Shown here: positions 1 through 54,163 of the stretch, piece after piece | Layout: each line of letters starts with the position of its first letter | Numbering within the stretch: position 1 is the stretch's first letter | From: Sphingobacteriales bacterium | GTDB lineage: Bacteria; Bacteroidota; Bacteroidia; Chitinophagales; Chitinophagaceae | DNA length: 54,163 nucleotides | Reading direction: 5' to 3' | NCBI GenBank assembly: GCA_023251235.1 | Contig: JAHEZE010000006.1 | Location: 1-54,163 of the forward strand | Made by a program: the position numbers and the translations under genes | The notes under the pieces: model-generated | The model's input: the letters and a program-made list of their open reading frames with translations, nothing else | Told to the model about the DNA's origin: nothing | Database searches by the model: none

Positions 1-9
1 ATAAAAATA

Positions 10-39
10 AAAAAGGTCCCGAAACTTCGGAACCTTTCA
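10..39 (-). terminator. Intrinsic terminator of rpsT
   Basis: Read on the minus strand, a 12-bp stem (positions 26-37 with 12-23, one G-U pair) with a very short loop is followed by a T-rich run at the window edge. It lies just after the rpsT stop codon. Confidence 0.8.
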
Positions 40-63
40 AAATAATTTATTCTAAAAATATCT

Positions 64-318
64 TTAGCTTAATTTGTTTAATTTTTTTGCCAGCTTGCTT
101 TTAAGGTTGGCGGCTTTGTTTTTGTGTATAACCCCTTTCTTTGCCAGCTTATCAATCATGGCAACAGTAGTTGGCATTTTTTCTGCAGCCGCTTTTTTCT
201 CTTTTACTTCCCTCAGATCACGGATAGCATTGCGGGTTGTTTTACCATAATATTTATTTCTTTCACGGCGTTTAGAAGCCTGACGAACATCTTTTTTTGT
301 TGCACTATGATTTGCCAT
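64..318 (-). CDS. rpsT: 30S ribosomal protein bS20
   Basis: Small-subunit protein that binds 16S rRNA during early 30S assembly. The 84-residue product is the usual length. It starts MANHSATKKDVRQ and is extremely rich in Lys, Arg and Ala, with the family's alternating basic helices through to a C-terminal KSKLAKKLNKL. It is monocistronic, with a near-consensus promoter just upstream and a strong hairpin terminator downstream. The ATG at 318 directly precedes the conserved ANH start, so the start is secure. Confidence 0.97.
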   Translation of the reverse strand: MANHSATKKDVRQASKRRERNKYYGKTTRNAIRDLREVKEKKAAAEKMPTTVAMIDKLAKKGVIHKNKAANLKSKLAKKLNKLS

Positions 319-340
319 TAACTTTTGTTTTTAAGGAGGG

Positions 341-372
341 CAAAGGTAGGGTTGCAGTGCTTAAGTACCAAA
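341..372 (-). promoter_or_regulatory. Bacteroidota-type promoter of rpsT
   Basis: On the minus strand a TTTG (-33) at 369-372 is followed after 20 bp by TACCTTTG (-7) at 341-348, matching the TTTG-N19-TAnnTTTG pattern known for primary sigma in Bacteroidota. The leader to the rpsT ATG would be about 15-20 nt. Confidence 0.6.
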
Positions 373-378
373 AGATCA

Positions 379-396
379 TCCCGATAATTATCGGGA
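379..396. repeat. TCCCGAT-ATCGGGA palindrome
   Basis: TCCCGATAATTATCGGGA is a perfect 18-nt palindrome. Related sequences lie at 29686-29703, 40958-40976 and, inside a gene, 42037-42054. No open frame uses it here. Confidence 0.75.
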
Positions 397-420
397 CCAA
401 ATTCCAAAAAAAGGCGAATA

Positions 421-440
421 CCTGCCTGCCGGCAGGCAGG
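421..440. repeat. CCTGCC palindromic repeat
   Basis: CCTGCCTGCCGGCAGGCAGG is a perfect 20-nt palindrome. The same core recurs with small changes at 4905-4925, 5178-5200, 24768-24791, 49425-49451, 49522-49548 and 54118-54137, so this is a dispersed family. Confidence 0.85.
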
Positions 441-461
441 GAATTGAAAGTGTACAAGAGA

Positions 462-505
462 GTGACCTGCCTCCGCCGAAACGGCTACGTGCAGGCAGGC
501 ACAAC
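462..505. repeat. 44-bp composite palindromic repeat, copy 1
   Basis: The outer arms CCTGCCT/AGGCAGG enclose an inner GCCG-AAA-CGGC hairpin. The reverse complement of all 44 bp recurs at 24583-24626 with a single mismatch, so the element is dispersed and occurs in both orientations. Confidence 0.85.
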
Positions 506-607
506 AGATGATGCTCAGGAACTTGAGGCTGGCATCCAATACTCCTAAATCTTCAAAATGTCAGCATATTCCGTTTTTTGGCAGATATTTGTAGCCTCAC
601 CCCCCAA

Positions 608-631
608 CCCCCTCTCCATATGGAGAGGGGG
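608..631. repeat. 24-nt perfect palindrome upstream of sucA
   Basis: Five C, TCTCC, ATAT, GGAGA, five G: a perfect 24-nt palindrome ending 23 nt before the sucA ATG. It can form a 10-bp hairpin in the mRNA leader, and its right arm makes the only purine-rich stretch before the gene. Confidence 0.75.
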
Positions 632-654
632 AGGAATGAAACGAGGACCCTGAA

Positions 655-3414
655 ATGAAAGACTTGCAGTACATCACCAGCCAGCACCCAAATTATATTG
701 AAAATTTATACATTGATTTTCTAAAAAATCCTGAAAGCATAGATCCGGATTTCAGAAAATTTTTTGAAGGATTTGATTTTGCCATAAAAAATGCCAGGGA
801 TATCTCAGGAATTAATGGTTCGCCTGTAAAAGAAATCAAAAAGGATATTGAAGAAGAAAATATTGATTGGAAAAAAGAATTGGGAGTGTACCGGATAATC
901 CTCGGTTATCGAAATAAAGGTCACCTGATTGCAAAAACCAATCCGATTCGGGAAAGAAAAGACAGGGGCGCCAATCTTGACCCTGGTTTCTTTGGCTTCA
1001 CAGAAGAAGACCTGGGTAAAACTTTTTCTGCGGGCAGTTTAATAGGTTTAGGTACAACAACCCTGAAAAATATTATTTCTCATCTTGAAAAATGTTATGC
1101 CAACCATGTTGGAATTGAGTTTAAATACATCAGCAATCAGGAAAAGATAAATTGGTTGACGAATGAAATTGAAAATAATTTTCACCACGCATTGTCACTG
1201 GAAAAACGCAAACGTATTTTAGAGAAACTGAACCAGGGAGTGATGTTCGAGAAATTTCTTCACACCAAATACGTAGGACAAAAAAGGTTTTCACTGGAGG
1301 GTGGAGAAACTACCATTGCTGCATTAGATTCTATTATCACTACGGCTGCTTCAATGGATGTAAATGAAGTGGTCATTGGTATGGCACATCGTGGCCGACT
1401 GAATGTGCTGGCAAATATCATGGGTAAAACCTATGAACAAATATTCAGCGAGTTTGAAGGAACAGCAAAGCTGGATCAGACCATGGGTAGCGGAGATGTA
1501 AAATATCATATGGGCTACGGAAGTGAAATGAAAACAAAAGATGGAAAAACAATTTACCTGAAGTTGATGCCCAACCCATCGCATCTTGAAGCTGTGGATC
1601 CGATAGTTGTTGGTTTTTCGAGAGCTAAGGCTGATGTTATGTATGAAAGCCATTTTGGAAAAATTCTACCAATACTTATTCATGGTGACTCTTCCGTAGC
1701 AGGGCAGGGAATTGTTTATGAAGTATTACAAATGAGTTACCTGAAAGGATATTATACCGGAGGCACCATTCATTTTGTTATCAATAACCAGATTGGATTT
1801 ACAACTGATTTTGATGATGCGAGAAGTTCAGATTACTGTACATCCCTGGCATCGGCTATTCAGGCTCCTGTTTTGCATGTAAATGGCGATGACCCGGAGG
1901 CAGTAGTGAAGTGTGTTGAAATGGCAACCAGATTCAGGCAGCAATTTCATTCTGATATTTTTGTTGATATGGTTTGTTACCGCCGGCACGGTCATAATGA
2001 AGGCGATGATCCGAAATTTACCCAACCCCATTTGTATGCATTGATTGATAAGCATCCTAATCCAAGGGAAGTTTATGTAAAATATTTACTGGAAAATGGT
2101 GACTCAGATGCACAGGTGCTGGCGAAGGAGATGGAGAAAAAATTCTGGGCAGATTTACAGGAACGATTGGATGAAGTAAAACAAAATCCTTTGCCTTATC
2201 ATTATCAGCCGCCGGAACTGGAATGGAAAAAACTACGGAGGGCTACCCTGGAAGATTTTGATGAATCTCCTTCCACTGCCATCAGCGAAGATGATTTTAA
2301 AAAAATATTTGAGGCCTTGATGCGTTGGCCTGATGAATTTCAACCGCTGAGAAAAGTGGAAAAAATTCTACAGGATAAAATAAAATTATTTAAAACAGAA
2401 AAGAAGATTGACTGGGCAACCGGGGAATTGTTGGCTTACGGGAGTTTATTACTGGAAGGGAAAGATGTAAGAATGAGCGGACAGGATGTACAGCGTGGTA
2501 CTTTCAGTCACCGGCACGCCGTGTTGAGAGACGAGAACACTGATAAAGCTTATAATCGTTTAAGTGAAATACCAGGCGCAAAAGGGAAATTCAGAATTTA
2601 TAATTCTTTACTGAGTGAGTATGGTGTTTTAGGTTTTGAATATGGATATGCTTTGGCCAATCCGAATGCATTGATTGTTTGGGAAGCACAGTTTGGCGAC
2701 TTTGGCAATGGGGCGCAAACAATGATCGACCAGTTTATTTCAAGCGGAGAACAGAAATGGAATCGTATGAATGCTGTTACCTTGTTATTGCCTCATGGTT
2801 ATGAAGGGCAGGGACCTGAACATAGTAGCGCCAGAGTAGAAAGATTTTTACAGTTGTGTGCAGAGTTAAATTTAGTAGTCACCAACATTACCACGGCATC
2901 TAATTTATTTCATGCGTTACGAAGACAACTGGCCTGGCCATTCAGAAAACCGTTGATTAATTTTTCGCCAAAAGCGAATCTTCGACATCCCGGATCTTTT
3001 TCTGAGGTAAATGAATTTACCAGAGAAACTTTTAAGGAGGTGATAGATGATGATTTTGCTGAAGTAAAAAAAGTAAAAAAAGTTTTGTTTTGCAGCGGGA
3101 AAATTTATTTTGATCTGGCTGAAAGACAAAAGAAAGATAAAAGAACTGATATTGCTATATTAAGAATGGAGCAGTTGTATCCTTTGCCATTGAAACAATT
3201 GGAATCTTTATATCAGAAATATAATAAAGCTACATGGTTCTGGATACAGGAAGAGCCGTTGAATATGGGAGCCGCATCTTACCTGCAAATGAACCTGAAG
3301 AGTATTAATTATGGTATGATCAGCAGGCAACCCTCCGCTTCAACAGCTACGGGATATGCAAAAGTGCATGCACAGGAACAGGCGGAGGTTATAGAAACGG
3401 CTTTTAGTATATGA
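655..3414 (+). CDS. sucA: 2-oxoglutarate dehydrogenase E1 component
   Basis: Thiamine-diphosphate-dependent decarboxylase of the TCA cycle. It converts 2-oxoglutarate to an enzyme-bound succinyl group that is passed to the lipoyl arm of E2 (next gene). The 919-residue length is typical. Visible family features are an N-terminal E2-binding stretch (QHPNYIENLYIDF), the MAHRGRLNVLANIMGK block near residue 245, and a CYRRHGHNEGDDP segment near 445 that belongs to the ThDP/metal site. The C-terminal transketolase-like half contains HGYEGQGPEHSSAR and ends in a QEEPLNMGA segment. sucB follows after 99 bp, so co-transcription is likely. E3 (lpd) is not in the window. The start codon follows a palindromic repeat and has no clear Shine-Dalgarno sequence. 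Confidence 0.97.
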   Translation: MKDLQYITSQHPNYIENLYIDFLKNPESIDPDFRKFFEGFDFAIKNARDISGINGSPVKEIKKDIEEENIDWKKELGVYRIILGYRNKGHLIAKTNPIRERKDRGANLDPGFFGFTEEDLGKTFSAGSLIGLGTTTLKNIISHLEKCYANHVGIEFKYISNQEKINWLTNEIENNFHHALSLEKRKRILEKLNQGVMFEKFLHTKYVGQKRFSLEGGETTIAALDSIITTAASMDVNEVVIGMAHRGRLNVLANIMGKTYEQIFSEFEGTAKLDQTMGSGDVKYHMGYGSEMKTKDGKTIYLKLMPNPSHLEAVDPIVVGFSRAKADVMYESHFGKILPILIHGDSSVAGQGIVYEVLQMSYLKGYYTGGTIHFVINNQIGFTTDFDDARSSDYCTSLASAIQAPVLHVNGDDPEAVVKCVEMATRFRQQFHSDIFVDMVCYRRHGHNEGDDPKFTQPHLYALIDKHPNPREVYVKYLLENGDSDAQVLAKEMEKKFWADLQERLDEVKQNPLPYHYQPPELEWKKLRRATLEDFDESPSTAISEDDFKKIFEALMRWPDEFQPLRKVEKILQDKIKLFKTEKKIDWATGELLAYGSLLLEGKDVRMSGQDVQRGTFSHRHAVLRDENTDKAYNRLSEIPGAKGKFRIYNSLLSEYGVLGFEYGYALANPNALIVWEAQFGDFGNGAQTMIDQFISSGEQKWNRMNAVTLLLPHGYEGQGPEHSSARVERFLQLCAELNLVVTNITTASNLFHALRRQLAWPFRKPLINFSPKANLRHPGSFSEVNEFTRETFKEVIDDDFAEVKKVKKVLFCSGKIYFDLAERQKKDKRTDIAILRMEQLYPLPLKQLESLYQKYNKATWFWIQEEPLNMGAASYLQMNLKSINYGMISRQPSASTATGYAKVHAQEQAEVIETAFSI

Positions 3415-3423
3415 AACCCCAAA

Positions 3424-3502
3424 CCCCTAAAGGGGCTTTAGGGAAAGACCAATAACTTTGAACAGTTTAAAGTATAAGAAATAAAACACTCCCTTTAGGG
3501 AG
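3424..3502. repeat. Two CCCTTTAGGG-family palindromes between sucA and sucB
   Basis: CCCCTAAAGGGG at 3424-3435 and CTCCCTTTAGGGAG at 3489-3502. The second continues as ATGGAGGGTTT into the sucB ATG, so the element forms the immediate translation-initiation region. A similar arrangement precedes lysC at 26101-26123. Confidence 0.75.
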
Positions 3503-3513
3503 ATGGAGGGTTT

Positions 3514-4749
3514 ATGATCGATATAAAAGTTCCTACAGTAGGTGAATCCATCAGCGAAGTGACTTTGCTGAAATGGAATAAAAAAGATGGAGACTATGTA
3601 GAAAGAGATGAAGTGATTGCTGAACTGGAAAGTGAAAAAGCCACTTTTGAAGTGAATGCTGAAAAAGCAGGTATTATCAAACTTGCATCCTTTAGTGAAG
3701 GGGATACAATAAAAATCGGAGACTTGCTTGCATCAATTGATGATTCAGTTGCCAAACCTGCTTCCCCGAATGGTAAGCCTGAAGCAAAAGAAGAAAAGAA
3801 ATCAACCAGGAAGAAAGATTCAGTGATTGAAGAAAAGCTTCAAAGCCCCCCTTTAGTGGACGGGGGTACTAAAGCATCTCCTGTTGCTGCGGCGATAATG
3901 GCTGATAAAAAAGTTAATCCTAAAAAAATTACTCCATCAGGTCCTGAAGGAAAGATTCTGAAAGATGATGTGATTGCTGCACTGAATAATCCAGGTCGTA
4001 AACCCGGGGTCGAATTATTTTCAAGAAATGAGAAGCCGGAGAAGATGAGTAATCTGCGCAAAACAATTTCAAGAAGATTAGTGGAGGCGAAGAACACGAC
4101 TGCGATGCTCACTACATTCAATGAAGTGAATATGCAGCCGGTGATGGAAATAAGAAACAAGTACAAGGATAAGTTTAAGGAAATACATGGAGTGGGCTTA
4201 GGTTTTATGAGTTTTTTTGTAAAGGCCTGTTGTTATGCTTTACAGGAATGGCCAACCGTGAATGCTTATATTGACGGAGATAATTTTGTGTATCATGATT
4301 TCTGTGATATTTCCATAGCAGTATCAACACCGAGAGGATTAACTGTACCGGTGATTCGTAATGCAGAAAGTCTGAGTATGGCTGAAATAGAAATGAAAGT
4401 AGTAGAACTGGCAGGCAAAGCAAGAGATAATAAACTTTCAATGGAAGAACTGCAGGGAGGCACATTTACAATTACCAATGGTGGCGTGTTTGGCTCATTG
4501 CTTAGTACACCCATTATCAATATTCCGCAAAGCGCTATTCTTGGAATGCATAAAATTGAAGAACGACCGATTGCAGTAAACGGACAGGTTGTGGTCAAGC
4601 CAATGATGTATGTGGCCTTAAGTTATGATCATCGTATTATTGATGGCAGAGAGAGTGTAGGATTTTTGGTAAGAGTAAAAGAGTTATTGGAAAATCCTGA
4701 TCAGTTATTGTTTGGAAAAGATCCGGTGAAAGCGTTGCTGGAGGTTTGA
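3514..4749 (+). CDS. sucB: Dihydrolipoyl succinyltransferase (E2)
   Basis: Core acyltransferase of the 2-oxoglutarate dehydrogenase complex; moves succinyl from E1 to CoA through a lipoyl arm. The 411 residues comprise a single lipoyl domain (1-75) with lipoyl-lysine K42 in ESEKATFEV, a linker rich in Pro, Lys and Glu, a peripheral-subunit-binding domain (about 118-155, [17 protein letters not shown]), and a catalytic domain ending in [12 protein letters not shown], where H373 and D377 are the expected catalytic residues. The first linker (about 76-117) includes SPPLVDGG, encoded by a C-run/G-run repeat of the type seen between genes here. Pairing with sucA and the single lipoyl domain favour succinyl- over acetyltransferase. 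Confidence 0.96.
3845..3867. repeat. C-run/G-run repeat inside sucB linker
   Basis: Six C, TTTAG, a short spacer, then five G form an imperfect palindrome of the CCCTTTAGGG family. It lies in frame in the flexible linker between the lipoyl and binding domains, where extra residues should be tolerated. Confidence 0.5.
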
Positions 4750-4825
4750 CCCCTGATGAAAAAAATCAATATTCAATGTTCAGTTAATTGAGGCGGTCTG
4801 TTCAGATGGATCGATTTTTTCATTC

Positions 4826-4833
4826 TAAGTTTG
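4826..4833 (+). promoter_or_regulatory. Possible -7 box abutting the RsmB-like gene
   Basis: TAAGTTTG matches TAnnTTTG and ends only 4 bp before the GTG start at 4838. If used, the transcript would begin at or near the start codon (leaderless). No convincing -33 element was seen. Confidence 0.3.
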
Positions 4834-4837
4834 CCGG

Positions 4838-6055
4838 GTGAGCCGTTATCATTCATATATCAATTCTGCAAAGCAAATTCTTCAATTATACAAAGGAGAT
4901 GAACCCTGCCTGACCGGCAGGCAGGCTTTCGCATCTTTTCTGAAAAAATATTTTGGAGCAAATAAAAGATTTGGTTCAAAAGACAGGAAGCAGATCAATA
5001 ATTTATGTTTCTGCTTTTTTCGTTTGGGAAAAGCGGTGATGAATGTTTCGCTGGAGGAAAAAATATTGACAGCTCTATTCTTATGTTCAACTTCATCAAA
5101 TGAAATTCTTGCTTCTTTAAAACCTGAGTGGGATAATCAAACGGGTTTATCGATCAGAGAAAAATTATTAATTATTAACCCGCCTGCCGGACGGGCAGGT
5201 TCTCCATTATTAATTGAAAAGGTTTTTCCCTGGAAAGAAGAACTGAGTGAGGGAGTTGAGTATGAAAAATTCAGTGAATCTTTTTTTATTCAGCCTGATT
5301 TATTTCTTCGCCTTCGGCCCGGTAAAGAAAAAATTGTAACAGAGAAACTAAACGATAAGAAGATTCATTTTGATATTGTTTCTGAAAATTGTATTTCATT
5401 ACCCAACGCTTCAAAGATTGATGAAGTGATTGAACTGGATAAAGAAGCCGTAGTGCAGGATTATAATTCGCAAAAAACAGGTGAGTTCCTTCATAGCCTC
5501 AAACCTCAAACCTTAAACCTTAAACCTTCTCTTTGGGATTGCTGTGCCGGCAGCGGAGGAAAATCGATCATGGCATATGATATAAATCCCAATATTGATC
5601 TCACTGTTTCAGATTCAAGAGAAAGTATTCTTGCTAATCTTAAAAAGAGATTTCAAAAAGCAGAAATCAAAAGCTATAAATTTTTTATGGCTGATGTTGC
5701 TCACTCACCACTCACCATCCACCACTCACCTTTTGATCTCATCATCGCTGATGTTCCCTGCACCGGATCGGGTACCTGGGCCCGTACACCTGAACAACTT
5801 TATTTCTTTGATAAAATAAAAATTGAAAAATACGCTTCCCTGCAAAAAAAGATTGTTTCAAATGCGATTCCACATCTTAAGCCTGGCGGTTTATTTATTT
5901 ATATAACCTGCTCAGTGTTCAAAAAAGAAAATGAGGAAGTAGAAGAGTTTATAAAAGATAAATTTCAGCTCAAGCTGATTAAAAAAGAAGTTTTAAAAGG
6001 GTATGATAAAAAAGCGGATTCAATGTTTGTGGCAATTCTTCAGAATCCATTATAA
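4838..6055 (+). CDS. RsmB-like RNA (cytosine-C5) methyltransferase
   Basis: NOL1/NOP2/Sun-family SAM-dependent m5C methyltransferase, closest in layout to 16S rRNA methyltransferase RsmB. The N-terminal part (about 1-100) looks NusB-like (GSKDRKQINNLCF). The Rossmann core begins at the SAM loop DCCAGSGGKS. Motif IV PCTGSG carries C308, and the ITCSVF motif carries the expected nucleophile C358. The GTG start at 4838 fits the conserved N-terminus. Oddly, the gene contains four dispersed or tandem repeats (4905-4925, 5178-5200, 5497-5528, 5699-5730), all kept in frame and none touching a catalytic motif. Its 3' end overlaps the convergent protease gene by 6 bp. The substrate, 16S C967 or another site, cannot be fixed from sequence. 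Confidence 0.85.
   Translation: MSRYHSYINSAKQILQLYKGDEPCLTGRQAFASFLKKYFGANKRFGSKDRKQINNLCFCFFRLGKAVMNVSLEEKILTALFLCSTSSNEILASLKPEWDNQTGLSIREKLLIINPPAGRAGSPLLIEKVFPWKEELSEGVEYEKFSESFFIQPDLFLRLRPGKEKIVTEKLNDKKIHFDIVSENCISLPNASKIDEVIELDKEAVVQDYNSQKTGEFLHSLKPQTLNLKPSLWDCCAGSGGKSIMAYDINPNIDLTVSDSRESILANLKKRFQKAEIKSYKFFMADVAHSPLTIHHSPFDLIIADVPCTGSGTWARTPEQLYFFDKIKIEKYASLQKKIVSNAIPHLKPGGLFIYITCSVFKKENEEVEEFIKDKFQLKLIKKEVLKGYDKKADSMFVAILQNPL
4905..4925. repeat. CCTGCC palindrome inserted in frame in RsmB-like gene
   Basis: CCTGCCTGACCGG followed by CAGGCAGG: 21 bp, exactly seven codons, spanning residues 23-30 (PCLTGRQA). Conserved-looking N-terminal sequence flanks it (QLYKGDE before, FASFLKKYF after), suggesting insertion into an existing reading frame. 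Confidence 0.7.
5178..5200. repeat. Second GC-rich palindrome in RsmB-like gene
   Basis: The core CCTGCC-ggacg-GGCAGG encodes PPAGRAG at residues 115-121. It is another member of the CCTGCC family. Confidence 0.6.
5497..5528. repeat. CCTYAAA tandem repeat in RsmB-like gene
   Basis: About four and a half 7-bp units (CCTCAAA, CCTCAAA, CCTTAAA, CCTTAAA, CCTT) encode part of HSLKPQTLNLKPSL, immediately before the SAM-binding motif DCCAGSGG. Confidence 0.7.
5699..5730. repeat. CTCACCA-type degenerate repeat in RsmB-like gene
   Basis: Degenerate units (CTCACCA, CTCACCATC, CACCACTCACC) encode AHSPLTIHHSP, just before motif IV (FDLIIADVPC). A related array with the complementary sense lies in waaA at 40061-40096. 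Confidence 0.65.
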
Positions 6056-8059
6056 TTTGATTAAGTCAGTTGTTCCAATTGGATTCTGTTTATTATAAAC
6101 CTTAATAATATATTTTCCTCTTGCAAAATGACTGATCGGTATTTCAATAAATGATTGACCAATTCCTTTCGACTTTTGCATTTTCGCCATCAACTGGCCT
6201 TTCATATTATAAATTAGAATTGGCATTTCCGGCACAGCATATTTTGTTTCTACCAGCAATGTTACAAAATCCCCGCTTGCAGGATTAGGCATTAACGATA
6301 AATGATCTTTATTAGGATCGGGATTTACAATACCGGTTATTACACAGGGAGAGGAAATACTTAACGTAGTAGTATCAATATAGGCATCAGTAAAGGTGGC
6401 TGCAGCTGTGTCAATAATTTGTTTTATGCGGTAGGAAAAAATTCCTGATGAACCTGTAGTGAGGGTATTCACAAACTGGTATGCATGATTGGTTAAAATA
6501 CTTCCGTTAGTGGGAGTTACATCAGCAATTTTTGAAAAATTTATTTCACCCGGCGCTTTTCTTTCAAGTTCATACTTCATGGCTCCCACATCCTTGCTGT
6601 TCCAGTTTACAGTGATCTTACAGTCGTTTAATGAAGAAGTGGAGGTTACATAATCAACTAATAAATTTGTAAATGCTTTTTTCATATCCGGAATTCCATA
6701 GCCAATCCTGTCGTTTGGAGTCATGAAAATGCTTCCGGCCTGCCATAATGCAGATCTTATTTTCATATTATTAAATTCCGGGAAGCCCTGCCATAAAATA
6801 GTACCCAGCCCGGCCATATTCGGACATGCGAAAGATGTACCATTGCTGGTTCCAATACCTGATGGTGATTGAACCATTGCACTGACACCAACCGATGCCA
6901 TATCCGGTTTTATCTGTCCATCACCGGAGGGACCAAAACTGGAAAAACTACCCACTATACCGGATGAATTTACAGCGCCAACAGCAATCACACTATCTCC
7001 ATCTGATGGGGTAGTAATAAAATGCCAGGGAGAACTACCGGCATTGCCCGCAGCCACAAAAACAAGAATTCCTTTTTTAGCTGCCAGGTCTGCTGCAATT
7101 GCGGACATAGTAGTGTTGCCGTCAAGTGTGCTGTAAGGATAATCAGGAACTCCTCCTGAAAAACCATAACCATAACCGAGTGATGACGATATGATATCGG
7201 TGCCTGCACTATCTGCTCTTTCTGCGCCACAAGCCCAGTTATGTTCTTCAATCGGATATTCACTTGCATCATCTTCAGTACGGAAAAGCCAGAAACTTGC
7301 TTTAGGTGCTTTGCCAATGAATTGTCCGGGAATATTTGCTGCAATAGTGGACATACATTCCATTCCATGACTGCCATCATTGATGACATTGGATTCACGG
7401 GCCACAAAATCCCATGTATTTAATACCTGGGCATTGATATTTGTACTGTCAAATGCGGGAAGAACAGTATAATTATTGAAGCCATTATCCAGCATCGCAA
7501 TCTGCATGCCTTGTCCGCGCAGACCAATATTATGAAGGAACTGTGCTTTATGAAGATTTATTTCATTAAAAGATCCGGTTCCATAATTAAAAAAGTCATC
7601 AGCAGTTTTAGCCGTTCTTGAAGGATTGATCAGGGGATTAAAGTTCTGTTCAATTAAAAATTTATTGCCGGGGCTGGTATTACTAAATGCTATTCTTGCT
7701 GCGATGGCCGTTACACTTTGCACAAAAGACAAAGCATTAATAGCCGTGATCGCATTGGCATCTGAAGTTTGAATGGAAACAGAATTCAACCATTTAGAAA
7801 CATTTAATACAACAACATTGGGTATACTTTGAATTTGTGTAACATAAGAAGGAGTTACTGGTAAATCTGTGCTGTCAATTGCAATAGCATATTTAGTTCT
7901 TCTGTTGATGGCTCTTTGTGACAGATATGCAGAAGGATTATTGATCGAAAACGGATTATTTCCTTTATTCTTTAGTTTAACTATGTAACGGGTGAATTGT
8001 GCTTCTGAAAAATTGCTGACCAGTAGAGTGGAAAAAATAATCAGGAACAGTTTGTTCAT
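6050..8059 (-). CDS. Secreted subtilisin-like serine protease with T9SS sorting tail
   Basis: Peptidase family S8. Numbered from the ATG at 8059 (669 residues), it has a signal peptide (MNKLFLIIFSTLLVSNFSEAQ), a propeptide-like region, and a catalytic domain with D191 (AMLDNGF), H231 (GSHGMEC), oxyanion N339 (AAGNAG) and S409 (NGTSFACP). A fibronectin-like stretch is followed by a Por/type IX sorting domain (from MPNPASGDF to the C-terminus), so it is probably exported across the outer membrane. The open frame extends 8 codons upstream to 8083, but the 8059 start gives a canonical signal peptide. It is convergent with the RsmB-like gene and follows a lipoprotein gene 25-50 bp upstream; the two may be co-transcribed. 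Confidence 0.9.
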   Translation of the reverse strand: MNKLFLIIFSTLLVSNFSEAQFTRYIVKLKNKGNNPFSINNPSAYLSQRAINRRTKYAIAIDSTDLPVTPSYVTQIQSIPNVVVLNVSKWLNSVSIQTSDANAITAINALSFVQSVTAIAARIAFSNTSPGNKFLIEQNFNPLINPSRTAKTADDFFNYGTGSFNEINLHKAQFLHNIGLRGQGMQIAMLDNGFNNYTVLPAFDSTNINAQVLNTWDFVARESNVINDGSHGMECMSTIAANIPGQFIGKAPKASFWLFRTEDDASEYPIEEHNWACGAERADSAGTDIISSSLGYGYGFSGGVPDYPYSTLDGNTTMSAIAADLAAKKGILVFVAAGNAGSSPWHFITTPSDGDSVIAVGAVNSSGIVGSFSSFGPSGDGQIKPDMASVGVSAMVQSPSGIGTSNGTSFACPNMAGLGTILWQGFPEFNNMKIRSALWQAGSIFMTPNDRIGYGIPDMKKAFTNLLVDYVTSTSSLNDCKITVNWNSKDVGAMKYELERKAPGEINFSKIADVTPTNGSILTNHAYQFVNTLTTGSSGIFSYRIKQIIDTAAATFTDAYIDTTTLSISSPCVITGIVNPDPNKDHLSLMPNPASGDFVTLLVETKYAVPEMPILIYNMKGQLMAKMQKSKGIGQSFIEIPISHFARGKYIIKVYNKQNPIGTTDLIKL

Positions 8060-8108
8060 CGGGTTTAATTTGACCAAAATCAAAATTAACTAATAAAAAT
8101 GAAGCGAT

Positions 8109-8873
8109 TTAGTTATGATCGATCATCCACATTTTAATGCCAAATCCAATCTTGTATCCCCCACCCATTCCGCCGGTATTGGGTTGATATTCCCAAAGAA
8201 TATAGTCTCGTAAAACAAGACCAATGTTTTTTGAATATTTTTCTGTGGCAAGAGTTCTTGCTCCGTACGAACCGGTATTGGTTACCGGAGCATTTAATGC
8301 TTCATCAATCTGGAAAATGGTATATACATCGTTTACGGGTTGTCCGCCAATTGTAGTATTTGCATCAAACTGATCGATCTTATAATCCCAGTCATTCATA
8401 TTATCGTCGTTGCTGAAAGAATACAACGATGAATAAGGATTAATGGACAGATATTTATTTCCTTTCCAGTTTGATTTAATGATAAATGGAGTATGAAGTT
8501 TGATGAACCGTAAATTATCTTCTACCACTTCCACCTGGTTAATGAGAGGTGTAATAAAATAAGTTCCATTCGGTTCCCAGGGTTTTGTGCCTGCCTCGTC
8601 TCTCAAAAAACGAAGTATGCGAAAGCCGGGCCTTCCCAGGTTATCGGGAACCTGTGCATCTACTACATGTTTTATCTGGTATTTATGTGTTTCCTCATTT
8701 CTCCCCAGGTTGGTAAATACAGTTGAGTCTAACCGGTAAGTGATATACTTGCCGACAGACAAAGGAAGATAATCAGCAACTGCTTCTGTGGAAAATACTT
8801 CAGTCTCTTTTTTACAGGATATAAAAGAGATGATTAAAAGAAAAGAAAGACGTATCAGGTTGTTCACTCTCAT
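8109..8873 (-). CDS. Putative lipoprotein of unknown function
   Basis: 254 residues starting with a short hydrophobic signal ending in a lipobox (LLIISFISC|KKE), so lipid-anchored export is expected. The rest contains many Tyr, Asn and Asp residues and LSVGKYITYRLDS near residue 40, an opening typical of bacteroidotal secreted beta-sandwich proteins. I do not recognise a named family. It lies directly upstream of the subtilase on the same strand and may share its transcript. It ends with a conserved-looking GYKIGFGIKMWMIDHN. Function unknown. Confidence 0.75.
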   Translation of the reverse strand: MRVNNLIRLSFLLIISFISCKKETEVFSTEAVADYLPLSVGKYITYRLDSTVFTNLGRNEETHKYQIKHVVDAQVPDNLGRPGFRILRFLRDEAGTKPWEPNGTYFITPLINQVEVVEDNLRFIKLHTPFIIKSNWKGNKYLSINPYSSLYSFSNDDNMNDWDYKIDQFDANTTIGGQPVNDVYTIFQIDEALNAPVTNTGSYGARTLATEKYSKNIGLVLRDYILWEYQPNTGGMGGGYKIGFGIKMWMIDHN

Positions 8874-8947
8874 AAGATAGTATTCGCATTCAGGGGTAAT
8901 AGATTTATTTCATATTGAAACCAACGGCAACGTAAATCTAAAAACAA

Positions 8948-8974
8948 AAACCGGGAACTTCAATTTCCCGGTTT
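8948..8974 (-). terminator. Intrinsic terminator after mnmA
   Basis: Perfect 10-bp stem AAACCGGGAA/TTCCCGGTTT (8948-8957 with 8965-8974), followed on the minus strand by a T-rich stretch. It separates mnmA from the lipoprotein gene. Confidence 0.85.
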
Positions 8975-9016
8975 CTAAAACGGTATTTTGCGTTAATTAT
9001 TGTCTCTAAACCTTTT

Positions 9017-9046
9017 CTTAGTACTTAGTACTCAGTACTCAGTATC
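9017..9046. repeat. AGTACT-type tandem repeat at the mnmA 3' end
   Basis: Units of TTAGTAC/TCAGTAC repeat about four times. On the minus strand the mnmA stop codon (9032-9034) lies inside the array, so the last residues (DTEY) are repeat-encoded. Confidence 0.7.
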
Positions 9047-10201
9047 AAGACTTCCACGTTGAATTATCCCTCCGCCAATCACATCATCCCCTTCATAAAA
9101 AACAGCGCTTTGGCCAGGTGCTATGCCTTTTACATTTTCGTAAAACTTTACTTTCACACTGGGCAGCTTGTCCTGAGCTTGTCGAAGGGCCGAAGTATCA
9201 GGATAAATATTGCTTAAAGCGCCTTTATCTTTATATCTGATCTTAGTAGTAGCTTCCATTCCAGAAGTTATAAAATCATATTTCATCAAATTCAATTTGC
9301 CTACCAACATTTCATTTTGTTCCAGGTCTTCTTCTTCCCCAAGCATCACGGTATTATTATCCGGATCAATTTTAGTTACAAAAACGGGTTTGCCAAATGC
9401 AATGTCTAACCCCTTGCGTTGACCAATAGTATAAAACGGATAGCCTTTATGTTGTCCAATAATTTTTCCCTGCTTATCAATAAAATTCCCTCCGGCTACT
9501 CTTTCTTCCAATCCTGCTACATTTCTTTTTAGAAATCCGCGGTAGTCATTATCCGGAACAAAACAGATTTCATAACTCTCATTTTTCTTAGCCAGTTCAG
9601 GATAACCATAATCATGTGCCATCTGACGAATTTGCGTTTTCCTGTAAGGCCCTAAAGGCAACATTGTTCTGCTCAATAAATCCTGTTGCAATCCCCACAA
9701 TACATAACTCTGGTCTTTAGTTTCATCCACCGCTTTGCTTACAACAAACCGTCCCCGCCCGGCTACGCCATTCGGGCTGGCATTATCATGTTGGCGGATT
9801 TTTGCATAATGTCCTGTAGCAATAAATTCGCAATCCAATGCATCAGCTCTTTTCAATAATGCCCGCCATTTAATATGTGTATTGCATAGAACACAGGGGT
9901 TAGGTGTTCGACCAGCAATATATTCGTCAACGAAATTTTCAATTACAAAATCACCAAACTCTTCACGGATGTCAAGTATATAATGAGCAAAGCCATGCTC
10001 CACTGCCGCCTGTCTTGCATCATTGAAAGAATCAAGATTGCAGCAACCGGTTTCTTTTTTACTTCCCCCACTGGCGGAATAGTCCCACGTTTTCATAGTA
10101 ATGCCCACTACTTCATAACCTTCATCATTGAGCATAAGGGCTGTAACAGTACTATCAATACCGCCGCTCATGGCCACTAAAACTTTCCCTTTTTTACTCA
10201 T
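9032..10201 (-). CDS. mnmA: tRNA-specific 2-thiouridylase
   Basis: Inserts sulfur at U34 of tRNA-Lys, -Glu and -Gln, receiving it from a persulfide relay. The PP-loop SGGIDS (residues 12-17) binds ATP. C103 in NPCVLCN is the expected nucleophile, and the second cysteine lies in SYEICFVPDNDYRGF. The C-terminal beta-barrel ends near GGGIIQRG. At 389 residues it is longer than usual, because of at least two apparent repeat insertions: ASPNGVAGRG in the turn after HYAKIRQ, and LRQAQDKLP in a loop of the C-terminal domain. The stop codon lies in a tandem repeat. A tRNA-Gln(UUG), a plausible substrate, is in the same window. Confidence 0.95.
   Translation of the reverse strand: MSKKGKVLVAMSGGIDSTVTALMLNDEGYEVVGITMKTWDYSASGGSKKETGCCNLDSFNDARQAAVEHGFAHYILDIREEFGDFVIENFVDEYIAGRTPNPCVLCNTHIKWRALLKRADALDCEFIATGHYAKIRQHDNASPNGVAGRGRFVVSKAVDETKDQSYVLWGLQQDLLSRTMLPLGPYRKTQIRQMAHDYGYPELAKKNESYEICFVPDNDYRGFLKRNVAGLEERVAGGNFIDKQGKIIGQHKGYPFYTIGQRKGLDIAFGKPVFVTKIDPDNNTVMLGEEEDLEQNEMLVGKLNLMKYDFITSGMEATTKIRYKDKGALSNIYPDTSALRQAQDKLPSVKVKFYENVKGIAPGQSAVFYEGDDVIGGGIIQRGSLDTEY
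9165..9189. repeat. AAGCTCAGGACAAGC element in mnmA
   Basis: On the minus strand the segment reads CTTCGACAAGCTCAGGACAA and encodes RQAQDKL between two barrel strands. It contains AAGCTCAGGACAAGC. The loop position and the partial internal repetition suggest an inserted element. Confidence 0.6.
9752..9781. repeat. GC-rich inverted repeat in mnmA
   Basis: Contains GCCCG...CGGGC arms and encodes SPNGVAGRGR in a turn of the catalytic domain, where family members usually have a short beta-turn. Probably a repeat insertion, with lower certainty than the 9165-9189 element. Confidence 0.45.
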
Positions 10202-10213
10202 AAAAAATTTGAA

Positions 10214-10239
10214 CCCGCCTTCTTTAAAACTTCGGCGGG
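10214..10239 (-). repeat. Hairpin in the mnmA leader
   Basis: CCCGCC/GGCGGG arms (10214-10219, 10234-10239) flank an A/T-rich loop, between the likely -7 box and the mnmA ATG. The hairpin would form in the 5' untranslated region. It is probably another dispersed GC-rich repeat; a regulatory role is unproven. Confidence 0.5.
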
Positions 10240-10247
10240 CGGGGCTG

Positions 10248-10255
10248 CAAATATA
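10248..10255 (-). promoter_or_regulatory. -7 box for mnmA
   Basis: TATATTTG on the minus strand is a perfect TAnnTTTG, 47 bp upstream of the mnmA ATG. No clear -33 TTTG was seen. Confidence 0.45.
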
Positions 10256-10335
10256 CGGTCATTTTGGGGTGTGCTGAAATGAGTTTAGTTAAGCTTTTTT
10301 ATTTATTCAGGAATTGTTTATAAAACTATAATAAA

Positions 10336-10364
10336 AAAAGTAATAGCAATATGCTATTACTTTT
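10336..10364 (-). terminator. Intrinsic terminator after the small lipoprotein gene
   Basis: A 13-bp stem (AAAAGTAATAGCA with TGCTATTACTTTT) and 3-nt loop, continuing on the minus strand into a run of T. It sits 37 bp after the stop codon at 10401. Confidence 0.85.
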
Positions 10365-10400
10365 CAGTACTGATTATGCATTAAATATATTGTTGTCAAC

Positions 10401-10841
10401 TTAGTTTGTTTCAATAACTACTTTTATTTTTAGAGAATTGAATGGTAGCGGGTTCTTTCCATTGTAATAAAATAATTTTAGATCATTAATGTCATATGTT
10501 TCATCTATTATTCCTCCTAAATAGGGGGGCCTGTTAATAATTTGCAATTCCTTTCCATCTTCAGACACCACAAAAACTGAGACCTTGTTGATTATTTTTG
10601 ATCCTAAATTTTGTGATTGAAAAAGGTTAACAAAAGTGTTTGAATAACTATTATCGGAATTTCTTGTCCAGTTGGCTGCCACCAGGTTTATTACTATTAG
10701 ATTATTGGAGTTTGTAGCATTTGTTGGAGTAATTGAATTTGTTATTGAAGCAGGAGGCTGAATTGTTCCCTTACTGCAAGAAGCAAGAAAAATGATACTA
10801 CAGATTATAACTGCGTATCTGGAAATTAATGTTGTTTTCAT
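10401..10841 (-). CDS. Small putative lipoprotein
   Basis: 146 residues with a signal peptide and lipobox (IIFLASC|SKG), followed by a low-complexity Ser/Thr/Asn/Pro linker (about 25-50) and a small beta-rich domain. The family is not recognised. It has its own downstream terminator and lies 149 bp beyond the LytTR regulator on the same strand, so it may be the last gene of the susC operon or independent. In that 149-bp gap I see no clear signal. Confidence 0.65.
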   Translation of the reverse strand: MKTTLISRYAVIICSIIFLASCSKGTIQPPASITNSITPTNATNSNNLIVINLVAANWTRNSDNSYSNTFVNLFQSQNLGSKIINKVSVFVVSEDGKELQIINRPPYLGGIIDETYDINDLKLFYYNGKNPLPFNSLKIKVVIETN

Positions 10842-10990
10842 TGTTTTAGTATTTTAATTTGATTTAATGGTGAATTACAATACCAAAACTATATTGACGG
10901 AAATGCGAATGACAGTGGCATTGAGTAAGATGCAGAATGGAGAGTTAATGACAGGTTTTGGACAAGTAATCGGGGAGAAGAATTTAAGCT

Positions 10991-11746
10991 TTATTCCCTG
11001 TCAGGTACCAGTTTTTTCAGCAAGACCTCTTTACGGCTGCGGGAAACATTTATAGTAGAGCCATCTATCAATACTAGATAGCCGCCTTCACCCCGAACAT
11101 ATCTGGCAACCTCATTTAAATTTACAATGTAGGAGTGATGAACCCGGACAAAAAAACTGAAATCCAGTAATTGATCTTCCACTTCTTTTAAAGTACGGCA
11201 GGCTATTATTTTATTTTTATTTTTCAGAAAAAGATGAGTGTAATTATCGTTTGCTTCAAAATACAAAACCTCAGCGGCAGGAACCAGCTCAAAACCTTCG
11301 GCCGTAGGCACGGCAATTTTGGTAAAGCCGGTTTCTTTGTGTTTTATCTGATCCATCAACATACGGAATTGCTCTGCCGATGGCGGAGCTTTTTGTACCT
11401 GTACTTTATGTACGGCTGTTACCAGTTCTTTTGGATCAATTGGTTTTAATAAATAATCCAGTGCACTGATGCGGATGGCTTTAATGGCATATTGATCGTA
11501 ACTGGTGGTAAAGATGATGGAGAAAGGTATTTCTTTAAACTGCTCAAGAAGCTCAAAGCCGTTCATCACCGGCATTTCAATATCAAGAAATACCAGTGCA
11601 GGATGATGTTTATCAATAGCAGCCAGGCCTTGCTTTGCCGACATACAATGTTCCATTACCAGTACTTCAGGGCAGTAATCACTGATCAAAATGCTCAACG
11701 TATCAATACAATGTACTTCATCATCTATCAGAATTGCTTTGATCAT
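10991..11746 (-). CDS. LytTR-family response regulator
   Basis: Receiver domain (1-120) with acidic pocket D8/D9, phospho-acceptor D55 (LVFLDIEMP) and K101 (LLKPID), then a LytTR DNA-binding domain (about 145-251, including FFVRVHHSYIVNLNEV). Proteins of this type bind promoter direct repeats when phosphorylated. The cognate kinase is almost certainly the LytS-type protein two genes upstream. Its receiver and linker are close paralogues of the preceding receiver-cyclase gene, at DNA level too, indicating a recent tandem duplication followed by output-domain exchange. The spacing to that gene is 30 bp. Its target may be the susC promoter (inference). Confidence 0.93.
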   Translation of the reverse strand: MIKAILIDDEVHCIDTLSILISDYCPEVLVMEHCMSAKQGLAAIDKHHPALVFLDIEMPVMNGFELLEQFKEIPFSIIFTTSYDQYAIKAIRISALDYLLKPIDPKELVTAVHKVQVQKAPPSAEQFRMLMDQIKHKETGFTKIAVPTAEGFELVPAAEVLYFEANDNYTHLFLKNKNKIIACRTLKEVEDQLLDFSFFVRVHHSYIVNLNEVARYVRGEGGYLVLIDGSTINVSRSRKEVLLKKLVPDRE

Positions 11747-11776
11747 AATTTCTTCTTTTGCTTATTTTCTCTAAGG

Positions 11777-12796
11777 TCAGCCTTTTTCCTGGCTCCCGAT
11801 TAAGAAACTCAGCCAATTACTTTTTTTCTTTTTCAATTTGCCTTCCATATTTTTTCGCAATGGAACAACCAAGCCCTCATTGGCAAGGGCAAATACTTCA
11901 ATGGGTTTGCCGACATTTTTAAATTCATACAAACCAAGAGAAACGGATTTAAACTTCGGGTTATTTTTTATCTTGTCATGAATTTCACCTGAAAAAAGAA
12001 TAGTATTTCCCTGGCCAAGCGATTGAATACGGGACGCTACATTAACACCATCACCTAATATTTTTCCATTCTCAAAAAAAATTTCTCCAATATGTAAACC
12101 TAACCTGAGTGGAACTTTTGGTTCCATCTGCAAATGCTGCTGCATTTCCATGGCACATTGCACCGCCTCTGTAGCGCTGGCAAAAACGCAGAGGCTTCCA
12201 TCGCCATAATCATTCAGTACTTCTCCTGAATGAATCGTTACTGTTTCTTTCAATTCAGCAATATGTCTTTTGATGACAGTTACCGCCTGTTCTTCATTTT
12301 CCTGCATCATAGCGGTATAACCTACAATATCGGAAAAAAGAATAGCAGCAAGGCGTCGTTGTTGTGATAAAGCGAAGGGTTGATTTTGTGCTTGCATTTG
12401 CTCCATCAACTTGCGAAACTGTTCTGTAGATGGAATAGGTCTTTGGGCCTGTATTTTATGCACGGCCGCTATCAGTTCCTTCGGATCAATTGGTTTTAAT
12501 AGATAATCCAGTGCACTGAAGCGGATGGCTTTGATGGCATATTGATCGTAACTGGTAGTAAAGATGACAGAGAAAGGAATTTGCTTGAATTGTTCCAGCA
12601 ATTCAAATCCATTCATAATAGGCATTTCAATATCGAGAAAGACTAATTCAGGTTTGAATTTTTCAATAGCATCTAATCCTCTTTTTGCAGAATGGCATTT
12701 ATCCATTACTTCAACTTCCGGACAATAATCCTGTAGCAGTATGCTCAATGTATCCACACAGTGAACTTCATCGTCTATGATAATAGCTTTAATCAT
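11777..12796 (-). CDS. Response regulator with class III nucleotide cyclase output
   Basis: 339 residues: receiver (D55 in LVFLDIEMP, K101 in LLKPID), a linker (about 112-147) and a class III adenylate/guanylate cyclase domain (about 148-310). Visible catalytic positions are metal-binding D156 (LFSDIVGYT) and D199 (YGDG), and transition-state N252 and R256 (GVNVASR). The residue aligning with the canonical substrate-binding Lys before the GD motif is N195 (VLNDYGD), so ATP versus GTP preference is unclear. A basic tail (KLKKKKSNW) ends the protein. The start overlaps the kinase stop by 8 bp, which suggests translational coupling. It implies phosphorelay-controlled cyclic-nucleotide synthesis beside the LytTR branch; activity is not proven. 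Confidence 0.9.
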   Translation of the reverse strand: MIKAIIIDDEVHCVDTLSILLQDYCPEVEVMDKCHSAKRGLDAIEKFKPELVFLDIEMPIMNGFELLEQFKQIPFSVIFTTSYDQYAIKAIRFSALDYLLKPIDPKELIAAVHKIQAQRPIPSTEQFRKLMEQMQAQNQPFALSQQRRLAAILFSDIVGYTAMMQENEEQAVTVIKRHIAELKETVTIHSGEVLNDYGDGSLCVFASATEAVQCAMEMQQHLQMEPKVPLRLGLHIGEIFFENGKILGDGVNVASRIQSLGQGNTILFSGEIHDKIKNNPKFKSVSLGLYEFKNVGKPIEVFALANEGLVVPLRKNMEGKLKKKKSNWLSFLIGSQEKG

Positions 12797-15700
12797 ATAT
12801 AGCAGGTAATTTTATTGTCACTTCTGTACCAGCAGCCGTACCGTCAGGGTTTACAAGGTCATTAATGATTACAGGCGATTCTTCTAAACCTGATTTTTGC
12901 ATCATGGCAATACGATGCGCCGTGATGCGTAGCCCCATGGACTTATGCTTCGTTGCAGATTTGCTTGATAATTCCGAAGCTTTTTTTCTGCCGATGCCAT
13001 TATCCGTAACTTTTAAATACAGCTCGTTTTTTTCCTGTGATACTTCAATATCCAACTGACCTTTTTCTTCTTTATGCATCAATCCATGCCAGATGGCATT
13101 TTCCACATAAGGCTGAATGATGAGCGGCGGCACTTTCAGCACTTCAATATCCATATCCTTTGGAACAGAAACTTTGTAGGCGAAATGATAATTAAACCGC
13201 AGGGCTTCCATTTCAAGATATAATCCCAGTGATTCCAGTTCACTTTCCAGTGTAATAAGTGGAGCCTGTGAATTTTGTAATATCATACGAACCAATTTTG
13301 AAAACTTGGTAAGATATTCTGAAGCTTCTGTTCTGTTATTCTGAAGGATAAAACGATTGATTGAATTCAGTGAATTAAAAATAAAATGCGGATTCATCTG
13401 TGCACGAAGGGCCTGCATTTCGAGTTCAATAGCTTGCTGCTGCAGTTCGGCTGTTTTCTTTCCCATCTCGGCTAATTGTGTTTCTTTTTTTGATCGTTCT
13501 AACTTTAACCTGAATTTTTCCTGCAGGCGCTTGCGCATAAATCCATAGATGACAGCAATCACCAATAAGCCTGCGATTATCCTGAACCACCACGTATTCC
13601 AGAAAGCCGGACTGATGTTTATTAATAAAGTTTTTTCCGGACCATTAAATTCATTCCCCGCATTGGAAGCCTGTATAACAAGTTTATAACTTCCCGGAGA
13701 CAAACCTTCATAACGAATAGTATAATAATCTGGGGCGTATTGCCAATCTTCTTTTTTATCATCTGTTTCAAGTTTGTAGCGGATATGGCTTTTGCCCTTA
13801 GAATAATAATCAATGACGCCGGTTTCAATAGTGATCTTATTTTCAAAATAGCGAAGCGATAAATCCTGCAGGTTATTCACTCCTGTTGGAAGTGGAAATG
13901 GTTTTTGATTTATTTCCAGCGATTGCAAGTAAACAAGGGAGGGTGAGTAGGATTTGAATCTGTCAGGACTTATGCGGTTAAACCCCTTTCCATTTTCTTG
14001 ACCCATGAAGTATATATTGCCGCTACCATCCTTGAGGTTGCCAGGATAAGACGAAAAATCCTGTTTTTCAAAACCATCTTTTTCACTAAGTGTTGAAATC
14101 TGATTTGTTTGTGTATTGAGCTGATGAATGGACCGGTCAGTATGAAACCAGATATTACCTATATTATCCTGAACAGGCCCATAGATTTGTAAATCGGGTA
14201 ATCCATCTTTAACAGTGTACCTGCGGAGAATATGAAAATCTTTGTTGTAATGAAACAATTCTCTTTCAACCGTTACCCAGTAACTCTTATCAGTATTATT
14301 ATAATAGATACTGCTCCATTGCACACTATCCAGTGCATTAGGGGTATGGATCCATTTATCGTTTATGTTGGTATAAGTAAGATTAATTCCTTCAGGGTCA
14401 TGTTTTATAAATATTAATCGATCATCAATGAGTTTTGCTGATAATATTTTAATTGAATTATCCGGCAAGGATATTACTTCCCTTGCCACAGCGTTGTCAT
14501 GGGTTACGATAAAAATTCCTGCTTTGCCATCATAAATAAGAGTTACGATACATCCATTCCTGAAAGGCTGAGGATAAACATGTGGATTTTCTCTGAAGCT
14601 GATCCTGCGGCCATTGCTGTCTTCATAAACTATAGGGCGGCATTTTTTTGTATTCAGGTCCATTTCAAAAAAGCCATCAGCTATTAACCATGCTTTTTTT
14701 AAAATGGTATCAACCGATATAGGAATGATTGTATTGTGGGGATTTATTTTTATGCCTGGAAGATCTTTTCCCTTTAATACTTCGAATTTATCGGTGTTAG
14801 GATCAAATATATTCAATCCGCCATGATCTGTACCAATCCATATACGGCCACCGTCAGCATTTACCATATGATACACTGTATTATCACTTAATGAATAAGG
14901 ATTGCCGGGATCTGCAGTATAATATGTAACAACCTTTGAAAAGGGAACCATCTCGTAAATACCCCTTCGTCCCCATGCACCCGACCACACTATACCATCG
15001 CGGTCGCAGTAAATAGAAACATTAGCATCAGAAACTTTTTTCTGCAAAACAGAATCGTTGGGAAAGGGCAAGGTGACTGAATGATTGGCCGGATCATAAA
15101 TAATAATTCCTTTTGGGTAAGTGCCCATCCAAATTATGCCCTGCGGATCAATATCAATGCCCGCCCATTGATTGCCTAAGTCCGCGAATTTATTCCATGC
15201 ATCAATATTGTGAAATTTTTTATCATCGAGTGTGAATTCAATCAATCCATCGGGGCTGCTGATCCAGATTGAATTTCTTTTGCGGTCATAACGCATTCCT
15301 TCCGAAAAATGGGAATGGTTGGGGATTTTTTTATAACAAGGCCATCTGAAATCTTCTCTTTTTCCAGTTGCAAGTGAAATTTGTAAAAGCCCGCCACCTG
15401 TACCACCAACCCAGCCGGGTATGCCTTTCTCTATCCATAAGCTGTTTGATGCAGAATCAAAAACGGTATACGCATCAGAAGTAGAATATCCTGCCGTATC
15501 TGTAGGCATTAATTTAAGCAACGTTTTTTTTGCAAAGGATTTTATATTGATTGCTGTTAGTTGTCCAGGATAATCCCAATAGAATACTTCATTTCTTGTA
15601 GCCCAGAAAGGAACAGCAACGTCACCAACAAGTGCGGAAGAAAAATTGCTAAAAGTATCTGCCTTAATATCATAACGTGATAGTCCTTTGTCTGTTCCTA

Positions 15701-16025
15701 TCCATATATTATGGAGGCTGTCTTCAATTAAACCTTTGATACCATTGCCGGTAATATTGTTTTTACTTTTACCCTCATAGAAGATTTTAAAACTATTACC
15801 ATCAAAGCGGTTTAATCCATAGCTGGTGGCGATCCATAAAAATCCATTTACATCTTTCAGCATATGATAGGCTTCAGCTTGGGATAATCCTTCGGCAAGA
15901 CCCCAGTTAACGGCCCTGTATACACTTTCAGAATTACCTTTTACCGGTGTTTGTGCAATGGAATGGTAAGCACTCAAACATATTGTGATAAGAAGTATTA
16001 GCCTTTTTATTTTTTTAGATATCAT
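12789..16025 (-). CDS. LytS-type histidine kinase with beta-propeller sensor
   Basis: 1078 residues. Signal peptide (1-24, ending in YHSIAQ); about 650 residues of two-component-regulator propeller repeats (recurrent GxIWIGT, NIWFHT and GLSRYD motifs); a Y_Y_Y domain (about 700-790); one membrane helix (near WWFRIIAGLLVIAVIYGF); a coiled coil; and a His_kinase/HATPase module. The phospho-acceptor is H880 in MNPHFIFNSLNS, with the N-box at ENAIWHG (975-981) and a DNGIG G-box. There is no receiver in cis, so it differs from one-protein hybrid PUL regulators. It starts 1 bp after susD, so it is probably co-transcribed with the transporter whose substrate it may sense. Confidence 0.95.
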   Translation of the reverse strand: MISKKIKRLILLITICLSAYHSIAQTPVKGNSESVYRAVNWGLAEGLSQAEAYHMLKDVNGFLWIATSYGLNRFDGNSFKIFYEGKSKNNITGNGIKGLIEDSLHNIWIGTDKGLSRYDIKADTFSNFSSALVGDVAVPFWATRNEVFYWDYPGQLTAINIKSFAKKTLLKLMPTDTAGYSTSDAYTVFDSASNSLWIEKGIPGWVGGTGGGLLQISLATGKREDFRWPCYKKIPNHSHFSEGMRYDRKRNSIWISSPDGLIEFTLDDKKFHNIDAWNKFADLGNQWAGIDIDPQGIIWMGTYPKGIIIYDPANHSVTLPFPNDSVLQKKVSDANVSIYCDRDGIVWSGAWGRRGIYEMVPFSKVVTYYTADPGNPYSLSDNTVYHMVNADGGRIWIGTDHGGLNIFDPNTDKFEVLKGKDLPGIKINPHNTIIPISVDTILKKAWLIADGFFEMDLNTKKCRPIVYEDSNGRRISFRENPHVYPQPFRNGCIVTLIYDGKAGIFIVTHDNAVAREVISLPDNSIKILSAKLIDDRLIFIKHDPEGINLTYTNINDKWIHTPNALDSVQWSSIYYNNTDKSYWVTVERELFHYNKDFHILRRYTVKDGLPDLQIYGPVQDNIGNIWFHTDRSIHQLNTQTNQISTLSEKDGFEKQDFSSYPGNLKDGSGNIYFMGQENGKGFNRISPDRFKSYSPSLVYLQSLEINQKPFPLPTGVNNLQDLSLRYFENKITIETGVIDYYSKGKSHIRYKLETDDKKEDWQYAPDYYTIRYEGLSPGSYKLVIQASNAGNEFNGPEKTLLINISPAFWNTWWFRIIAGLLVIAVIYGFMRKRLQEKFRLKLERSKKETQLAEMGKKTAELQQQAIELEMQALRAQMNPHFIFNSLNSINRFILQNNRTEASEYLTKFSKLVRMILQNSQAPLITLESELESLGLYLEMEALRFNYHFAYKVSVPKDMDIEVLKVPPLIIQPYVENAIWHGLMHKEEKGQLDIEVSQEKNELYLKVTDNGIGRKKASELSSKSATKHKSMGLRITAHRIAMMQKSGLEESPVIINDLVNPDGTAAGTEVTIKLPAIYD

Positions 16026-16026
16026 T

Positions 16027-17808
16027 TTAATATCCGGGGTTTTGTTTCATTTTCTTTACTCCATCGACACCGGCGCTTAAATCAATTTGTGTCTGTGGGA
16101 TAGGAAAATATTCATTTTTATTTTTTGTAAAGACTTTACTATTCAAATATGTTCTCATCGTTTTTTCTTTTTGTATATAAGCATTGATTTCATTATCTGC
16201 AATTCCCCATCTTACCAAATCAAAAAAACGGTGCCCTTCCATTCCAAATTCCAGCATTCTTTCATAACGTATTGCTTTGCGGGCATAGGCTTGTCCCTGT
16301 GCAGCAAAATATCCGTTTGGATAAGGTTTGATAAAATAATTTGCTGCTGCTGTATTCGTAAAACCCTTTGTAGGATCATTAGGATCTATATAAGTATGGA
16401 CCCATCCGTTTGAATCAGCAGCCCTGGTTCTTATCATGTTCACATATTCTTCTGCTTTATCAATGCTTCCTATTTCCGTTTCTACTTCAGCAGCCCAAAG
16501 TAATATATCTGCATAGCGGATAAGATTTACATTATTGGCTGTCGTTATATTCCCCCAAAAGTTAGCATCTGTTAAATGTGTTTCCTGTGATTTATAATAA
16601 ATGTTTTTTTTAGGACTGTAGGGTCCTTCATTAGCCTGGTCTCTTATATAATCCTTTCCGGGATGATTCCCCCAATCTAAATACGGAATGGCTCTGCGAC
16701 CTACTGTCCAATCCAACCGCGGATCTAATGTACCTGCATGGGGAGTAAAAGGGTCTGATGATTCATAGCCTTCATCACTAGTTACATCAGCCCCAGCATT
16801 ATTAAAATTATCAAGATCAGGCAACCCGGTAACGGGATCGGTTTTAAAATGATTGACGAGGTATTGAGAGGGTTGAAAAAATCCGCAGCATCCACCGGGA
16901 CCAATACCGGTACCGGGAAAGTTATATGCGTCACCATAATTACCATTTAATCCGACAGCACCATCATTGACCGACATCTGAACACTGAAAACAGATTCGG
17001 GGCTATTCTTAGTTGCCGGATTAAAATTATCAGCATAGTTTACTAAATGAAATTTACCACTGCTGATAATTGCCTCCAGTAATAGTTTGGCTTCAGCAAA
17101 TTTCTTTTGAAACATATAAGCTTTTGCCAATAGGGCCATGGCTGTATATTTAGTAGCTCTGCCAACTGCACCCTGGTAGGGATTCACATCTAAATTAGCA
17201 ACGGCATATTTCAGATCGGTTTCAATATCAGGCCAAATATCCTTGTCATTACTTACACGATAATTTCCATTTTCATAAGTAACGGTTTCATCTATGAACG
17301 GTACTTTATTCCATATTTTCTTTGCTTCAAAATGATAGTGTGCACGAAGAAATCTTGCTTCGGCAGCTATGCGTTTCTGATCAGCAGCTGAAATATCTTT
17401 TGCTTTCGCCATTATTCTCAACACACCATTGGCTCTTTGTACTCCATCATATACAACACCCCACTTGGTGGAAAGAGGATAGTTGCTTGCAGTAGGAACG
17501 AATTGTTCAAATACTGTAATGTCACCTGCAAGATCATCCAGTTCAGAACCTTTATATGCTTCGCTTCCGGCAACACTTCCATATATCCAATTTGATCCCG
17601 ACGAGCCTATATCACTTTTACTGCTGCCTACACCATCGAGTAAAGAGTAAGCACCAATCAATAGACCTTCTACTCCTCTTTTATTGGCAAGCGCAGTTTC
17701 ATCTAACTGGCCAAGAGGTCTTTTATCCAAATAGGCTTTGCTACAGGAGTAAATAGTAAAACCGAAAATCGCGGCGATAAAAATTATTTTAAAAAACTTC
17801 ATAAACAT
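16027..17808 (-). CDS. SusD/RagB-family outer-membrane nutrient-binding lipoprotein
   Basis: 593-residue surface lipoprotein that caps the SusC channel and binds the incoming oligosaccharide or other nutrient. Signal peptide with lipobox (FGFTIYSC|SK), then the SusD N-terminal signature (YLDKRPLGQLDE, NKRGVEGLLIGAYSLLDG), TPR-like helices (ARFLRAHYHFEAKKIW) and the C-terminal block (RKAIRYERMLEFGMEGHRFFDLVRWG). It could also start at the in-frame ATG two codons later. It lies 18 bp after susC and 1 bp before the kinase. No glycoside hydrolase, lyase or sulfatase is nearby, so the substrate cannot be guessed. Confidence 0.95.
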   Translation of the reverse strand: MFMKFFKIIFIAAIFGFTIYSCSKAYLDKRPLGQLDETALANKRGVEGLLIGAYSLLDGVGSSKSDIGSSGSNWIYGSVAGSEAYKGSELDDLAGDITVFEQFVPTASNYPLSTKWGVVYDGVQRANGVLRIMAKAKDISAADQKRIAAEARFLRAHYHFEAKKIWNKVPFIDETVTYENGNYRVSNDKDIWPDIETDLKYAVANLDVNPYQGAVGRATKYTAMALLAKAYMFQKKFAEAKLLLEAIISSGKFHLVNYADNFNPATKNSPESVFSVQMSVNDGAVGLNGNYGDAYNFPGTGIGPGGCCGFFQPSQYLVNHFKTDPVTGLPDLDNFNNAGADVTSDEGYESSDPFTPHAGTLDPRLDWTVGRRAIPYLDWGNHPGKDYIRDQANEGPYSPKKNIYYKSQETHLTDANFWGNITTANNVNLIRYADILLWAAEVETEIGSIDKAEEYVNMIRTRAADSNGWVHTYIDPNDPTKGFTNTAAANYFIKPYPNGYFAAQGQAYARKAIRYERMLEFGMEGHRFFDLVRWGIADNEINAYIQKEKTMRTYLNSKVFTKNKNEYFPIPQTQIDLSAGVDGVKKMKQNPGY

Positions 17809-17826
17809 GAATTTTAATAATTAAAA

Positions 17827-20800
17827 TCAAAAATTCATACTGATGCCCAGCAAATATTGTTTCTGGTTATTCGGATAGTTTCCGAAATCAATTCCAAAAA
17901 AATTACTTTGACCAGATAGTTCAGGATCAAGGCCGGTATATTTTGTTATCGTAAAAAGGTTAACGGCTTGTACATAAATTCTCAGTTTTTCAATCTTGAT
18001 CTTTTGCAATAAAGTTCTTGCTAATGCATAACCCAGTATCATTGATTTGTTGCGGAAATAAGATCCATCTTCTAAAGAATAAGAATTTAAAGCACCAATA
18101 TTACTAAAGTTGATTCCGTTTTCTATGATGGGTATAGTTGCACTGACATTTTTAGGAGTCCATGAATTATAAAGTAATGCCTTGCCTTTTGCAGTATTTC
18201 CGCTTTGAAAAAAATCTGTCCCAAACTTAAATATGTTCAGTACATCATTACCGAAAGAGCCATAACAGAAAGTGGAAAAATCAAAGTTTTTATAATTAAT
18301 ACCAATATTAATACCAACTGTAAATTTAGGATTTGGATTTCCAAAATAAACCCTGTCATCATCGCTAATACTATGATCCTGGTTTGCGTCTAAATATCTG
18401 AAGCAACCAGGAGCCGCTGCATCCTGCACCGGAGCTTTGCTTACCTCATTATCATCTTTAAAAATGCCAATGATCTTGTACCCGTAAAACTGACTTATTG
18501 AATGACCTACTTCATTCCTCACAAATGGAAAGGACCCTCCAACACTGGAAAAAAAATAGGGCAGATCGTTTAACTTAAGAATTTTATTCTTATAAGCAGA
18601 CAGTGTTACAGCGGCATTCCAATACCAGTCCCTTGACCATTTGCCTTTTGAACCGAGTAAAATATCAAAGCCTGCGTTTTGCACAACGCCTACATTGATA
18701 TTTGGCGTTACCGCTCCACCTAATACATCCGGTAATGAAGCCGGGAATAATAAACCTTTTGATTTTTTCTTATACCAATCAGCGGTGATGCTTAATTTAT
18801 TATTCCATAAAATAGATTCAATACCGATATTGGTTACAATGTCATCCTGCCAACCTGAATTAGGATCGCCGATTCTCACTTGCCTGAATCCCTGGACAAC
18901 TGTATTACTGGTACCATAAATATCATAATAGGCATCGCCTATTGATCCTCCATATAAAGTATATTGATTAAACGGATCTGTATTGCCATAGTAGCCGGTC
19001 TTGCCCCAGCTTGCTCTCAATTTGAGATCACTTAACCAATTGATGGGTTTCATAAATTTTTCTTCAGTAATTCTCCATGCAGCACTGATTGAAGGAAACC
19101 ACCCATACCGGCTTTTAGGACTAAAAACAGATGCTCCGTCTCTTCTTAACGTACCGGTTAGAAAATATTTTTCTTTAAATCTATAATCAGCTCTGCTAAT
19201 AAAAGAATATAAGGCAGATGCACCAGCGAAGCTATAATTAGATTGTCCAACGGAACTGCCATTGCTAAGAAAACGATAGTTTACATCATTGGTAAAGAAA
19301 CCAGATCTCTGTCCGCCTACTTCACGGTTATAATTATTGATAGCTTCTGTACCGATTAACACTTCAATATGATTATCCTTTTTGAATGTTTTAGAAAACC
19401 TTAGTGTATTTGTCCATGTCCATGATCTGTTATAACCCGAAGATTCCACAAACGAGTTGCTGGGAAGGTTTGTAGGACTTGGCAGATAGGAATTGAATGT
19501 ATAGTTGTAGGAATTATAGTTAACTAAATTCCCTCCAAAACTTGTTCGGGCTGTAAGAGATTTGAGAAAGTCAACTTCCACATAAGCATTTCCAAATATT
19601 TCCCAATAATTACCCCTATCATCTTTTCCCAAAGTGCGACTGGCAACTGGATTTTCTGAATAGTTCTGAGGATTAAAATGTGCCCATCCTCCTTTTATAT
19701 CATAAACCGGTAAAATTGGCGGGGTAAGTATCGAATTGGAAATCTCATTACTATTGGGTCCTTGCTGAGTAGCGATCTTTGGATTATCCCGGTAAGCTAA
19801 TTGCAGGTTTTCACCCATTCGAATATTGTTATTTACAGAGAACTCCGTATTAATTCTGACTGTATATCTTTTCAAATAAGTATTCAATGCAGTTCCTTCC
19901 TCATCCAGGTAGCCAACTGAAAACAAATATTTATTTTTTTCATTGGCCCCTGAAACAGTTAATGAATGATTTTGACTAAAGGCTGGTTTGAATATTTCAT
20001 GAAACCAGTCTGTACCTGTTTTATTAGCTTCTACTATCTGGTAAATAGGTCCACTGGTAAAGTCAATGTTATTTAGAGAAGGATTTACAAGTGGATCGTT
20101 TGCAAAAAGACCCACATTTACTCCTGCAATAAAATAATCAGGTAATATTGGTTTTATGCCATTCCCATATAAAGGATCATACGGATTTCCATTTCCGCTT
20201 ACTTGTCCCGAATTTTTATAAGCTATCCATGAAAGATCAGCCGTTTCCTGTGGATTCAGCAAATCAAGACCTTTCTTTAATGGTCTCGTAGTACTTACAT
20301 AGGAATCATAACTGATTCTTGTTTTGCCTTGCTTACCTTGCCGGGTAGTGATCACTATTACACCGTTTGCACCACGTACACCATAAATAGAATAGGCGCC
20401 TGCATCTTTCAATACCTGTAATGATTCAATATCATTTGGGTTAAGACTATTTATATTTCCCTGAACGCCATCGATAATATATAGTGGAGTAACATCACCG
20501 AAATTTCCAATACCGTGCAGTCGGACATTACTGGCGCCACCCGGCATCCCTGAAGTAATGACATTCAAGCCGGCCACTCTTCCCTGCAGCATTTGTTCTA
20601 CCTGTCCTGAGGGAATCGCTGTAAGATCTTTTGGTTTTACTATAGCAACAGAACCTGTTATTTCTTTTACCTTTTGCGAACTATATCCTGTTACTATTAT
20701 ATCGTCCAGTGTAACTATTGTTGCCTGTAAAATGATTTTTAAATTTGTTTCAGTACCTAATTTTAATTGTTGTGTTTTGAAACCAATAAAAGATATTTCA

Positions 20801-21126
20801 AGTACATCGCCTGTTTTAGCATTAATGGTAAATGAGCCGTCATTTAACGTAACCGTGGCAATGCTTGAACCTTTCAAACTTACTGTGGCTCCGGCAAGAG
20901 GAACCTTATTATCATTTAATACAAGTCCTGAAATTTTTTGCTGGGCAAATGTTATAAAACAGAAAGAAATACATACAAATAGGAGCAAATTTTTTTTAAT
21001 ACCACTTTTTTTAATCTGTTCTTTTTGTGGCAATGAAGAAATTAAATTATTTAATAAACTATGGCTCTTTTTTAAAGCATAAGGCTTCTGGGCAATCTGA
21101 GTTGGTTTATTGCAGGAACCAGACAT
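17827..21126 (-). CDS. SusC/RagA-family TonB-dependent transporter
   Basis: 1099-residue outer-membrane porin. The signal peptide (NLLLFVCISFCFITFAQQ) follows an unusual 44-residue basic, polar N-terminal extension. Next come a carboxypeptidase-regulatory-like domain (about 62-150, ISGLVLNDNKVPLAGATVSL), a TonB-interacting region, the plug (from ITGSVAIVKPKDL; VRLHGIGNFGDVTPLYIIDGV; GVRGANGVIVITTRQG) and a long beta-barrel ending in aromatic F. There is no internal Met before the signal; a TTG near codon 32 could be the true start. It heads the susC-susD-kinase-regulators operon. No sigma/anti-sigma pair is present, consistent with control by the downstream two-component genes. Confidence 0.95.
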   Translation of the reverse strand: MSGSCNKPTQIAQKPYALKKSHSLLNNLISSLPQKEQIKKSGIKKNLLLFVCISFCFITFAQQKISGLVLNDNKVPLAGATVSLKGSSIATVTLNDGSFTINAKTGDVLEISFIGFKTQQLKLGTETNLKIILQATIVTLDDIIVTGYSSQKVKEITGSVAIVKPKDLTAIPSGQVEQMLQGRVAGLNVITSGMPGGASNVRLHGIGNFGDVTPLYIIDGVQGNINSLNPNDIESLQVLKDAGAYSIYGVRGANGVIVITTRQGKQGKTRISYDSYVSTTRPLKKGLDLLNPQETADLSWIAYKNSGQVSGNGNPYDPLYGNGIKPILPDYFIAGVNVGLFANDPLVNPSLNNIDFTSGPIYQIVEANKTGTDWFHEIFKPAFSQNHSLTVSGANEKNKYLFSVGYLDEEGTALNTYLKRYTVRINTEFSVNNNIRMGENLQLAYRDNPKIATQQGPNSNEISNSILTPPILPVYDIKGGWAHFNPQNYSENPVASRTLGKDDRGNYWEIFGNAYVEVDFLKSLTARTSFGGNLVNYNSYNYTFNSYLPSPTNLPSNSFVESSGYNRSWTWTNTLRFSKTFKKDNHIEVLIGTEAINNYNREVGGQRSGFFTNDVNYRFLSNGSSVGQSNYSFAGASALYSFISRADYRFKEKYFLTGTLRRDGASVFSPKSRYGWFPSISAAWRITEEKFMKPINWLSDLKLRASWGKTGYYGNTDPFNQYTLYGGSIGDAYYDIYGTSNTVVQGFRQVRIGDPNSGWQDDIVTNIGIESILWNNKLSITADWYKKKSKGLLFPASLPDVLGGAVTPNINVGVVQNAGFDILLGSKGKWSRDWYWNAAVTLSAYKNKILKLNDLPYFFSSVGGSFPFVRNEVGHSISQFYGYKIIGIFKDDNEVSKAPVQDAAAPGCFRYLDANQDHSISDDDRVYFGNPNPKFTVGINIGINYKNFDFSTFCYGSFGNDVLNIFKFGTDFFQSGNTAKGKALLYNSWTPKNVSATIPIIENGINFSNIGALNSYSLEDGSYFRNKSMILGYALARTLLQKIKIEKLRIYVQAVNLFTITKYTGLDPELSGQSNFFGIDFGNYPNNQKQYLLGISMNF

Positions 21127-21423
21127 ATATCTGCATCTTGTTTATTGAAGTTACTTATTTCAGGGTAAAAAGATTTCTGATTCAAAGCTATCTCGATTTT
21201 AATCTTCTTGTATTGTGAATGAGTAATTGACAATTTGGAAGGGTGCTTTAACTGTATTTATTGGTAGTTGGGTATAACTTATTTGGCATCTACGTTTAAT
21301 CTATTTTGGAAGAATGCTTTTTGCAGCCAGTAAAAGAACTCAGGATTAAAAATGTTGACAAATTATTGTGAAATAAAAATATAATTTGCTGTCTGTTTAA
21401 ACCCGGAGTTTTAATTCAGTAGA
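21127..21423. other. Divergent intergenic region upstream of susC
   Basis: 297 bp of A/T-rich sequence between the divergent susC operon and a plus-strand barrel gene. It must hold both promoters and probably any LytTR binding direct repeats. I could not pick a site I trust and saw none of the GC-rich dispersed repeats here. Confidence 0.4.
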
Positions 21424-22419
21424 ATGCGAAGAAGCAAATATTTTATTTTCATATTGTTTGGATTATTGTATTTCTCAGGATTATTTGCACAGTCTCAGAT
21501 TGATACATCTTATATTCAATCATTTTCAAAAAAAAATGATATTGAAGTATATTCAGGATTTACGAATACAGTTTTTCATTTCCGGCATTTAAATAATGAC
21601 AATTTTTTCAGTCATCATAAGCTTATAGCCAATACAAGGGCAAGCATGGGTTTTACATTTGATTATAAATGGCTATCCATTGATTATTCAAAAAATTTGC
21701 CGGGCACAGCAATTAACAACAGGGCTACAAGCATCAAAGCGCTGGGTCTGCATTTCCGCACAAGAAGAAATAATTATTTAATTGAAGCGGGAACACAAAA
21801 GTTTAAAGGGCTGGTGCTGCCACTGAACCGGCGTCAGAGAGAGTTTGAAAATTATAATGATATTAATTACAGAAACTACTCGGCACGGGTTATTTATATT
21901 TTCAATGCAGGTAAATTTTCTTTGAAGGCAGCTGAAAGTTATTCTGCTTTACAATTGAGAAGTGCAGACAGTTTTATGTTTGGAGTTTCATCACTTTATC
22001 AGCATTTTAAACTAAAATCAGATTTAATCGGGTCCTATGAACGATCAGATAGTTTATTTCTGAATGCAGTAAGAAAAAATCCCAAAACATTTAATATTTT
22101 ATATACAGTTGGGTACACCTATAATTTTGTTTTTGATCGGGGCAAGTGGAGTGTAAACCCGGGATTTTTTGCAGGCGCAGGCTGGCAAAAAAGTATTTCC
22201 GGAGAACAGCAAAAACGTTTTAAAGGGATTTCTGATTTTCAGGTTTATTTAAATGCAGGTCATAATGGAGACTTATTTTATTATTACATACGGGCAAAAT
22301 ATTACAGACTCTTTAATCACCTGGTAAGCTCTGATATGTCAACAAGAAATGATGCACTGAGTCTGACTCTTGGGTACAGGATTGGTACTTTGAAACATAA
22401 AATTTTCGGCTTATTATAA
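21424..22419 (+). CDS. Putative outer-membrane beta-barrel protein (DUF4421-like)
   Basis: 331 residues with a signal peptide (FILFGLLYFSGLFAQSQ) and DTSYIQSFSKKNDIEVYSGF immediately after cleavage. The rest is alternating hydrophobic/polar strands rich in Tyr, Phe, Asn and Arg, including NYNDINYRNYSARVIYIFNA and a C-terminal SLTLGYRIG strand. The layout resembles the DUF4421 family of bacteroidotal barrels, but that assignment is from memory and only moderately sure. It is transcribed alone, divergently from susC. Function unknown. Confidence 0.65.
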   Translation: MRRSKYFIFILFGLLYFSGLFAQSQIDTSYIQSFSKKNDIEVYSGFTNTVFHFRHLNNDNFFSHHKLIANTRASMGFTFDYKWLSIDYSKNLPGTAINNRATSIKALGLHFRTRRNNYLIEAGTQKFKGLVLPLNRRQREFENYNDINYRNYSARVIYIFNAGKFSLKAAESYSALQLRSADSFMFGVSSLYQHFKLKSDLIGSYERSDSLFLNAVRKNPKTFNILYTVGYTYNFVFDRGKWSVNPGFFAGAGWQKSISGEQQKRFKGISDFQVYLNAGHNGDLFYYYIRAKYYRLFNHLVSSDMSTRNDALSLTLGYRIGTLKHKIFGLL

Positions 22420-22495
22420 AATTCTTTGCGAGATATTCTAAAAACTCGATAAAGCTGATTTAAAAGGAATGTTGAAAAATTACCGCAAAGTGGTA

Positions 22496-22527
22496 TTGAC
22501 TTCAGGTATCAAATACCCTTATCTTGC
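22496..22527 (+). promoter_or_regulatory. Probable ssb promoter
   Basis: TTGAC at 22496-22500 and TATCTTGC at 22520-22527, separated by 19 bp, approximate the TTTG-N19-TAnnTTTG pattern. The leader to the ATG at 22569 would be about 40 nt. Confidence 0.45.
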
Positions 22528-22568
22528 ACCTGTTAATAATTTTTACGTACGATTTAAAATTGAGCACT

Positions 22569-22982
22569 ATGATTAAGTTACAGATTATCGGAAACCTCGG
22601 CAAAGATTGCGTGGTTAACACAGTGAATGGCAAAAATGTCATCAACTTTACCGTTGCACACACTGAAAAGTACAAAGACAGCCAGGGCAATAATCAGGAA
22701 AAAACTACCTGGGTTGATTGCGCTTACTGGACAGACAAAACAGGTATTTCACCTTACCTTACTAAAGGAAAACAGGTGTTTGCAGAAGGCCAACCAGAAG
22801 TAAGAACTTTTACAAGACAGGATGGTACCGCCGGAGCATCTCTTTCACTCCGTGTACGAGAAGTACAGTTGTTGGGTGGTCGTGGAGAAAATGCCGGAAC
22901 ATCTGCTGCTGCTTCAGCCCCATCTGCTGCAGTTCCATCAGCTGCAGATATTACTGAGCCGGTTGATGACCTTCCGTTTTAA
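22569..22982 (+). CDS. ssb: Single-stranded DNA-binding protein
   Basis: 137-residue OB-fold protein that coats single-stranded DNA during replication and repair. It starts MIKLQIIGNLGKDC, followed by VNFTVAHTEKY-like strands (here INFTVAHTEKYK), the WVDCAYW core, a short Ala/Ser/Pro-rich linker, and an acidic tip DDLPF, which in SSBs recruits partner proteins. The frame stays open 15 codons upstream, but those residues are not SSB-like and the promoter lies inside that stretch, so the 22569 start is preferred. A strong terminator follows. Confidence 0.95.
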   Translation: MIKLQIIGNLGKDCVVNTVNGKNVINFTVAHTEKYKDSQGNNQEKTTWVDCAYWTDKTGISPYLTKGKQVFAEGQPEVRTFTRQDGTAGASLSLRVREVQLLGGRGENAGTSAAASAPSAAVPSAADITEPVDDLPF

Positions 22983-23007
22983 AGAGTCGATTAAAACAAA
23001 TAGTGTA

Positions 23008-23037
23008 ATGCCCCGCCTCAGGCGGGGCATTTTTATT
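23008..23037 (+). terminator. Intrinsic terminator of ssb
   Basis: Perfect 10-bp GC-rich stem ATGCCCCGCC/GGCGGGGCAT with TCA loop, followed by TTTTTATTTTA. Confidence 0.92.
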
Positions 23038-23149
23038 TTACCGGATTCTTGTATCTTGAAACTTTGAAGTGGAGATTATTTTTTTATTACTGTTCCCTGT
23101 TTTCCCAATGAACTTTCGATAAATTTGATAACAACTAAAACTTCAGCAT

Positions 23150-24544
23150 ATGTCATCCCGTCGAAAATTTTTACAAAAACTTAGTGGTACGGCCATTCTA
23201 TTAGGGGCTGGCAATCTATCAAAATTAATGGCTGAAGAAAATTATGAAACAAGAATAATCCAGTGGGAAAGAAAAATTTCAGCAAACGATAAAATAAGAA
23301 TTGCTGTAATCGGTACAGGCATTATGGGCCATAATGACATGGAAACTGCTTTAAAGATTCCGGGAGTGGAACTGGCGGCTGCTTGTGATTTATATACCGG
23401 TCGTTTGGAAAGAATGAAAGAAATGTATGGCAAAGATTTATTCACTACAAAAGATTACCGGGAGATTCTCGAGAAAAAAGATATTGATGCCGTCATCATT
23501 GCGACCAGTGATAACTGGCATTCCCGTATTACTATTGATGCATTGAATAAAGGCAAACATGTGTATTGCGAAAAGCCAATGGTTCATAAACTCAGCCAGG
23601 GATGGGAGGTGATTAATGCCTGGAAAAAATCAGGAAAGACCATGCAGGTGGGCAGCCAGGGAATCAGTGGTGTCAGTTTTACAAAAGCAAGAGAACTTTA
23701 CCAATCAGGGGAAATTGGAAAACTGAATTGCATAGAAGCCACATACGATCGCCAGGATGCAATAGGGGCATGGGAATATACTTTTCCTACTGATGAATCT
23801 CCGCAAACAGTAGATTGGGACCGGTATGTTTCAATGATGAACCCGAAACCAAAATATGATGCAAAGAAATTTTTCTGGTGGAGAAATTATAAAGATTTTG
23901 GAACAGCAATGTCTGGTGACTTATTTGTTCATTTGCTTACAGGCATTCATTATGTAACCGGTTCAAAAGGTCCGGACAAAATATATTCCTCCGGTCAACT
24001 AACTTACTGGAAAGATGGCCGTGATGTTCCTGATGTATTGGTTGCCATTATGGATTATCCTGAAACAAAAGAACACCCTGCTTTCCAGACAATGTTACGG
24101 GTAAATTTTATCAGCGGCGGTGGTGATAGAAGTGTTGTACGCTATATCGGAAGCGAAGGGGTAATGGAAAAAACCGGAAGCGGTGTAAAAATTTCTCACA
24201 GCCTTATGTCCAAAGCGCCGGGTATTGGCGGATGGGATTCATTATACAGTTATCCGCAGGCAATGCAGGATGAATTGCAAAAAAGATATGATGAAAAATG
24301 GACAGCTGAGGATAAAAAAATTCCTGTAAAACCTGCTGTTCTTTTTGAGGCCCCACCCAACAATGATGAACATGTTGAACACTTCACTAATTTTTTTGAA
24401 GGTGTGCGGAATAATAAACCGGTGATTGAAGATCCTATTACGGGTTTTCGTGCAGCGGCTCCCTGTCTTGCTGCCAATGACAGTTATTTCCAGAAAAAAA
24501 TAATTAACTGGGATGCTGATAAGATGCAGTTGGTAAAGGGGTAA
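23150..24544 (+). CDS. Tat-exported Gfo/Idh/MocA-family oxidoreductase
   Basis: 464-residue NAD(P)-dependent oxidoreductase of the glucose-fructose oxidoreductase family. A twin-arginine signal (SSRRKFLQKLSGTAILLGAG) suggests export in folded form with its cofactor bound. The Rossmann fold begins at IRIAVIGTGIMGHND (near residue 49), and the family EKPM motif (HVYCEKPMVHK, about residue 145) supplies the conserved lysine. The C-terminal half has the usual substrate-domain layout, including FFWWRNYKDFGTAMSGDLFVHLL. Bacteroidotal members with this signal commonly act on sugars in the periplasm; the actual substrate is unknown. It stands alone. Confidence 0.9.
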   Translation: MSSRRKFLQKLSGTAILLGAGNLSKLMAEENYETRIIQWERKISANDKIRIAVIGTGIMGHNDMETALKIPGVELAAACDLYTGRLERMKEMYGKDLFTTKDYREILEKKDIDAVIIATSDNWHSRITIDALNKGKHVYCEKPMVHKLSQGWEVINAWKKSGKTMQVGSQGISGVSFTKARELYQSGEIGKLNCIEATYDRQDAIGAWEYTFPTDESPQTVDWDRYVSMMNPKPKYDAKKFFWWRNYKDFGTAMSGDLFVHLLTGIHYVTGSKGPDKIYSSGQLTYWKDGRDVPDVLVAIMDYPETKEHPAFQTMLRVNFISGGGDRSVVRYIGSEGVMEKTGSGVKISHSLMSKAPGIGGWDSLYSYPQAMQDELQKRYDEKWTAEDKKIPVKPAVLFEAPPNNDEHVEHFTNFFEGVRNNKPVIEDPITGFRAAAPCLAANDSYFQKKIINWDADKMQLVKG

Positions 24545-24582
24545 TTTTTTTGTACCAGGCTTTATTGCTACTATCATCTTTT

Positions 24583-24626
24583 GTTGTGCCTGCCTGCACG
24601 TAGCTGTTTCGGCGGAGGCAGGTCAC
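24583..24626. repeat. 44-bp composite palindromic repeat, copy 2
   Basis: Reverse complement of 462-505 with 43 of 44 positions identical. The one change (C to T) breaks a pair of the inner GCCG/CGGC stem. Confidence 0.85.
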
Positions 24627-24767
24627 ACACTTTTACGCTTGGTAATTCTAATCAGCAATCCTGAATAATCTTAGTTCTATTCATTTCTTATCGTGTCTTG
24701 TAGTTTTAGTTTGCTTCGGCTTGCCGTCATCTAAAGTACATTTGCGTATTTAGTTCAGTAGGCCGAA

Positions 24768-24791
24768 GCCTGCTCGTCCGGTCAGGCGGGC
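24768..24791. repeat. CCTGCC-family palindrome
   Basis: GCCTGCTCGTCCGG followed by TCAGGCGGGC; arms GCCTG/CAGGC with an imperfect core. A diverged member of the family at 421-440. Confidence 0.5.
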
Positions 24792-24855
24792 AATCTGGAA
24801 ATAACATCAACATTGTACTGTATTAACCATTCACTTCTTTTTTGTTTCTTTGCCC

Positions 24856-25935
24856 ATGCCACAACAAATATTTTCTTATCAACAACTTTTCGATTTTTCC
24901 AAAATCATTTTCCAAAAAATTGGTTGCAGCGAAGCGGATGCAGAGCTGGCAACAAAAGTTTTACTTTCTGCTGATCTGCGTGGAGTAGATTCTCATGGCG
25001 TGGCAAGACTGGGTGGCTATGTAAGATTATGGGAAGTGAAAAGAGTGAATACAACAGCAGCTATAAAGATCATTCATGAAACACCTTCAACAGCAGTTGT
25101 AGATGGTGATAGTGGACTGGGTTTGGTAATAGCTCCTTTTGCCATGCAGGTTGCCATTGATAAAGCAAAAAATGTGGGCACGGGTTGGGTAGCTGTTCAA
25201 AACAGCAATCACTTTGGTATTGCAGGCTATCATGCAATGATGGCTCTGGAACATGATATGATCGGCATTGCATTTACCAATGCAAGCCCGTTGGTGGCTC
25301 CAACATTTTCTGTTGAAAGATTATTAGGCACTAATCCGATTTGTGTAGTAATACCTGCCGGTAAAGAACCGCCATTTGTTGCTGACCTCGCTACTACTAC
25401 AGCAGCCAATGGTAAATTAGAAATCCTGCAACGTAAAGGTGGATTGGCTCCATTGGGTTGGGTACAAACCAAAGAAGGAAATTCTTCAACTGATCCGCAT
25501 GAACTGAAAGCTGGCGGAGCATTACTTCCATTGGGTGGCGATAGAGAGCATGGCAGTCATAAAGGATATGCACTCGGCGCTATAGTTGATATTTTTTCTG
25601 CCGTATTAAGCGGCGCTAATTATGGCCCATGGGTTCCTCCATTTCCTGCTTATTTACCGATGCCGGATGAGCAACCCGGAAAAGGTATTGGTCACTTTTT
25701 CGGCGCTATGAGAATTGATGCCTTTCGACCTGCAGATGATTTTAAACTGCATATGGATAAATGGATAAAACGATTTCGTCGTGCAAAGACGGTGGCCAGT
25801 GAAGAAAGAGTGTTGATTCCCGGTGATCCTGAAAGAGAAATGGAAACAGAAAGAATGAAGAATGGAATTCCATTGTTGAAACCAGTGATTGAAGATTTGA
25901 AGTTTTTGGGTGGGAAGTTTGGCGTGGTGTTTTAA
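24856..25935 (+). CDS. Ldh-family (malate/L-lactate/ureidoglycolate-type) dehydrogenase
   Basis: 359-residue NAD(P)-dependent 2-hydroxyacid oxidoreductase of the type II malate/lactate dehydrogenase family, unrelated to Rossmann-fold LDH. The DLRGVDSHGVARL block (about residues 39-51) carries the expected catalytic His; the NSNHFGIAGYHAM, LGTNPICVVIP, VADLATTTAANGKLE and GSHKGYALG blocks all match the family. The substrate could be malate, lactate, ureidoglycolate or a sugar acid; context does not decide. I use the ATG at 24856; an in-frame TTG two codons earlier is less likely. A long imperfect inverted repeat begins right at the stop codon. Confidence 0.9.
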   Translation: MPQQIFSYQQLFDFSKIIFQKIGCSEADAELATKVLLSADLRGVDSHGVARLGGYVRLWEVKRVNTTAAIKIIHETPSTAVVDGDSGLGLVIAPFAMQVAIDKAKNVGTGWVAVQNSNHFGIAGYHAMMALEHDMIGIAFTNASPLVAPTFSVERLLGTNPICVVIPAGKEPPFVADLATTTAANGKLEILQRKGGLAPLGWVQTKEGNSSTDPHELKAGGALLPLGGDREHGSHKGYALGAIVDIFSAVLSGANYGPWVPPFPAYLPMPDEQPGKGIGHFFGAMRIDAFRPADDFKLHMDKWIKRFRRAKTVASEERVLIPGDPEREMETERMKNGIPLLKPVIEDLKFLGGKFGVVF

Positions 25936-26009
25936 ACACTGAGATAAAGAGAACACAAAGTAATACATAGACTCTCTGTGCAACTCATTTACTCCGTGCT
26001 TCAGTGTTG
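25934..26009. repeat. Imperfect long inverted repeat after the Ldh gene
   Basis: AACACTGA at 25934-25941 pairs with TCAGTGTT at 26001-26008. In between are degenerate CACAAAG/CTCTGTG words (GAGAACACAAAG..., GACTCTCTGTGC). Its left end overlaps the stop codon at 25933-25935. It could act as a terminator hairpin, but no T-run follows. Confidence 0.55.
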
Positions 26010-26065
26010 AAATAAATACTGACCTAAAAATTACATTTCCATCTTTTTTTATTGCTCTTCAAACT

Positions 26066-26073
26066 TATCTTTG
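26066..26073 (+). promoter_or_regulatory. -7 box for lysC
   Basis: TATCTTTG is a perfect TAnnTTTG, 50 bp before the ATG at 26124. The -33 region is only T-rich. Confidence 0.5.
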
Positions 26074-26100
26074 CACACTTAAAATTTATTAATAAAATTT

Positions 26101-26118
26101 CCCTTTGGGGGATGGGGG
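26101..26118. repeat. CCCTTTGGGGG repeat in the lysC leader
   Basis: CCCTTTGGGGGATGGGGG immediately precedes TATTTATG at the lysC start. It closely matches CCCTTTAGGGAGATGGAGGG before TTTATG at sucB, so the same element supplies two initiation regions. Confidence 0.65.
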
Positions 26119-26123
26119 TATTT

Positions 26124-27446
26124 ATGAAAATAATGAAGTTTGGCGGTACATCTGTTGGTAAGCCCGAACGGATGTTCCAGGTAGCAGAGCTGGTAACAAA
26201 AAATGATGAACCAACTATCGTAGTGTTGAGTGCACTTAGTGGAACTACTAATGCATTGGTTACAATTGGTGAACTCATTGCAAAGAGTGAAAGAGAAGAA
26301 GCAAAAAAACAAATAGAAAAACTGGAAGAGCATTACCTGCATTTTGTTTCTCAACTGCTAAACGACCCGCAATCAATTGAAAAAGCAAAAGCAATTCTGG
26401 CTGAGCATTTTGAATTTCTTACAATCATCCTGAAAATTTCTTTCAGCGAAGCGTTGAATAAAGATATACTGGCACAGGGTGAATTACTTTCAACAAAATT
26501 ATTTTGCATTTACCTGGAAGAAAAAGGAATTGATCACCAGTTACTGCCGGCGCTGGAGTTTATGAGTATTGATGGATATGATGAACCACAGGTAGGAAGT
26601 ATAAAAGTGAAGTTGACTCAATTACTAAAAAAATACAAAGCAAAAAAACTGTTTGTAACACAGGGATACATCTGTCGCAATGCAAGAGGCGAAGTGGATA
26701 ACCTGAAAAGGGGTGGCAGTGATTATACCGCATCATTAATAGCAGCAGCCATTAATGCCAGCGTTTGTGAAATATGGACTGATATTGATGGCATGCATAA
26801 TAATGATCCAAGGATCGTAAAGAAAACAATGCCGGTGGAGCAGATGAGTTTTGATGAAGCAGCCGAATTAGCATATTTCGGGGCAAAAATTTTACACCCG
26901 GCTTCTATCTGGCCGGCGCAGACTTTTAAAGTGCCGGTGAAACTATTGAATACGATGCATCCGGAAGCGAAAGGAACTACTATTTCCGAAAAAGCAGGAT
27001 CAGTAGGAGTGAAGGCAGTGGCAGCAAAAGATAATATTACGGCTATCCGCATCAAAAGCAGCCGGATGTTATTGGCATATGGTTTTTTGAGGAAAATTTT
27101 TGAGGTGTTTGAAAAATACAGAACCCCAATTGACATGATCACTACCTCAGAAGTGGCCGTATCTCTTACTATTGACAATACCACTCATCTGAAAGAAATA
27201 TTGAAAGAACTGGAACCGCTTGGAACAGTAGAAGTGGACAAAGATCAGGTGATTATTTCTGTTGTGGGTAATGAAATTTCTCAAACAAGGGATATTATTA
27301 AAAAATTATTTGGATCTATTGTAAATATTCCTGTTCGTATGGTTTCGTATGGTGGAAGTCCGCATAATATTTCTTTGCTGGTCTCAGCAAAACATAAAAT
27401 AAAAATTCTTCAGCAGTTGAATAAAGGGATGTTTGGGTTGGATTAA
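26124..27446 (+). CDS. lysC: Aspartate kinase
   Basis: Phosphorylates aspartate in the first step toward lysine, threonine and methionine. The 440-residue monofunctional enzyme starts MKIMKFGGTSVGKPERM with the KFGGTSV catalytic loop. It has RGGSDYTASLIAAAI and EIWTDIDG blocks in the kinase domain and tandem ACT domains at the C-terminus (about 300-440, with ITAIRIKSSRML and VISVVGNEISQT), which usually give feedback inhibition. The frame is open 24 codons upstream, but KIMKFGG is the conserved N-terminus and a promoter box lies in the extension. It stands alone, with no homoserine dehydrogenase fusion. Confidence 0.96.
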   Translation: MKIMKFGGTSVGKPERMFQVAELVTKNDEPTIVVLSALSGTTNALVTIGELIAKSEREEAKKQIEKLEEHYLHFVSQLLNDPQSIEKAKAILAEHFEFLTIILKISFSEALNKDILAQGELLSTKLFCIYLEEKGIDHQLLPALEFMSIDGYDEPQVGSIKVKLTQLLKKYKAKKLFVTQGYICRNARGEVDNLKRGGSDYTASLIAAAINASVCEIWTDIDGMHNNDPRIVKKTMPVEQMSFDEAAELAYFGAKILHPASIWPAQTFKVPVKLLNTMHPEAKGTTISEKAGSVGVKAVAAKDNITAIRIKSSRMLLAYGFLRKIFEVFEKYRTPIDMITTSEVAVSLTIDNTTHLKEILKELEPLGTVEVDKDQVIISVVGNEISQTRDIIKKLFGSIVNIPVRMVSYGGSPHNISLLVSAKHKIKILQQLNKGMFGLD

Positions 27447-27523
27447 TCAATTAAAAAACTCAGGTATTCTGTCACAAAGGGCGGCATTTTATAAAAGAAT
27501 TCATTATGGTTTAATTACTAATT

Positions 27524-28408
27524 CTATTCTTCATAATATTTTACTCCCTTTTCTTTCAGAAAATCTTTAATCACATCAGCATGTACACATTGTCCTAAGT
27601 GAATAAAAGAATAATCGTTGATCTTTTTTATTTTTCCTTGTACTATTATTTCTTTGTCCTCAATGTCAAAGCCTAAATGCAGATGTTTTGTAGAAAACTG
27701 CATTCCATAGACTGTTCCATTCTCATCAAATAAAGGCCCGCCACTTTGTCCGCGAAGACCGGGAGTACTTAGTTCAATTCCATAAATTTTGCCTTCGCTA
27801 CCTAAATGTCTTGTAACCATTCCTTCTAATGGGAACCTTGGAGAATCCTTAACCCCTTCTTTTGTCCACTCGATATCGTCATTGAGTTCATTATATTTGA
27901 AATTGGTGAACTCCGGAAAAGGAAAGCCCAATCTGCAAAGAAATTTTCCTTGTTGAATTTTAGCGCTGTCCTTTGTAAAAACTGCATAATTAGTGTAGGC
28001 TGTTTTTTTAAAATCATTAAACTTAAGAATGGCCAGGTCATGATTTGGATGAAGATGCCAGGTAAATCCTGACATAGAATCAACACAATTCATGAAAGTG
28101 TTTTTTATCTGTATAGTAGTATCATTTTTAAATCCATACTTTAATTCAAGCCCTTTTAAGTGTTTTGTAAATTTCCCGTCCCGTGGAAGTTTGTCTCTTT
28201 CTTTTTTATAGTTATCATATCTCTTATTAATCGTTTCAGCTGCTGCCAGTAAGTCAATCACATGTTTACAGGTGATGGCATATCCATCTTCATTAACAAA
28301 AAATAAGGTGGAGGTACCCGGGAGTATTATTTTCCCGCCAAAAGTCCTGGTAATGGAATGAATGGGTCTGGTAAATTGCGAAACTTTTTCTATTGATTTT
28401 ATAAACAT
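27524..28408 (-). CDS. Trypsin-like serine protease without a signal peptide
   Basis: 294 residues with the chymotrypsin-fold triad H49 (AITCKHVID), D124 (PNHDLAILKF) and S222 (GQSGGPLFD). No signal peptide, membrane segment or PDZ domain is visible, so it is neither a standard DegP/HtrA nor a secreted trypsin, and it may be cytosolic. The C-terminus (VHADVIKDFLKEKGVKYYEE) looks like a short helix closing the domain. It lies alone between convergent lysC and queA; whether queA transcription reaches it is doubtful because a terminator lies between them. The target is unknown. Orphan proteases of this type sometimes act as effectors in stress or defence modules, but no partner gene is present. 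Confidence 0.85.
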   Translation of the reverse strand: MFIKSIEKVSQFTRPIHSITRTFGGKIILPGTSTLFFVNEDGYAITCKHVIDLLAAAETINKRYDNYKKERDKLPRDGKFTKHLKGLELKYGFKNDTTIQIKNTFMNCVDSMSGFTWHLHPNHDLAILKFNDFKKTAYTNYAVFTKDSAKIQQGKFLCRLGFPFPEFTNFKYNELNDDIEWTKEGVKDSPRFPLEGMVTRHLGSEGKIYGIELSTPGLRGQSGGPLFDENGTVYGMQFSTKHLHLGFDIEDKEIIVQGKIKKINDYSFIHLGQCVHADVIKDFLKEKGVKYYEE

Positions 28409-28466
28409 AGGTTTAAAAATTATTGTCTCTGACTCTCCAATTTACACAACTTCTTTTCCAATACAA

Positions 28467-28487
28467 AAGCCCCGCATTACGGGGCTT
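28467..28487 (-). terminator. Intrinsic terminator after queA
   Basis: 8-bp stem AAGCCCCG/CGGGGCTT with CATTA loop; on the minus strand it is followed by TTTGTATTGG. It lies 53 bp after the queA stop. Confidence 0.75.
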
Positions 28488-28539
28488 CAATTAATTTCCA
28501 ATTTAAAAACATTTCTTACACCCCTTTAGGGAACGAGCA

Positions 28540-29589
28540 CTATAAAATCAGCATTGCATCACCATAACTAAAGAAACGGTATTTGTCTTTGATTGCTTTT
28601 TTATAGGCTTCCATAGCAAGATCATAACCGGCAAAAGCACAGGCCATAATCAGCAGGCTGGTTTTTGGTAAATGGAAATTAGTAACCAGAGCATCAGCAA
28701 TATTAAAATCATATGGCGGGTGAATGAACATATTTGTCCAGCCCTCCGATGGCTTTAACAATTTTTGTGCAGTGAAAGAAGATTCAACAGCTCTCATGGT
28801 AGTAGTGCCAATGGAACAAATACGGTGGCCATATTCTTTTGCACGGTTTACAATCTTGCAGGCAGTTTCATCAATCCGGTAATATTCGGCATCCATTTTA
28901 TGTTTACTCAGATCCTCCACTTCAATAGGACGGAAAGTGCCAAGGCCGGTATGAAGAGTTACTTCTGCAAACCGGATACCCTTTATCTCCAAACGTTTGA
29001 TCAACTCCCGGCTGAAATGCAAACCCGCTGTTGGCGCTGCAACTGCTCCTTCATGTTTTGCATAAACGGTTTGATATCGTTCTTTGTCTTCTTCATCAGG
29101 TTTACGCTTTATATATTTCGGCAGTGGAGTTTCTCCCAGTTTTTCCAACATCGCACGGAATGTTTCTTCAGAATCATCCCATAGAAAACGAATTGTTCTT
29201 CCGCGGCTGGTGGTGTTATCAATTACTTCAGCCACCAGTTCTTCCTGTTCACCAAAATAAAGTTTATTACCCACCCGGATTTTACGGGCCGGGTCAACAA
29301 TTACATCCCAAAGGCGGTTGGGTTTATTCAATTCACGAAGAAGGAACACTTCAATTTTTGCTCCGGTCTTTTCCTTACGCCCATACATGCGGGCAGGAAA
29401 TACTTTTGTGTTGTTCACCACAAAAACATCTTTGTCATCAAAATAATCAATGATATCACGGAAATGTTTGTTCTCCATCTGACCGGTGTGGCGATGCACT
29501 ACCATCATGCGGGCATCTTCACGTCTTTTGGTCGGATTCTGGGCAATAAGATTAAGGGGAAGGTCGAACCGGAATTGTGATAGCTTCAT
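28540..29589 (-). CDS. queA: S-adenosylmethionine:tRNA ribosyltransferase-isomerase
   Basis: Transfers and isomerises the ribosyl moiety of SAM onto preQ1-modified G34 of tRNA, giving epoxyqueuosine. 349 residues, full length: N-terminal [23 protein letters not shown], central [21 protein letters not shown], the [15 protein letters not shown]-like stretch (here [15 protein letters not shown]) and C-terminal [22 protein letters not shown] all match the family. It appears monocistronic, with a terminator downstream. With mnmA it is one of two U34/G34 tRNA modification genes in the window. Confidence 0.97.
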
Positions 29590-30008
29590 GGGCTTAAATA
29601 ATTTTTTGTGTCTGCTGTTGAATCTTTATGCATCGTTCTTTATGACAGCTGCCCCCAAACTTCGGGGTTCCTTTCAACAACATGATCCCGATTGTTATCG
29701 GGACTATTGGGTTTTTATTAATATTAAATTACTGGTGAATTGTCCGGAAACAACAAATCCGGGGAGGGGAGTTTTTTATGATTCCCATCCGGCCTTACGG
29801 CGCCGGGCAGGTTCATCCAGTTTTAAAGTGGGCAAATGTATACTATTTAGCCTGTCAAAATCGTTTTATTTTTCACATTTTACAAACTCTTTCACGGTTC
29901 TTTTTTACGGTATTTCTATAAAAACATGGGCTATTACTATAATTTTATGCTTTCAGGTTATTTTGACATCTTTTAAAATCTAAACCGGAGAACCATTCCA
30001 AATCCTTT
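29590..30008. other. Divergent intergenic region between queA and the TraB/GumN gene
   Basis: 419 bp. An open frame crosses it, but it runs antisense into queA and through repeats, and I see no protein family. It contains CCCCAAACTTCGGGG (29653-29667), the palindrome TCCCGAT-tgtt-ATCGGGA (29686-29703) and GC-rich debris near 29783-29803. It should hold promoters for both flanking genes. Confidence 0.55.
29686..29703. repeat. TCCCGAT-ATCGGGA palindrome, copy 2
   Basis: 7-bp arms around TGTT; the same arms as the perfect palindrome at 379-396. Confidence 0.7.
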
Positions 30009-33000
30009 ATGAAGCATTACCTTATTCTGATTCCAACCTTATTCATTTGCTTTTCTTCATCCGGGCAGGCCAATTTAAAAAATAAAAAATACCCGACTCT
30101 CTTTTGGGAGATCAGTGGCAATGGACTTAAGCAGCCATCTTATCTTTTTGGAACCATGCATGTAAGCAGCAAAATTGCTTTTCATCTTTCTGATTCTTTC
30201 TATATAGCAATAAAAAAATCTGATGTAGTAGCATTGGAAACAAATCCGGAATCCTGGCAGGAGGATATGAATAATTATGATGCAGGTGCTGATAGTTATA
30301 AAGGGGGCTATTCAAAGTTGAATTTTTCTTCCGCACTGCCTGATGATTATTTAACTATCCAGTCACTTAAGATCAGTAAATATGAAAAAAAACTGGAGCT
30401 GGCTTTATTCAGCAGGCCATCGGTAATAAACAATTTGCTTTACCGGAGTTATTCTGATAACTCGAGTGATTTTGAAGAAGACACATACCTGGATATGTAC
30501 ATTTACCAGGTTGGAAAAAAAATGGGGAAAAAGGTAGCCGGTGTTGAAGATTATGCTGAAAGTATGAGATTGATGGCAGAGGCTTATCGTGATGCTGCAA
30601 AAGAGAAAAATAAAAAAGAAAAGAGTTTTGATAATGATGAGGAGTATACGCCAGCTAAAATTCAGGAAGCATACCGGACCGGAAATCTTGATCTGCTTGA
30701 TTCCATCAATCGCCTGAACAGTCAATCTGAAGCTTTCGATGAAAAATTTCTTTATCGTAGAAATGAGATACAGGCCAATTCAATTGATTCTATTTTAAAA
30801 AAATTATCCTTGTTTGTTGGGGTAGGTGCTGCACACCTTCCCGGAGAAAGGGGAGTGATTGAACTGCTAAGGAAAAAAGGATACCGGTTGCGACCCATTT
30901 TTATGGGTACACGAGAAAGTCATTATAAGGAGGTGGTGGAGAATATCCGGGTACCAGTTAATTTTTTAACACAGATATCTGAAGATAATTTCTTCAGAGC
31001 TGAAATTCCCGGAAAGTTTTATCGGTTCTCCGATAAAGGTTTACTTGACCAGGTACAATATGCTGATATGGCCAATGGAAGTTTTTATATGGTGACAAGG
31101 GTAAGAACGAATGGATTATTCTGGGGCCATCATACCTGGGATGTTGCAAGAAAAATTGATAGTTTATTGTATGATAATGTGCCGGGCAAAATTTTAAGCA
31201 AAACATCAATTGAAAAAAATGGGTATAAAGGATTTGATATAACCAGCCGAACCAGGAGAGGAGATTTCAGCCGCTATAATATTTTTATAACACCTTATGA
31301 AGTTTTATTTTTTATAATGGGCGGTAATAGTAATTATGTAAAGAATGGGGTGGAAGCTGCAAAATTTTTCGGAAGCATACAATTAAGAGAATATAAAAAC
31401 ATTGGCTGGAGAAAATATGAACCATCTTATGGAGGCTTTACTGCAGAAGTTCCGCAGGAGCCAAAGGAAAGTATCAGCGGCCTGCTGCAATATGATGCAG
31501 AAGAGAAGTCTACAAATACACATTTTGCTATTTTTAGAGTTGACATCCATAATTACAATTTTGTTGAAGAGGACAGTTTTGATTTAAACCTTATGGATGA
31601 AAGTTTTGCTGCCTCAGAATTTATCGCCAAAAAGCTTAGTCATAAACATTTAGTTTACCAGGGTTATCCTGCTTTGGATTGTATGTATCTGCATAAAGAC
31701 AGTTCGGTATTGATGGTGCGATACATTATTCAGGGTCCGCACTATTATGCTTTAGTGGCACATGCAGTTAAAAAAACCCCATCTATGCTTCGGTTTCTTA
31801 ATTCTTTTTCTATTACACCATTTGTATATAAAGAAGTTAAGCAAAGAACAGATACTTCCCTGTTTTATACAGTGTCTACTACCTGGTATCCTGCAGAAAA
31901 GAGTGAAAAAATCGAAGTGCCCGGCGAATATAATTATACTGATAACAGTGAAGATGATGCAAAATCAGATTTTACTGCAAATTGGGGAACATATAAAAAT
32001 AAAATAATTGCCAATGATACTACCGGGGAAAAAATTTTAGTGAGTCTCTATAAATCCCCTAAATATTTTTATTCCAAAGACAGTGCAGAATTAATGGATA
32101 AAGATGGTAAAACTTTTTTTGCAACTGATTCAACCTGGATCATCCGGAGTAAGAAAAAATCGGAACTACCAGGCAACATGAAAGTGCTTGAGTTAATAGC
32201 CTCAGATACAAATAGCAGCAGGGCAATCTGGTCAAAGACTTTTTATAAAAATGGGGTAGCTTTTATATTGATGACACAGATTGACACGTTAACTGAGCCC
32301 GGAAGTTTTGTAAAAAGCTTCTTTGATAATTTTACTCCGGCAGATACTATTACAGGTATCAATCCTTATGAAAAGAAATCAAAAATATTTTTTGATGATT
32401 TTTTCAACATTGATACTACCCTAAGAAGAAATGCCAGCCAGGCTATTGGACAGGTTGAACTGGACTCGACTGATCTGGATTTACTAACAAAAGCTATCCA
32501 ATCGTTTAAATGGACTGATAAAAAATACCTTGATTTAAAAGTTTCATTCATCAATAAGTTAAGCGGTATTCACACTAAAGAATGTGCCGACCTGCTCAGT
32601 AAAATTTATTATGATGCTGGAGATACAGTACAGCTTCAGCATGCAGCACTGGAAACTTTATTGAAACAAAAAACCCAATATGCTTTCAATCTATTCAGGG
32701 ATATTATTACCAAAGAACCTCCAGCAGTGGATAATACGAATAACAGATATACAGTTTACTCCCCGCTTTCCACATTGGGGCAATACAACGATTATTTTTC
32801 AAATTTAAGTAATGGAAACTTTTTAGATGATCTTTATGATTCGTTAAAACTTACCCGTACTATTTTACCAGTGCTGTTGCCTCTTTTGAACCTGGAAGAC
32901 TATAAGTGGCCGATCCTGCGATTACTCCGAACCATGGTGGATAGCAATCTTGTGAAGGATAAAGATTATGAAACCTATTTTACAAAATTTTTAATTGAGG

Positions 33001-33842
33001 CCAATCAGGAAATCAAAAAACTTACAATAGCTGAAAAGAAAACGGCTATCGCCAAAGCTGAGGAAGATAAAGAGCAGAAAAAAACTATCAGCTATTTAAA
33101 CAAAGGTGAAAATGATAATGGGAATGAAAATCTGAACGTCTATGCTACGTTGCTTTTGCCTTTTTATAAGAACATACAGGGAGTGCCTCTTTTTTTCAGT
33201 CAGCTTTTACAGTCAAATGACAGGCGGTTAAAGTATAATACTATGTATTTGCTTTTGAAAAACAATCAATCCGTGCCTGATACGATGTTGAAATATTTTG
33301 CTTCTATGGATGAGTATCGTTATGAACTGTACACAGACCTTAAGGAACTGCAATTTTCCGATCTTTTCCCTCCGGAATTTAAAAACAAAAGGGATATGGC
33401 AAGGAGTAAGCTTTTTTATTATACAGATTATTTAAAACCTGATTCTCTTGTTTTTATTGACAGTTTACAGGCTGATTATAAGTTTAAAAAAGGGTTGGTT
33501 TATTTCTTCAGATATAAGATGAAGAAAGATGATGCTTCATGGAAAATAGCCAGTGCAGGATTGATGCCACTGGTACCTGGCCAGATAATGTTTGATGATG
33601 ACGAAGAAGAAGACACAGAATATACCAGCACGGTGCCCGGATGGCATACGAGTTTTAATCAGGGAGGGCAACCGGGATTTACTGATTTTAAAGATATTAA
33701 AATCAATGAAGATGAACCGGTGAAAGATCAGTTGAGCAGACAGTTAAAAAAGATTCTTTATTCAAAAAGAAAAAGTGCTAAAGAGTTTTATAGCGGTAAA
33801 GGAGATACCGAAAACCCTGTTGCTTCAATTGACATTAATTAA
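30009..33842 (+). CDS. Giant exported protein with N-terminal TraB/GumN domain
   Basis: 1277 residues. Signal peptide (MKHYLILIPTLFICFSSSGQ), then a TraB/PrgY/GumN domain (about 28-305): it opens with LFWEISGNGLKQPSYLFGTMHV and closes with VGVGAAHLPGERGVIELL, the two conserved His-containing blocks. Family members have a metalloprotease-like fold. About 970 further residues follow: two stretches that read like repeated beta-rich modules (near 330-460 and 470-620, each with a YNIFIT- or FAIFRVD-like strand), then a long alpha-helical C-terminal half (about 790-1220) with recurring helix pairs and an acidic DDDEEEDTEY insert near 1200. I do not recognise the extra part. It is transcribed alone; periplasmic or surface location is inferred. 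Confidence 0.8.
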   Translation: MKHYLILIPTLFICFSSSGQANLKNKKYPTLFWEISGNGLKQPSYLFGTMHVSSKIAFHLSDSFYIAIKKSDVVALETNPESWQEDMNNYDAGADSYKGGYSKLNFSSALPDDYLTIQSLKISKYEKKLELALFSRPSVINNLLYRSYSDNSSDFEEDTYLDMYIYQVGKKMGKKVAGVEDYAESMRLMAEAYRDAAKEKNKKEKSFDNDEEYTPAKIQEAYRTGNLDLLDSINRLNSQSEAFDEKFLYRRNEIQANSIDSILKKLSLFVGVGAAHLPGERGVIELLRKKGYRLRPIFMGTRESHYKEVVENIRVPVNFLTQISEDNFFRAEIPGKFYRFSDKGLLDQVQYADMANGSFYMVTRVRTNGLFWGHHTWDVARKIDSLLYDNVPGKILSKTSIEKNGYKGFDITSRTRRGDFSRYNIFITPYEVLFFIMGGNSNYVKNGVEAAKFFGSIQLREYKNIGWRKYEPSYGGFTAEVPQEPKESISGLLQYDAEEKSTNTHFAIFRVDIHNYNFVEEDSFDLNLMDESFAASEFIAKKLSHKHLVYQGYPALDCMYLHKDSSVLMVRYIIQGPHYYALVAHAVKKTPSMLRFLNSFSITPFVYKEVKQRTDTSLFYTVSTTWYPAEKSEKIEVPGEYNYTDNSEDDAKSDFTANWGTYKNKIIANDTTGEKILVSLYKSPKYFYSKDSAELMDKDGKTFFATDSTWIIRSKKKSELPGNMKVLELIASDTNSSRAIWSKTFYKNGVAFILMTQIDTLTEPGSFVKSFFDNFTPADTITGINPYEKKSKIFFDDFFNIDTTLRRNASQAIGQVELDSTDLDLLTKAIQSFKWTDKKYLDLKVSFINKLSGIHTKECADLLSKIYYDAGDTVQLQHAALETLLKQKTQYAFNLFRDIITKEPPAVDNTNNRYTVYSPLSTLGQYNDYFSNLSNGNFLDDLYDSLKLTRTILPVLLPLLNLEDYKWPILRLLRTMVDSNLVKDKDYETYFTKFLIEANQEIKKLTIAEKKTAIAKAEEDKEQKKTISYLNKGENDNGNENLNVYATLLLPFYKNIQGVPLFFSQLLQSNDRRLKYNTMYLLLKNNQSVPDTMLKYFASMDEYRYELYTDLKELQFSDLFPPEFKNKRDMARSKLFYYTDYLKPDSLVFIDSLQADYKFKKGLVYFFRYKMKKDDASWKIASAGLMPLVPGQIMFDDDEEEDTEYTSTVPGWHTSFNQGGQPGFTDFKDIKINEDEPVKDQLSRQLKKILYSKRKSAKEFYSGKGDTENPVASIDIN

Positions 33843-33897
33843 ACATTCCATAATTCTTTTAAAAAATCCTGAATACTTTTCAAGATACAGGAATGTA

Positions 33898-34668
33898 TCA
33901 GAATTTCAAATGCCGGACAGTTAATCCTTCATTGATCAGTTGTTTTAATGAAGCTATACCGATTTTTAAATGAGCATCCACAAATTTAGCAGTAACTCTT
34001 TTATCACTTGCTTCTGTCTTTACACCTTCTGGTATCATTGGCTGATCACTTACCAGCAATAAAGCGCCGGTAGGAATTTTATTATAAAAACCCACCATAA
34101 AAATAGTCGCCGTTTCCATATCGATGGCATAAGCCCTTATTTCCTGCAGGTATTCTTTAAATTTTTCATCATGCTCCCACACTCTGCGGTTAGTGGTATA
34201 AACAGTGCCGGTCCAGTAATCGACTCCGAAATCGCGGATAGTGGTTGATACGGCTTTTTGTAATGCGAATGCCGGTAATGCAGGAACCTCTTCAGGAAAA
34301 TAATCATTGCTGGTTCCTTCGCCACGAATAGCGGCTATGGGTAAAATGAGATCACCCAATTTATTTCTTTTTTTTAGTCCACCGCATTTACCAAGAAACA
34401 GTGCAGCTTTTGGTTCGATTGCAGATAACAGGTCCATCACGGTGGCAGCTGTCGGGCTGCCCATTCCAAAATTGATAATAGAAATATCTCCCTTGGTGGC
34501 CGATTGCATCGGCTTGCCTTTACCGGTCACTCTTACTTTATTCCATTTAGCAAACAGTTCTACATAATTAGAAAAATTGGTAAGCAGTATATACTTTCCG
34601 AATTTTTCTAATTGCTGGCCGGTATATCGGGGCAGCCAGTTTTGTACGATCTCTTCTTTTGTCTTCAT
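33898..34668 (-). CDS. amn: AMP nucleosidase
   Basis: Hydrolyses AMP to adenine and ribose 5-phosphate in purine salvage. The 256-residue form is the short PNP/UDP-phosphorylase-fold enzyme. Visible are TKGDISIINFGMGSPTAA (phosphate/ribose site), FLGKCGGLKKRNKLGDLILP and the purine-site AIDMETATIFMVGF. The frame is open to an ATG at 34686, but MKTKEEIVQNWLPRYTG at 34668 is the typical start. It is divergent from the next gene, with only about 31 bp between the two start codons. It may be the deoxyadenosine- or inosine-type phosphorylase relative, but the length and N-terminus favour amn. Confidence 0.88.
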   Translation of the reverse strand: MKTKEEIVQNWLPRYTGQQLEKFGKYILLTNFSNYVELFAKWNKVRVTGKGKPMQSATKGDISIINFGMGSPTAATVMDLLSAIEPKAALFLGKCGGLKKRNKLGDLILPIAAIRGEGTSNDYFPEEVPALPAFALQKAVSTTIRDFGVDYWTGTVYTTNRRVWEHDEKFKEYLQEIRAYAIDMETATIFMVGFYNKIPTGALLLVSDQPMIPEGVKTEASDKRVTAKFVDAHLKIGIASLKQLINEGLTVRHLKF

Positions 34669-34699
34669 GCCTGCTAAATTAATCATTTACTTTTGGAAG

Positions 34700-35137
34700 A
34701 TGATAACCGTTAACTATCCAGAACCCAGTTTCCGAATAAAAGAAGAGGAAGGAAAGAAATTTTTGTTTGATGCTCTGAGAAAAATCTGGGTATTACTTAC
34801 TGATGAAGAATGGGTGAGGCAGAACTTTATTCAGTATCTGATAAAGGAACTTAACTACCCCGTTTCATTAATTGCTGTTGAAAAAGAAATTCAGTTAGGT
34901 GAATTAAAAAAACGGTTTGATATTCTTGTTTATAATAAAAATTATCAGCCATGGATGCTTATTGAATGCAAAGCAAAGGATATAAATCTTGATGAAAAAG
35001 TATTTCAGCAGGTTTTACGGTATCATATTTCTGTACCTGCATCTTTTCTTATTATTACAAACGGACAGCACACATTTGGTTGGGAGAAGGTGGGGGGAGA
35101 GTTAAAAGAAATGCAGCAGATGCCAGTGTGGGGGTGA
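34700..35137 (+). CDS. Solo HsdR-N-type PD-(D/E)XK domain protein
   Basis: 145 residues matching the N-terminal domain of type I restriction R subunits: EEWVRQNFIQYLIKELNYP, then the nuclease core with D (KKRFDILVYN) and ExK (LIECKAK), and the QVLRYHISVPASFLIITNGQ strand-helix. There is no helicase or specificity part and no hsdM/hsdS nearby, so this is a free-standing single-domain protein, seen in many Bacteroidota. The frame runs 41 codons upstream antisense to amn, but the ATG at 34700 begins the conserved sequence. The role is unknown; a DNA repair or housekeeping nuclease is possible. Confidence 0.8.
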   Translation: MITVNYPEPSFRIKEEEGKKFLFDALRKIWVLLTDEEWVRQNFIQYLIKELNYPVSLIAVEKEIQLGELKKRFDILVYNKNYQPWMLIECKAKDINLDEKVFQQVLRYHISVPASFLIITNGQHTFGWEKVGGELKEMQQMPVWG

Positions 35138-35156
35138 ACAACTTTACCAAACAAAA

Positions 35157-35184
35157 ACCCCACTCCGAAACTCTGGAATGGGAT
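35157..35184 (-). terminator. Intrinsic terminator after gdhA
   Basis: On the minus strand ATCCCATTCC pairs with GGAGTGGGGT (10 bp with two G-U pairs) and is followed by TTTTTGTTT. The G-U pairs only work on this strand, which fixes the direction. Confidence 0.75.
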
Positions 35185-35210
35185 TTTCTTTGCAGGTAGT
35201 ATTGGTTCTG

Positions 35211-36629
35211 TTATGGAAATATTCCTAACTCAGCATAGCTGGTAGCTACTTTGTTTATAGCAACCACATAAGCAGCAGTACGCATATCAGGTATATCTGG
35301 ATTACTCTTCCAGCAATTCATTATTTCATTGGTGGCAGCCATCATGGTTTCTTCTAATCCACTGTAAACAAGATCTATTTCATCAGGTCCATGCATGATG
35401 AACTCTCTTTCTCTTTCACTTACTCTTTTAGTGGTCAACTCTTCAATCGTTCCCAGGATGTGAGTATTCAGATTTTCAGTAAAACGTTTTTCCATTCTTC
35501 CGTATCGCACATGGCTCAGGTTTTTCAACCATTCAAAATAGCTTACGGTAACTCCACCGGCATTCAGGTACATGTCTGGTACTACTAATATTCCTTTGCT
35601 GATAAACACCTCATCTGCTTCAGGCGTAAGAGGACCATTAGCAGCTTCGCCGATGATTTTTGTTTTTATTCTTGGTGCATTGTCACCATTAATTACATTT
35701 TCAAGTGCAGCAGGAATCAGGATATCACATTCCAGTTCAAGCGCCTCATTGCTGGAAGCAATATTTTTTGCTCCCGGGAAATCTTTTATCGAGCCCGTTT
35801 TCTTTTTATGCTGAAATACTTCTTCTTCATTAAGACCTTTCTCGTTATACACGGCGCCGTCATGTTCTGCAAGACAAATAACTTTTGATCCTCCTTCACG
35901 GAAAAACTTTGCAGCATGATAGCCCACATTACCCAATCCCTGAACTATCACCCTCTTACCTTCTACGCCGGTTGATAATCCAAGTTTCTTCATCAACTCT
36001 GGAATATTGCATACTTGACGTATACCATAAAAAACGCCAAGCCCGGTAGCCTCTCTTCTTCCGCGAACACCGCCCTGGGTAATAGGTTTACCGGTTACAC
36101 AACCCAAAGCGTCAATTTCACCCGGCCTCATGGTCATATAGGTGTCCAGTATCCATGCCATTTCTCTTTCGCCGGTTCCATAATCAGGAGCAGGTACATC
36201 CGTACCGGGCCCGATAAAATTCTTTTTGATAAGTTCTGAAGTATAACGCCTGGTTATCTTTTCAAGATCGTATGCCGAATATTTTTTTGGATCAATGGAG
36301 ATACCACCTTTAGCGCCGCCAAATGGAACATTCACGATGGCACATTTATAAGTCATCAGTGCTGCCAGTGCCATTACTTCATCCAGGTTTACTGAGGTGG
36401 AGAAACGAATGCCTCCCTTACAAGGTGTTTTATGATGGCTATGTTGAACCCGGTAAGCCTTTACGACTTCCACATTTTCTCCGATTTTTACCGGGAAGTG
36501 CATTCTGTAAACTGAGTTACATTGTTTGATTTGTTCTAAAACACCATGATCCCACTTGGTGAATTTTGCTGCTTTATCAAAGCTTTTTTCTACAGCTCCA
36601 AAAAAACTATAGACCGTATTTGATGACAT
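35211..36629 (-). CDS. gdhA: Glutamate dehydrogenase (Glu/Leu/Phe/Val dehydrogenase family)
   Basis: Interconverts glutamate and 2-oxoglutarate plus ammonia. 472 residues with substrate-site K71 (TPCKGGIRF), K95 and catalytic K107 (VPFGGAKGG). The C-terminal Rossmann domain has [17 protein letters not shown], then [12 protein letters not shown]. The layout fits a hexameric catabolic or dual enzyme; coenzyme preference is not readable with certainty. It follows ccmBCD on the same strand after 30 bp, but has its own terminator downstream. Physiologically it connects to sucAB through 2-oxoglutarate. Confidence 0.92.
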
Positions 36630-36659
36630 ATAAAAGCATTAAGGTTTAAAAAATGGTTA

Positions 36660-36857
36660 TTAATCTTTCTCCAGTTTTGAAATTTTTCTGTCGAGTCGTA
36701 TTAAATATAAAATAAGACCTGATAAAATGGTAAGCATTACAGCGATTACCACATAAATTTTACCATTGCTTCTCATGGTATCTGCCATTTCAGCGTTTTG
36801 TGCATTTGCAATAAAAGTTGCCGGTAAAAAAAATAAAACGGCAGTTATTTTTTTCAT
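36660..36857 (-). CDS. ccmD: CcmD-family protein
   Basis: 65-residue membrane protein with a signal-like N-terminus (ITAVLFFLPATFIANAQ), one transmembrane helix (IYVVIAVMLTILSGLILYLI) and a charged tail (RLDRKISKLEKD), the CcmD pattern. Its start overlaps the ccmC stop by 4 bp (ATGA), which supports translational coupling and the heme-export assignment. CcmD helps release heme-loaded CcmE from CcmABC. Confidence 0.85.
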   Translation of the reverse strand: MKKITAVLFFLPATFIANAQNAEMADTMRSNGKIYVVIAVMLTILSGLILYLIRLDRKISKLEKD

Positions 36858-37546
36858 TTTATCAGCTTTTTTTCTTTTAATATTTTCAACCTGATCTTAA
36901 GAGTTGTAATCCATACACCCAATAAAGCCCAGCCGATTACGGCAGGATAAAAAACCAATCTCATATTACTGTCAATATCATTAAAATTCAAAGCGGGGTT
37001 GCCTTCTCCACCGGGATGAAGGCTGGGTAACATTCTTGGTAATATCCAAATGGAAGGGAAAAGCATGGCATATGCAAAAATGTTATACACTGCACTTATT
37101 CTTGCTTTCTTATCCATGTCCATAATGGAATCCCTTAAAACCATATAGGCGAAATAAACGAGTAATGCTATGGCGGCGCCTATAAGTTTTGGCTCTCTGG
37201 CAATACTGCTGAATGAAGCATATGCCGGGTTGTTAGGGTCGGCCCATGTATAGCTCATCCAGATAGAACCGGTGAGATAACCAAGAAGGCCAAAAACAAT
37301 TCCTACAGCTGCATATTGCCGGGAAGAAATATCATAAATGAATTTGCCTGTTCGCAAATACTTTATCGCATTAACAAATGAGATGGTAAATAAAATCATC
37401 ATGCTAAACCACATGCAAACATGAAAAAACAGGTTACGGATAGTTTCCTGCAATTGTGGAAGACGGGGAACATTAATTAAAATACCGGCTGTAAAAGTGT
37501 ATACAAGAAGAACAACACTTAAAATCTTCCACCAGGACTTATACAT
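36854..37546 (-). CDS. ccmC: Cytochrome c biogenesis protein CcmC-like (heme transport)
   Basis: About 230 residues with six predicted membrane helices and a tryptophan-rich external loop (YLTGSIWMSYTWADPNN), corresponding to the heme-binding WWD region of CcmC/CcsA proteins. His residues occur in RNLFFHVCMWFS and LPSLHPGGEGN. CcmC delivers heme to CcmE at the periplasmic face. The frame is open upstream to 37594; MYKSWWKILSVV at 37546 is the likelier start because the extra residues are poorly hydrophobic. It lies between ccmB and ccmD. ccmA and ccmE are not in the window. Confidence 0.88.
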   Translation of the reverse strand: MYKSWWKILSVVLLVYTFTAGILINVPRLPQLQETIRNLFFHVCMWFSMMILFTISFVNAIKYLRTGKFIYDISSRQYAAVGIVFGLLGYLTGSIWMSYTWADPNNPAYASFSSIAREPKLIGAAIALLVYFAYMVLRDSIMDMDKKARISAVYNIFAYAMLFPSIWILPRMLPSLHPGGEGNPALNFNDIDSNMRLVFYPAVIGWALLGVWITTLKIRLKILKEKKLIK

Positions 37547-37677
37547 ATAGTTTTTACGTTCAGTCATTGGGAACAGGCTAAAAGAAAGTTGCAATCGTTT
37601 AAAAGTGCAGCAAAAATAAGGTGGTAAAAGTAAACTCTGAATATTATTTTAATTTTTACTTTATAATGCATCATCAA

Positions 37678-38334
37678 TCAGTCTTTCCACAAAAATGGGA
37701 ATAGGATTACCGACAACAGAATCACTAAAAAATCAAGTGCAATTATCAAGAGAAGTGTCACGAAAGGGATAGAATTTGAATAATTAAATACTGTATTTGA
37801 AAGCTTCATCAACAGCATTAATTGAGGAATAATAATTGGAAAACCTAAGATAGCCATGATGGCAGCATTTTGTTGTGCCTTTGCTGCAATGGCCGCAAGA
37901 AAGGTAAAGACAAGACTGAGGCTCCATCCGCCGAGCAACACCAGTCCAATAAATTGAGGCCCCTTCTGAACAGGATTTCCAAGGAAAAGTGAAAATAGAA
38001 TCAAGCTCAACAAGCTCATCAGGACCATGAGCAGTGAATTAAAGAGAAGCTTTGCAAGCACAAAATCTCTTGGTCCGGCAATAGAGTAGAAATAAAGCAT
38101 TCTTCCGCGGCTTTCCTGTAAAAAACTTTTTGCAACAGCATTTATACAAATGAATAACTGAATAATCCAGAACAAACCATTCCAGACTTTCGCTTCAGGC
38201 TCCTGCATGGCCATATATAAAACAAAAACCGTGGCACAGATATAAAGTAAAATGCCATAAAAACTATATTGCTGCCGAAGTTCCAGCAAGAGATCTTTTT
38301 TAAAAAGCGTGTATATATGACGGAACGAACTCAT
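37678..38334 (-). CDS. ccmB: Heme exporter membrane protein CcmB
   Basis: 218-residue integral membrane subunit of the CcmAB ABC transporter, which drives release of heme-loaded CcmE during cytochrome c maturation. It has a short cytosolic N-terminus (FKKDLLLELRQQYSFYG), six hydrophobic segments, and the conserved KSFLQESRGRMLYFY motif in the first loop. It is the first gene of the ccmB-ccmC-ccmD run; the 83-131 bp gap to ccmC depends on the ccmC start. The ATPase partner CcmA is not adjacent, which is common in this phylum. Confidence 0.9.
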   Translation of the reverse strand: MSSFRHIYTLFKKDLLLELRQQYSFYGILLYICATVFVLYMAMQEPEAKVWNGLFWIIQLFICINAVAKSFLQESRGRMLYFYSIAGPRDFVLAKLLFNSLLMVLMSLLSLILFSLFLGNPVQKGPQFIGLVLLGGWSLSLVFTFLAAIAAKAQQNAAIMAILGFPIIIPQLMLLMKLSNTVFNYSNSIPFVTLLLIIALDFLVILLSVILFPFLWKD

Positions 38335-38417
38335 GAGGTCAGCCGATAAATTTTTTCTCAGAAAATTAAAAGTTTAATAAAAAGTTAAAAAGCTGCTTAC
38401 CATATAAAATATTTTTA

Positions 38418-38984
38418 TCACTTTTCATTATAACACTTTCTGCATCTCGGTTCATAAGCATCTTTAGCTCCGAGTAATACCTGGTCATCATTTAGCACTT
38501 TTCTGTAACTGTAATTGGCCATATTTCCACATTTCATGCAAATGGCATGCAGCTTGGTTACATAATCAGCCTTAGACAGAAGGTATGGCATTTGCCCAAA
38601 TGGATTGCCGAGGTAATCCATATCCAGGCCGGCAACAATTACCCGGATTCCCCGAAAGGCAAGTTGATCACAGACATTGGCAATTTCATTATCAAAAAAT
38701 TGTGCTTCATCTATACCTACTACGTCCACACCCTGGGCCAACAGCAGGATTTTATTAGAATTGTCTACCGGGGTTGATTGAATGGCGTTTTCGTCATGCG
38801 ATACAATTTTTATTTCATCAAAACGAACATCAATAGCCGGTTTGAATATTTCCACTTTCAGGTTGGCGATCTTCACTCTTTTCAGACGACGGATCAGCTC
38901 TTCTGTTTTACCGCTGAACATGGATCCGCAGATTACTTCAATTGACCCCCTTCTTTCTCCGCTTATGTTAGGTTCAATAAACAT
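38418..38984 (-). CDS. tdk: Thymidine kinase
   Basis: Type II thymidine kinase phosphorylating thymidine to dTMP in salvage. 188 residues: P-loop [11 protein letters not shown] (20-30), DEAQFF with the catalytic acidic residue (near 95), a lasso-type substrate loop, and a C-terminal zinc site ([13 protein letters not shown] and CRKCYNE). It is divergent from a hypothetical gene, with a -7 box in the shared intergenic region. Confidence 0.96.
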
Positions 38985-39055
38985 CTTTAAAAAATAACAG
39001 TAATTATAAATTTTGGCAAACTGTTTGTAATTTTAAACAGTTATATAAACGCTGC

Positions 39056-39063
39056 CAAAAGTA
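39056..39063 (-). promoter_or_regulatory. -7 box for tdk
   Basis: TACTTTTG on the minus strand matches TAnnTTTG, about 70 bp upstream of the tdk ATG. A TTTG on the plus strand in the same intergenic region may serve the divergent gene. Confidence 0.4.
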
Positions 39064-39073
39064 ATATAAACAA

Positions 39074-39718
39074 ATGGAAAGAATTCAGACTCTGATTAAC
39101 AGGTTACAGGAACAGGTAAACATGCGGGCCGATGCCTCTCAACTGCAAGTCACCATTCAGTTATTACAGGCAGAAATTAATCAGTTGCAAAATAATGCAG
39201 TAAAAGTATTAGGAACATCAAAAGTGGCTGTGATGTTACCTTCTGTCAGCATTGTACCCCAACCATATGCTGAAGATGAACAACAAGAAGTTAACTATCA
39301 AAAACCAAAACTGAAACCGAAAAACCAGCTCGACCTCCACTTTGACCCGATGAATGAATTTCCTACTTTATCTCAGCAAAAAATTTCAAAGGAGGTAAAT
39401 GAATCTGTTAAACAGCAAGTATCGCTCAATGATAAACTGAAAGAAGAGAAAACTGAAATAATGGAGGTGCTTAAAGATTCGCCTATCCGGGACCTTCGTA
39501 AAGCAATAGGGATTAATGACCGCTTTGTATTTGTTAATGAATTGTTTCGTGGTGATGAAGAAATGTATGAGCGATGCTTAAGAACAATTAATAGTTTTAA
39601 TATATATCCCGAAGCTGAATACTGGATGAACCGGGAGCTGATGATAAAGCTGGGTTGGGATATATCAAAAGAATCATCGAAACACTTTTATCAATTGGTA
39701 AGAAGGCGGTTTTCCTGA
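39074..39718 (+). CDS. Conserved hypothetical protein with coiled-coil N-terminus
   Basis: 214 residues. The N-terminal part (1-50) has heptad-like Leu/Gln repeats typical of a coiled coil (INRLQEQVNMRADASQLQV). The middle is Pro/Lys/Gln-rich and probably disordered (80-145). The C-terminal domain (about 150-214) is compact and looks strongly conserved (RDLRKAIGINDRFVFVNELF, then FNIYPEAEYWMNRELMIKLGW). No named family is recognised. The 3' end overlaps the convergent waaA gene by 28 bp, so both genes' C-termini are encoded on the two strands of the same DNA. Confidence 0.75.
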   Translation: MERIQTLINRLQEQVNMRADASQLQVTIQLLQAEINQLQNNAVKVLGTSKVAVMLPSVSIVPQPYAEDEQQEVNYQKPKLKPKNQLDLHFDPMNEFPTLSQQKISKEVNESVKQQVSLNDKLKEEKTEIMEVLKDSPIRDLRKAIGINDRFVFVNELFRGDEEMYERCLRTINSFNIYPEAEYWMNRELMIKLGWDISKESSKHFYQLVRRRFS

Positions 39719-40944
39719 ATATAATTGATGATGACATCCGTCGCACCTTTTCTTTGCTGAACGAAATCAAAAGAATTTTTGCACTTAAGTTCATATTCTT
39801 CTTTATTTTTTAACAATAATCCTACTATTGATGTTAATTCAGAACTATTATTAACACAAATTCCACTGCCTTTTTTAATAAGCTCAACAGCCTCTTTAAA
39901 TTTTTTGTATTCTGGTCCGAAGATTATTGGCTTGCCATAAACAACTGCTTCCAATGTATTATGAATGCCTTTATTAAATCCACCTCCAACATAAGCGATG
40001 GTTGCATAATGATAGAGCCGGGAGAGCAGGCCAATGTTATCAATGATGAGGCATTTATTTGTCATGAGTCGTGAGTCGTGAGTAGTGAGTTCTGAGAAAA
40101 ATATTGAGTTGGGGAAAAGCTTTTTTATTTTGTCCAGGTGTTTTTCGTTGACCACATGAGGAGCAAGAATGAGTTTAATATCCGGGAACGAAGTGTGTAC
40201 TTTTCTTATTATTTTTTCGTCAGCAGGCCAGGTACTGCCGGCTACAAGTACTTTTGAAGTCCCACAGAATTTTTCAATTATCTCAACCGGTTGAAAGGAT
40301 GCTGCTATACCTGCCACCCTGTCAAACCTTGTATCACCTGCTTTCAAAACATTCTCAATATTAATTGACTTCAACAGGCTTTCAGAATTTTCATCCTGCA
40401 CAAAAAAATATGTAAAGCAGCTCAGCATTTTTCTATGAAAGTTTCCATACCATTTGAAGAAAGGCTGCCCTTTTCTGAAAAGTGCAGAGATTATCAACAA
40501 AGGAATATTTCTTTTTTTACATTCAGTGAGGTAATTGTACCAGTAATCATATTTAACAAATATGACAAGGGAAGGATGAACTATATCCAAAAACCTTTTT
40601 GCATTAGTTGCCGAATCCATTGGCAGATAAAACACCCAATCAGTATTATTATAATTTTTTCTTATTTCATAACCTGAAGGAGAAAAAAAAGTTATTAATA
40701 TTTTGAAATTTGGATATTGGGCTTTAATTTTTTCCATTACTGGCCTCCCCTGTTCAAACTCTCCCAATGAAGAACAGTGAAACCAGATGGATTTTGAGTT
40801 CTGATTTCTAAGTTCTGAGTTAAGTTGTTCAAAGATATCTTTCCTTCCATATAACCAAAGCTTTGCTTTTTTATTCCATAAAGCAGCAATTCGTGTACCT
40901 ACACGGAATAAGAAAAGAAATATATTGTATAAAAAAACTGTCAA
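39691..40944 (-). CDS. waaA: 3-deoxy-D-manno-octulosonic acid (Kdo) transferase
   Basis: GT30 glycosyltransferase adding Kdo to lipid A precursor at the inner membrane. 417 residues: an N-terminal membrane-anchoring helix (MTVFLYNIFLFLFRVGTRIA), the WFHCSSLGEFEQGRPV block with the conserved Glu, the VAGSTWPADEKII block starting the C-terminal nucleotide-binding domain, and CLIIDNIGLLSRLYHYATIAYVGGGFNKGIHNTLE. Two degenerate tandem repeats lie in the gene (40061-40096 coding LTTHDSRLMT; 40796-40827 coding LNSELRNQNSKS), both in likely loops. The 3' end overlaps the hypothetical gene by 28 bp. Confidence 0.93.
   Translation of the reverse strand: MTVFLYNIFLFLFRVGTRIAALWNKKAKLWLYGRKDIFEQLNSELRNQNSKSIWFHCSSLGEFEQGRPVMEKIKAQYPNFKILITFFSPSGYEIRKNYNNTDWVFYLPMDSATNAKRFLDIVHPSLVIFVKYDYWYNYLTECKKRNIPLLIISALFRKGQPFFKWYGNFHRKMLSCFTYFFVQDENSESLLKSINIENVLKAGDTRFDRVAGIAASFQPVEIIEKFCGTSKVLVAGSTWPADEKIIRKVHTSFPDIKLILAPHVVNEKHLDKIKKLFPNSIFFSELTTHDSRLMTNKCLIIDNIGLLSRLYHYATIAYVGGGFNKGIHNTLEAVVYGKPIIFGPEYKKFKEAVELIKKGSGICVNNSSELTSIVGLLLKNKEEYELKCKNSFDFVQQRKGATDVIINYIQENRLLTN
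40061..40096. repeat. GAGTCGT degenerate tandem repeat in waaA
   Basis: Units GAGTCGT, GAGTCGT, GAGTAGT, GAGTTCT repeat with a 7-bp period, encoding SELTTHDSRLMT on the minus strand between two conserved blocks. Confidence 0.7.
40796..40827. repeat. AGTTCTGA degenerate repeat in waaA
   Basis: AGTTCTGATTTCTAAGTTCT followed by GAGTTAAGTTG; 7-9-bp imperfect units encoding LNSELRNQNSKS before the WFHCSSLGEF motif. Confidence 0.6.
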
Positions 40945-40957
40945 TGTTTTGATTTTG

Positions 40958-40976
40958 CCCCAATAGCTATCGGGAT
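40958..40976. repeat. CCCGAT-family repeat between waaA and the sugar operon
   Basis: CCCCAATAGCTATCGGGAT is an imperfect palindrome related to 379-396 and 29686-29703. It lies immediately upstream of waaA on that gene's leader side. Confidence 0.55.
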
Positions 40977-41017
40977 AACAAATGTAAAGGCAATCCCATA
41001 AACTACCCTTAATTCAT

Positions 41018-41025
41018 TATTTTTG
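41018..41025 (+). promoter_or_regulatory. -7 box for the sugar-nucleotide operon
   Basis: TATTTTTG matches TAnnTTTG and lies 110 bp before the DegT-type gene. The long leader contains repeated TTTGACT/CTGACT-like words of uncertain meaning. Confidence 0.35.
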
Positions 41026-41134
41026 CGGCACTATTAAAAGCAGAAGTCAAATAAGTCCCTAAGGATAAAAAAAATCGATTTGACTGTTTGACACATAAGA
41101 AATATCTGACTCATTTGATTAAAATCTGATTTCC

Positions 41135-42280
41135 ATGCGTCCAATCCAGATGGTAGACCTTAAAAAGCAGTACAACAAAATAAAAACTGAAATAGATGAG
41201 GCGGTGTTAGGCGTTTTGGAAAGCTCTGCTTTTATCAATGGGAAGCCTGTACAGGATTTTGCCAATAATCTTTCAATTTATCTGGGAATTAAACATGTAA
41301 TTCCCTGTGCCAACGGCACCGATGCTTTACAGATTGCCATGATGGCTCTGGGCCTTGAGCCAGGCGATGAAGTAATCACCCCTTCTTTTACTTATATAGC
41401 CACAACGGAGGTGATTGCCTTATTGAGATTAACCCCGGTTTTTGTTGAAGTAGACTCCAGGACTTTCTGTATGGATCCGGCCTCACTGGAAAAAGTAATC
41501 ACGGTCAAAACAAAAGCCATCGTTCCGGTTCATCTTTACGGACATGCCGCTCCGATGGATGAAATAATGGCTATAGCAAAAAAGCATAATCTTTTTGTTA
41601 TTGAAGATAATGCTCAGGCCATTGGATCTGATTATTATTCTTCAGATGGTAAAAAAGGAAAAACCGGAACTATTGGTGATATTGGAACCACATCTTTTTT
41701 TCCATCTAAAAATCTTGGTGCATATGGCGATGGCGGAGCAATTTTTACTAATAATGATGAATTGGCAGGTAAAATGAAAATGATCGCTAATCATGGTCAA
41801 CGCAAAAGATATTATCATGATATGGTGGGTTGCAATAGCCGGTTGGATACTTTACAAGCTGCTGTTCTGAATATCAAATTAAAACACCTTGATGAATATA
41901 TTAAAGCAAGACAGGGAGTAGCAGATGATTATGATAAGGCATTTGCAGGGAATACAAAAATTACGATACCCTGCAGAGCAAAATACTGTAATCATGTTTT
42001 TCACCAGTATACATTGCTTTTAGATGGCGTAGACAGTCCCCATAGTTATCGGGATGGGTTGAATGAATTTCTTGCGCAGCATTCTATTCCGTCTATGATT
42101 TATTATCCGGTACCGGGGCACAGGCAGAAAATGTTTGAGCATTTTAAATCTGCGTCTGTCGATTTGCCGGTTACCGACTGGCTTACAGAAAGAGTGATCT
42201 CTTTGCCGATACATACAGAAATGGATAATGATCAATTGAATTTTATAACGTCGAAAGTTCTGGAATTTGTTAATCGTTAA
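41135..42280 (+). CDS. DegT/DnrJ/EryC1/StrS-family sugar aminotransferase
   Basis: PLP-dependent transaminase that installs an amino group on a nucleotide-linked keto sugar. 381 residues; the N-terminus IQMVDLKKQYNKIKTEIDEAV and the PCANGTDALQIAMMALG block are typical, and K192 in FFPSKNLGAYGDGG is the PLP lysine. It is the first gene of a six-gene plus-strand run (10 bp to ugd). The amino sugar could be 3- or 4-amino; a dehydrogenase such as the tviB-like gene may supply a uronic precursor (WbpE-like role, inference). SPHSYRD near residue 301 coincides with a CCCGAT-type repeat. Confidence 0.92.
   Translation: MRPIQMVDLKKQYNKIKTEIDEAVLGVLESSAFINGKPVQDFANNLSIYLGIKHVIPCANGTDALQIAMMALGLEPGDEVITPSFTYIATTEVIALLRLTPVFVEVDSRTFCMDPASLEKVITVKTKAIVPVHLYGHAAPMDEIMAIAKKHNLFVIEDNAQAIGSDYYSSDGKKGKTGTIGDIGTTSFFPSKNLGAYGDGGAIFTNNDELAGKMKMIANHGQRKRYYHDMVGCNSRLDTLQAAVLNIKLKHLDEYIKARQGVADDYDKAFAGNTKITIPCRAKYCNHVFHQYTLLLDGVDSPHSYRDGLNEFLAQHSIPSMIYYPVPGHRQKMFEHFKSASVDLPVTDWLTERVISLPIHTEMDNDQLNFITSKVLEFVNR
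42037..42054. repeat. Possible CCCGAT-family repeat inside the aminotransferase gene
   Basis: TCCCCATAGTTATCGGGA resembles the intergenic palindromes of this family and encodes SPHSYR in frame. Its origin as an insertion is plausible but not shown. Confidence 0.4.
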
Positions 42281-42289
42281 AATCAAATT

Positions 42290-43639
42290 ATGAAAATTGC
42301 TGTTGTTGGAACTGGTTATGTTGGATTGGTTACAGGTACCTGCTTTGCTGAAACAGGGAATTCAGTTACCTGTATTGATATTGATGCTATGAAAATTGAA
42401 AAACTTTCCGGCGGTCAGATCACAATTTATGAACCGGGTCTTGAAAAACTTTTTTTGAGAAACCAAAGGGAAGGAAGACTGAAGTTTACTACAAATCTGG
42501 AAGAAGGAATTCAGGATGCAAAAGTTATATTCCTTGCACTTCCCACTCCTCCCGGTGATGATGGCACGGCGGATCTTAAATATATATTAAGTGTGGCAGA
42601 AGATTTAGGAAAAATAATCAAACCCGGCGATTATAAAATTATTATTGATAAAAGTACAGTTCCTGTTGGTACTGCTGAAAAAGTTAGAGATATCATTTTA
42701 AAGAGTGCTGTTAAAGCCTCGCCTAATGGTGGAGATTTAGAAAGGGCCTTTGATGTTATCAGCAATCCTGAGTTTTTAAGAGAAGGGGTTGCCGTGGAAG
42801 ATTTCATGAAGCCTGACAGGGTAGTGATAGGAACCCAATCCGAAAAGGCAAGGAAGATTATGGCCGATTTATTTGCGCCATTTCTCCGCCAGGGGAATCC
42901 GATAATTTTTATGGATGAAAAATCGGCTGAGCTTACAAAATATGCTGCCAATTCATTTCTTGCCACAAAGATCTCTTTCATGAATGAGATAGCCAGATTG
43001 TGTGAGTTAATGGGAGCTGATGTGGATATGGTACGTCGGGGAATGGGAAGTGATGATAGAATTGGGAAACGATTTTTATTCCCCGGTATTGGTTATGGAG
43101 GAAGTTGTTTTCCAAAAGACGTAGAGGCATTATCCAGATCGGCAGCGGAAGTTGATTATGATTTTAAGATTCTGAATGCTGTAATGAAAGTGAATGAGAA
43201 TCAAAAGCTGTACCTGGTACCACGAATAAAAAAATATTTCAATAATAATTTAAAAGGAAAGAAGATTGCGATATGGGGTTTGGCGTTTAAACCCAACACA
43301 GATGATATCCGGGAAGCGCCGGCTCTTTATATTATTGAAGAATTACTGAGGCAAGGCGCTGCAATTTCAGCATTTGATCCTGAAGCAATGAAAAATGCAA
43401 AGGAACTGACAGGTATTAAAATAGAGTTTGCAGAAAATCAGTATGATGCTTTAATGGGTTGTGATGCATTGCTGATTGCTACAGAGTGGAATGAATTCAG
43501 AACCCCGGATTTTGATAAGATGAAAAGCCTGATGAAAAACAAAGTGATATTTGACGGCAGAAATGTTTTTGATCTTGAACAGATGAAAGGACTTGGATTT
43601 TATTATGAAAGCATCGGTAGAAAAACGATTGTACCTTAA
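42290..43639 (+). CDS. ugd: UDP-glucose 6-dehydrogenase
   Basis: NAD-dependent two-step oxidation of UDP-glucose to UDP-glucuronate. 449 residues: MKIAVVGTGYVGLVTGTCFAE nucleotide-binding start, SNPEFLREGVAVEDFMKPDR, and catalytic C273 in GYGGSCFPKD. The C-terminal UDP-binding domain has IWGLAFKPNTDDIREAP. A KASPNGGDLE segment (near 142-151) precedes the conserved FDVISNPEF and may be an insertion. It supplies the substrate for the next gene, UDP-glucuronate decarboxylase, from which it is separated by 9 bp. Confidence 0.95.
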   Translation: MKIAVVGTGYVGLVTGTCFAETGNSVTCIDIDAMKIEKLSGGQITIYEPGLEKLFLRNQREGRLKFTTNLEEGIQDAKVIFLALPTPPGDDGTADLKYILSVAEDLGKIIKPGDYKIIIDKSTVPVGTAEKVRDIILKSAVKASPNGGDLERAFDVISNPEFLREGVAVEDFMKPDRVVIGTQSEKARKIMADLFAPFLRQGNPIIFMDEKSAELTKYAANSFLATKISFMNEIARLCELMGADVDMVRRGMGSDDRIGKRFLFPGIGYGGSCFPKDVEALSRSAAEVDYDFKILNAVMKVNENQKLYLVPRIKKYFNNNLKGKKIAIWGLAFKPNTDDIREAPALYIIEELLRQGAAISAFDPEAMKNAKELTGIKIEFAENQYDALMGCDALLIATEWNEFRTPDFDKMKSLMKNKVIFDGRNVFDLEQMKGLGFYYESIGRKTIVP

Positions 43640-43648
43640 CTCCTGCTT

Positions 43649-44632
43649 ATGGAAAGAAAAAAAGTTTTAATTACCGGAGCTGCCGGTTTTCTCGGCTCAC
43701 ATCTTTGCGACCGGTTTATAAAAGAAGGTTATCAGGTAATTGCCATGGATAATCTTATTACGGGTGACATGAGAAATATTGAGCACCTGTTGGGTTTTGA
43801 ACAATTCGAATTTATTCATCATGATATTACAAAGCATATAGAAATTCAGGGTAAGCTTGATTATATCCTTCACTTTGCCTCTCCCGCCAGCCCGATTGAT
43901 TACTTAAAAATCCCAATTCAAACGTTGAAAGTGGGAGCTTTAGGAACTCACAATTGTCTCGGGCTTGCTAAGGCAAAAAAAGCAAGGATCCTGGTAGCAT
44001 CAACCAGTGAAGTGTATGGAGATCCACAAGTGCATCCTCAAAATGAAGATTATTGGGGTAATGTAAATCCTGTTGGTCCGCGGGGAGTGTATGATGAAGC
44101 AAAGCGGTTTATGGAATCCATTACGATGGCTTACCATAATTTTCATGGACTGGATTCCAGAATTGCCCGGATATTTAATACCTATGGGCCAAGGATGCGT
44201 TTGAATGATGGCAGGGCATTGCCTGCTTTCATAGGGCAGGCGTTAAGGGGTGAAGACATCACCGTATTCGGAGATGGATCGCAAACAAGAAGTTTTTGTT
44301 TTGTTGATGATTTGATAGAGGGTATTTACCGGTTGTTGTTAAGTAATTATCATTTACCCGTAAATATTGGAAACCCGGATGAAATATCTTTAAAAGCATT
44401 TGCTGAAGAGATATTGGCATTAACGGGAAACAAAGTAAAGATCGTTTATAGGCCATTGCCTGTTGATGACCCGAGGCAAAGGCAACCGGACATAACAAGG
44501 GCTAAAAATATTCTGGGTTGGGAACCCAAAATAAAAAGAAAAGAAGGATTGAAAATAACATATGACTATTTTAATACGTTACCATCTGAAGAATTGACAA
44601 AATTACCTAAGGAATTTATTAGCAATAAATAA
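43649..44632 (+). CDS. uxs: UDP-glucuronate decarboxylase (UDP-xylose synthase)
   Basis: Short-chain dehydrogenase-type enzyme converting UDP-glucuronate to UDP-xylose. 327 residues: [13 protein letters not shown] loop (10-19), [35 protein letters not shown], catalytic Y148/K152 (YDEAKRF), and [16 protein letters not shown]. These blocks separate UXS from RmlB and GalE. It sits directly after ugd, so the pair makes UDP-xylose from UDP-glucose. Confidence 0.93.
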
Positions 44633-44653
44633 TCAAACTGAATTTTTTCAGAT

Positions 44654-45943
44654 ATGTATAAAGAACTAATTGACAAAAAAGCAAAATTGGCCGTAATAGG
44701 GTTAGGTTATGTAGGGCTTCCCATCGCATTGGAATTTGCCAAAAAAATACAGGTTATCGGGTTTGATATTCATGAAGGGCGAATTGAAATGATGAAGAAA
44801 GGCATTGATCCCAGTAATGAAATGTCAAAAGAGGATTTTGAAAATTGTGATATTAATTTTACATCCAAAATAGATGAATTAAAAGAAGCAAATTTTTTTA
44901 TAGTGTCAGTGCCTACGCCGGTGGATCATCACAAAGTTCCTGACCTTAGTCCCATTAAGAAAGCTTCAGAAATAATTGGGAAAGTATTGAAGAAAGGAGA
45001 TTATGTAGTATTTGAATCAACAGTATATCCCGGTTGCACAGAAGAAGATTGTTTGCCGATCATTGAAAAATTATCAGGGTTAAAGTGCATCAGGGATTTT
45101 AAACTTGGTTATTCACCTGAAAGAATCAACCCGGGTGATAAGACGCATACGCTTTCTAAAGTTATAAAAGTGGTTTCAGGATGTGATGCAGAATCGCTGG
45201 AAGCAATTGCAGAAGTATATGAATTGGTGGTGACTGCCGGCGTACATAAAGTATCGTCCATAAAAGTAGCCGAAGCTGCCAAGATTATAGAAAATACTCA
45301 GCGTGACCTGAATATCGCCTTAATGAATGAACTCTCCATCATATTTGAAAAAATGGGGATTAACACCTTCGAAGTATTGGAGGCGGCAGGTACAAAATGG
45401 AATTTTTTAAATTTTTATCCCGGTCTTGTAGGAGGTCATTGTATAGGAGTGGATCCGTATTACCTCACTTATAAATCAAGTGAACTGGGCTTTGATTCAA
45501 AAGTTATTCTTGCAGGCCGTTATATCAATGATGGAATGTCTTTATATGTAGCAAGACGGATTGTGCGACATATTACAAAGAATGTGGCGGATGTAAAATC
45601 CGCAAAAGTTTTGATAATGGGAGCAACATTTAAGGAGAATGTGAGTGATATCAGAAATTCAAAAGTAATGGATGTAGTAAAAGAGCTTCGATCGTTTTCA
45701 GTTAATGTGGATGTACATGACCCGTTTGCTTCTTCTGAAGAATTGATGGATGAGTATGGATTTGGGTTGACTGAAATAAATGGAAGTGATTACGATGCGG
45801 TTATTATGGCAGTATCCCATGCTCCATACGCAAAATTAGACAGCGGCTTTTTTGAATCTATTACCAAACCACATGCAGTGATCTATGATTTGAAAGGGAT
45901 CTTTCGAAATAAAATTAATAACAGAACTTACTGGAGTTTATAA
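44654..45943 (+). CDS. Nucleotide-sugar dehydrogenase, TviB/WbpA type
   Basis: 429-residue UDP-sugar 6-dehydrogenase: AVIGLGYVGLPIALEFAKK start, VSVPTPVDHHKVPDL, GYSPERINPGD, and C263 in GGHCIGVDPYYLT. The GYSPERINPGD and GHCIGVDPYYL blocks are characteristic of the UDP-N-acetyl-hexosamine dehydrogenases TviB and WbpA/WbpO rather than UDP-glucose dehydrogenase. It is therefore distinct from ugd two genes upstream; the substrate is probably UDP-GlcNAc or UDP-GalNAc. The gene is 2 bp from rfbC. Confidence 0.9.
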   Translation: MYKELIDKKAKLAVIGLGYVGLPIALEFAKKIQVIGFDIHEGRIEMMKKGIDPSNEMSKEDFENCDINFTSKIDELKEANFFIVSVPTPVDHHKVPDLSPIKKASEIIGKVLKKGDYVVFESTVYPGCTEEDCLPIIEKLSGLKCIRDFKLGYSPERINPGDKTHTLSKVIKVVSGCDAESLEAIAEVYELVVTAGVHKVSSIKVAEAAKIIENTQRDLNIALMNELSIIFEKMGINTFEVLEAAGTKWNFLNFYPGLVGGHCIGVDPYYLTYKSSELGFDSKVILAGRYINDGMSLYVARRIVRHITKNVADVKSAKVLIMGATFKENVSDIRNSKVMDVVKELRSFSVNVDVHDPFASSEELMDEYGFGLTEINGSDYDAVIMAVSHAPYAKLDSGFFESITKPHAVIYDLKGIFRNKINNRTYWSL

Positions 45944-45945
45944 CT

Positions 45946-46506
45946 ATGCCGTTTATTAAAACCGATTTTCCCGGGCTGTTGATTTTTGAACCAGTTGTTC
46001 ATGAAGATGACAGGGGATATTTTTTTGAATCTTATAATCGGGAAATTTTCCATCAGAAAGGTGTTGATATAAATTTTGTACAGGATAATCAATCGTTATC
46101 AGAATACGGTGTTATCCGGGGACTGCATTACCAAATGAATCCTTATGCGCAAAGCAAACTCATCAGGGTTTTATCAGGAAAAATTCTGGATGTAGTAGTA
46201 GACATCCGAATAGGGTCACCCACATTCGGAAAAAGTTTTGAGCTTGAACTTTCGGCAGAGAACAAAAAACAACTTTTTATTCCAAAAGGGTTTGCACATG
46301 GCTTTTCTGTACTAAGTGAAAAAGCTGAAGTTTTTTATAAATGTGATGATTTTTATAAAAAAGAAAGTGAAGCCGGTATTTGCTTCAATGATCCGGCCTT
46401 ATTTATTGATTGGAAAATTCCAGCGGGTAAAGAAATTATTTCTGAAAAAGATAAATATTTCCCTCTCTTTGATAAATGCAAAAACAATTTTGTGTTTGAA
46501 GGATGA
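45946..46506 (+). CDS. rfbC: dTDP-4-dehydrorhamnose 3,5-epimerase
   Basis: Cupin-fold epimerase of dTDP-L-rhamnose synthesis. 186 residues; the catalytic His H61 lies in VIRGLHYQMNP, followed by KLIRVLSGKILDVVVDIR and FIPKGFAHGFSVLSEKAEVFYKC. Overlaps rfbD by 4 bp (ATGA), indicating translational coupling. rfbA and rfbB are not in the window, so the pathway is completed elsewhere. Confidence 0.94.
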   Translation: MPFIKTDFPGLLIFEPVVHEDDRGYFFESYNREIFHQKGVDINFVQDNQSLSEYGVIRGLHYQMNPYAQSKLIRVLSGKILDVVVDIRIGSPTFGKSFELELSAENKKQLFIPKGFAHGFSVLSEKAEVFYKCDDFYKKESEAGICFNDPALFIDWKIPAGKEIISEKDKYFPLFDKCKNNFVFEG

Positions 46507-47375
46507 AATCAAAATCCCGGATATTAGTAACAGGAGCCAATGGCCAGTTGGGAAAGGAGTTAAAAAATATTGCTCATTCGTTTCCTCAATATGAGTTTAC
46601 TTTTCTATCAAAAGAAGATCTACCTGTACACCATTTTGAATTAGTGAGAATTTATTTTAATACCCTGAAGCCTGATTTTTGTATTAATTGCGCCGCTTAC
46701 ACAGCTGTTGACAGAGCTGAGGAAGAAAAAGTTCTGGCTTTCCAGGTCAATGGCGAAGCTGTAGGAGTGTTGGCAGCAATATGTAAAGAAAAACATTCAA
46801 AATTTCTGCATGTTTCTACTGATTATGTTTTTGATGGAAAAGAAAACAAACCTTATTCTGAAAATTTTTCAACTCACCCATTAAATATATATGGAGCTTC
46901 GAAACTGGAAGGAGAAAAACAAGCCATACAATTAAATCCTGAAGCAGTTATCATTCGTACTTCATGGCTTTATTCTGCATATGGAAAAAATTTTGTAAAG
47001 ACAATGATGAAGCTCCTAACTGAAAAAACTGATATCAGGGTGGTGAATGACCAGTTTGGCTCCCCTACCTATGCAGCCGATTTGGCGGAAGCAATTATGA
47101 AAATAATTTCCAGTAATGAATGGATACCGGGCATATTTCATTTCAGTAATGAAGGAGTAATTTCCTGGTATGATTTTGCAACAGGCATAAAAGAAATTAC
47201 AAAAAGCAATGGAATTTTGATTCCGGTTACCACTTCTGAGTTTCCTTCAAAAGCAGAGAGACCAAAGTTTTCTGCTTTAGATAAAACAAAAATCCAGGAG
47301 AAATATCATATCCAATTAAAAAACTGGAAAGAAAGTTTATCAGAATGCATAATGCAAATTGAAAAGCACAGCTAA
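46503..47375 (+). CDS. rfbD: dTDP-4-dehydrorhamnose reductase
   Basis: NADPH-dependent last step of dTDP-L-rhamnose synthesis. 290 residues: ILVTGANGQLGKEL nucleotide loop, INCAAYTAVDRAEEEK, FLHVSTDYVFDGKENKPY with YGASKLEGEK (Tyr/Lys pair), and RTSWLYSAYGKNFVKTM. Last gene of the operon; the convergent gene starts 14 bp downstream. Confidence 0.94.
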   Translation: MKSKSRILVTGANGQLGKELKNIAHSFPQYEFTFLSKEDLPVHHFELVRIYFNTLKPDFCINCAAYTAVDRAEEEKVLAFQVNGEAVGVLAAICKEKHSKFLHVSTDYVFDGKENKPYSENFSTHPLNIYGASKLEGEKQAIQLNPEAVIIRTSWLYSAYGKNFVKTMMKLLTEKTDIRVVNDQFGSPTYAADLAEAIMKIISSNEWIPGIFHFSNEGVISWYDFATGIKEITKSNGILIPVTTSEFPSKAERPKFSALDKTKIQEKYHIQLKNWKESLSECIMQIEKHS

Positions 47376-47389
47376 TTTAATCGCCTTAA

Positions 47390-48067
47390 TTATTTTACTG
47401 CAGTAATTTCAGTTTTTCCAAATTTTGATTCCGTTTTTACAACTCCGAAACCCGGGGCGAACCATTCAGTAACATCCGATTTTATGGGAATTCCGATCCC
47501 TGCAATTTTAGTTGTGATTTTATTTTTGGAGATGATTTTAAAACATTCCCATGTTCCGGCCGTTGTAGTAACACTTTCTTTCACTTCCACTTTTCTTTCT
47601 GTAATACTGACATCAATCGATGAGTTCATTCCTCCACCAGTTTGATAATTCAAAGTGAATTGCCCGTCTTTCAGATCGTCTCCTGCTGCCATTGAAGCGG
47701 GGTATTCAAGATACACATCACTTGCATTGGCCGTACCATTTCCCATCTGTTCCTGTTGTGCGGAGGGAATAAAAATTTTCATGTCCATCATCATTACTCC
47801 GTTCATGCATTTTACATTATTAACGGCCTTATTTATGCTTTTTCCTTTACTATCGAAAAATTCAGAGTTAATAATCGATGAAATAGTATTCCCGTTTTTA
47901 TTTACATTAGAAATGGTGTAAATATTTTTCCCTGACTCTTTTCCTTTACTGTTGGTTATGGTCATTTCAATGGTCTTATTGTTTTGCAGGTAATAAAAAT
48001 TGCCACATTCCTGTGAAAAGGAAAACAATCCGGATAAAATTAAAAGCAGTGGAAAAAATGATTTCAT
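47390..48067 (-). CDS. Secreted DUF3108-like protein
   Basis: 225 residues with a signal peptide (MKSFFPLLLILSGLFSFSQ) and a single beta-rich domain. The pattern (ECGNFYYLQNNKTIEMTITNSKGK, later GTWECFKIISKN and TEWFAPGFGVVKTES) resembles bacteroidotal DUF3108/TapB-like periplasmic proteins. That assignment is from pattern memory. It is convergent with rfbD and probably monocistronic; function unknown. Confidence 0.7.
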   Translation of the reverse strand: MKSFFPLLLILSGLFSFSQECGNFYYLQNNKTIEMTITNSKGKESGKNIYTISNVNKNGNTISSIINSEFFDSKGKSINKAVNNVKCMNGVMMMDMKIFIPSAQQEQMGNGTANASDVYLEYPASMAAGDDLKDGQFTLNYQTGGGMNSSIDVSITERKVEVKESVTTTAGTWECFKIISKNKITTKIAGIGIPIKSDVTEWFAPGFGVVKTESKFGKTEITAVK

Positions 48068-48109
48068 AAATTTAGTTTTAACTGAAACAGGAATTAATAT
48101 TTGCTAAAG

Positions 48110-49315
48110 TTAGGAATGATTATTCCTGTTTAAAAATCTTGCTTCTTCATTGTTAATAGTTTTTTCTGATATATGCCTCCACCTGTACCGGGCAGACCAT
48201 TTATGAGATTTGCCTTCAGCAACTGTTGCAATCATATCGCCGATTATAGGTCCCATTTTAAATCCATGCCCGCTGCCCCCTGTTCCTATTGTCAAACCTT
48301 TTATTTCGGGATGGTTGTCTATCCAAAAATGACCATCAAACGTATCGGTATAGCAGCATCGGCGTGTATAAACAATTGGGTCATTTACAAGTGCAGGTAA
48401 TGACTCCTTTAAAAAATTTTTCAATTGAATAATATCATTTTCATAGACTACCCTTTCATCTTTTTCAGGGTCATTAATTTCAATTCCTTTTCCATGGTTC
48501 GCAATCTTTACAACTTTTTCTTTAGGATGAAATGGAAAACCATACCAACCGGTGTTGGAAATGTCTGCAGCAATTACAGAAAGATGCGGGTAGGAAAAAA
48601 AATCCGGTTGACTGGGTTTCAAATGAAAAACCGGATGCCCGGTTATTTTTATATATGATTTCAGACCAGGAACCAGAAACGGAGAAAGATTGCCGGCACA
48701 TACTATTACATGACCTGCATTGAAAGTATTGCCTTCTTTTGTTATAACTCCTTCTGCTTTGTTATTATTAATTTTTATTTCCCCGGCAGTTTGCTCTTCA
48801 TGAATATTTATTCCTAATTGTACAGCATATTTTGTAAGAGTTTCAATAACCCTGCCTGACTCAGCATACCCGCCGATTTTATGATAGAAAGCATCAGTAT
48901 ACTGATCATGATTGATTGAAGGGAATAATTTTTTCCGTTGTTCTATATCTAATCGCTCAGGTTGATAACCTTTTTTTAATAAGTTGAAGTAACTGGCCGA
49001 TTCAAAACCCGATGAATCTTTTTCTAACAAACTTCTTGAAAGCAGAAGAAACCCAACTTCATGAAACAGGCTATCATTAAAAAAATCATTCCATTCTCTC
49101 CAGACAGGAAGACATTCCTCCACCATCGTCATATATTCTATATCCGTTCCGTATTCCATACGGATGATTTTGCTGATGTCTGTTGATTCAGCCAAAGGAT
49201 GGGGAATTTTGCCGGGGTTCAATACGCCGACCGAATAATTTCTTTTTCTCAATTCTATAGCGGTAGTTATTCCGAATATTCCGGCGCCAAGGATCAGAAA
49301 ATCGTATTTCTTCAT
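48110..49315 (-). CDS. DAO-family FAD-dependent oxidoreductase
   Basis: 401-residue flavoenzyme of the D-amino-acid-oxidase/sarcosine-oxidase group. FAD-binding GAGIFGITTAIELRKR at the N-terminus, STDISKIIRMEYG near residue 45 (a sarcosine/N-methyltryptophan-oxidase-like block) and GTGGSGHGFKMGPIIGDMIA at the C-terminus, where FAD is often covalently attached near a cysteine; CCYTDTFDGHFWIDNHPE precedes it. The substrate is likely a secondary amine or amino acid, not determinable here. No partner gene is adjacent; tRNA-Gln with its terminators lies upstream on the same strand. Confidence 0.87.
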   Translation of the reverse strand: MKKYDFLILGAGIFGITTAIELRKRNYSVGVLNPGKIPHPLAESTDISKIIRMEYGTDIEYMTMVEECLPVWREWNDFFNDSLFHEVGFLLLSRSLLEKDSSGFESASYFNLLKKGYQPERLDIEQRKKLFPSINHDQYTDAFYHKIGGYAESGRVIETLTKYAVQLGINIHEEQTAGEIKINNNKAEGVITKEGNTFNAGHVIVCAGNLSPFLVPGLKSYIKITGHPVFHLKPSQPDFFSYPHLSVIAADISNTGWYGFPFHPKEKVVKIANHGKGIEINDPEKDERVVYENDIIQLKNFLKESLPALVNDPIVYTRRCCYTDTFDGHFWIDNHPEIKGLTIGTGGSGHGFKMGPIIGDMIATVAEGKSHKWSARYRWRHISEKTINNEEARFLNRNNHS

Positions 49316-49361
49316 GTTGAATAATCAATACTTCATTCAAAGTAATGTTTTACTCTTGAAT

Positions 49362-49396
49362 AAAAAAAGCCATCCCGATTTATAATCAGGATGGCT
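49362..49396 (-). terminator. Third terminator downstream of tRNA-Gln
   Basis: 8-bp stem AGCCATCC/GGATGGCT, extended by GAT/ATC, followed on the minus strand by TTTTTTTATT. It ends the array of tRNA-tail copies and insulates the flavoenzyme gene. Confidence 0.8.
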
Positions 49397-49406
49397 CGGG
49401 ATTCTT

Positions 49407-49464
49407 GTTGACCCATAAGGATTTCCTGCCTGACTGCGTCACGCAGGCAGGGAACCTGACAGAC
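49407..49464 (-). pseudogene. tRNA-Gln 3'-end copy (distal), split by a palindrome
   Basis: The tail TTGACCCATAAGGATTT (plus-strand sense) and GAACCTGAC match the acceptor and T-arm of the intact tRNA. A 27-bp CCTGCC-family palindrome (49425-49451) sits between them, at the T-loop position. No anticodon or D-arm sequence is present. Confidence 0.75.
49425..49451. repeat. 27-bp palindrome in tRNA-tail copy (distal)
   Basis: CCTGCCTGACTGCGTCACGC followed by AGGCAGG: outer arms CCTGCC/GGCAGG, inner GCGT/ACGC. Same family as 421-440. Confidence 0.85.
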
Positions 49465-49470
49465 AAAATG

Positions 49471-49501
49471 AAAAAAAAAGTCAGAGAAAAACCTCTGACT
49501 T
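49471..49501 (-). terminator. Copy of the tRNA-Gln terminator
   Basis: Stem AAGTCAGAG/CTCTGACTT with an A/C-rich loop and a T-run on the minus strand. Identical in stem and loop to the terminator 100 bp away at 49571-49601. Confidence 0.85.
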
Positions 49502-49503
49502 AT

Positions 49504-49561
49504 GTTGACCAAATAGGATTCCCTGCCTGACTGCGTTACGCAGACAGGGAACCTGACAGAC
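49504..49561 (-). pseudogene. tRNA-Gln 3'-end copy (proximal), split by a palindrome
   Basis: Plus-strand TTGACCAAATAGGATTC and GAACCTGAC flank a 27-bp palindrome (49522-49548). Apart from a few changes in the acceptor strand, the flanks are the T-arm and acceptor of the intact tRNA. Confidence 0.75.
49522..49548. repeat. 27-bp palindrome in tRNA-tail copy (proximal)
   Basis: CCTGCCTGACTGCGTTACGC followed by AGACAGG; two differences from the distal copy. Inserted exactly between GGATTC and GAACC. Confidence 0.85.
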
Positions 49562-49570
49562 AGAATGAGA

Positions 49571-49601
49571 ATAAAAAAAGTCAGAGAAAAACCTCTGACT
49601 T
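49571..49601 (-). terminator. Terminator of tRNA-Gln
   Basis: 9-bp stem AAGTCAGAG/CTCTGACTT starting 4 nt after the tRNA 3' end, followed on the minus strand by TTTTTTTAT. Confidence 0.88.
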
Positions 49602-49604
49602 ATG

Positions 49605-49675
49605 TTGACCCATAAGGATTCGAACCTTAACTGACTGAACCAAAATCAGTAGTGCTACCATTACACCATGGGTCA
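49605..49675 (-). tRNA. tRNA-Gln (anticodon UUG)
   Basis: 71 nt on the minus strand. Acceptor TGACCCA/TGGGTCA, D-arm with GGTGTAATGGTAGCAC, anticodon stem ACTGA/TCAGT enclosing TTTTGGT (anticodon TTG at 34-36), and T-arm AAGGTTCGAATCCTT. CCA is not encoded. It is followed by a terminator and two partial copies of its own 3' end. Confidence 0.95.
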
Positions 49676-49813
49676 GCCTCAACATTCCTTTCGGAACGGG
49701 GAGCAAAAATAAGGTTTGAGTGCCTGATGCCCAAATGGATTTTTTATAATTAATGAAATGTTTTTAAATAAAACCTGTTCTTTATTTGGAATATTATTTC
49801 CGGAGTAAAAAAT

Positions 49814-50995
49814 TTATTCTTTAAGAGTTGCTTTTAAAAGCATGGTAATAATAAATAATGGCAGGATCATAATCATACTACTGATATAAAACGGCAGGCT
49901 GTAATGTGCAGAAAACATGGATGTTCCAAGTGGAGGACCGATAACCCTTGCCAGTGATGAAAAACTTTGGTTAGCCCCCAGTACCTGTCCAATAGAATAA
50001 GAAGGGGCAATTTTACTCAGCCAACTTGTAACAGCCGGAGTAATGCAGGCATTACCAAAAGATAACACAGTGCAGGCAAAAAGTTCCCAGGGTAGAAATG
50101 AGCCTCTTGGCGGCATTGGTATGGCTGCAAGGCCAATACCCATAATGACAGATCCACTGATGATCATTTGCCGGGAAGAGAATCTTTTTGCAATCCGGCC
50201 AATAAAAAATCCCTGGAAAATGGCTGAGGTTATTCCAATAAATGCAAAAACATAGGTGGCTTGCTTAACTGTCAGCCCGTATTTTTCTTTCCATAATAAT
50301 CCGCTCGTTATTTGCATAATGCTGAAGGCAACTACATAAGAAAAAAACAACCACATCAACTGGTTGAAGACAGGTTGTTTTATCCAATGAATAATTTGAA
50401 TGAAAGGATTGAAGTTTCTTTTTTTATTTGGGTTAATCTGCTGGTTGCTTTCTTTTAAAAAGAAATAAGCGCTGATCAGGTTTGCAGCATTAAGAATGGC
50501 AGCACCCATACCTACCCAGAAGGCAGATCCTTCACCACTCCAATCTTTCAATACACCTCCAATATAGGGTCCTGCAACAAAACCGATCCCGAACATAGCC
50601 CCCACCATTCCCATATTTTTTGTTCTGTCTTCCGGCCTGGAAATATCTGCCATATATGCCTGGGCAACACTGATGTTAGCGCTGCCTGTACCGGCAATAA
50701 AACGTGCAAGAAAAAGAGTGAAGAAACCGGAAACAAAGCTTAAGAGAATGTTTGAACAAAAGGTTATAAAAATGCTGATCAGCATTACTGGTTTTCTTCC
50801 TTTGCGGTCACTCATACTCCCCCATAAGGGATTACAGAAAAAATTCATGGCGGCAAAAATGGCTACACAAACTCCTACAATCACATCCTTCAGGTGCATT
50901 TCTTTTACAAAATAAGGCAGCACAGGAAACAGCATACTGAAACATACCATATCAATAAAAACTGTAAAAAGAAGAACTGCTTTTTGTTTGGTCAT
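49814..50995 (-). CDS. MFS transporter (TetA/drug-efflux-like)
   Basis: 393-residue major facilitator with about 12 membrane helices. The loop between helices 2 and 3 carries GSMSDRKGRKPVML, the canonical MFS motif A, and RFIAGTGSANISVAQAYMAD plus GFVAGPYIGG resemble the drug:H+ antiporter (TetA-like) branch. The conserved N-terminal acidic residue is in FIDMVCFSMLFPVLPY. Substrate unknown. It ends about 140 bp upstream of tRNA-Gln, and downstream of a four-helix-bundle gene in the same direction. Confidence 0.88.
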   Translation of the reverse strand: MTKQKAVLLFTVFIDMVCFSMLFPVLPYFVKEMHLKDVIVGVCVAIFAAMNFFCNPLWGSMSDRKGRKPVMLISIFITFCSNILLSFVSGFFTLFLARFIAGTGSANISVAQAYMADISRPEDRTKNMGMVGAMFGIGFVAGPYIGGVLKDWSGEGSAFWVGMGAAILNAANLISAYFFLKESNQQINPNKKRNFNPFIQIIHWIKQPVFNQLMWLFFSYVVAFSIMQITSGLLWKEKYGLTVKQATYVFAFIGITSAIFQGFFIGRIAKRFSSRQMIISGSVIMGIGLAAIPMPPRGSFLPWELFACTVLSFGNACITPAVTSWLSKIAPSYSIGQVLGANQSFSSLARVIGPPLGTSMFSAHYSLPFYISSMIMILPLFIITMLLKATLKE

Positions 50996-51004
50996 TTTGG
51001 AGTG

Positions 51005-51026
51005 TAGCTATTAGCTTTTAGCGATT
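51005..51026. repeat. Inverted repeat, left arm, beside the four-helix-bundle gene
   Basis: TAGCTATTAGCTTTTAGCGA plus TT, continued by further TTAGC units to about 51039. It matches the reverse complement of 51440-51461 at 18 of 22 positions, including the 12-mer TTAGCTTTTAGC. Confidence 0.75.
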
Positions 51027-51057
51027 AGCCATTAGCTAATCAGTTATTAAGTTAAAT

Positions 51058-51417
51058 TTATTTTTTATTCTGTAATGAGGAACTAAATGCTGTTAACATT
51101 TTTTCTTCTTCCATTAGTTGGTTTAATGTTTCAACAATAAGAGGTTGTTTGCTGCAATTAATTTCTTTTGCAATCAATAATTGTGTTTCAAGTTCAAAAC
51201 ATGAACCTGATGAAATTTCTATAAACCTGTTATAGTCTTTGTCGCTGCTTCTGCTGCTTCCCTCTGCTATATTTGAAGGAATGGAAATACCTGACTTATT
51301 TATTTGCAGGCCCAAACCAAATTTTTCCTGTTGAGAAAATGATTCAGTGATCCGGCAACTATTAACTGCAATTTGAAATCCTTTTTGCCAGACTCTTAGT
51401 TCTTTAAAATTTCTCAT
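51058..51417 (-). CDS. Four-helix-bundle protein (23S rRNA intervening-sequence protein family)
   Basis: 119 residues of the S23/IVP four-helix-bundle family (PF05635-type): MRNFKELRVWQKGFQIAV, then INKSGISIPSNIAEGSSR, which is the family signature, and a conserved FIEISSGSCFELETQL helix. Members occur within 23S rRNA intervening sequences and as free-standing genes; the Avd protein of diversity-generating retroelements shares the fold. The function of free-standing copies is not established. No rRNA or reverse transcriptase is nearby. The gene is enclosed by an imperfect inverted repeat (51005-51026/51440-51461), and the right arm overlaps the cyanophycin synthetase stop. Confidence 0.9.
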   Translation of the reverse strand: MRNFKELRVWQKGFQIAVNSCRITESFSQQEKFGLGLQINKSGISIPSNIAEGSSRSSDKDYNRFIEISSGSCFELETQLLIAKEINCSKQPLIVETLNQLMEEEKMLTAFSSSLQNKK

Positions 51418-51439
51418 AAAATGTATTTAATGGTTTTTT

Positions 51440-51461
51440 AAAAGCTAAAAGCTAACGGCTA
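51440..51461. repeat. Inverted repeat, right arm, overlapping the cphA stop codon
   Basis: AAAAGCTAAAAGCTAACGGC plus TA. On the minus strand the TAG stop of cyanophycin synthetase (51452-51454) lies inside it, so the last codons (SR) come from repeat sequence. Confidence 0.75.
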
Positions 51462-54097
51462 AATGACAATGGCTGTTGTTTCTCTTCCCGTTCTTTCAAT
51501 TCTTTTATCTTGTCTAAAGCGCCAGCCACCACATCACACATAATTGTATAAAGGGCTCCATGTTTAGGATTGGCAAAAATATATTCCAACGCTTCATTTT
51601 CATTTGCAATGGTTATTGTTGGAATACCGGGTTTTACTTTCTCAATTCCTTCTTTTAATAATCCGATAATTTCTTCTGCGGTTCTTCCTCTCAGGTTTTT
51701 ATCACAACGAATAATGATCTCATCAAAATAATTTGCAGAAATTTCTCCTAACTCCCTTATGTCTTCATCACGGCGATCGCCGGTACCGCTGATTACTCCG
51801 ATACGTATTGGATAATCCAGCTTGCTTACAAAATCACAAAGCAATTTGAGGCCATGGGGATTGTGTGCAAAGTCAGCCAGTATAGTGAAATTTTTGAAAT
51901 GGAAAAAATTTAACCTGCCCGGAGTAAGGCTTTCACTTGGAATAAAAGTTTGCAGTCCGGTTCTTATATCTTCAATCGTAATATCGCGGAATAAGTAAGC
52001 GGCTAGTACAGCGGGTAAACAGTTGTTGATATTGTGAACTGCTTTCGCTTCGTAAGTGAGTGGAATATTCTTTGCAGGTAACACTCGTATTTTCCAATTC
52101 CCCTTCATAATAGTTACATATCCGTTTTCAAACACACAGGCTAATCCGTTTTCAGCAGCATGTTCTTTTATTCTCGGATTATTTTCATCCATGCTGAATA
52201 ATGCAATATTACATTTGAGATCATCTTTCATTTTATATACGAGATCATCATCGGCATTCAATACAGCATATCCATGAGGAAAAACTGTTTCAGGTACTAC
52301 TTCTTTTACTTTTGCCATTGCTTCTACACTATAAATTCCACCCAGCCCAATATGATCAGCCGCTACATTGGTTACTACGGCTATTTCACAATTCTGAAAT
52401 GCAAGACCGCTTTTTAATATTCCACCCCTTGCACATTCCAATACTGCAAAATCAACAGTGGGATCTTTTAAAACAAATGCGGAAGAAATTGGTCCGGTAC
52501 AATCCCCTTTCATCATCAATTGGTTTTGGATGTAAACACCATCTGAAGTAGTATAACCAACTTTTTTTCCTGCACTTTTTGCAATATGAGATATAAGTCT
52601 GGTAGTAGTTGTTTTTCCATTGGTACCGGTAACGGCAATAATGGGTATTCTTCCTGCACTTCCTTTTGGGAAAAGCATATCAACAACAGGTTCCGCAACA
52701 TTTCTTGGTAAACCTTCAGATGGTTCAATATGCATTCTGAATCCAGGCGCTGCATTTACTTCCAGTATAGCGCCGCCAATTTCTGCTACAGGAGATCTTA
52801 AATCATTTACCATTATATCAATACCACAAATATCCAGTCCGATAATTTTTGCAATGCGTTCAAACATGAACACATTGGCAGGGTGTACTTCATCTGTTAC
52901 ATCAGTCGAAGTACCTCCTGTTGAAAGATTAGCGGTAGGTTTCAATAAAACTCTTTCACCTTTTTTCGGAATTGTTTGCAGAGTATAACCTACATCGTCC
53001 AGCATTTTTTGCGTAAACTGGTCAATGGTAATTTGTGTCAATACTTTTTCATGACCATAACCACGGCGTGGGTCTTTATTGGTTTCATCAATCAACCACT
53101 GAATATTATTCTTTCCGTTTCCCACAACAGATGCAGGTGTACGTAATGCAGCGCAGATAAATTTGTAGTTTATAACAAGGCATCGGAAATCAAAACCTGT
53201 TATAAATTTTTCAACGATTACATTTCTTCCATACTCTTTTGCTGCTGCCAATGCTTTCACAGCCTGTTCCCAGGTATTGATATTGGTGGTGTTTCCTTTT
53301 CCATGATTGCCATCAATTGGTTTTATCACTAATGGATAACCGTATTTTTCAATAGCTTCTTTTAATCCTTCTTCTGTTCTTACCACGGTGCCTCCTGGCA
53401 CAGGAATTTCTGCGGCTTCCAAAAGCAATTTTGTTTCTTCCTTATCACAGGCAATGTCCACGGCAATATTGGAGGTAGTGGATGCAATCGTTGCACGGAT
53501 TCTTTTTTGATTTACTCCATATCCTAACTGTACCAGGCTTTGTTTATTCAATCGTATATAAGGAATATTTCTTTTTGCTGCTTCTTCCACAATACAACCG
53601 GTAGAAGGTCCAAGTCTGGTATCCTCCCGGATTTCTCTCATCTTCTGAATATCATCTGCCAGGTTATACTCCTCCTCAAAAATTAATGCATGCGCAATTC
53701 TTACTGAAGCTTTTGCTGCATATACACCTGCATCTTCTTCCATATAACTGAAGACAACATAATAAATACCTTCTTTTTCTCCTTCGGGTGTACGGGTTCT
53801 TCCAAAGCCGGTATCCATACCTGCCAGTGTTTGAATCTCAAGAGCAATATGTTCAATCACATGACCCATCCATGTCCCTTCATCGACCCTTTCAAAAAAA
53901 CCTCCGGGTTTTCCCACACTGCACCGATGCTCGTAAAGAGAGGGCAACATTTTTTCAAGCCGTTCCCGGAATCCCGGAATCTTGTTTGTTGGCATATTTT
54001 CTTTTTCTTCCAGGTCCAGCTTCATCTGGATTAGTTTTGTGCGGCGAACACTCCAATAGTTTGGCCCTTTCAGCACTTTTATTTCGAGTATTTTCAT
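51452..54097 (-). CDS. cphA: Cyanophycin synthetase
   Basis: Ligase that builds the arginine-aspartate polymer cyanophycin without a ribosome. 881 residues: an N-terminal domain (1-160), an ATP-grasp domain (about 220-480; PLVIKPIDGNHGKGNTTNI and EVNAAPGFRMHIEPSEG) and a C-terminal Mur-ligase-like domain (about 490-870) with P-loop VTGTNGKTTTTRLI and ADFAHNPHGLKLL. The full set of domains is present, so activity is plausible. Cyanophycinase (cphB) is not in the window. The C-terminal extension PLSFSR ends in a stop codon lying in a TTAGC-type repeat. A CCTGCC palindrome lies in the 5' leader. Confidence 0.93.
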   Translation of the reverse strand: MKILEIKVLKGPNYWSVRRTKLIQMKLDLEEKENMPTNKIPGFRERLEKMLPSLYEHRCSVGKPGGFFERVDEGTWMGHVIEHIALEIQTLAGMDTGFGRTRTPEGEKEGIYYVVFSYMEEDAGVYAAKASVRIAHALIFEEEYNLADDIQKMREIREDTRLGPSTGCIVEEAAKRNIPYIRLNKQSLVQLGYGVNQKRIRATIASTTSNIAVDIACDKEETKLLLEAAEIPVPGGTVVRTEEGLKEAIEKYGYPLVIKPIDGNHGKGNTTNINTWEQAVKALAAAKEYGRNVIVEKFITGFDFRCLVINYKFICAALRTPASVVGNGKNNIQWLIDETNKDPRRGYGHEKVLTQITIDQFTQKMLDDVGYTLQTIPKKGERVLLKPTANLSTGGTSTDVTDEVHPANVFMFERIAKIIGLDICGIDIMVNDLRSPVAEIGGAILEVNAAPGFRMHIEPSEGLPRNVAEPVVDMLFPKGSAGRIPIIAVTGTNGKTTTTRLISHIAKSAGKKVGYTTSDGVYIQNQLMMKGDCTGPISSAFVLKDPTVDFAVLECARGGILKSGLAFQNCEIAVVTNVAADHIGLGGIYSVEAMAKVKEVVPETVFPHGYAVLNADDDLVYKMKDDLKCNIALFSMDENNPRIKEHAAENGLACVFENGYVTIMKGNWKIRVLPAKNIPLTYEAKAVHNINNCLPAVLAAYLFRDITIEDIRTGLQTFIPSESLTPGRLNFFHFKNFTILADFAHNPHGLKLLCDFVSKLDYPIRIGVISGTGDRRDEDIRELGEISANYFDEIIIRCDKNLRGRTAEEIIGLLKEGIEKVKPGIPTITIANENEALEYIFANPKHGALYTIMCDVVAGALDKIKELKEREEKQQPLSFSR

Positions 54098-54117
54098 ATA
54101 AAAAAAATTGTTAAGCC

Positions 54118-54137
54118 CTGTCTGCCGGCAGGCAGGT
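54118..54137. repeat. CCTGCC palindromic repeat in the cphA leader
   Basis: CCTGTCTGCCGGCAGGCAGG differs from 421-440 by one base. It sits 20 bp upstream of the cphA start codon on the leader side. Confidence 0.8.
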
Positions 54138-54163
54138 TGGAAGATAGTTTTTTTTAATAATGT

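Follow-up and report, generated by a model that had tools for sequence, protein, structure and literature searches.

A tandem array of palindrome-split tRNA-Gln tails, probably the gene-less remnant of a tRNA-restoring GIY-YIG nuclease unit

The analysis of a 54,163-nucleotide stretch of DNA from a Sphingobacteriales bacterium (hereafter the window) reveals a tandem array behind an intact tRNA-Gln(UUG) gene, in which partial copies of this tRNA are split by a palindrome. The array is probably the ORF-less, tandemly amplified remnant of a GIY-YIG homing unit that restores the tRNA gene it enters, with the palindrome marking the interrupted cut site, and its most likely cause is a tRNA-targeting nuclease unit, not a hairpin-seeking palindrome. 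Because neither the array nor its contig holds a nuclease gene, the window is placed in this class by analogy, and we file the array only as a putative derivative of a GIY-YIG homing endonuclease unit. Across the genomes surveyed, the same architecture recurs at many tRNA genes and at tmRNA, the palindromes take loop positions, relatives free of the copies exist and, outside one tRNA-free group, the layout is linked to a GIY-YIG gene.

The intact tRNA-Gln(UUG) gene (anticodon TTG) lies on the minus strand at 49604..49675 (ARAGORN; Rfam RF00005, 63.2 bits), and on that strand it is followed by terminator A, a first split copy (T'1), a second terminator A, a second split copy (T'2) and terminator B. 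Terminator A, directly 3' of the tRNA at 49573..49603, is an inverted repeat with the stem AAGTCAGAG/CTCTGACTT and a T run. T'1 comprises a left part at 49549..49572, which by-eye comparison with the tRNA resolves into the 3' side of the anticodon arm and the 5' side of the T-arm with the end GGTTC, a 27-bp palindrome at 49522..49548 (pattern match; no strand assigned) and a right part at 49503..49521 that holds the 3' side of the T-arm and the 3' strand of the acceptor (from the sequence and a direct repeat). The second terminator A (49473..49502; direct and inverted repeat) leads into T'2, whose left part (49452..49472; sequence and direct repeat), 27-bp palindrome (49425..49451; pattern match, no strand) and right part (49404..49424; 3' side of the T-arm and acceptor end TTATGGGTCAAC, from the sequence) follow the same plan. 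The T-arm of T'2 reads AAATCC in place of the tRNA's GAATCC, and its acceptor end is that of the resident tRNA. Terminator B, unlike A in sequence, was read at about 49362..49397; all stranded parts lie on the minus strand. Elsewhere in the window, the translation of a 119-aa ORF at 51058-51417 (minus strand) has, by eye only, the look of an S23-type four-helix bundle.

The preliminary description of this DNA had reported two split tRNA-Gln tails, a duplicated terminator with a third one closing the array, and tandem amplification of the split unit, and these points hold: the tails are real, 97 bp apart and each cut in the T-loop by the 27-bp palindrome, terminator A occurs twice and B closes the array, and the array consists of direct repeats of 74 nt (49406-49479 and 49503-49576; 88% identical, 97 bp apart) and 49 nt (49473-49521 and 49573-49621; 94% identical, 100 bp apart). 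Both palindromes sit, as first described, between the T-loop halves GGATT(T/C)|GAACC of the plus strand with no tRNA base duplicated or lost at the joint; on the tRNA strand the split reads TTC|GA in T'1 and TTC|AA in T'2. Two of the initial claims need qualification. The palindrome is present twice, both copies being exact matches to CCTGCCTGACTGCGTNACGCAGNCAGG on the plus strand (none of 100 dinucleotide shuffles of the window contained a match, with up to 3 mismatches allowed), but it is imperfect, having by eye 11-bp arms and four extra bases in one arm. The copies do contain the acceptor and T-arm, but extend slightly further, TTCTGTCTGTCAGGTTC resembling by eye the 3' side of the anticodon arm. 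The T-loop GATTCGAAC of the intact tRNA (plus strand 49617-49625) matches the SegB motif RAWTSGAAC in a motif scan, and in the tail copies the palindrome splits this stretch after its fifth base. The copies are also unlike an ordinary second tRNA gene in decay, an origin that the first description had set against its own reading, and the T-loop site recurs in other genomes and isotypes.

Duplicated tRNA 3' ends are a classical sign of an integrase island, and the T-loop is a known integrase crossover zone, so that the array could be taken for att repeats left at a tRNA 3' end by excision. We consider this very unlikely: the repeats lie 97 bp apart and no ORF of at least 80 aa is listed in 49404-49675, hence no integrase gene between tRNA-Gln and its repeats, while the gene carried by such units elsewhere is a GIY-YIG nuclease. 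A palindrome in mid-repeat is moreover not expected of att repeats, and mirror arrangements keep the 5' half of the tRNA instead. A functional small RNA built on the tRNA tails, in which the palindrome would form an extended hairpin and transcription would end at its own terminator, agrees with the terminator after each copy, and the sequence would permit read-through transcription from the tRNA; set against this, palindrome sequence, position and even arm vary between loci and tRNA alone among Rfam families reaches gathering score in the window, and we consider a small RNA very unlikely.

The initial statement that no element is present stands for the window's contig (C154), where a PF01541 profile search returned no GIY-YIG match, and the array contains no nuclease gene of its own. 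It fails for the class, because the same layout elsewhere, including at three tRNA loci of the same genome, carries a GIY-YIG gene. The recurrent layout is an intact tRNA, a small GIY-YIG gene and a hairpin-split partial copy (T') of the same tRNA, or the mirror order. Exact palindrome matches alone led to nine such loci (palindrome-chosen loci): six with intact tRNA, GIY-YIG ORF and split tail (L038, L041, L049, L070, L071, L074), one with gene and split copy in a stretch that ends upstream before a tRNA (L062), and two in mirror order, with split copy, gene and intact tRNA (L050, L080). Proteins of the first six are 83-90 aa long (inner starts for L041 and L074), and most loci have a terminator between tRNA and gene, which by eye is absent in L074. 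All nine proteins match Pfam PF01541 (GIY-YIG) with invariant Y, YxG, R and E, and the gene-bearing units thus encode the catalytic Tyr, Tyr-x-Gly, Arg and Glu of the domain. Among solved chains, UPF0213 proteins and SLX1 come nearest by profile, and the sole NCBIfam match is a weak one to a group I intron endonuclease in 3/9 proteins. A defence-system reading was examined and rejected, the best PADLOC E-value being 6e-5 with PDC-S14 in 3/9 proteins. In L038, L041, L049, L062 and L074 the GIY-YIG frame extends across the tRNA piece and terminates within the palindrome.

The genome from which the window derives (3.23 Mb, 181 contigs) has 8 PF01541 hits, five of them small proteins. Three of the five genes lie directly 3' of tRNA-Gly, tRNA-Ala and tRNA-Arg, within 300 bp, one lies directly 3' of tmRNA, and the fifth is in L092, a stretch in which neither tRNA nor tmRNA is present. 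All three tRNA units include a second copy interrupted by an insert, in the T-arm (fold z -5.3), the anticodon arm (z -4.1) and the D-loop (z 0.6); the D-loop insert belongs to the tRNA-Arg copy (L096), and its z value does not establish a hairpin. At the tmRNA locus (L091:1047-1773, contig C40), a tmRNA with the tag GNTQYAMAA precedes, on the same strand, a small GIY-YIG gene and then a degenerate tail containing a palindrome that by eye adjoins CCTCCAC; tmRNA stands beside small GIY-YIG genes in L256 and L270 as well.

The broken copies were compared across the 72 gene hits that have a tRNA at most 300 bp away, counting palindrome-chosen loci; 61 of these hits have a second partial copy of the adjacent tRNA above shuffles and 11 do not. 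An insert of at least 12 nt is present in 48 of the 61 T', 40 of these in loci that were not palindrome-chosen, and 28 of the 40 inserts reach a fold z < -2 (the median over all 40 being -3.3; the twelve others are in L096, L100, L104, L109, L112, L133 minus, L137, L139, L242, L243, L249 and L250, the L109 row being an artefact in which the altered copy was taken as reference). Among the 13/61 T' without such an insert, by eye a hairpin of similar length replaces or frames one arm in L106, L107, L136, L145 and L247, and in L152 and L261 T' looks unbroken. Altered second copies are sometimes called as tRNAs with unlikely anticodons by ARAGORN (Stop in L109, Pro in L093, ??? in L152), so that tRNA counts can be affected. 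Inserts lie in or beside a tRNA loop in 34/40 cases (50% expected; binomial p=5e-6 with rows taken as independent), and since L140/L141 and L120/L146 are close relatives, the events are fewer than the rows. Ten of the 40 fall exactly at the T-loop bond TTC|GA (L098, L102, L104, L245, L246, L248, L249, L251, L254, L272) with several different sequences, and five come after nt 22, where the D-loop ends (L129, L131, L135, L241, L242).

The geometry of T' provides a further constraint. The copy retains its 3' end where the order is tRNA-gene-T' and its 5' end in the mirror order, with a median of 0 nt missing on the far side, while the gene-side end lies a median of 19.5 or 12.5 nt beyond the insert. 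Insert position correlates with the gene-side end of T' (Spearman 0.78, n=26; 0.56, n=14 in the other arrangement), a plain rank correlation that overstates the boundary effect, as an insert necessarily lies inside T' and this alone yields a mean correlation of 0.43; under a constrained null the P-value is 0.007 for the n=26 set, and 0.036 for the shorter gene-side flank. This geometry would fit, rather than prove, a joint between an element-borne piece of tRNA and a displaced host half. It also bears on a neutral explanation, in which duplicates arise through the nuclease unit or unequal crossing over and palindromes later land anywhere in the useless copy, selection sparing the intact one. 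Palindromes of the same kinds are dispersed in the same genomes, it is the dispensable copy that carries the insert, and T' would need no function. We nevertheless regard neutral accumulation as rather unlikely, given that insert positions are far from uniform (the 10/40 and five at single bonds noted above), that they track the gene-side end and that many T' are otherwise nearly unchanged.

In its own genome the 27-bp palindrome has 2 copies at up to 3 mismatches, both in the array; none occurs in five same-genus genomes, and at up to 2 mismatches it occurs in 4 genomes, the own one included, of a 395-genome phylum draw. An exact scan with a pattern spanning both window forms found 49 other stretches, by title 41 of Bacteroidota type, 5 labelled only as uncultured bacterium, 2 Neomarinimicrobiota and 1 Patescibacteria (L050, whose bin may reflect a binning error). 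By eye, 18/49 host the palindrome in a tRNA-like copy: 16 in the T-loop region, mostly at TTC|GA on one strand and in either palindrome orientation, one in the anticodon loop (L050) and one at the border of anticodon stem and variable region (L080). Isotypes called near the T-loop palindromes include Glu, Met, Leu, Arg, Phe and SeC, and no tRNA was called near L035, L037, L051, L062 and L067. The remaining 31/49 stretches, 12 of them from one bin, have the palindrome outside tRNA-like copies. Two copies hold two palindromes each: around L074:3678-3704, a tRNA-Arg copy has one in the D-loop and the 27-bp form inside the anticodon, and at L037:388-560 a tRNA-Leu-like copy has, by eye, one in the anticodon loop and the 27-bp form in the T-loop.

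A structure-guided insertion, in which a mobile palindrome targets hairpin loops for their structure and simply comes to light in dispensable tRNA copies, had been suggested from the precision of the window's joints. The loop positions of 34/40 inserts agree with it, as do, weakly, dispersed CCTGCC palindromes, 8/33 of which lie, at p<=0.05, in the centre of an inverted repeat formed by their flanks (Fisher 9e-4; Mann-Whitney p=0.13; 33 of 43 tested, the ten dropped being in tRNA copies, members of one repeat family or near an end); in L195 and L203 a dispersed palindrome is centred in another inverted repeat, for example CCCGATAGC|TATCGGG. Outside tRNA copies, however, the 27-bp palindrome occupies a hairpin-loop site at p<=0.05 in only 1/21 cases (Mann-Whitney p=0.58; 16 of the 31 non-tRNA stretches, near-identical contexts omitted, plus 5 phylum-draw loci), so the palindrome is not a general hairpin seeker and a general rule of hairpin into hairpin is not borne out. 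The same bonds (TTC|GA; the D-loop end after nt 22) are moreover taken by different palindromes, which points to the tRNA site as determinant, and several T' have their entire anticodon arm exchanged, not just its loop filled. We consequently judge structure-guided insertion to be unlikely. A single mobile 27-bp element was rejected as the cause, given the two sites in the own genome, the five same-genus genomes with none and the different palindromes at other loci. A viral origin was likewise discarded: viral sequences yielded 0 exact palindromes, and of 38 viral stretches matching one peptide pattern of the nuclease alignment none was confirmed by tblastn. A related 20-bp palindrome, CCTGCCTGCCGGCAGGCAGG, has 27 sites in the own genome at up to 2 mismatches, including window positions 421-440 and 54117-54136; with 27 dispersed palindromes of one kind, some palindromes could have landed later.

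The GIY-YIG units are common in these bacteria. A match to the nine-protein profile was found in 31/50 genomes of the order sample (E<=1e-10) and in 30/61 genomes of the phylum draw (E<=1e-12). In the order, 37/73 profile hits have a tRNA no more than 300 bp away, and for each of the 37 there is one on the same strand (the 73 exclude L103, a duplicate of L135, and hits are not always whole genes). The corresponding figure for the phylum draw is 21/32 (27 best-match loci; 98 matches in all), or 24/32 within 700 bp with tmRNA counted, some tRNA-less loci lying near a contig end. Tandem arrangements occur here too: L268:1429-4324 has eight 364-bp units, each with a GIY-YIG gene and, by eye, a broken tRNA-Met-like tail, in a stretch with no tRNA called, and L269 has 3 gene hits in tandem.

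In a tree of 85 nuclease proteins, an 18-row group without a tRNA within 700 bp is supported at 81/83 (17 of them at 98/93), and over 75 rows tRNA adjacency requires 12 changes, where none of 300 shuffles needs fewer than 18. The site class of the inserts follows the tree, with 4 changes in the tRNA-gene-T' order against a shuffled minimum of 5 (n=28, 0/300) and 12 in all 39 rows against a shuffled mean of 17.6 (1/300). The signal is weaker in the 30 rows that were not palindrome-chosen (11 changes vs 14.1; 8/300), where arrangement is not clear (6 vs 7.8, 28/300; all rows, 7 vs 9.7, 6/300).

The comparison with genomes lacking the copies, which the preliminary description had proposed, yielded such sites. 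Seventeen tRNA-Gln loci were compared (L224-L240, L224 being the window); 15/16 of the others show no tail copy above shuffles (600 nt downstream; 288 nt in L234) and by eye have one terminator each, thus presenting the empty site of a gene-restoring mobile ORF element. One copy-free locus, L225, has a tRNA-Gln identical to that of the window. In L229, from a same-genus genome, the tRNA end and following bases are by eye repeated behind another hairpin by CGAACCC, in a short repeat that runs into the contig end and is not above shuffles. The empty site was sought through tRNA-Gln itself, since tracing synteny by the adjacent oxidase gene turned up only distant matches (25-29% identity), from two same-genus genomes. 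By eye, the left part of the window T', TTCTGTCTGTC-AGGTTC, is closer to the tRNA-Gln alleles of G004 and G038 than to the resident TTCAGTCAGTT, and may possibly come from a foreign or older tRNA-Gln allele, two differences being no proof. A tRNA-Gln unit with the nuclease gene present exists in L250, where by eye the anticodon arm of T' is a long hairpin; among the loci compared, no tRNA-Gln unit combines the gene with the 27-bp palindrome.

From these observations we infer an origin in a tRNA-restoring nuclease unit, including its mobility, the cleavage of the T-loop, the sequence of steps, where the hairpins come from and why the inserted piece is mostly of this kind. A full unit would consist of a tRNA 3' end, often a terminator, the GIY-YIG gene, a short piece of the same tRNA and a palindrome, and the gene-bearing loci have the architecture of a gene-restoring element, with intact tRNA and T' on either side of an ORF and the far side complete. 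The nuclease would cut in the T-loop of a tRNA gene, and the break would be repaired with one end paired to the tRNA and the other to T'. Insertion would thereby bring in the tRNA end, terminator, gene, tRNA piece and hairpin and rebuild an intact tRNA upstream, whereas the original 3' end would be pushed downstream and joined through the palindrome to the unit's own tRNA piece, forming T'. The palindrome would interrupt the nuclease's target sequence, as an intron does in intron homing. Repeated breaks in the restored tRNA, repaired from T' and the tRNA, would add tandem units, and loss of the nuclease gene in the window would leave the 97-bp units. Of the parts, terminator A presumably arrived with the element, and terminator B would be the original terminator of the tRNA-Gln gene. 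Against this proposal, the presumed cut site is still present in the intact tRNA, and any homing model has to account for this.

More tentatively, we suggest the possibility of a widespread bacterial, chromosomal selfish class that uses a GIY-YIG nuclease to home into tRNA and tmRNA genes and rebuilds the RNA gene, a captured hairpin replacing the intron in the displaced copy, and whose ORF-less 97-bp offspring spread in trans. If true, this would account for the clustering of small GIY-YIG genes and partial tRNA copies behind tRNAs in these genomes, and would offer a testable case of an element that enters an essential RNA gene without killing its host. Each palindrome would then mark one cut site, providing a natural record of where the nucleases cut. 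The parts are known from phages and mitochondria; among the open-access papers listed we found no precedent for the bacterial, tRNA-restoring and hairpin-scarred form, nor any treatment of chromosomal tRNA-GIY-YIG units with broken tRNA copies.

Among known palindromes, REP-type repeats (REPINs and GTAG/CGTC-tagged REPs) are described in the portion of PMC3733652 drawn on here as dispersed bacterial palindromes of 20-40 bp. The present palindromes are likewise short and dispersed, with 2 copies of the 27-bp form and 27 of the related 20-bp form in the own genome, but the 27-bp form bears no GTAG or CGTC end tag, ends in CCTGCC/GGCAGG and has varying flanks; unlike that of REPs, its placement in tRNAs seems to be dictated by the tRNA site. 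In fungal mtDNA, double-hairpin elements are small hairpin inserts in loops of structured RNA genes, and by eye the T' inserts of L090, L245, L248 and L272 resemble double hairpins, although in different genomes. Fungal mitochondrial mobile ORFs (Allomyces atp6; Glomus atp6, atp9, cox2 and nad3) create gene hybrids, and in the parts of that account used here a nuclease ORF brings a replacement gene end, so that the gene is restored and the native end displaced, as proposed for the tRNA units; they concern protein genes and organelles, and those parts describe no palindrome at the junction (PMC3630166).

The closest comparison is with SegB of phages T4/T6. The excerpts considered portray it as a free-standing GIY-YIG homing endonuclease in tRNA clusters that cuts in tRNA genes and drives tandem amplification of tRNA and nuclease gene through recombination (PMC13096335; PMC2988022), and free-standing GIY-YIG enzymes are cited there as cutting the donor allele inefficiently (PMC13096335). 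Its motif RAWTSGAAC, found at 23/83 mapped sites, raises cutting without being strictly required (PMC13096335, same excerpts). This motif is the reverse strand of the T-loop GTTCGAATC, where the palindromes sit, and it occurs in 21/46 tRNAs called in the own-genome loci, a count to be read with the motif's origin in mind, as it was measured for the phage enzyme. By these descriptions the two systems share a GIY-YIG enzyme encoded among tRNA genes and tandem amplification. They differ in that the present units are chromosomal and the window array lacks a nuclease gene, and in that the SegB excerpts contain neither a pair of restored and broken tRNAs nor inserted palindromes, the stem "palindrom" being absent from PMC13096335. 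If the proposed class is real, it would extend the reach of this tRNA-cutting phage enzyme to bacterial chromosomes and to tmRNA.
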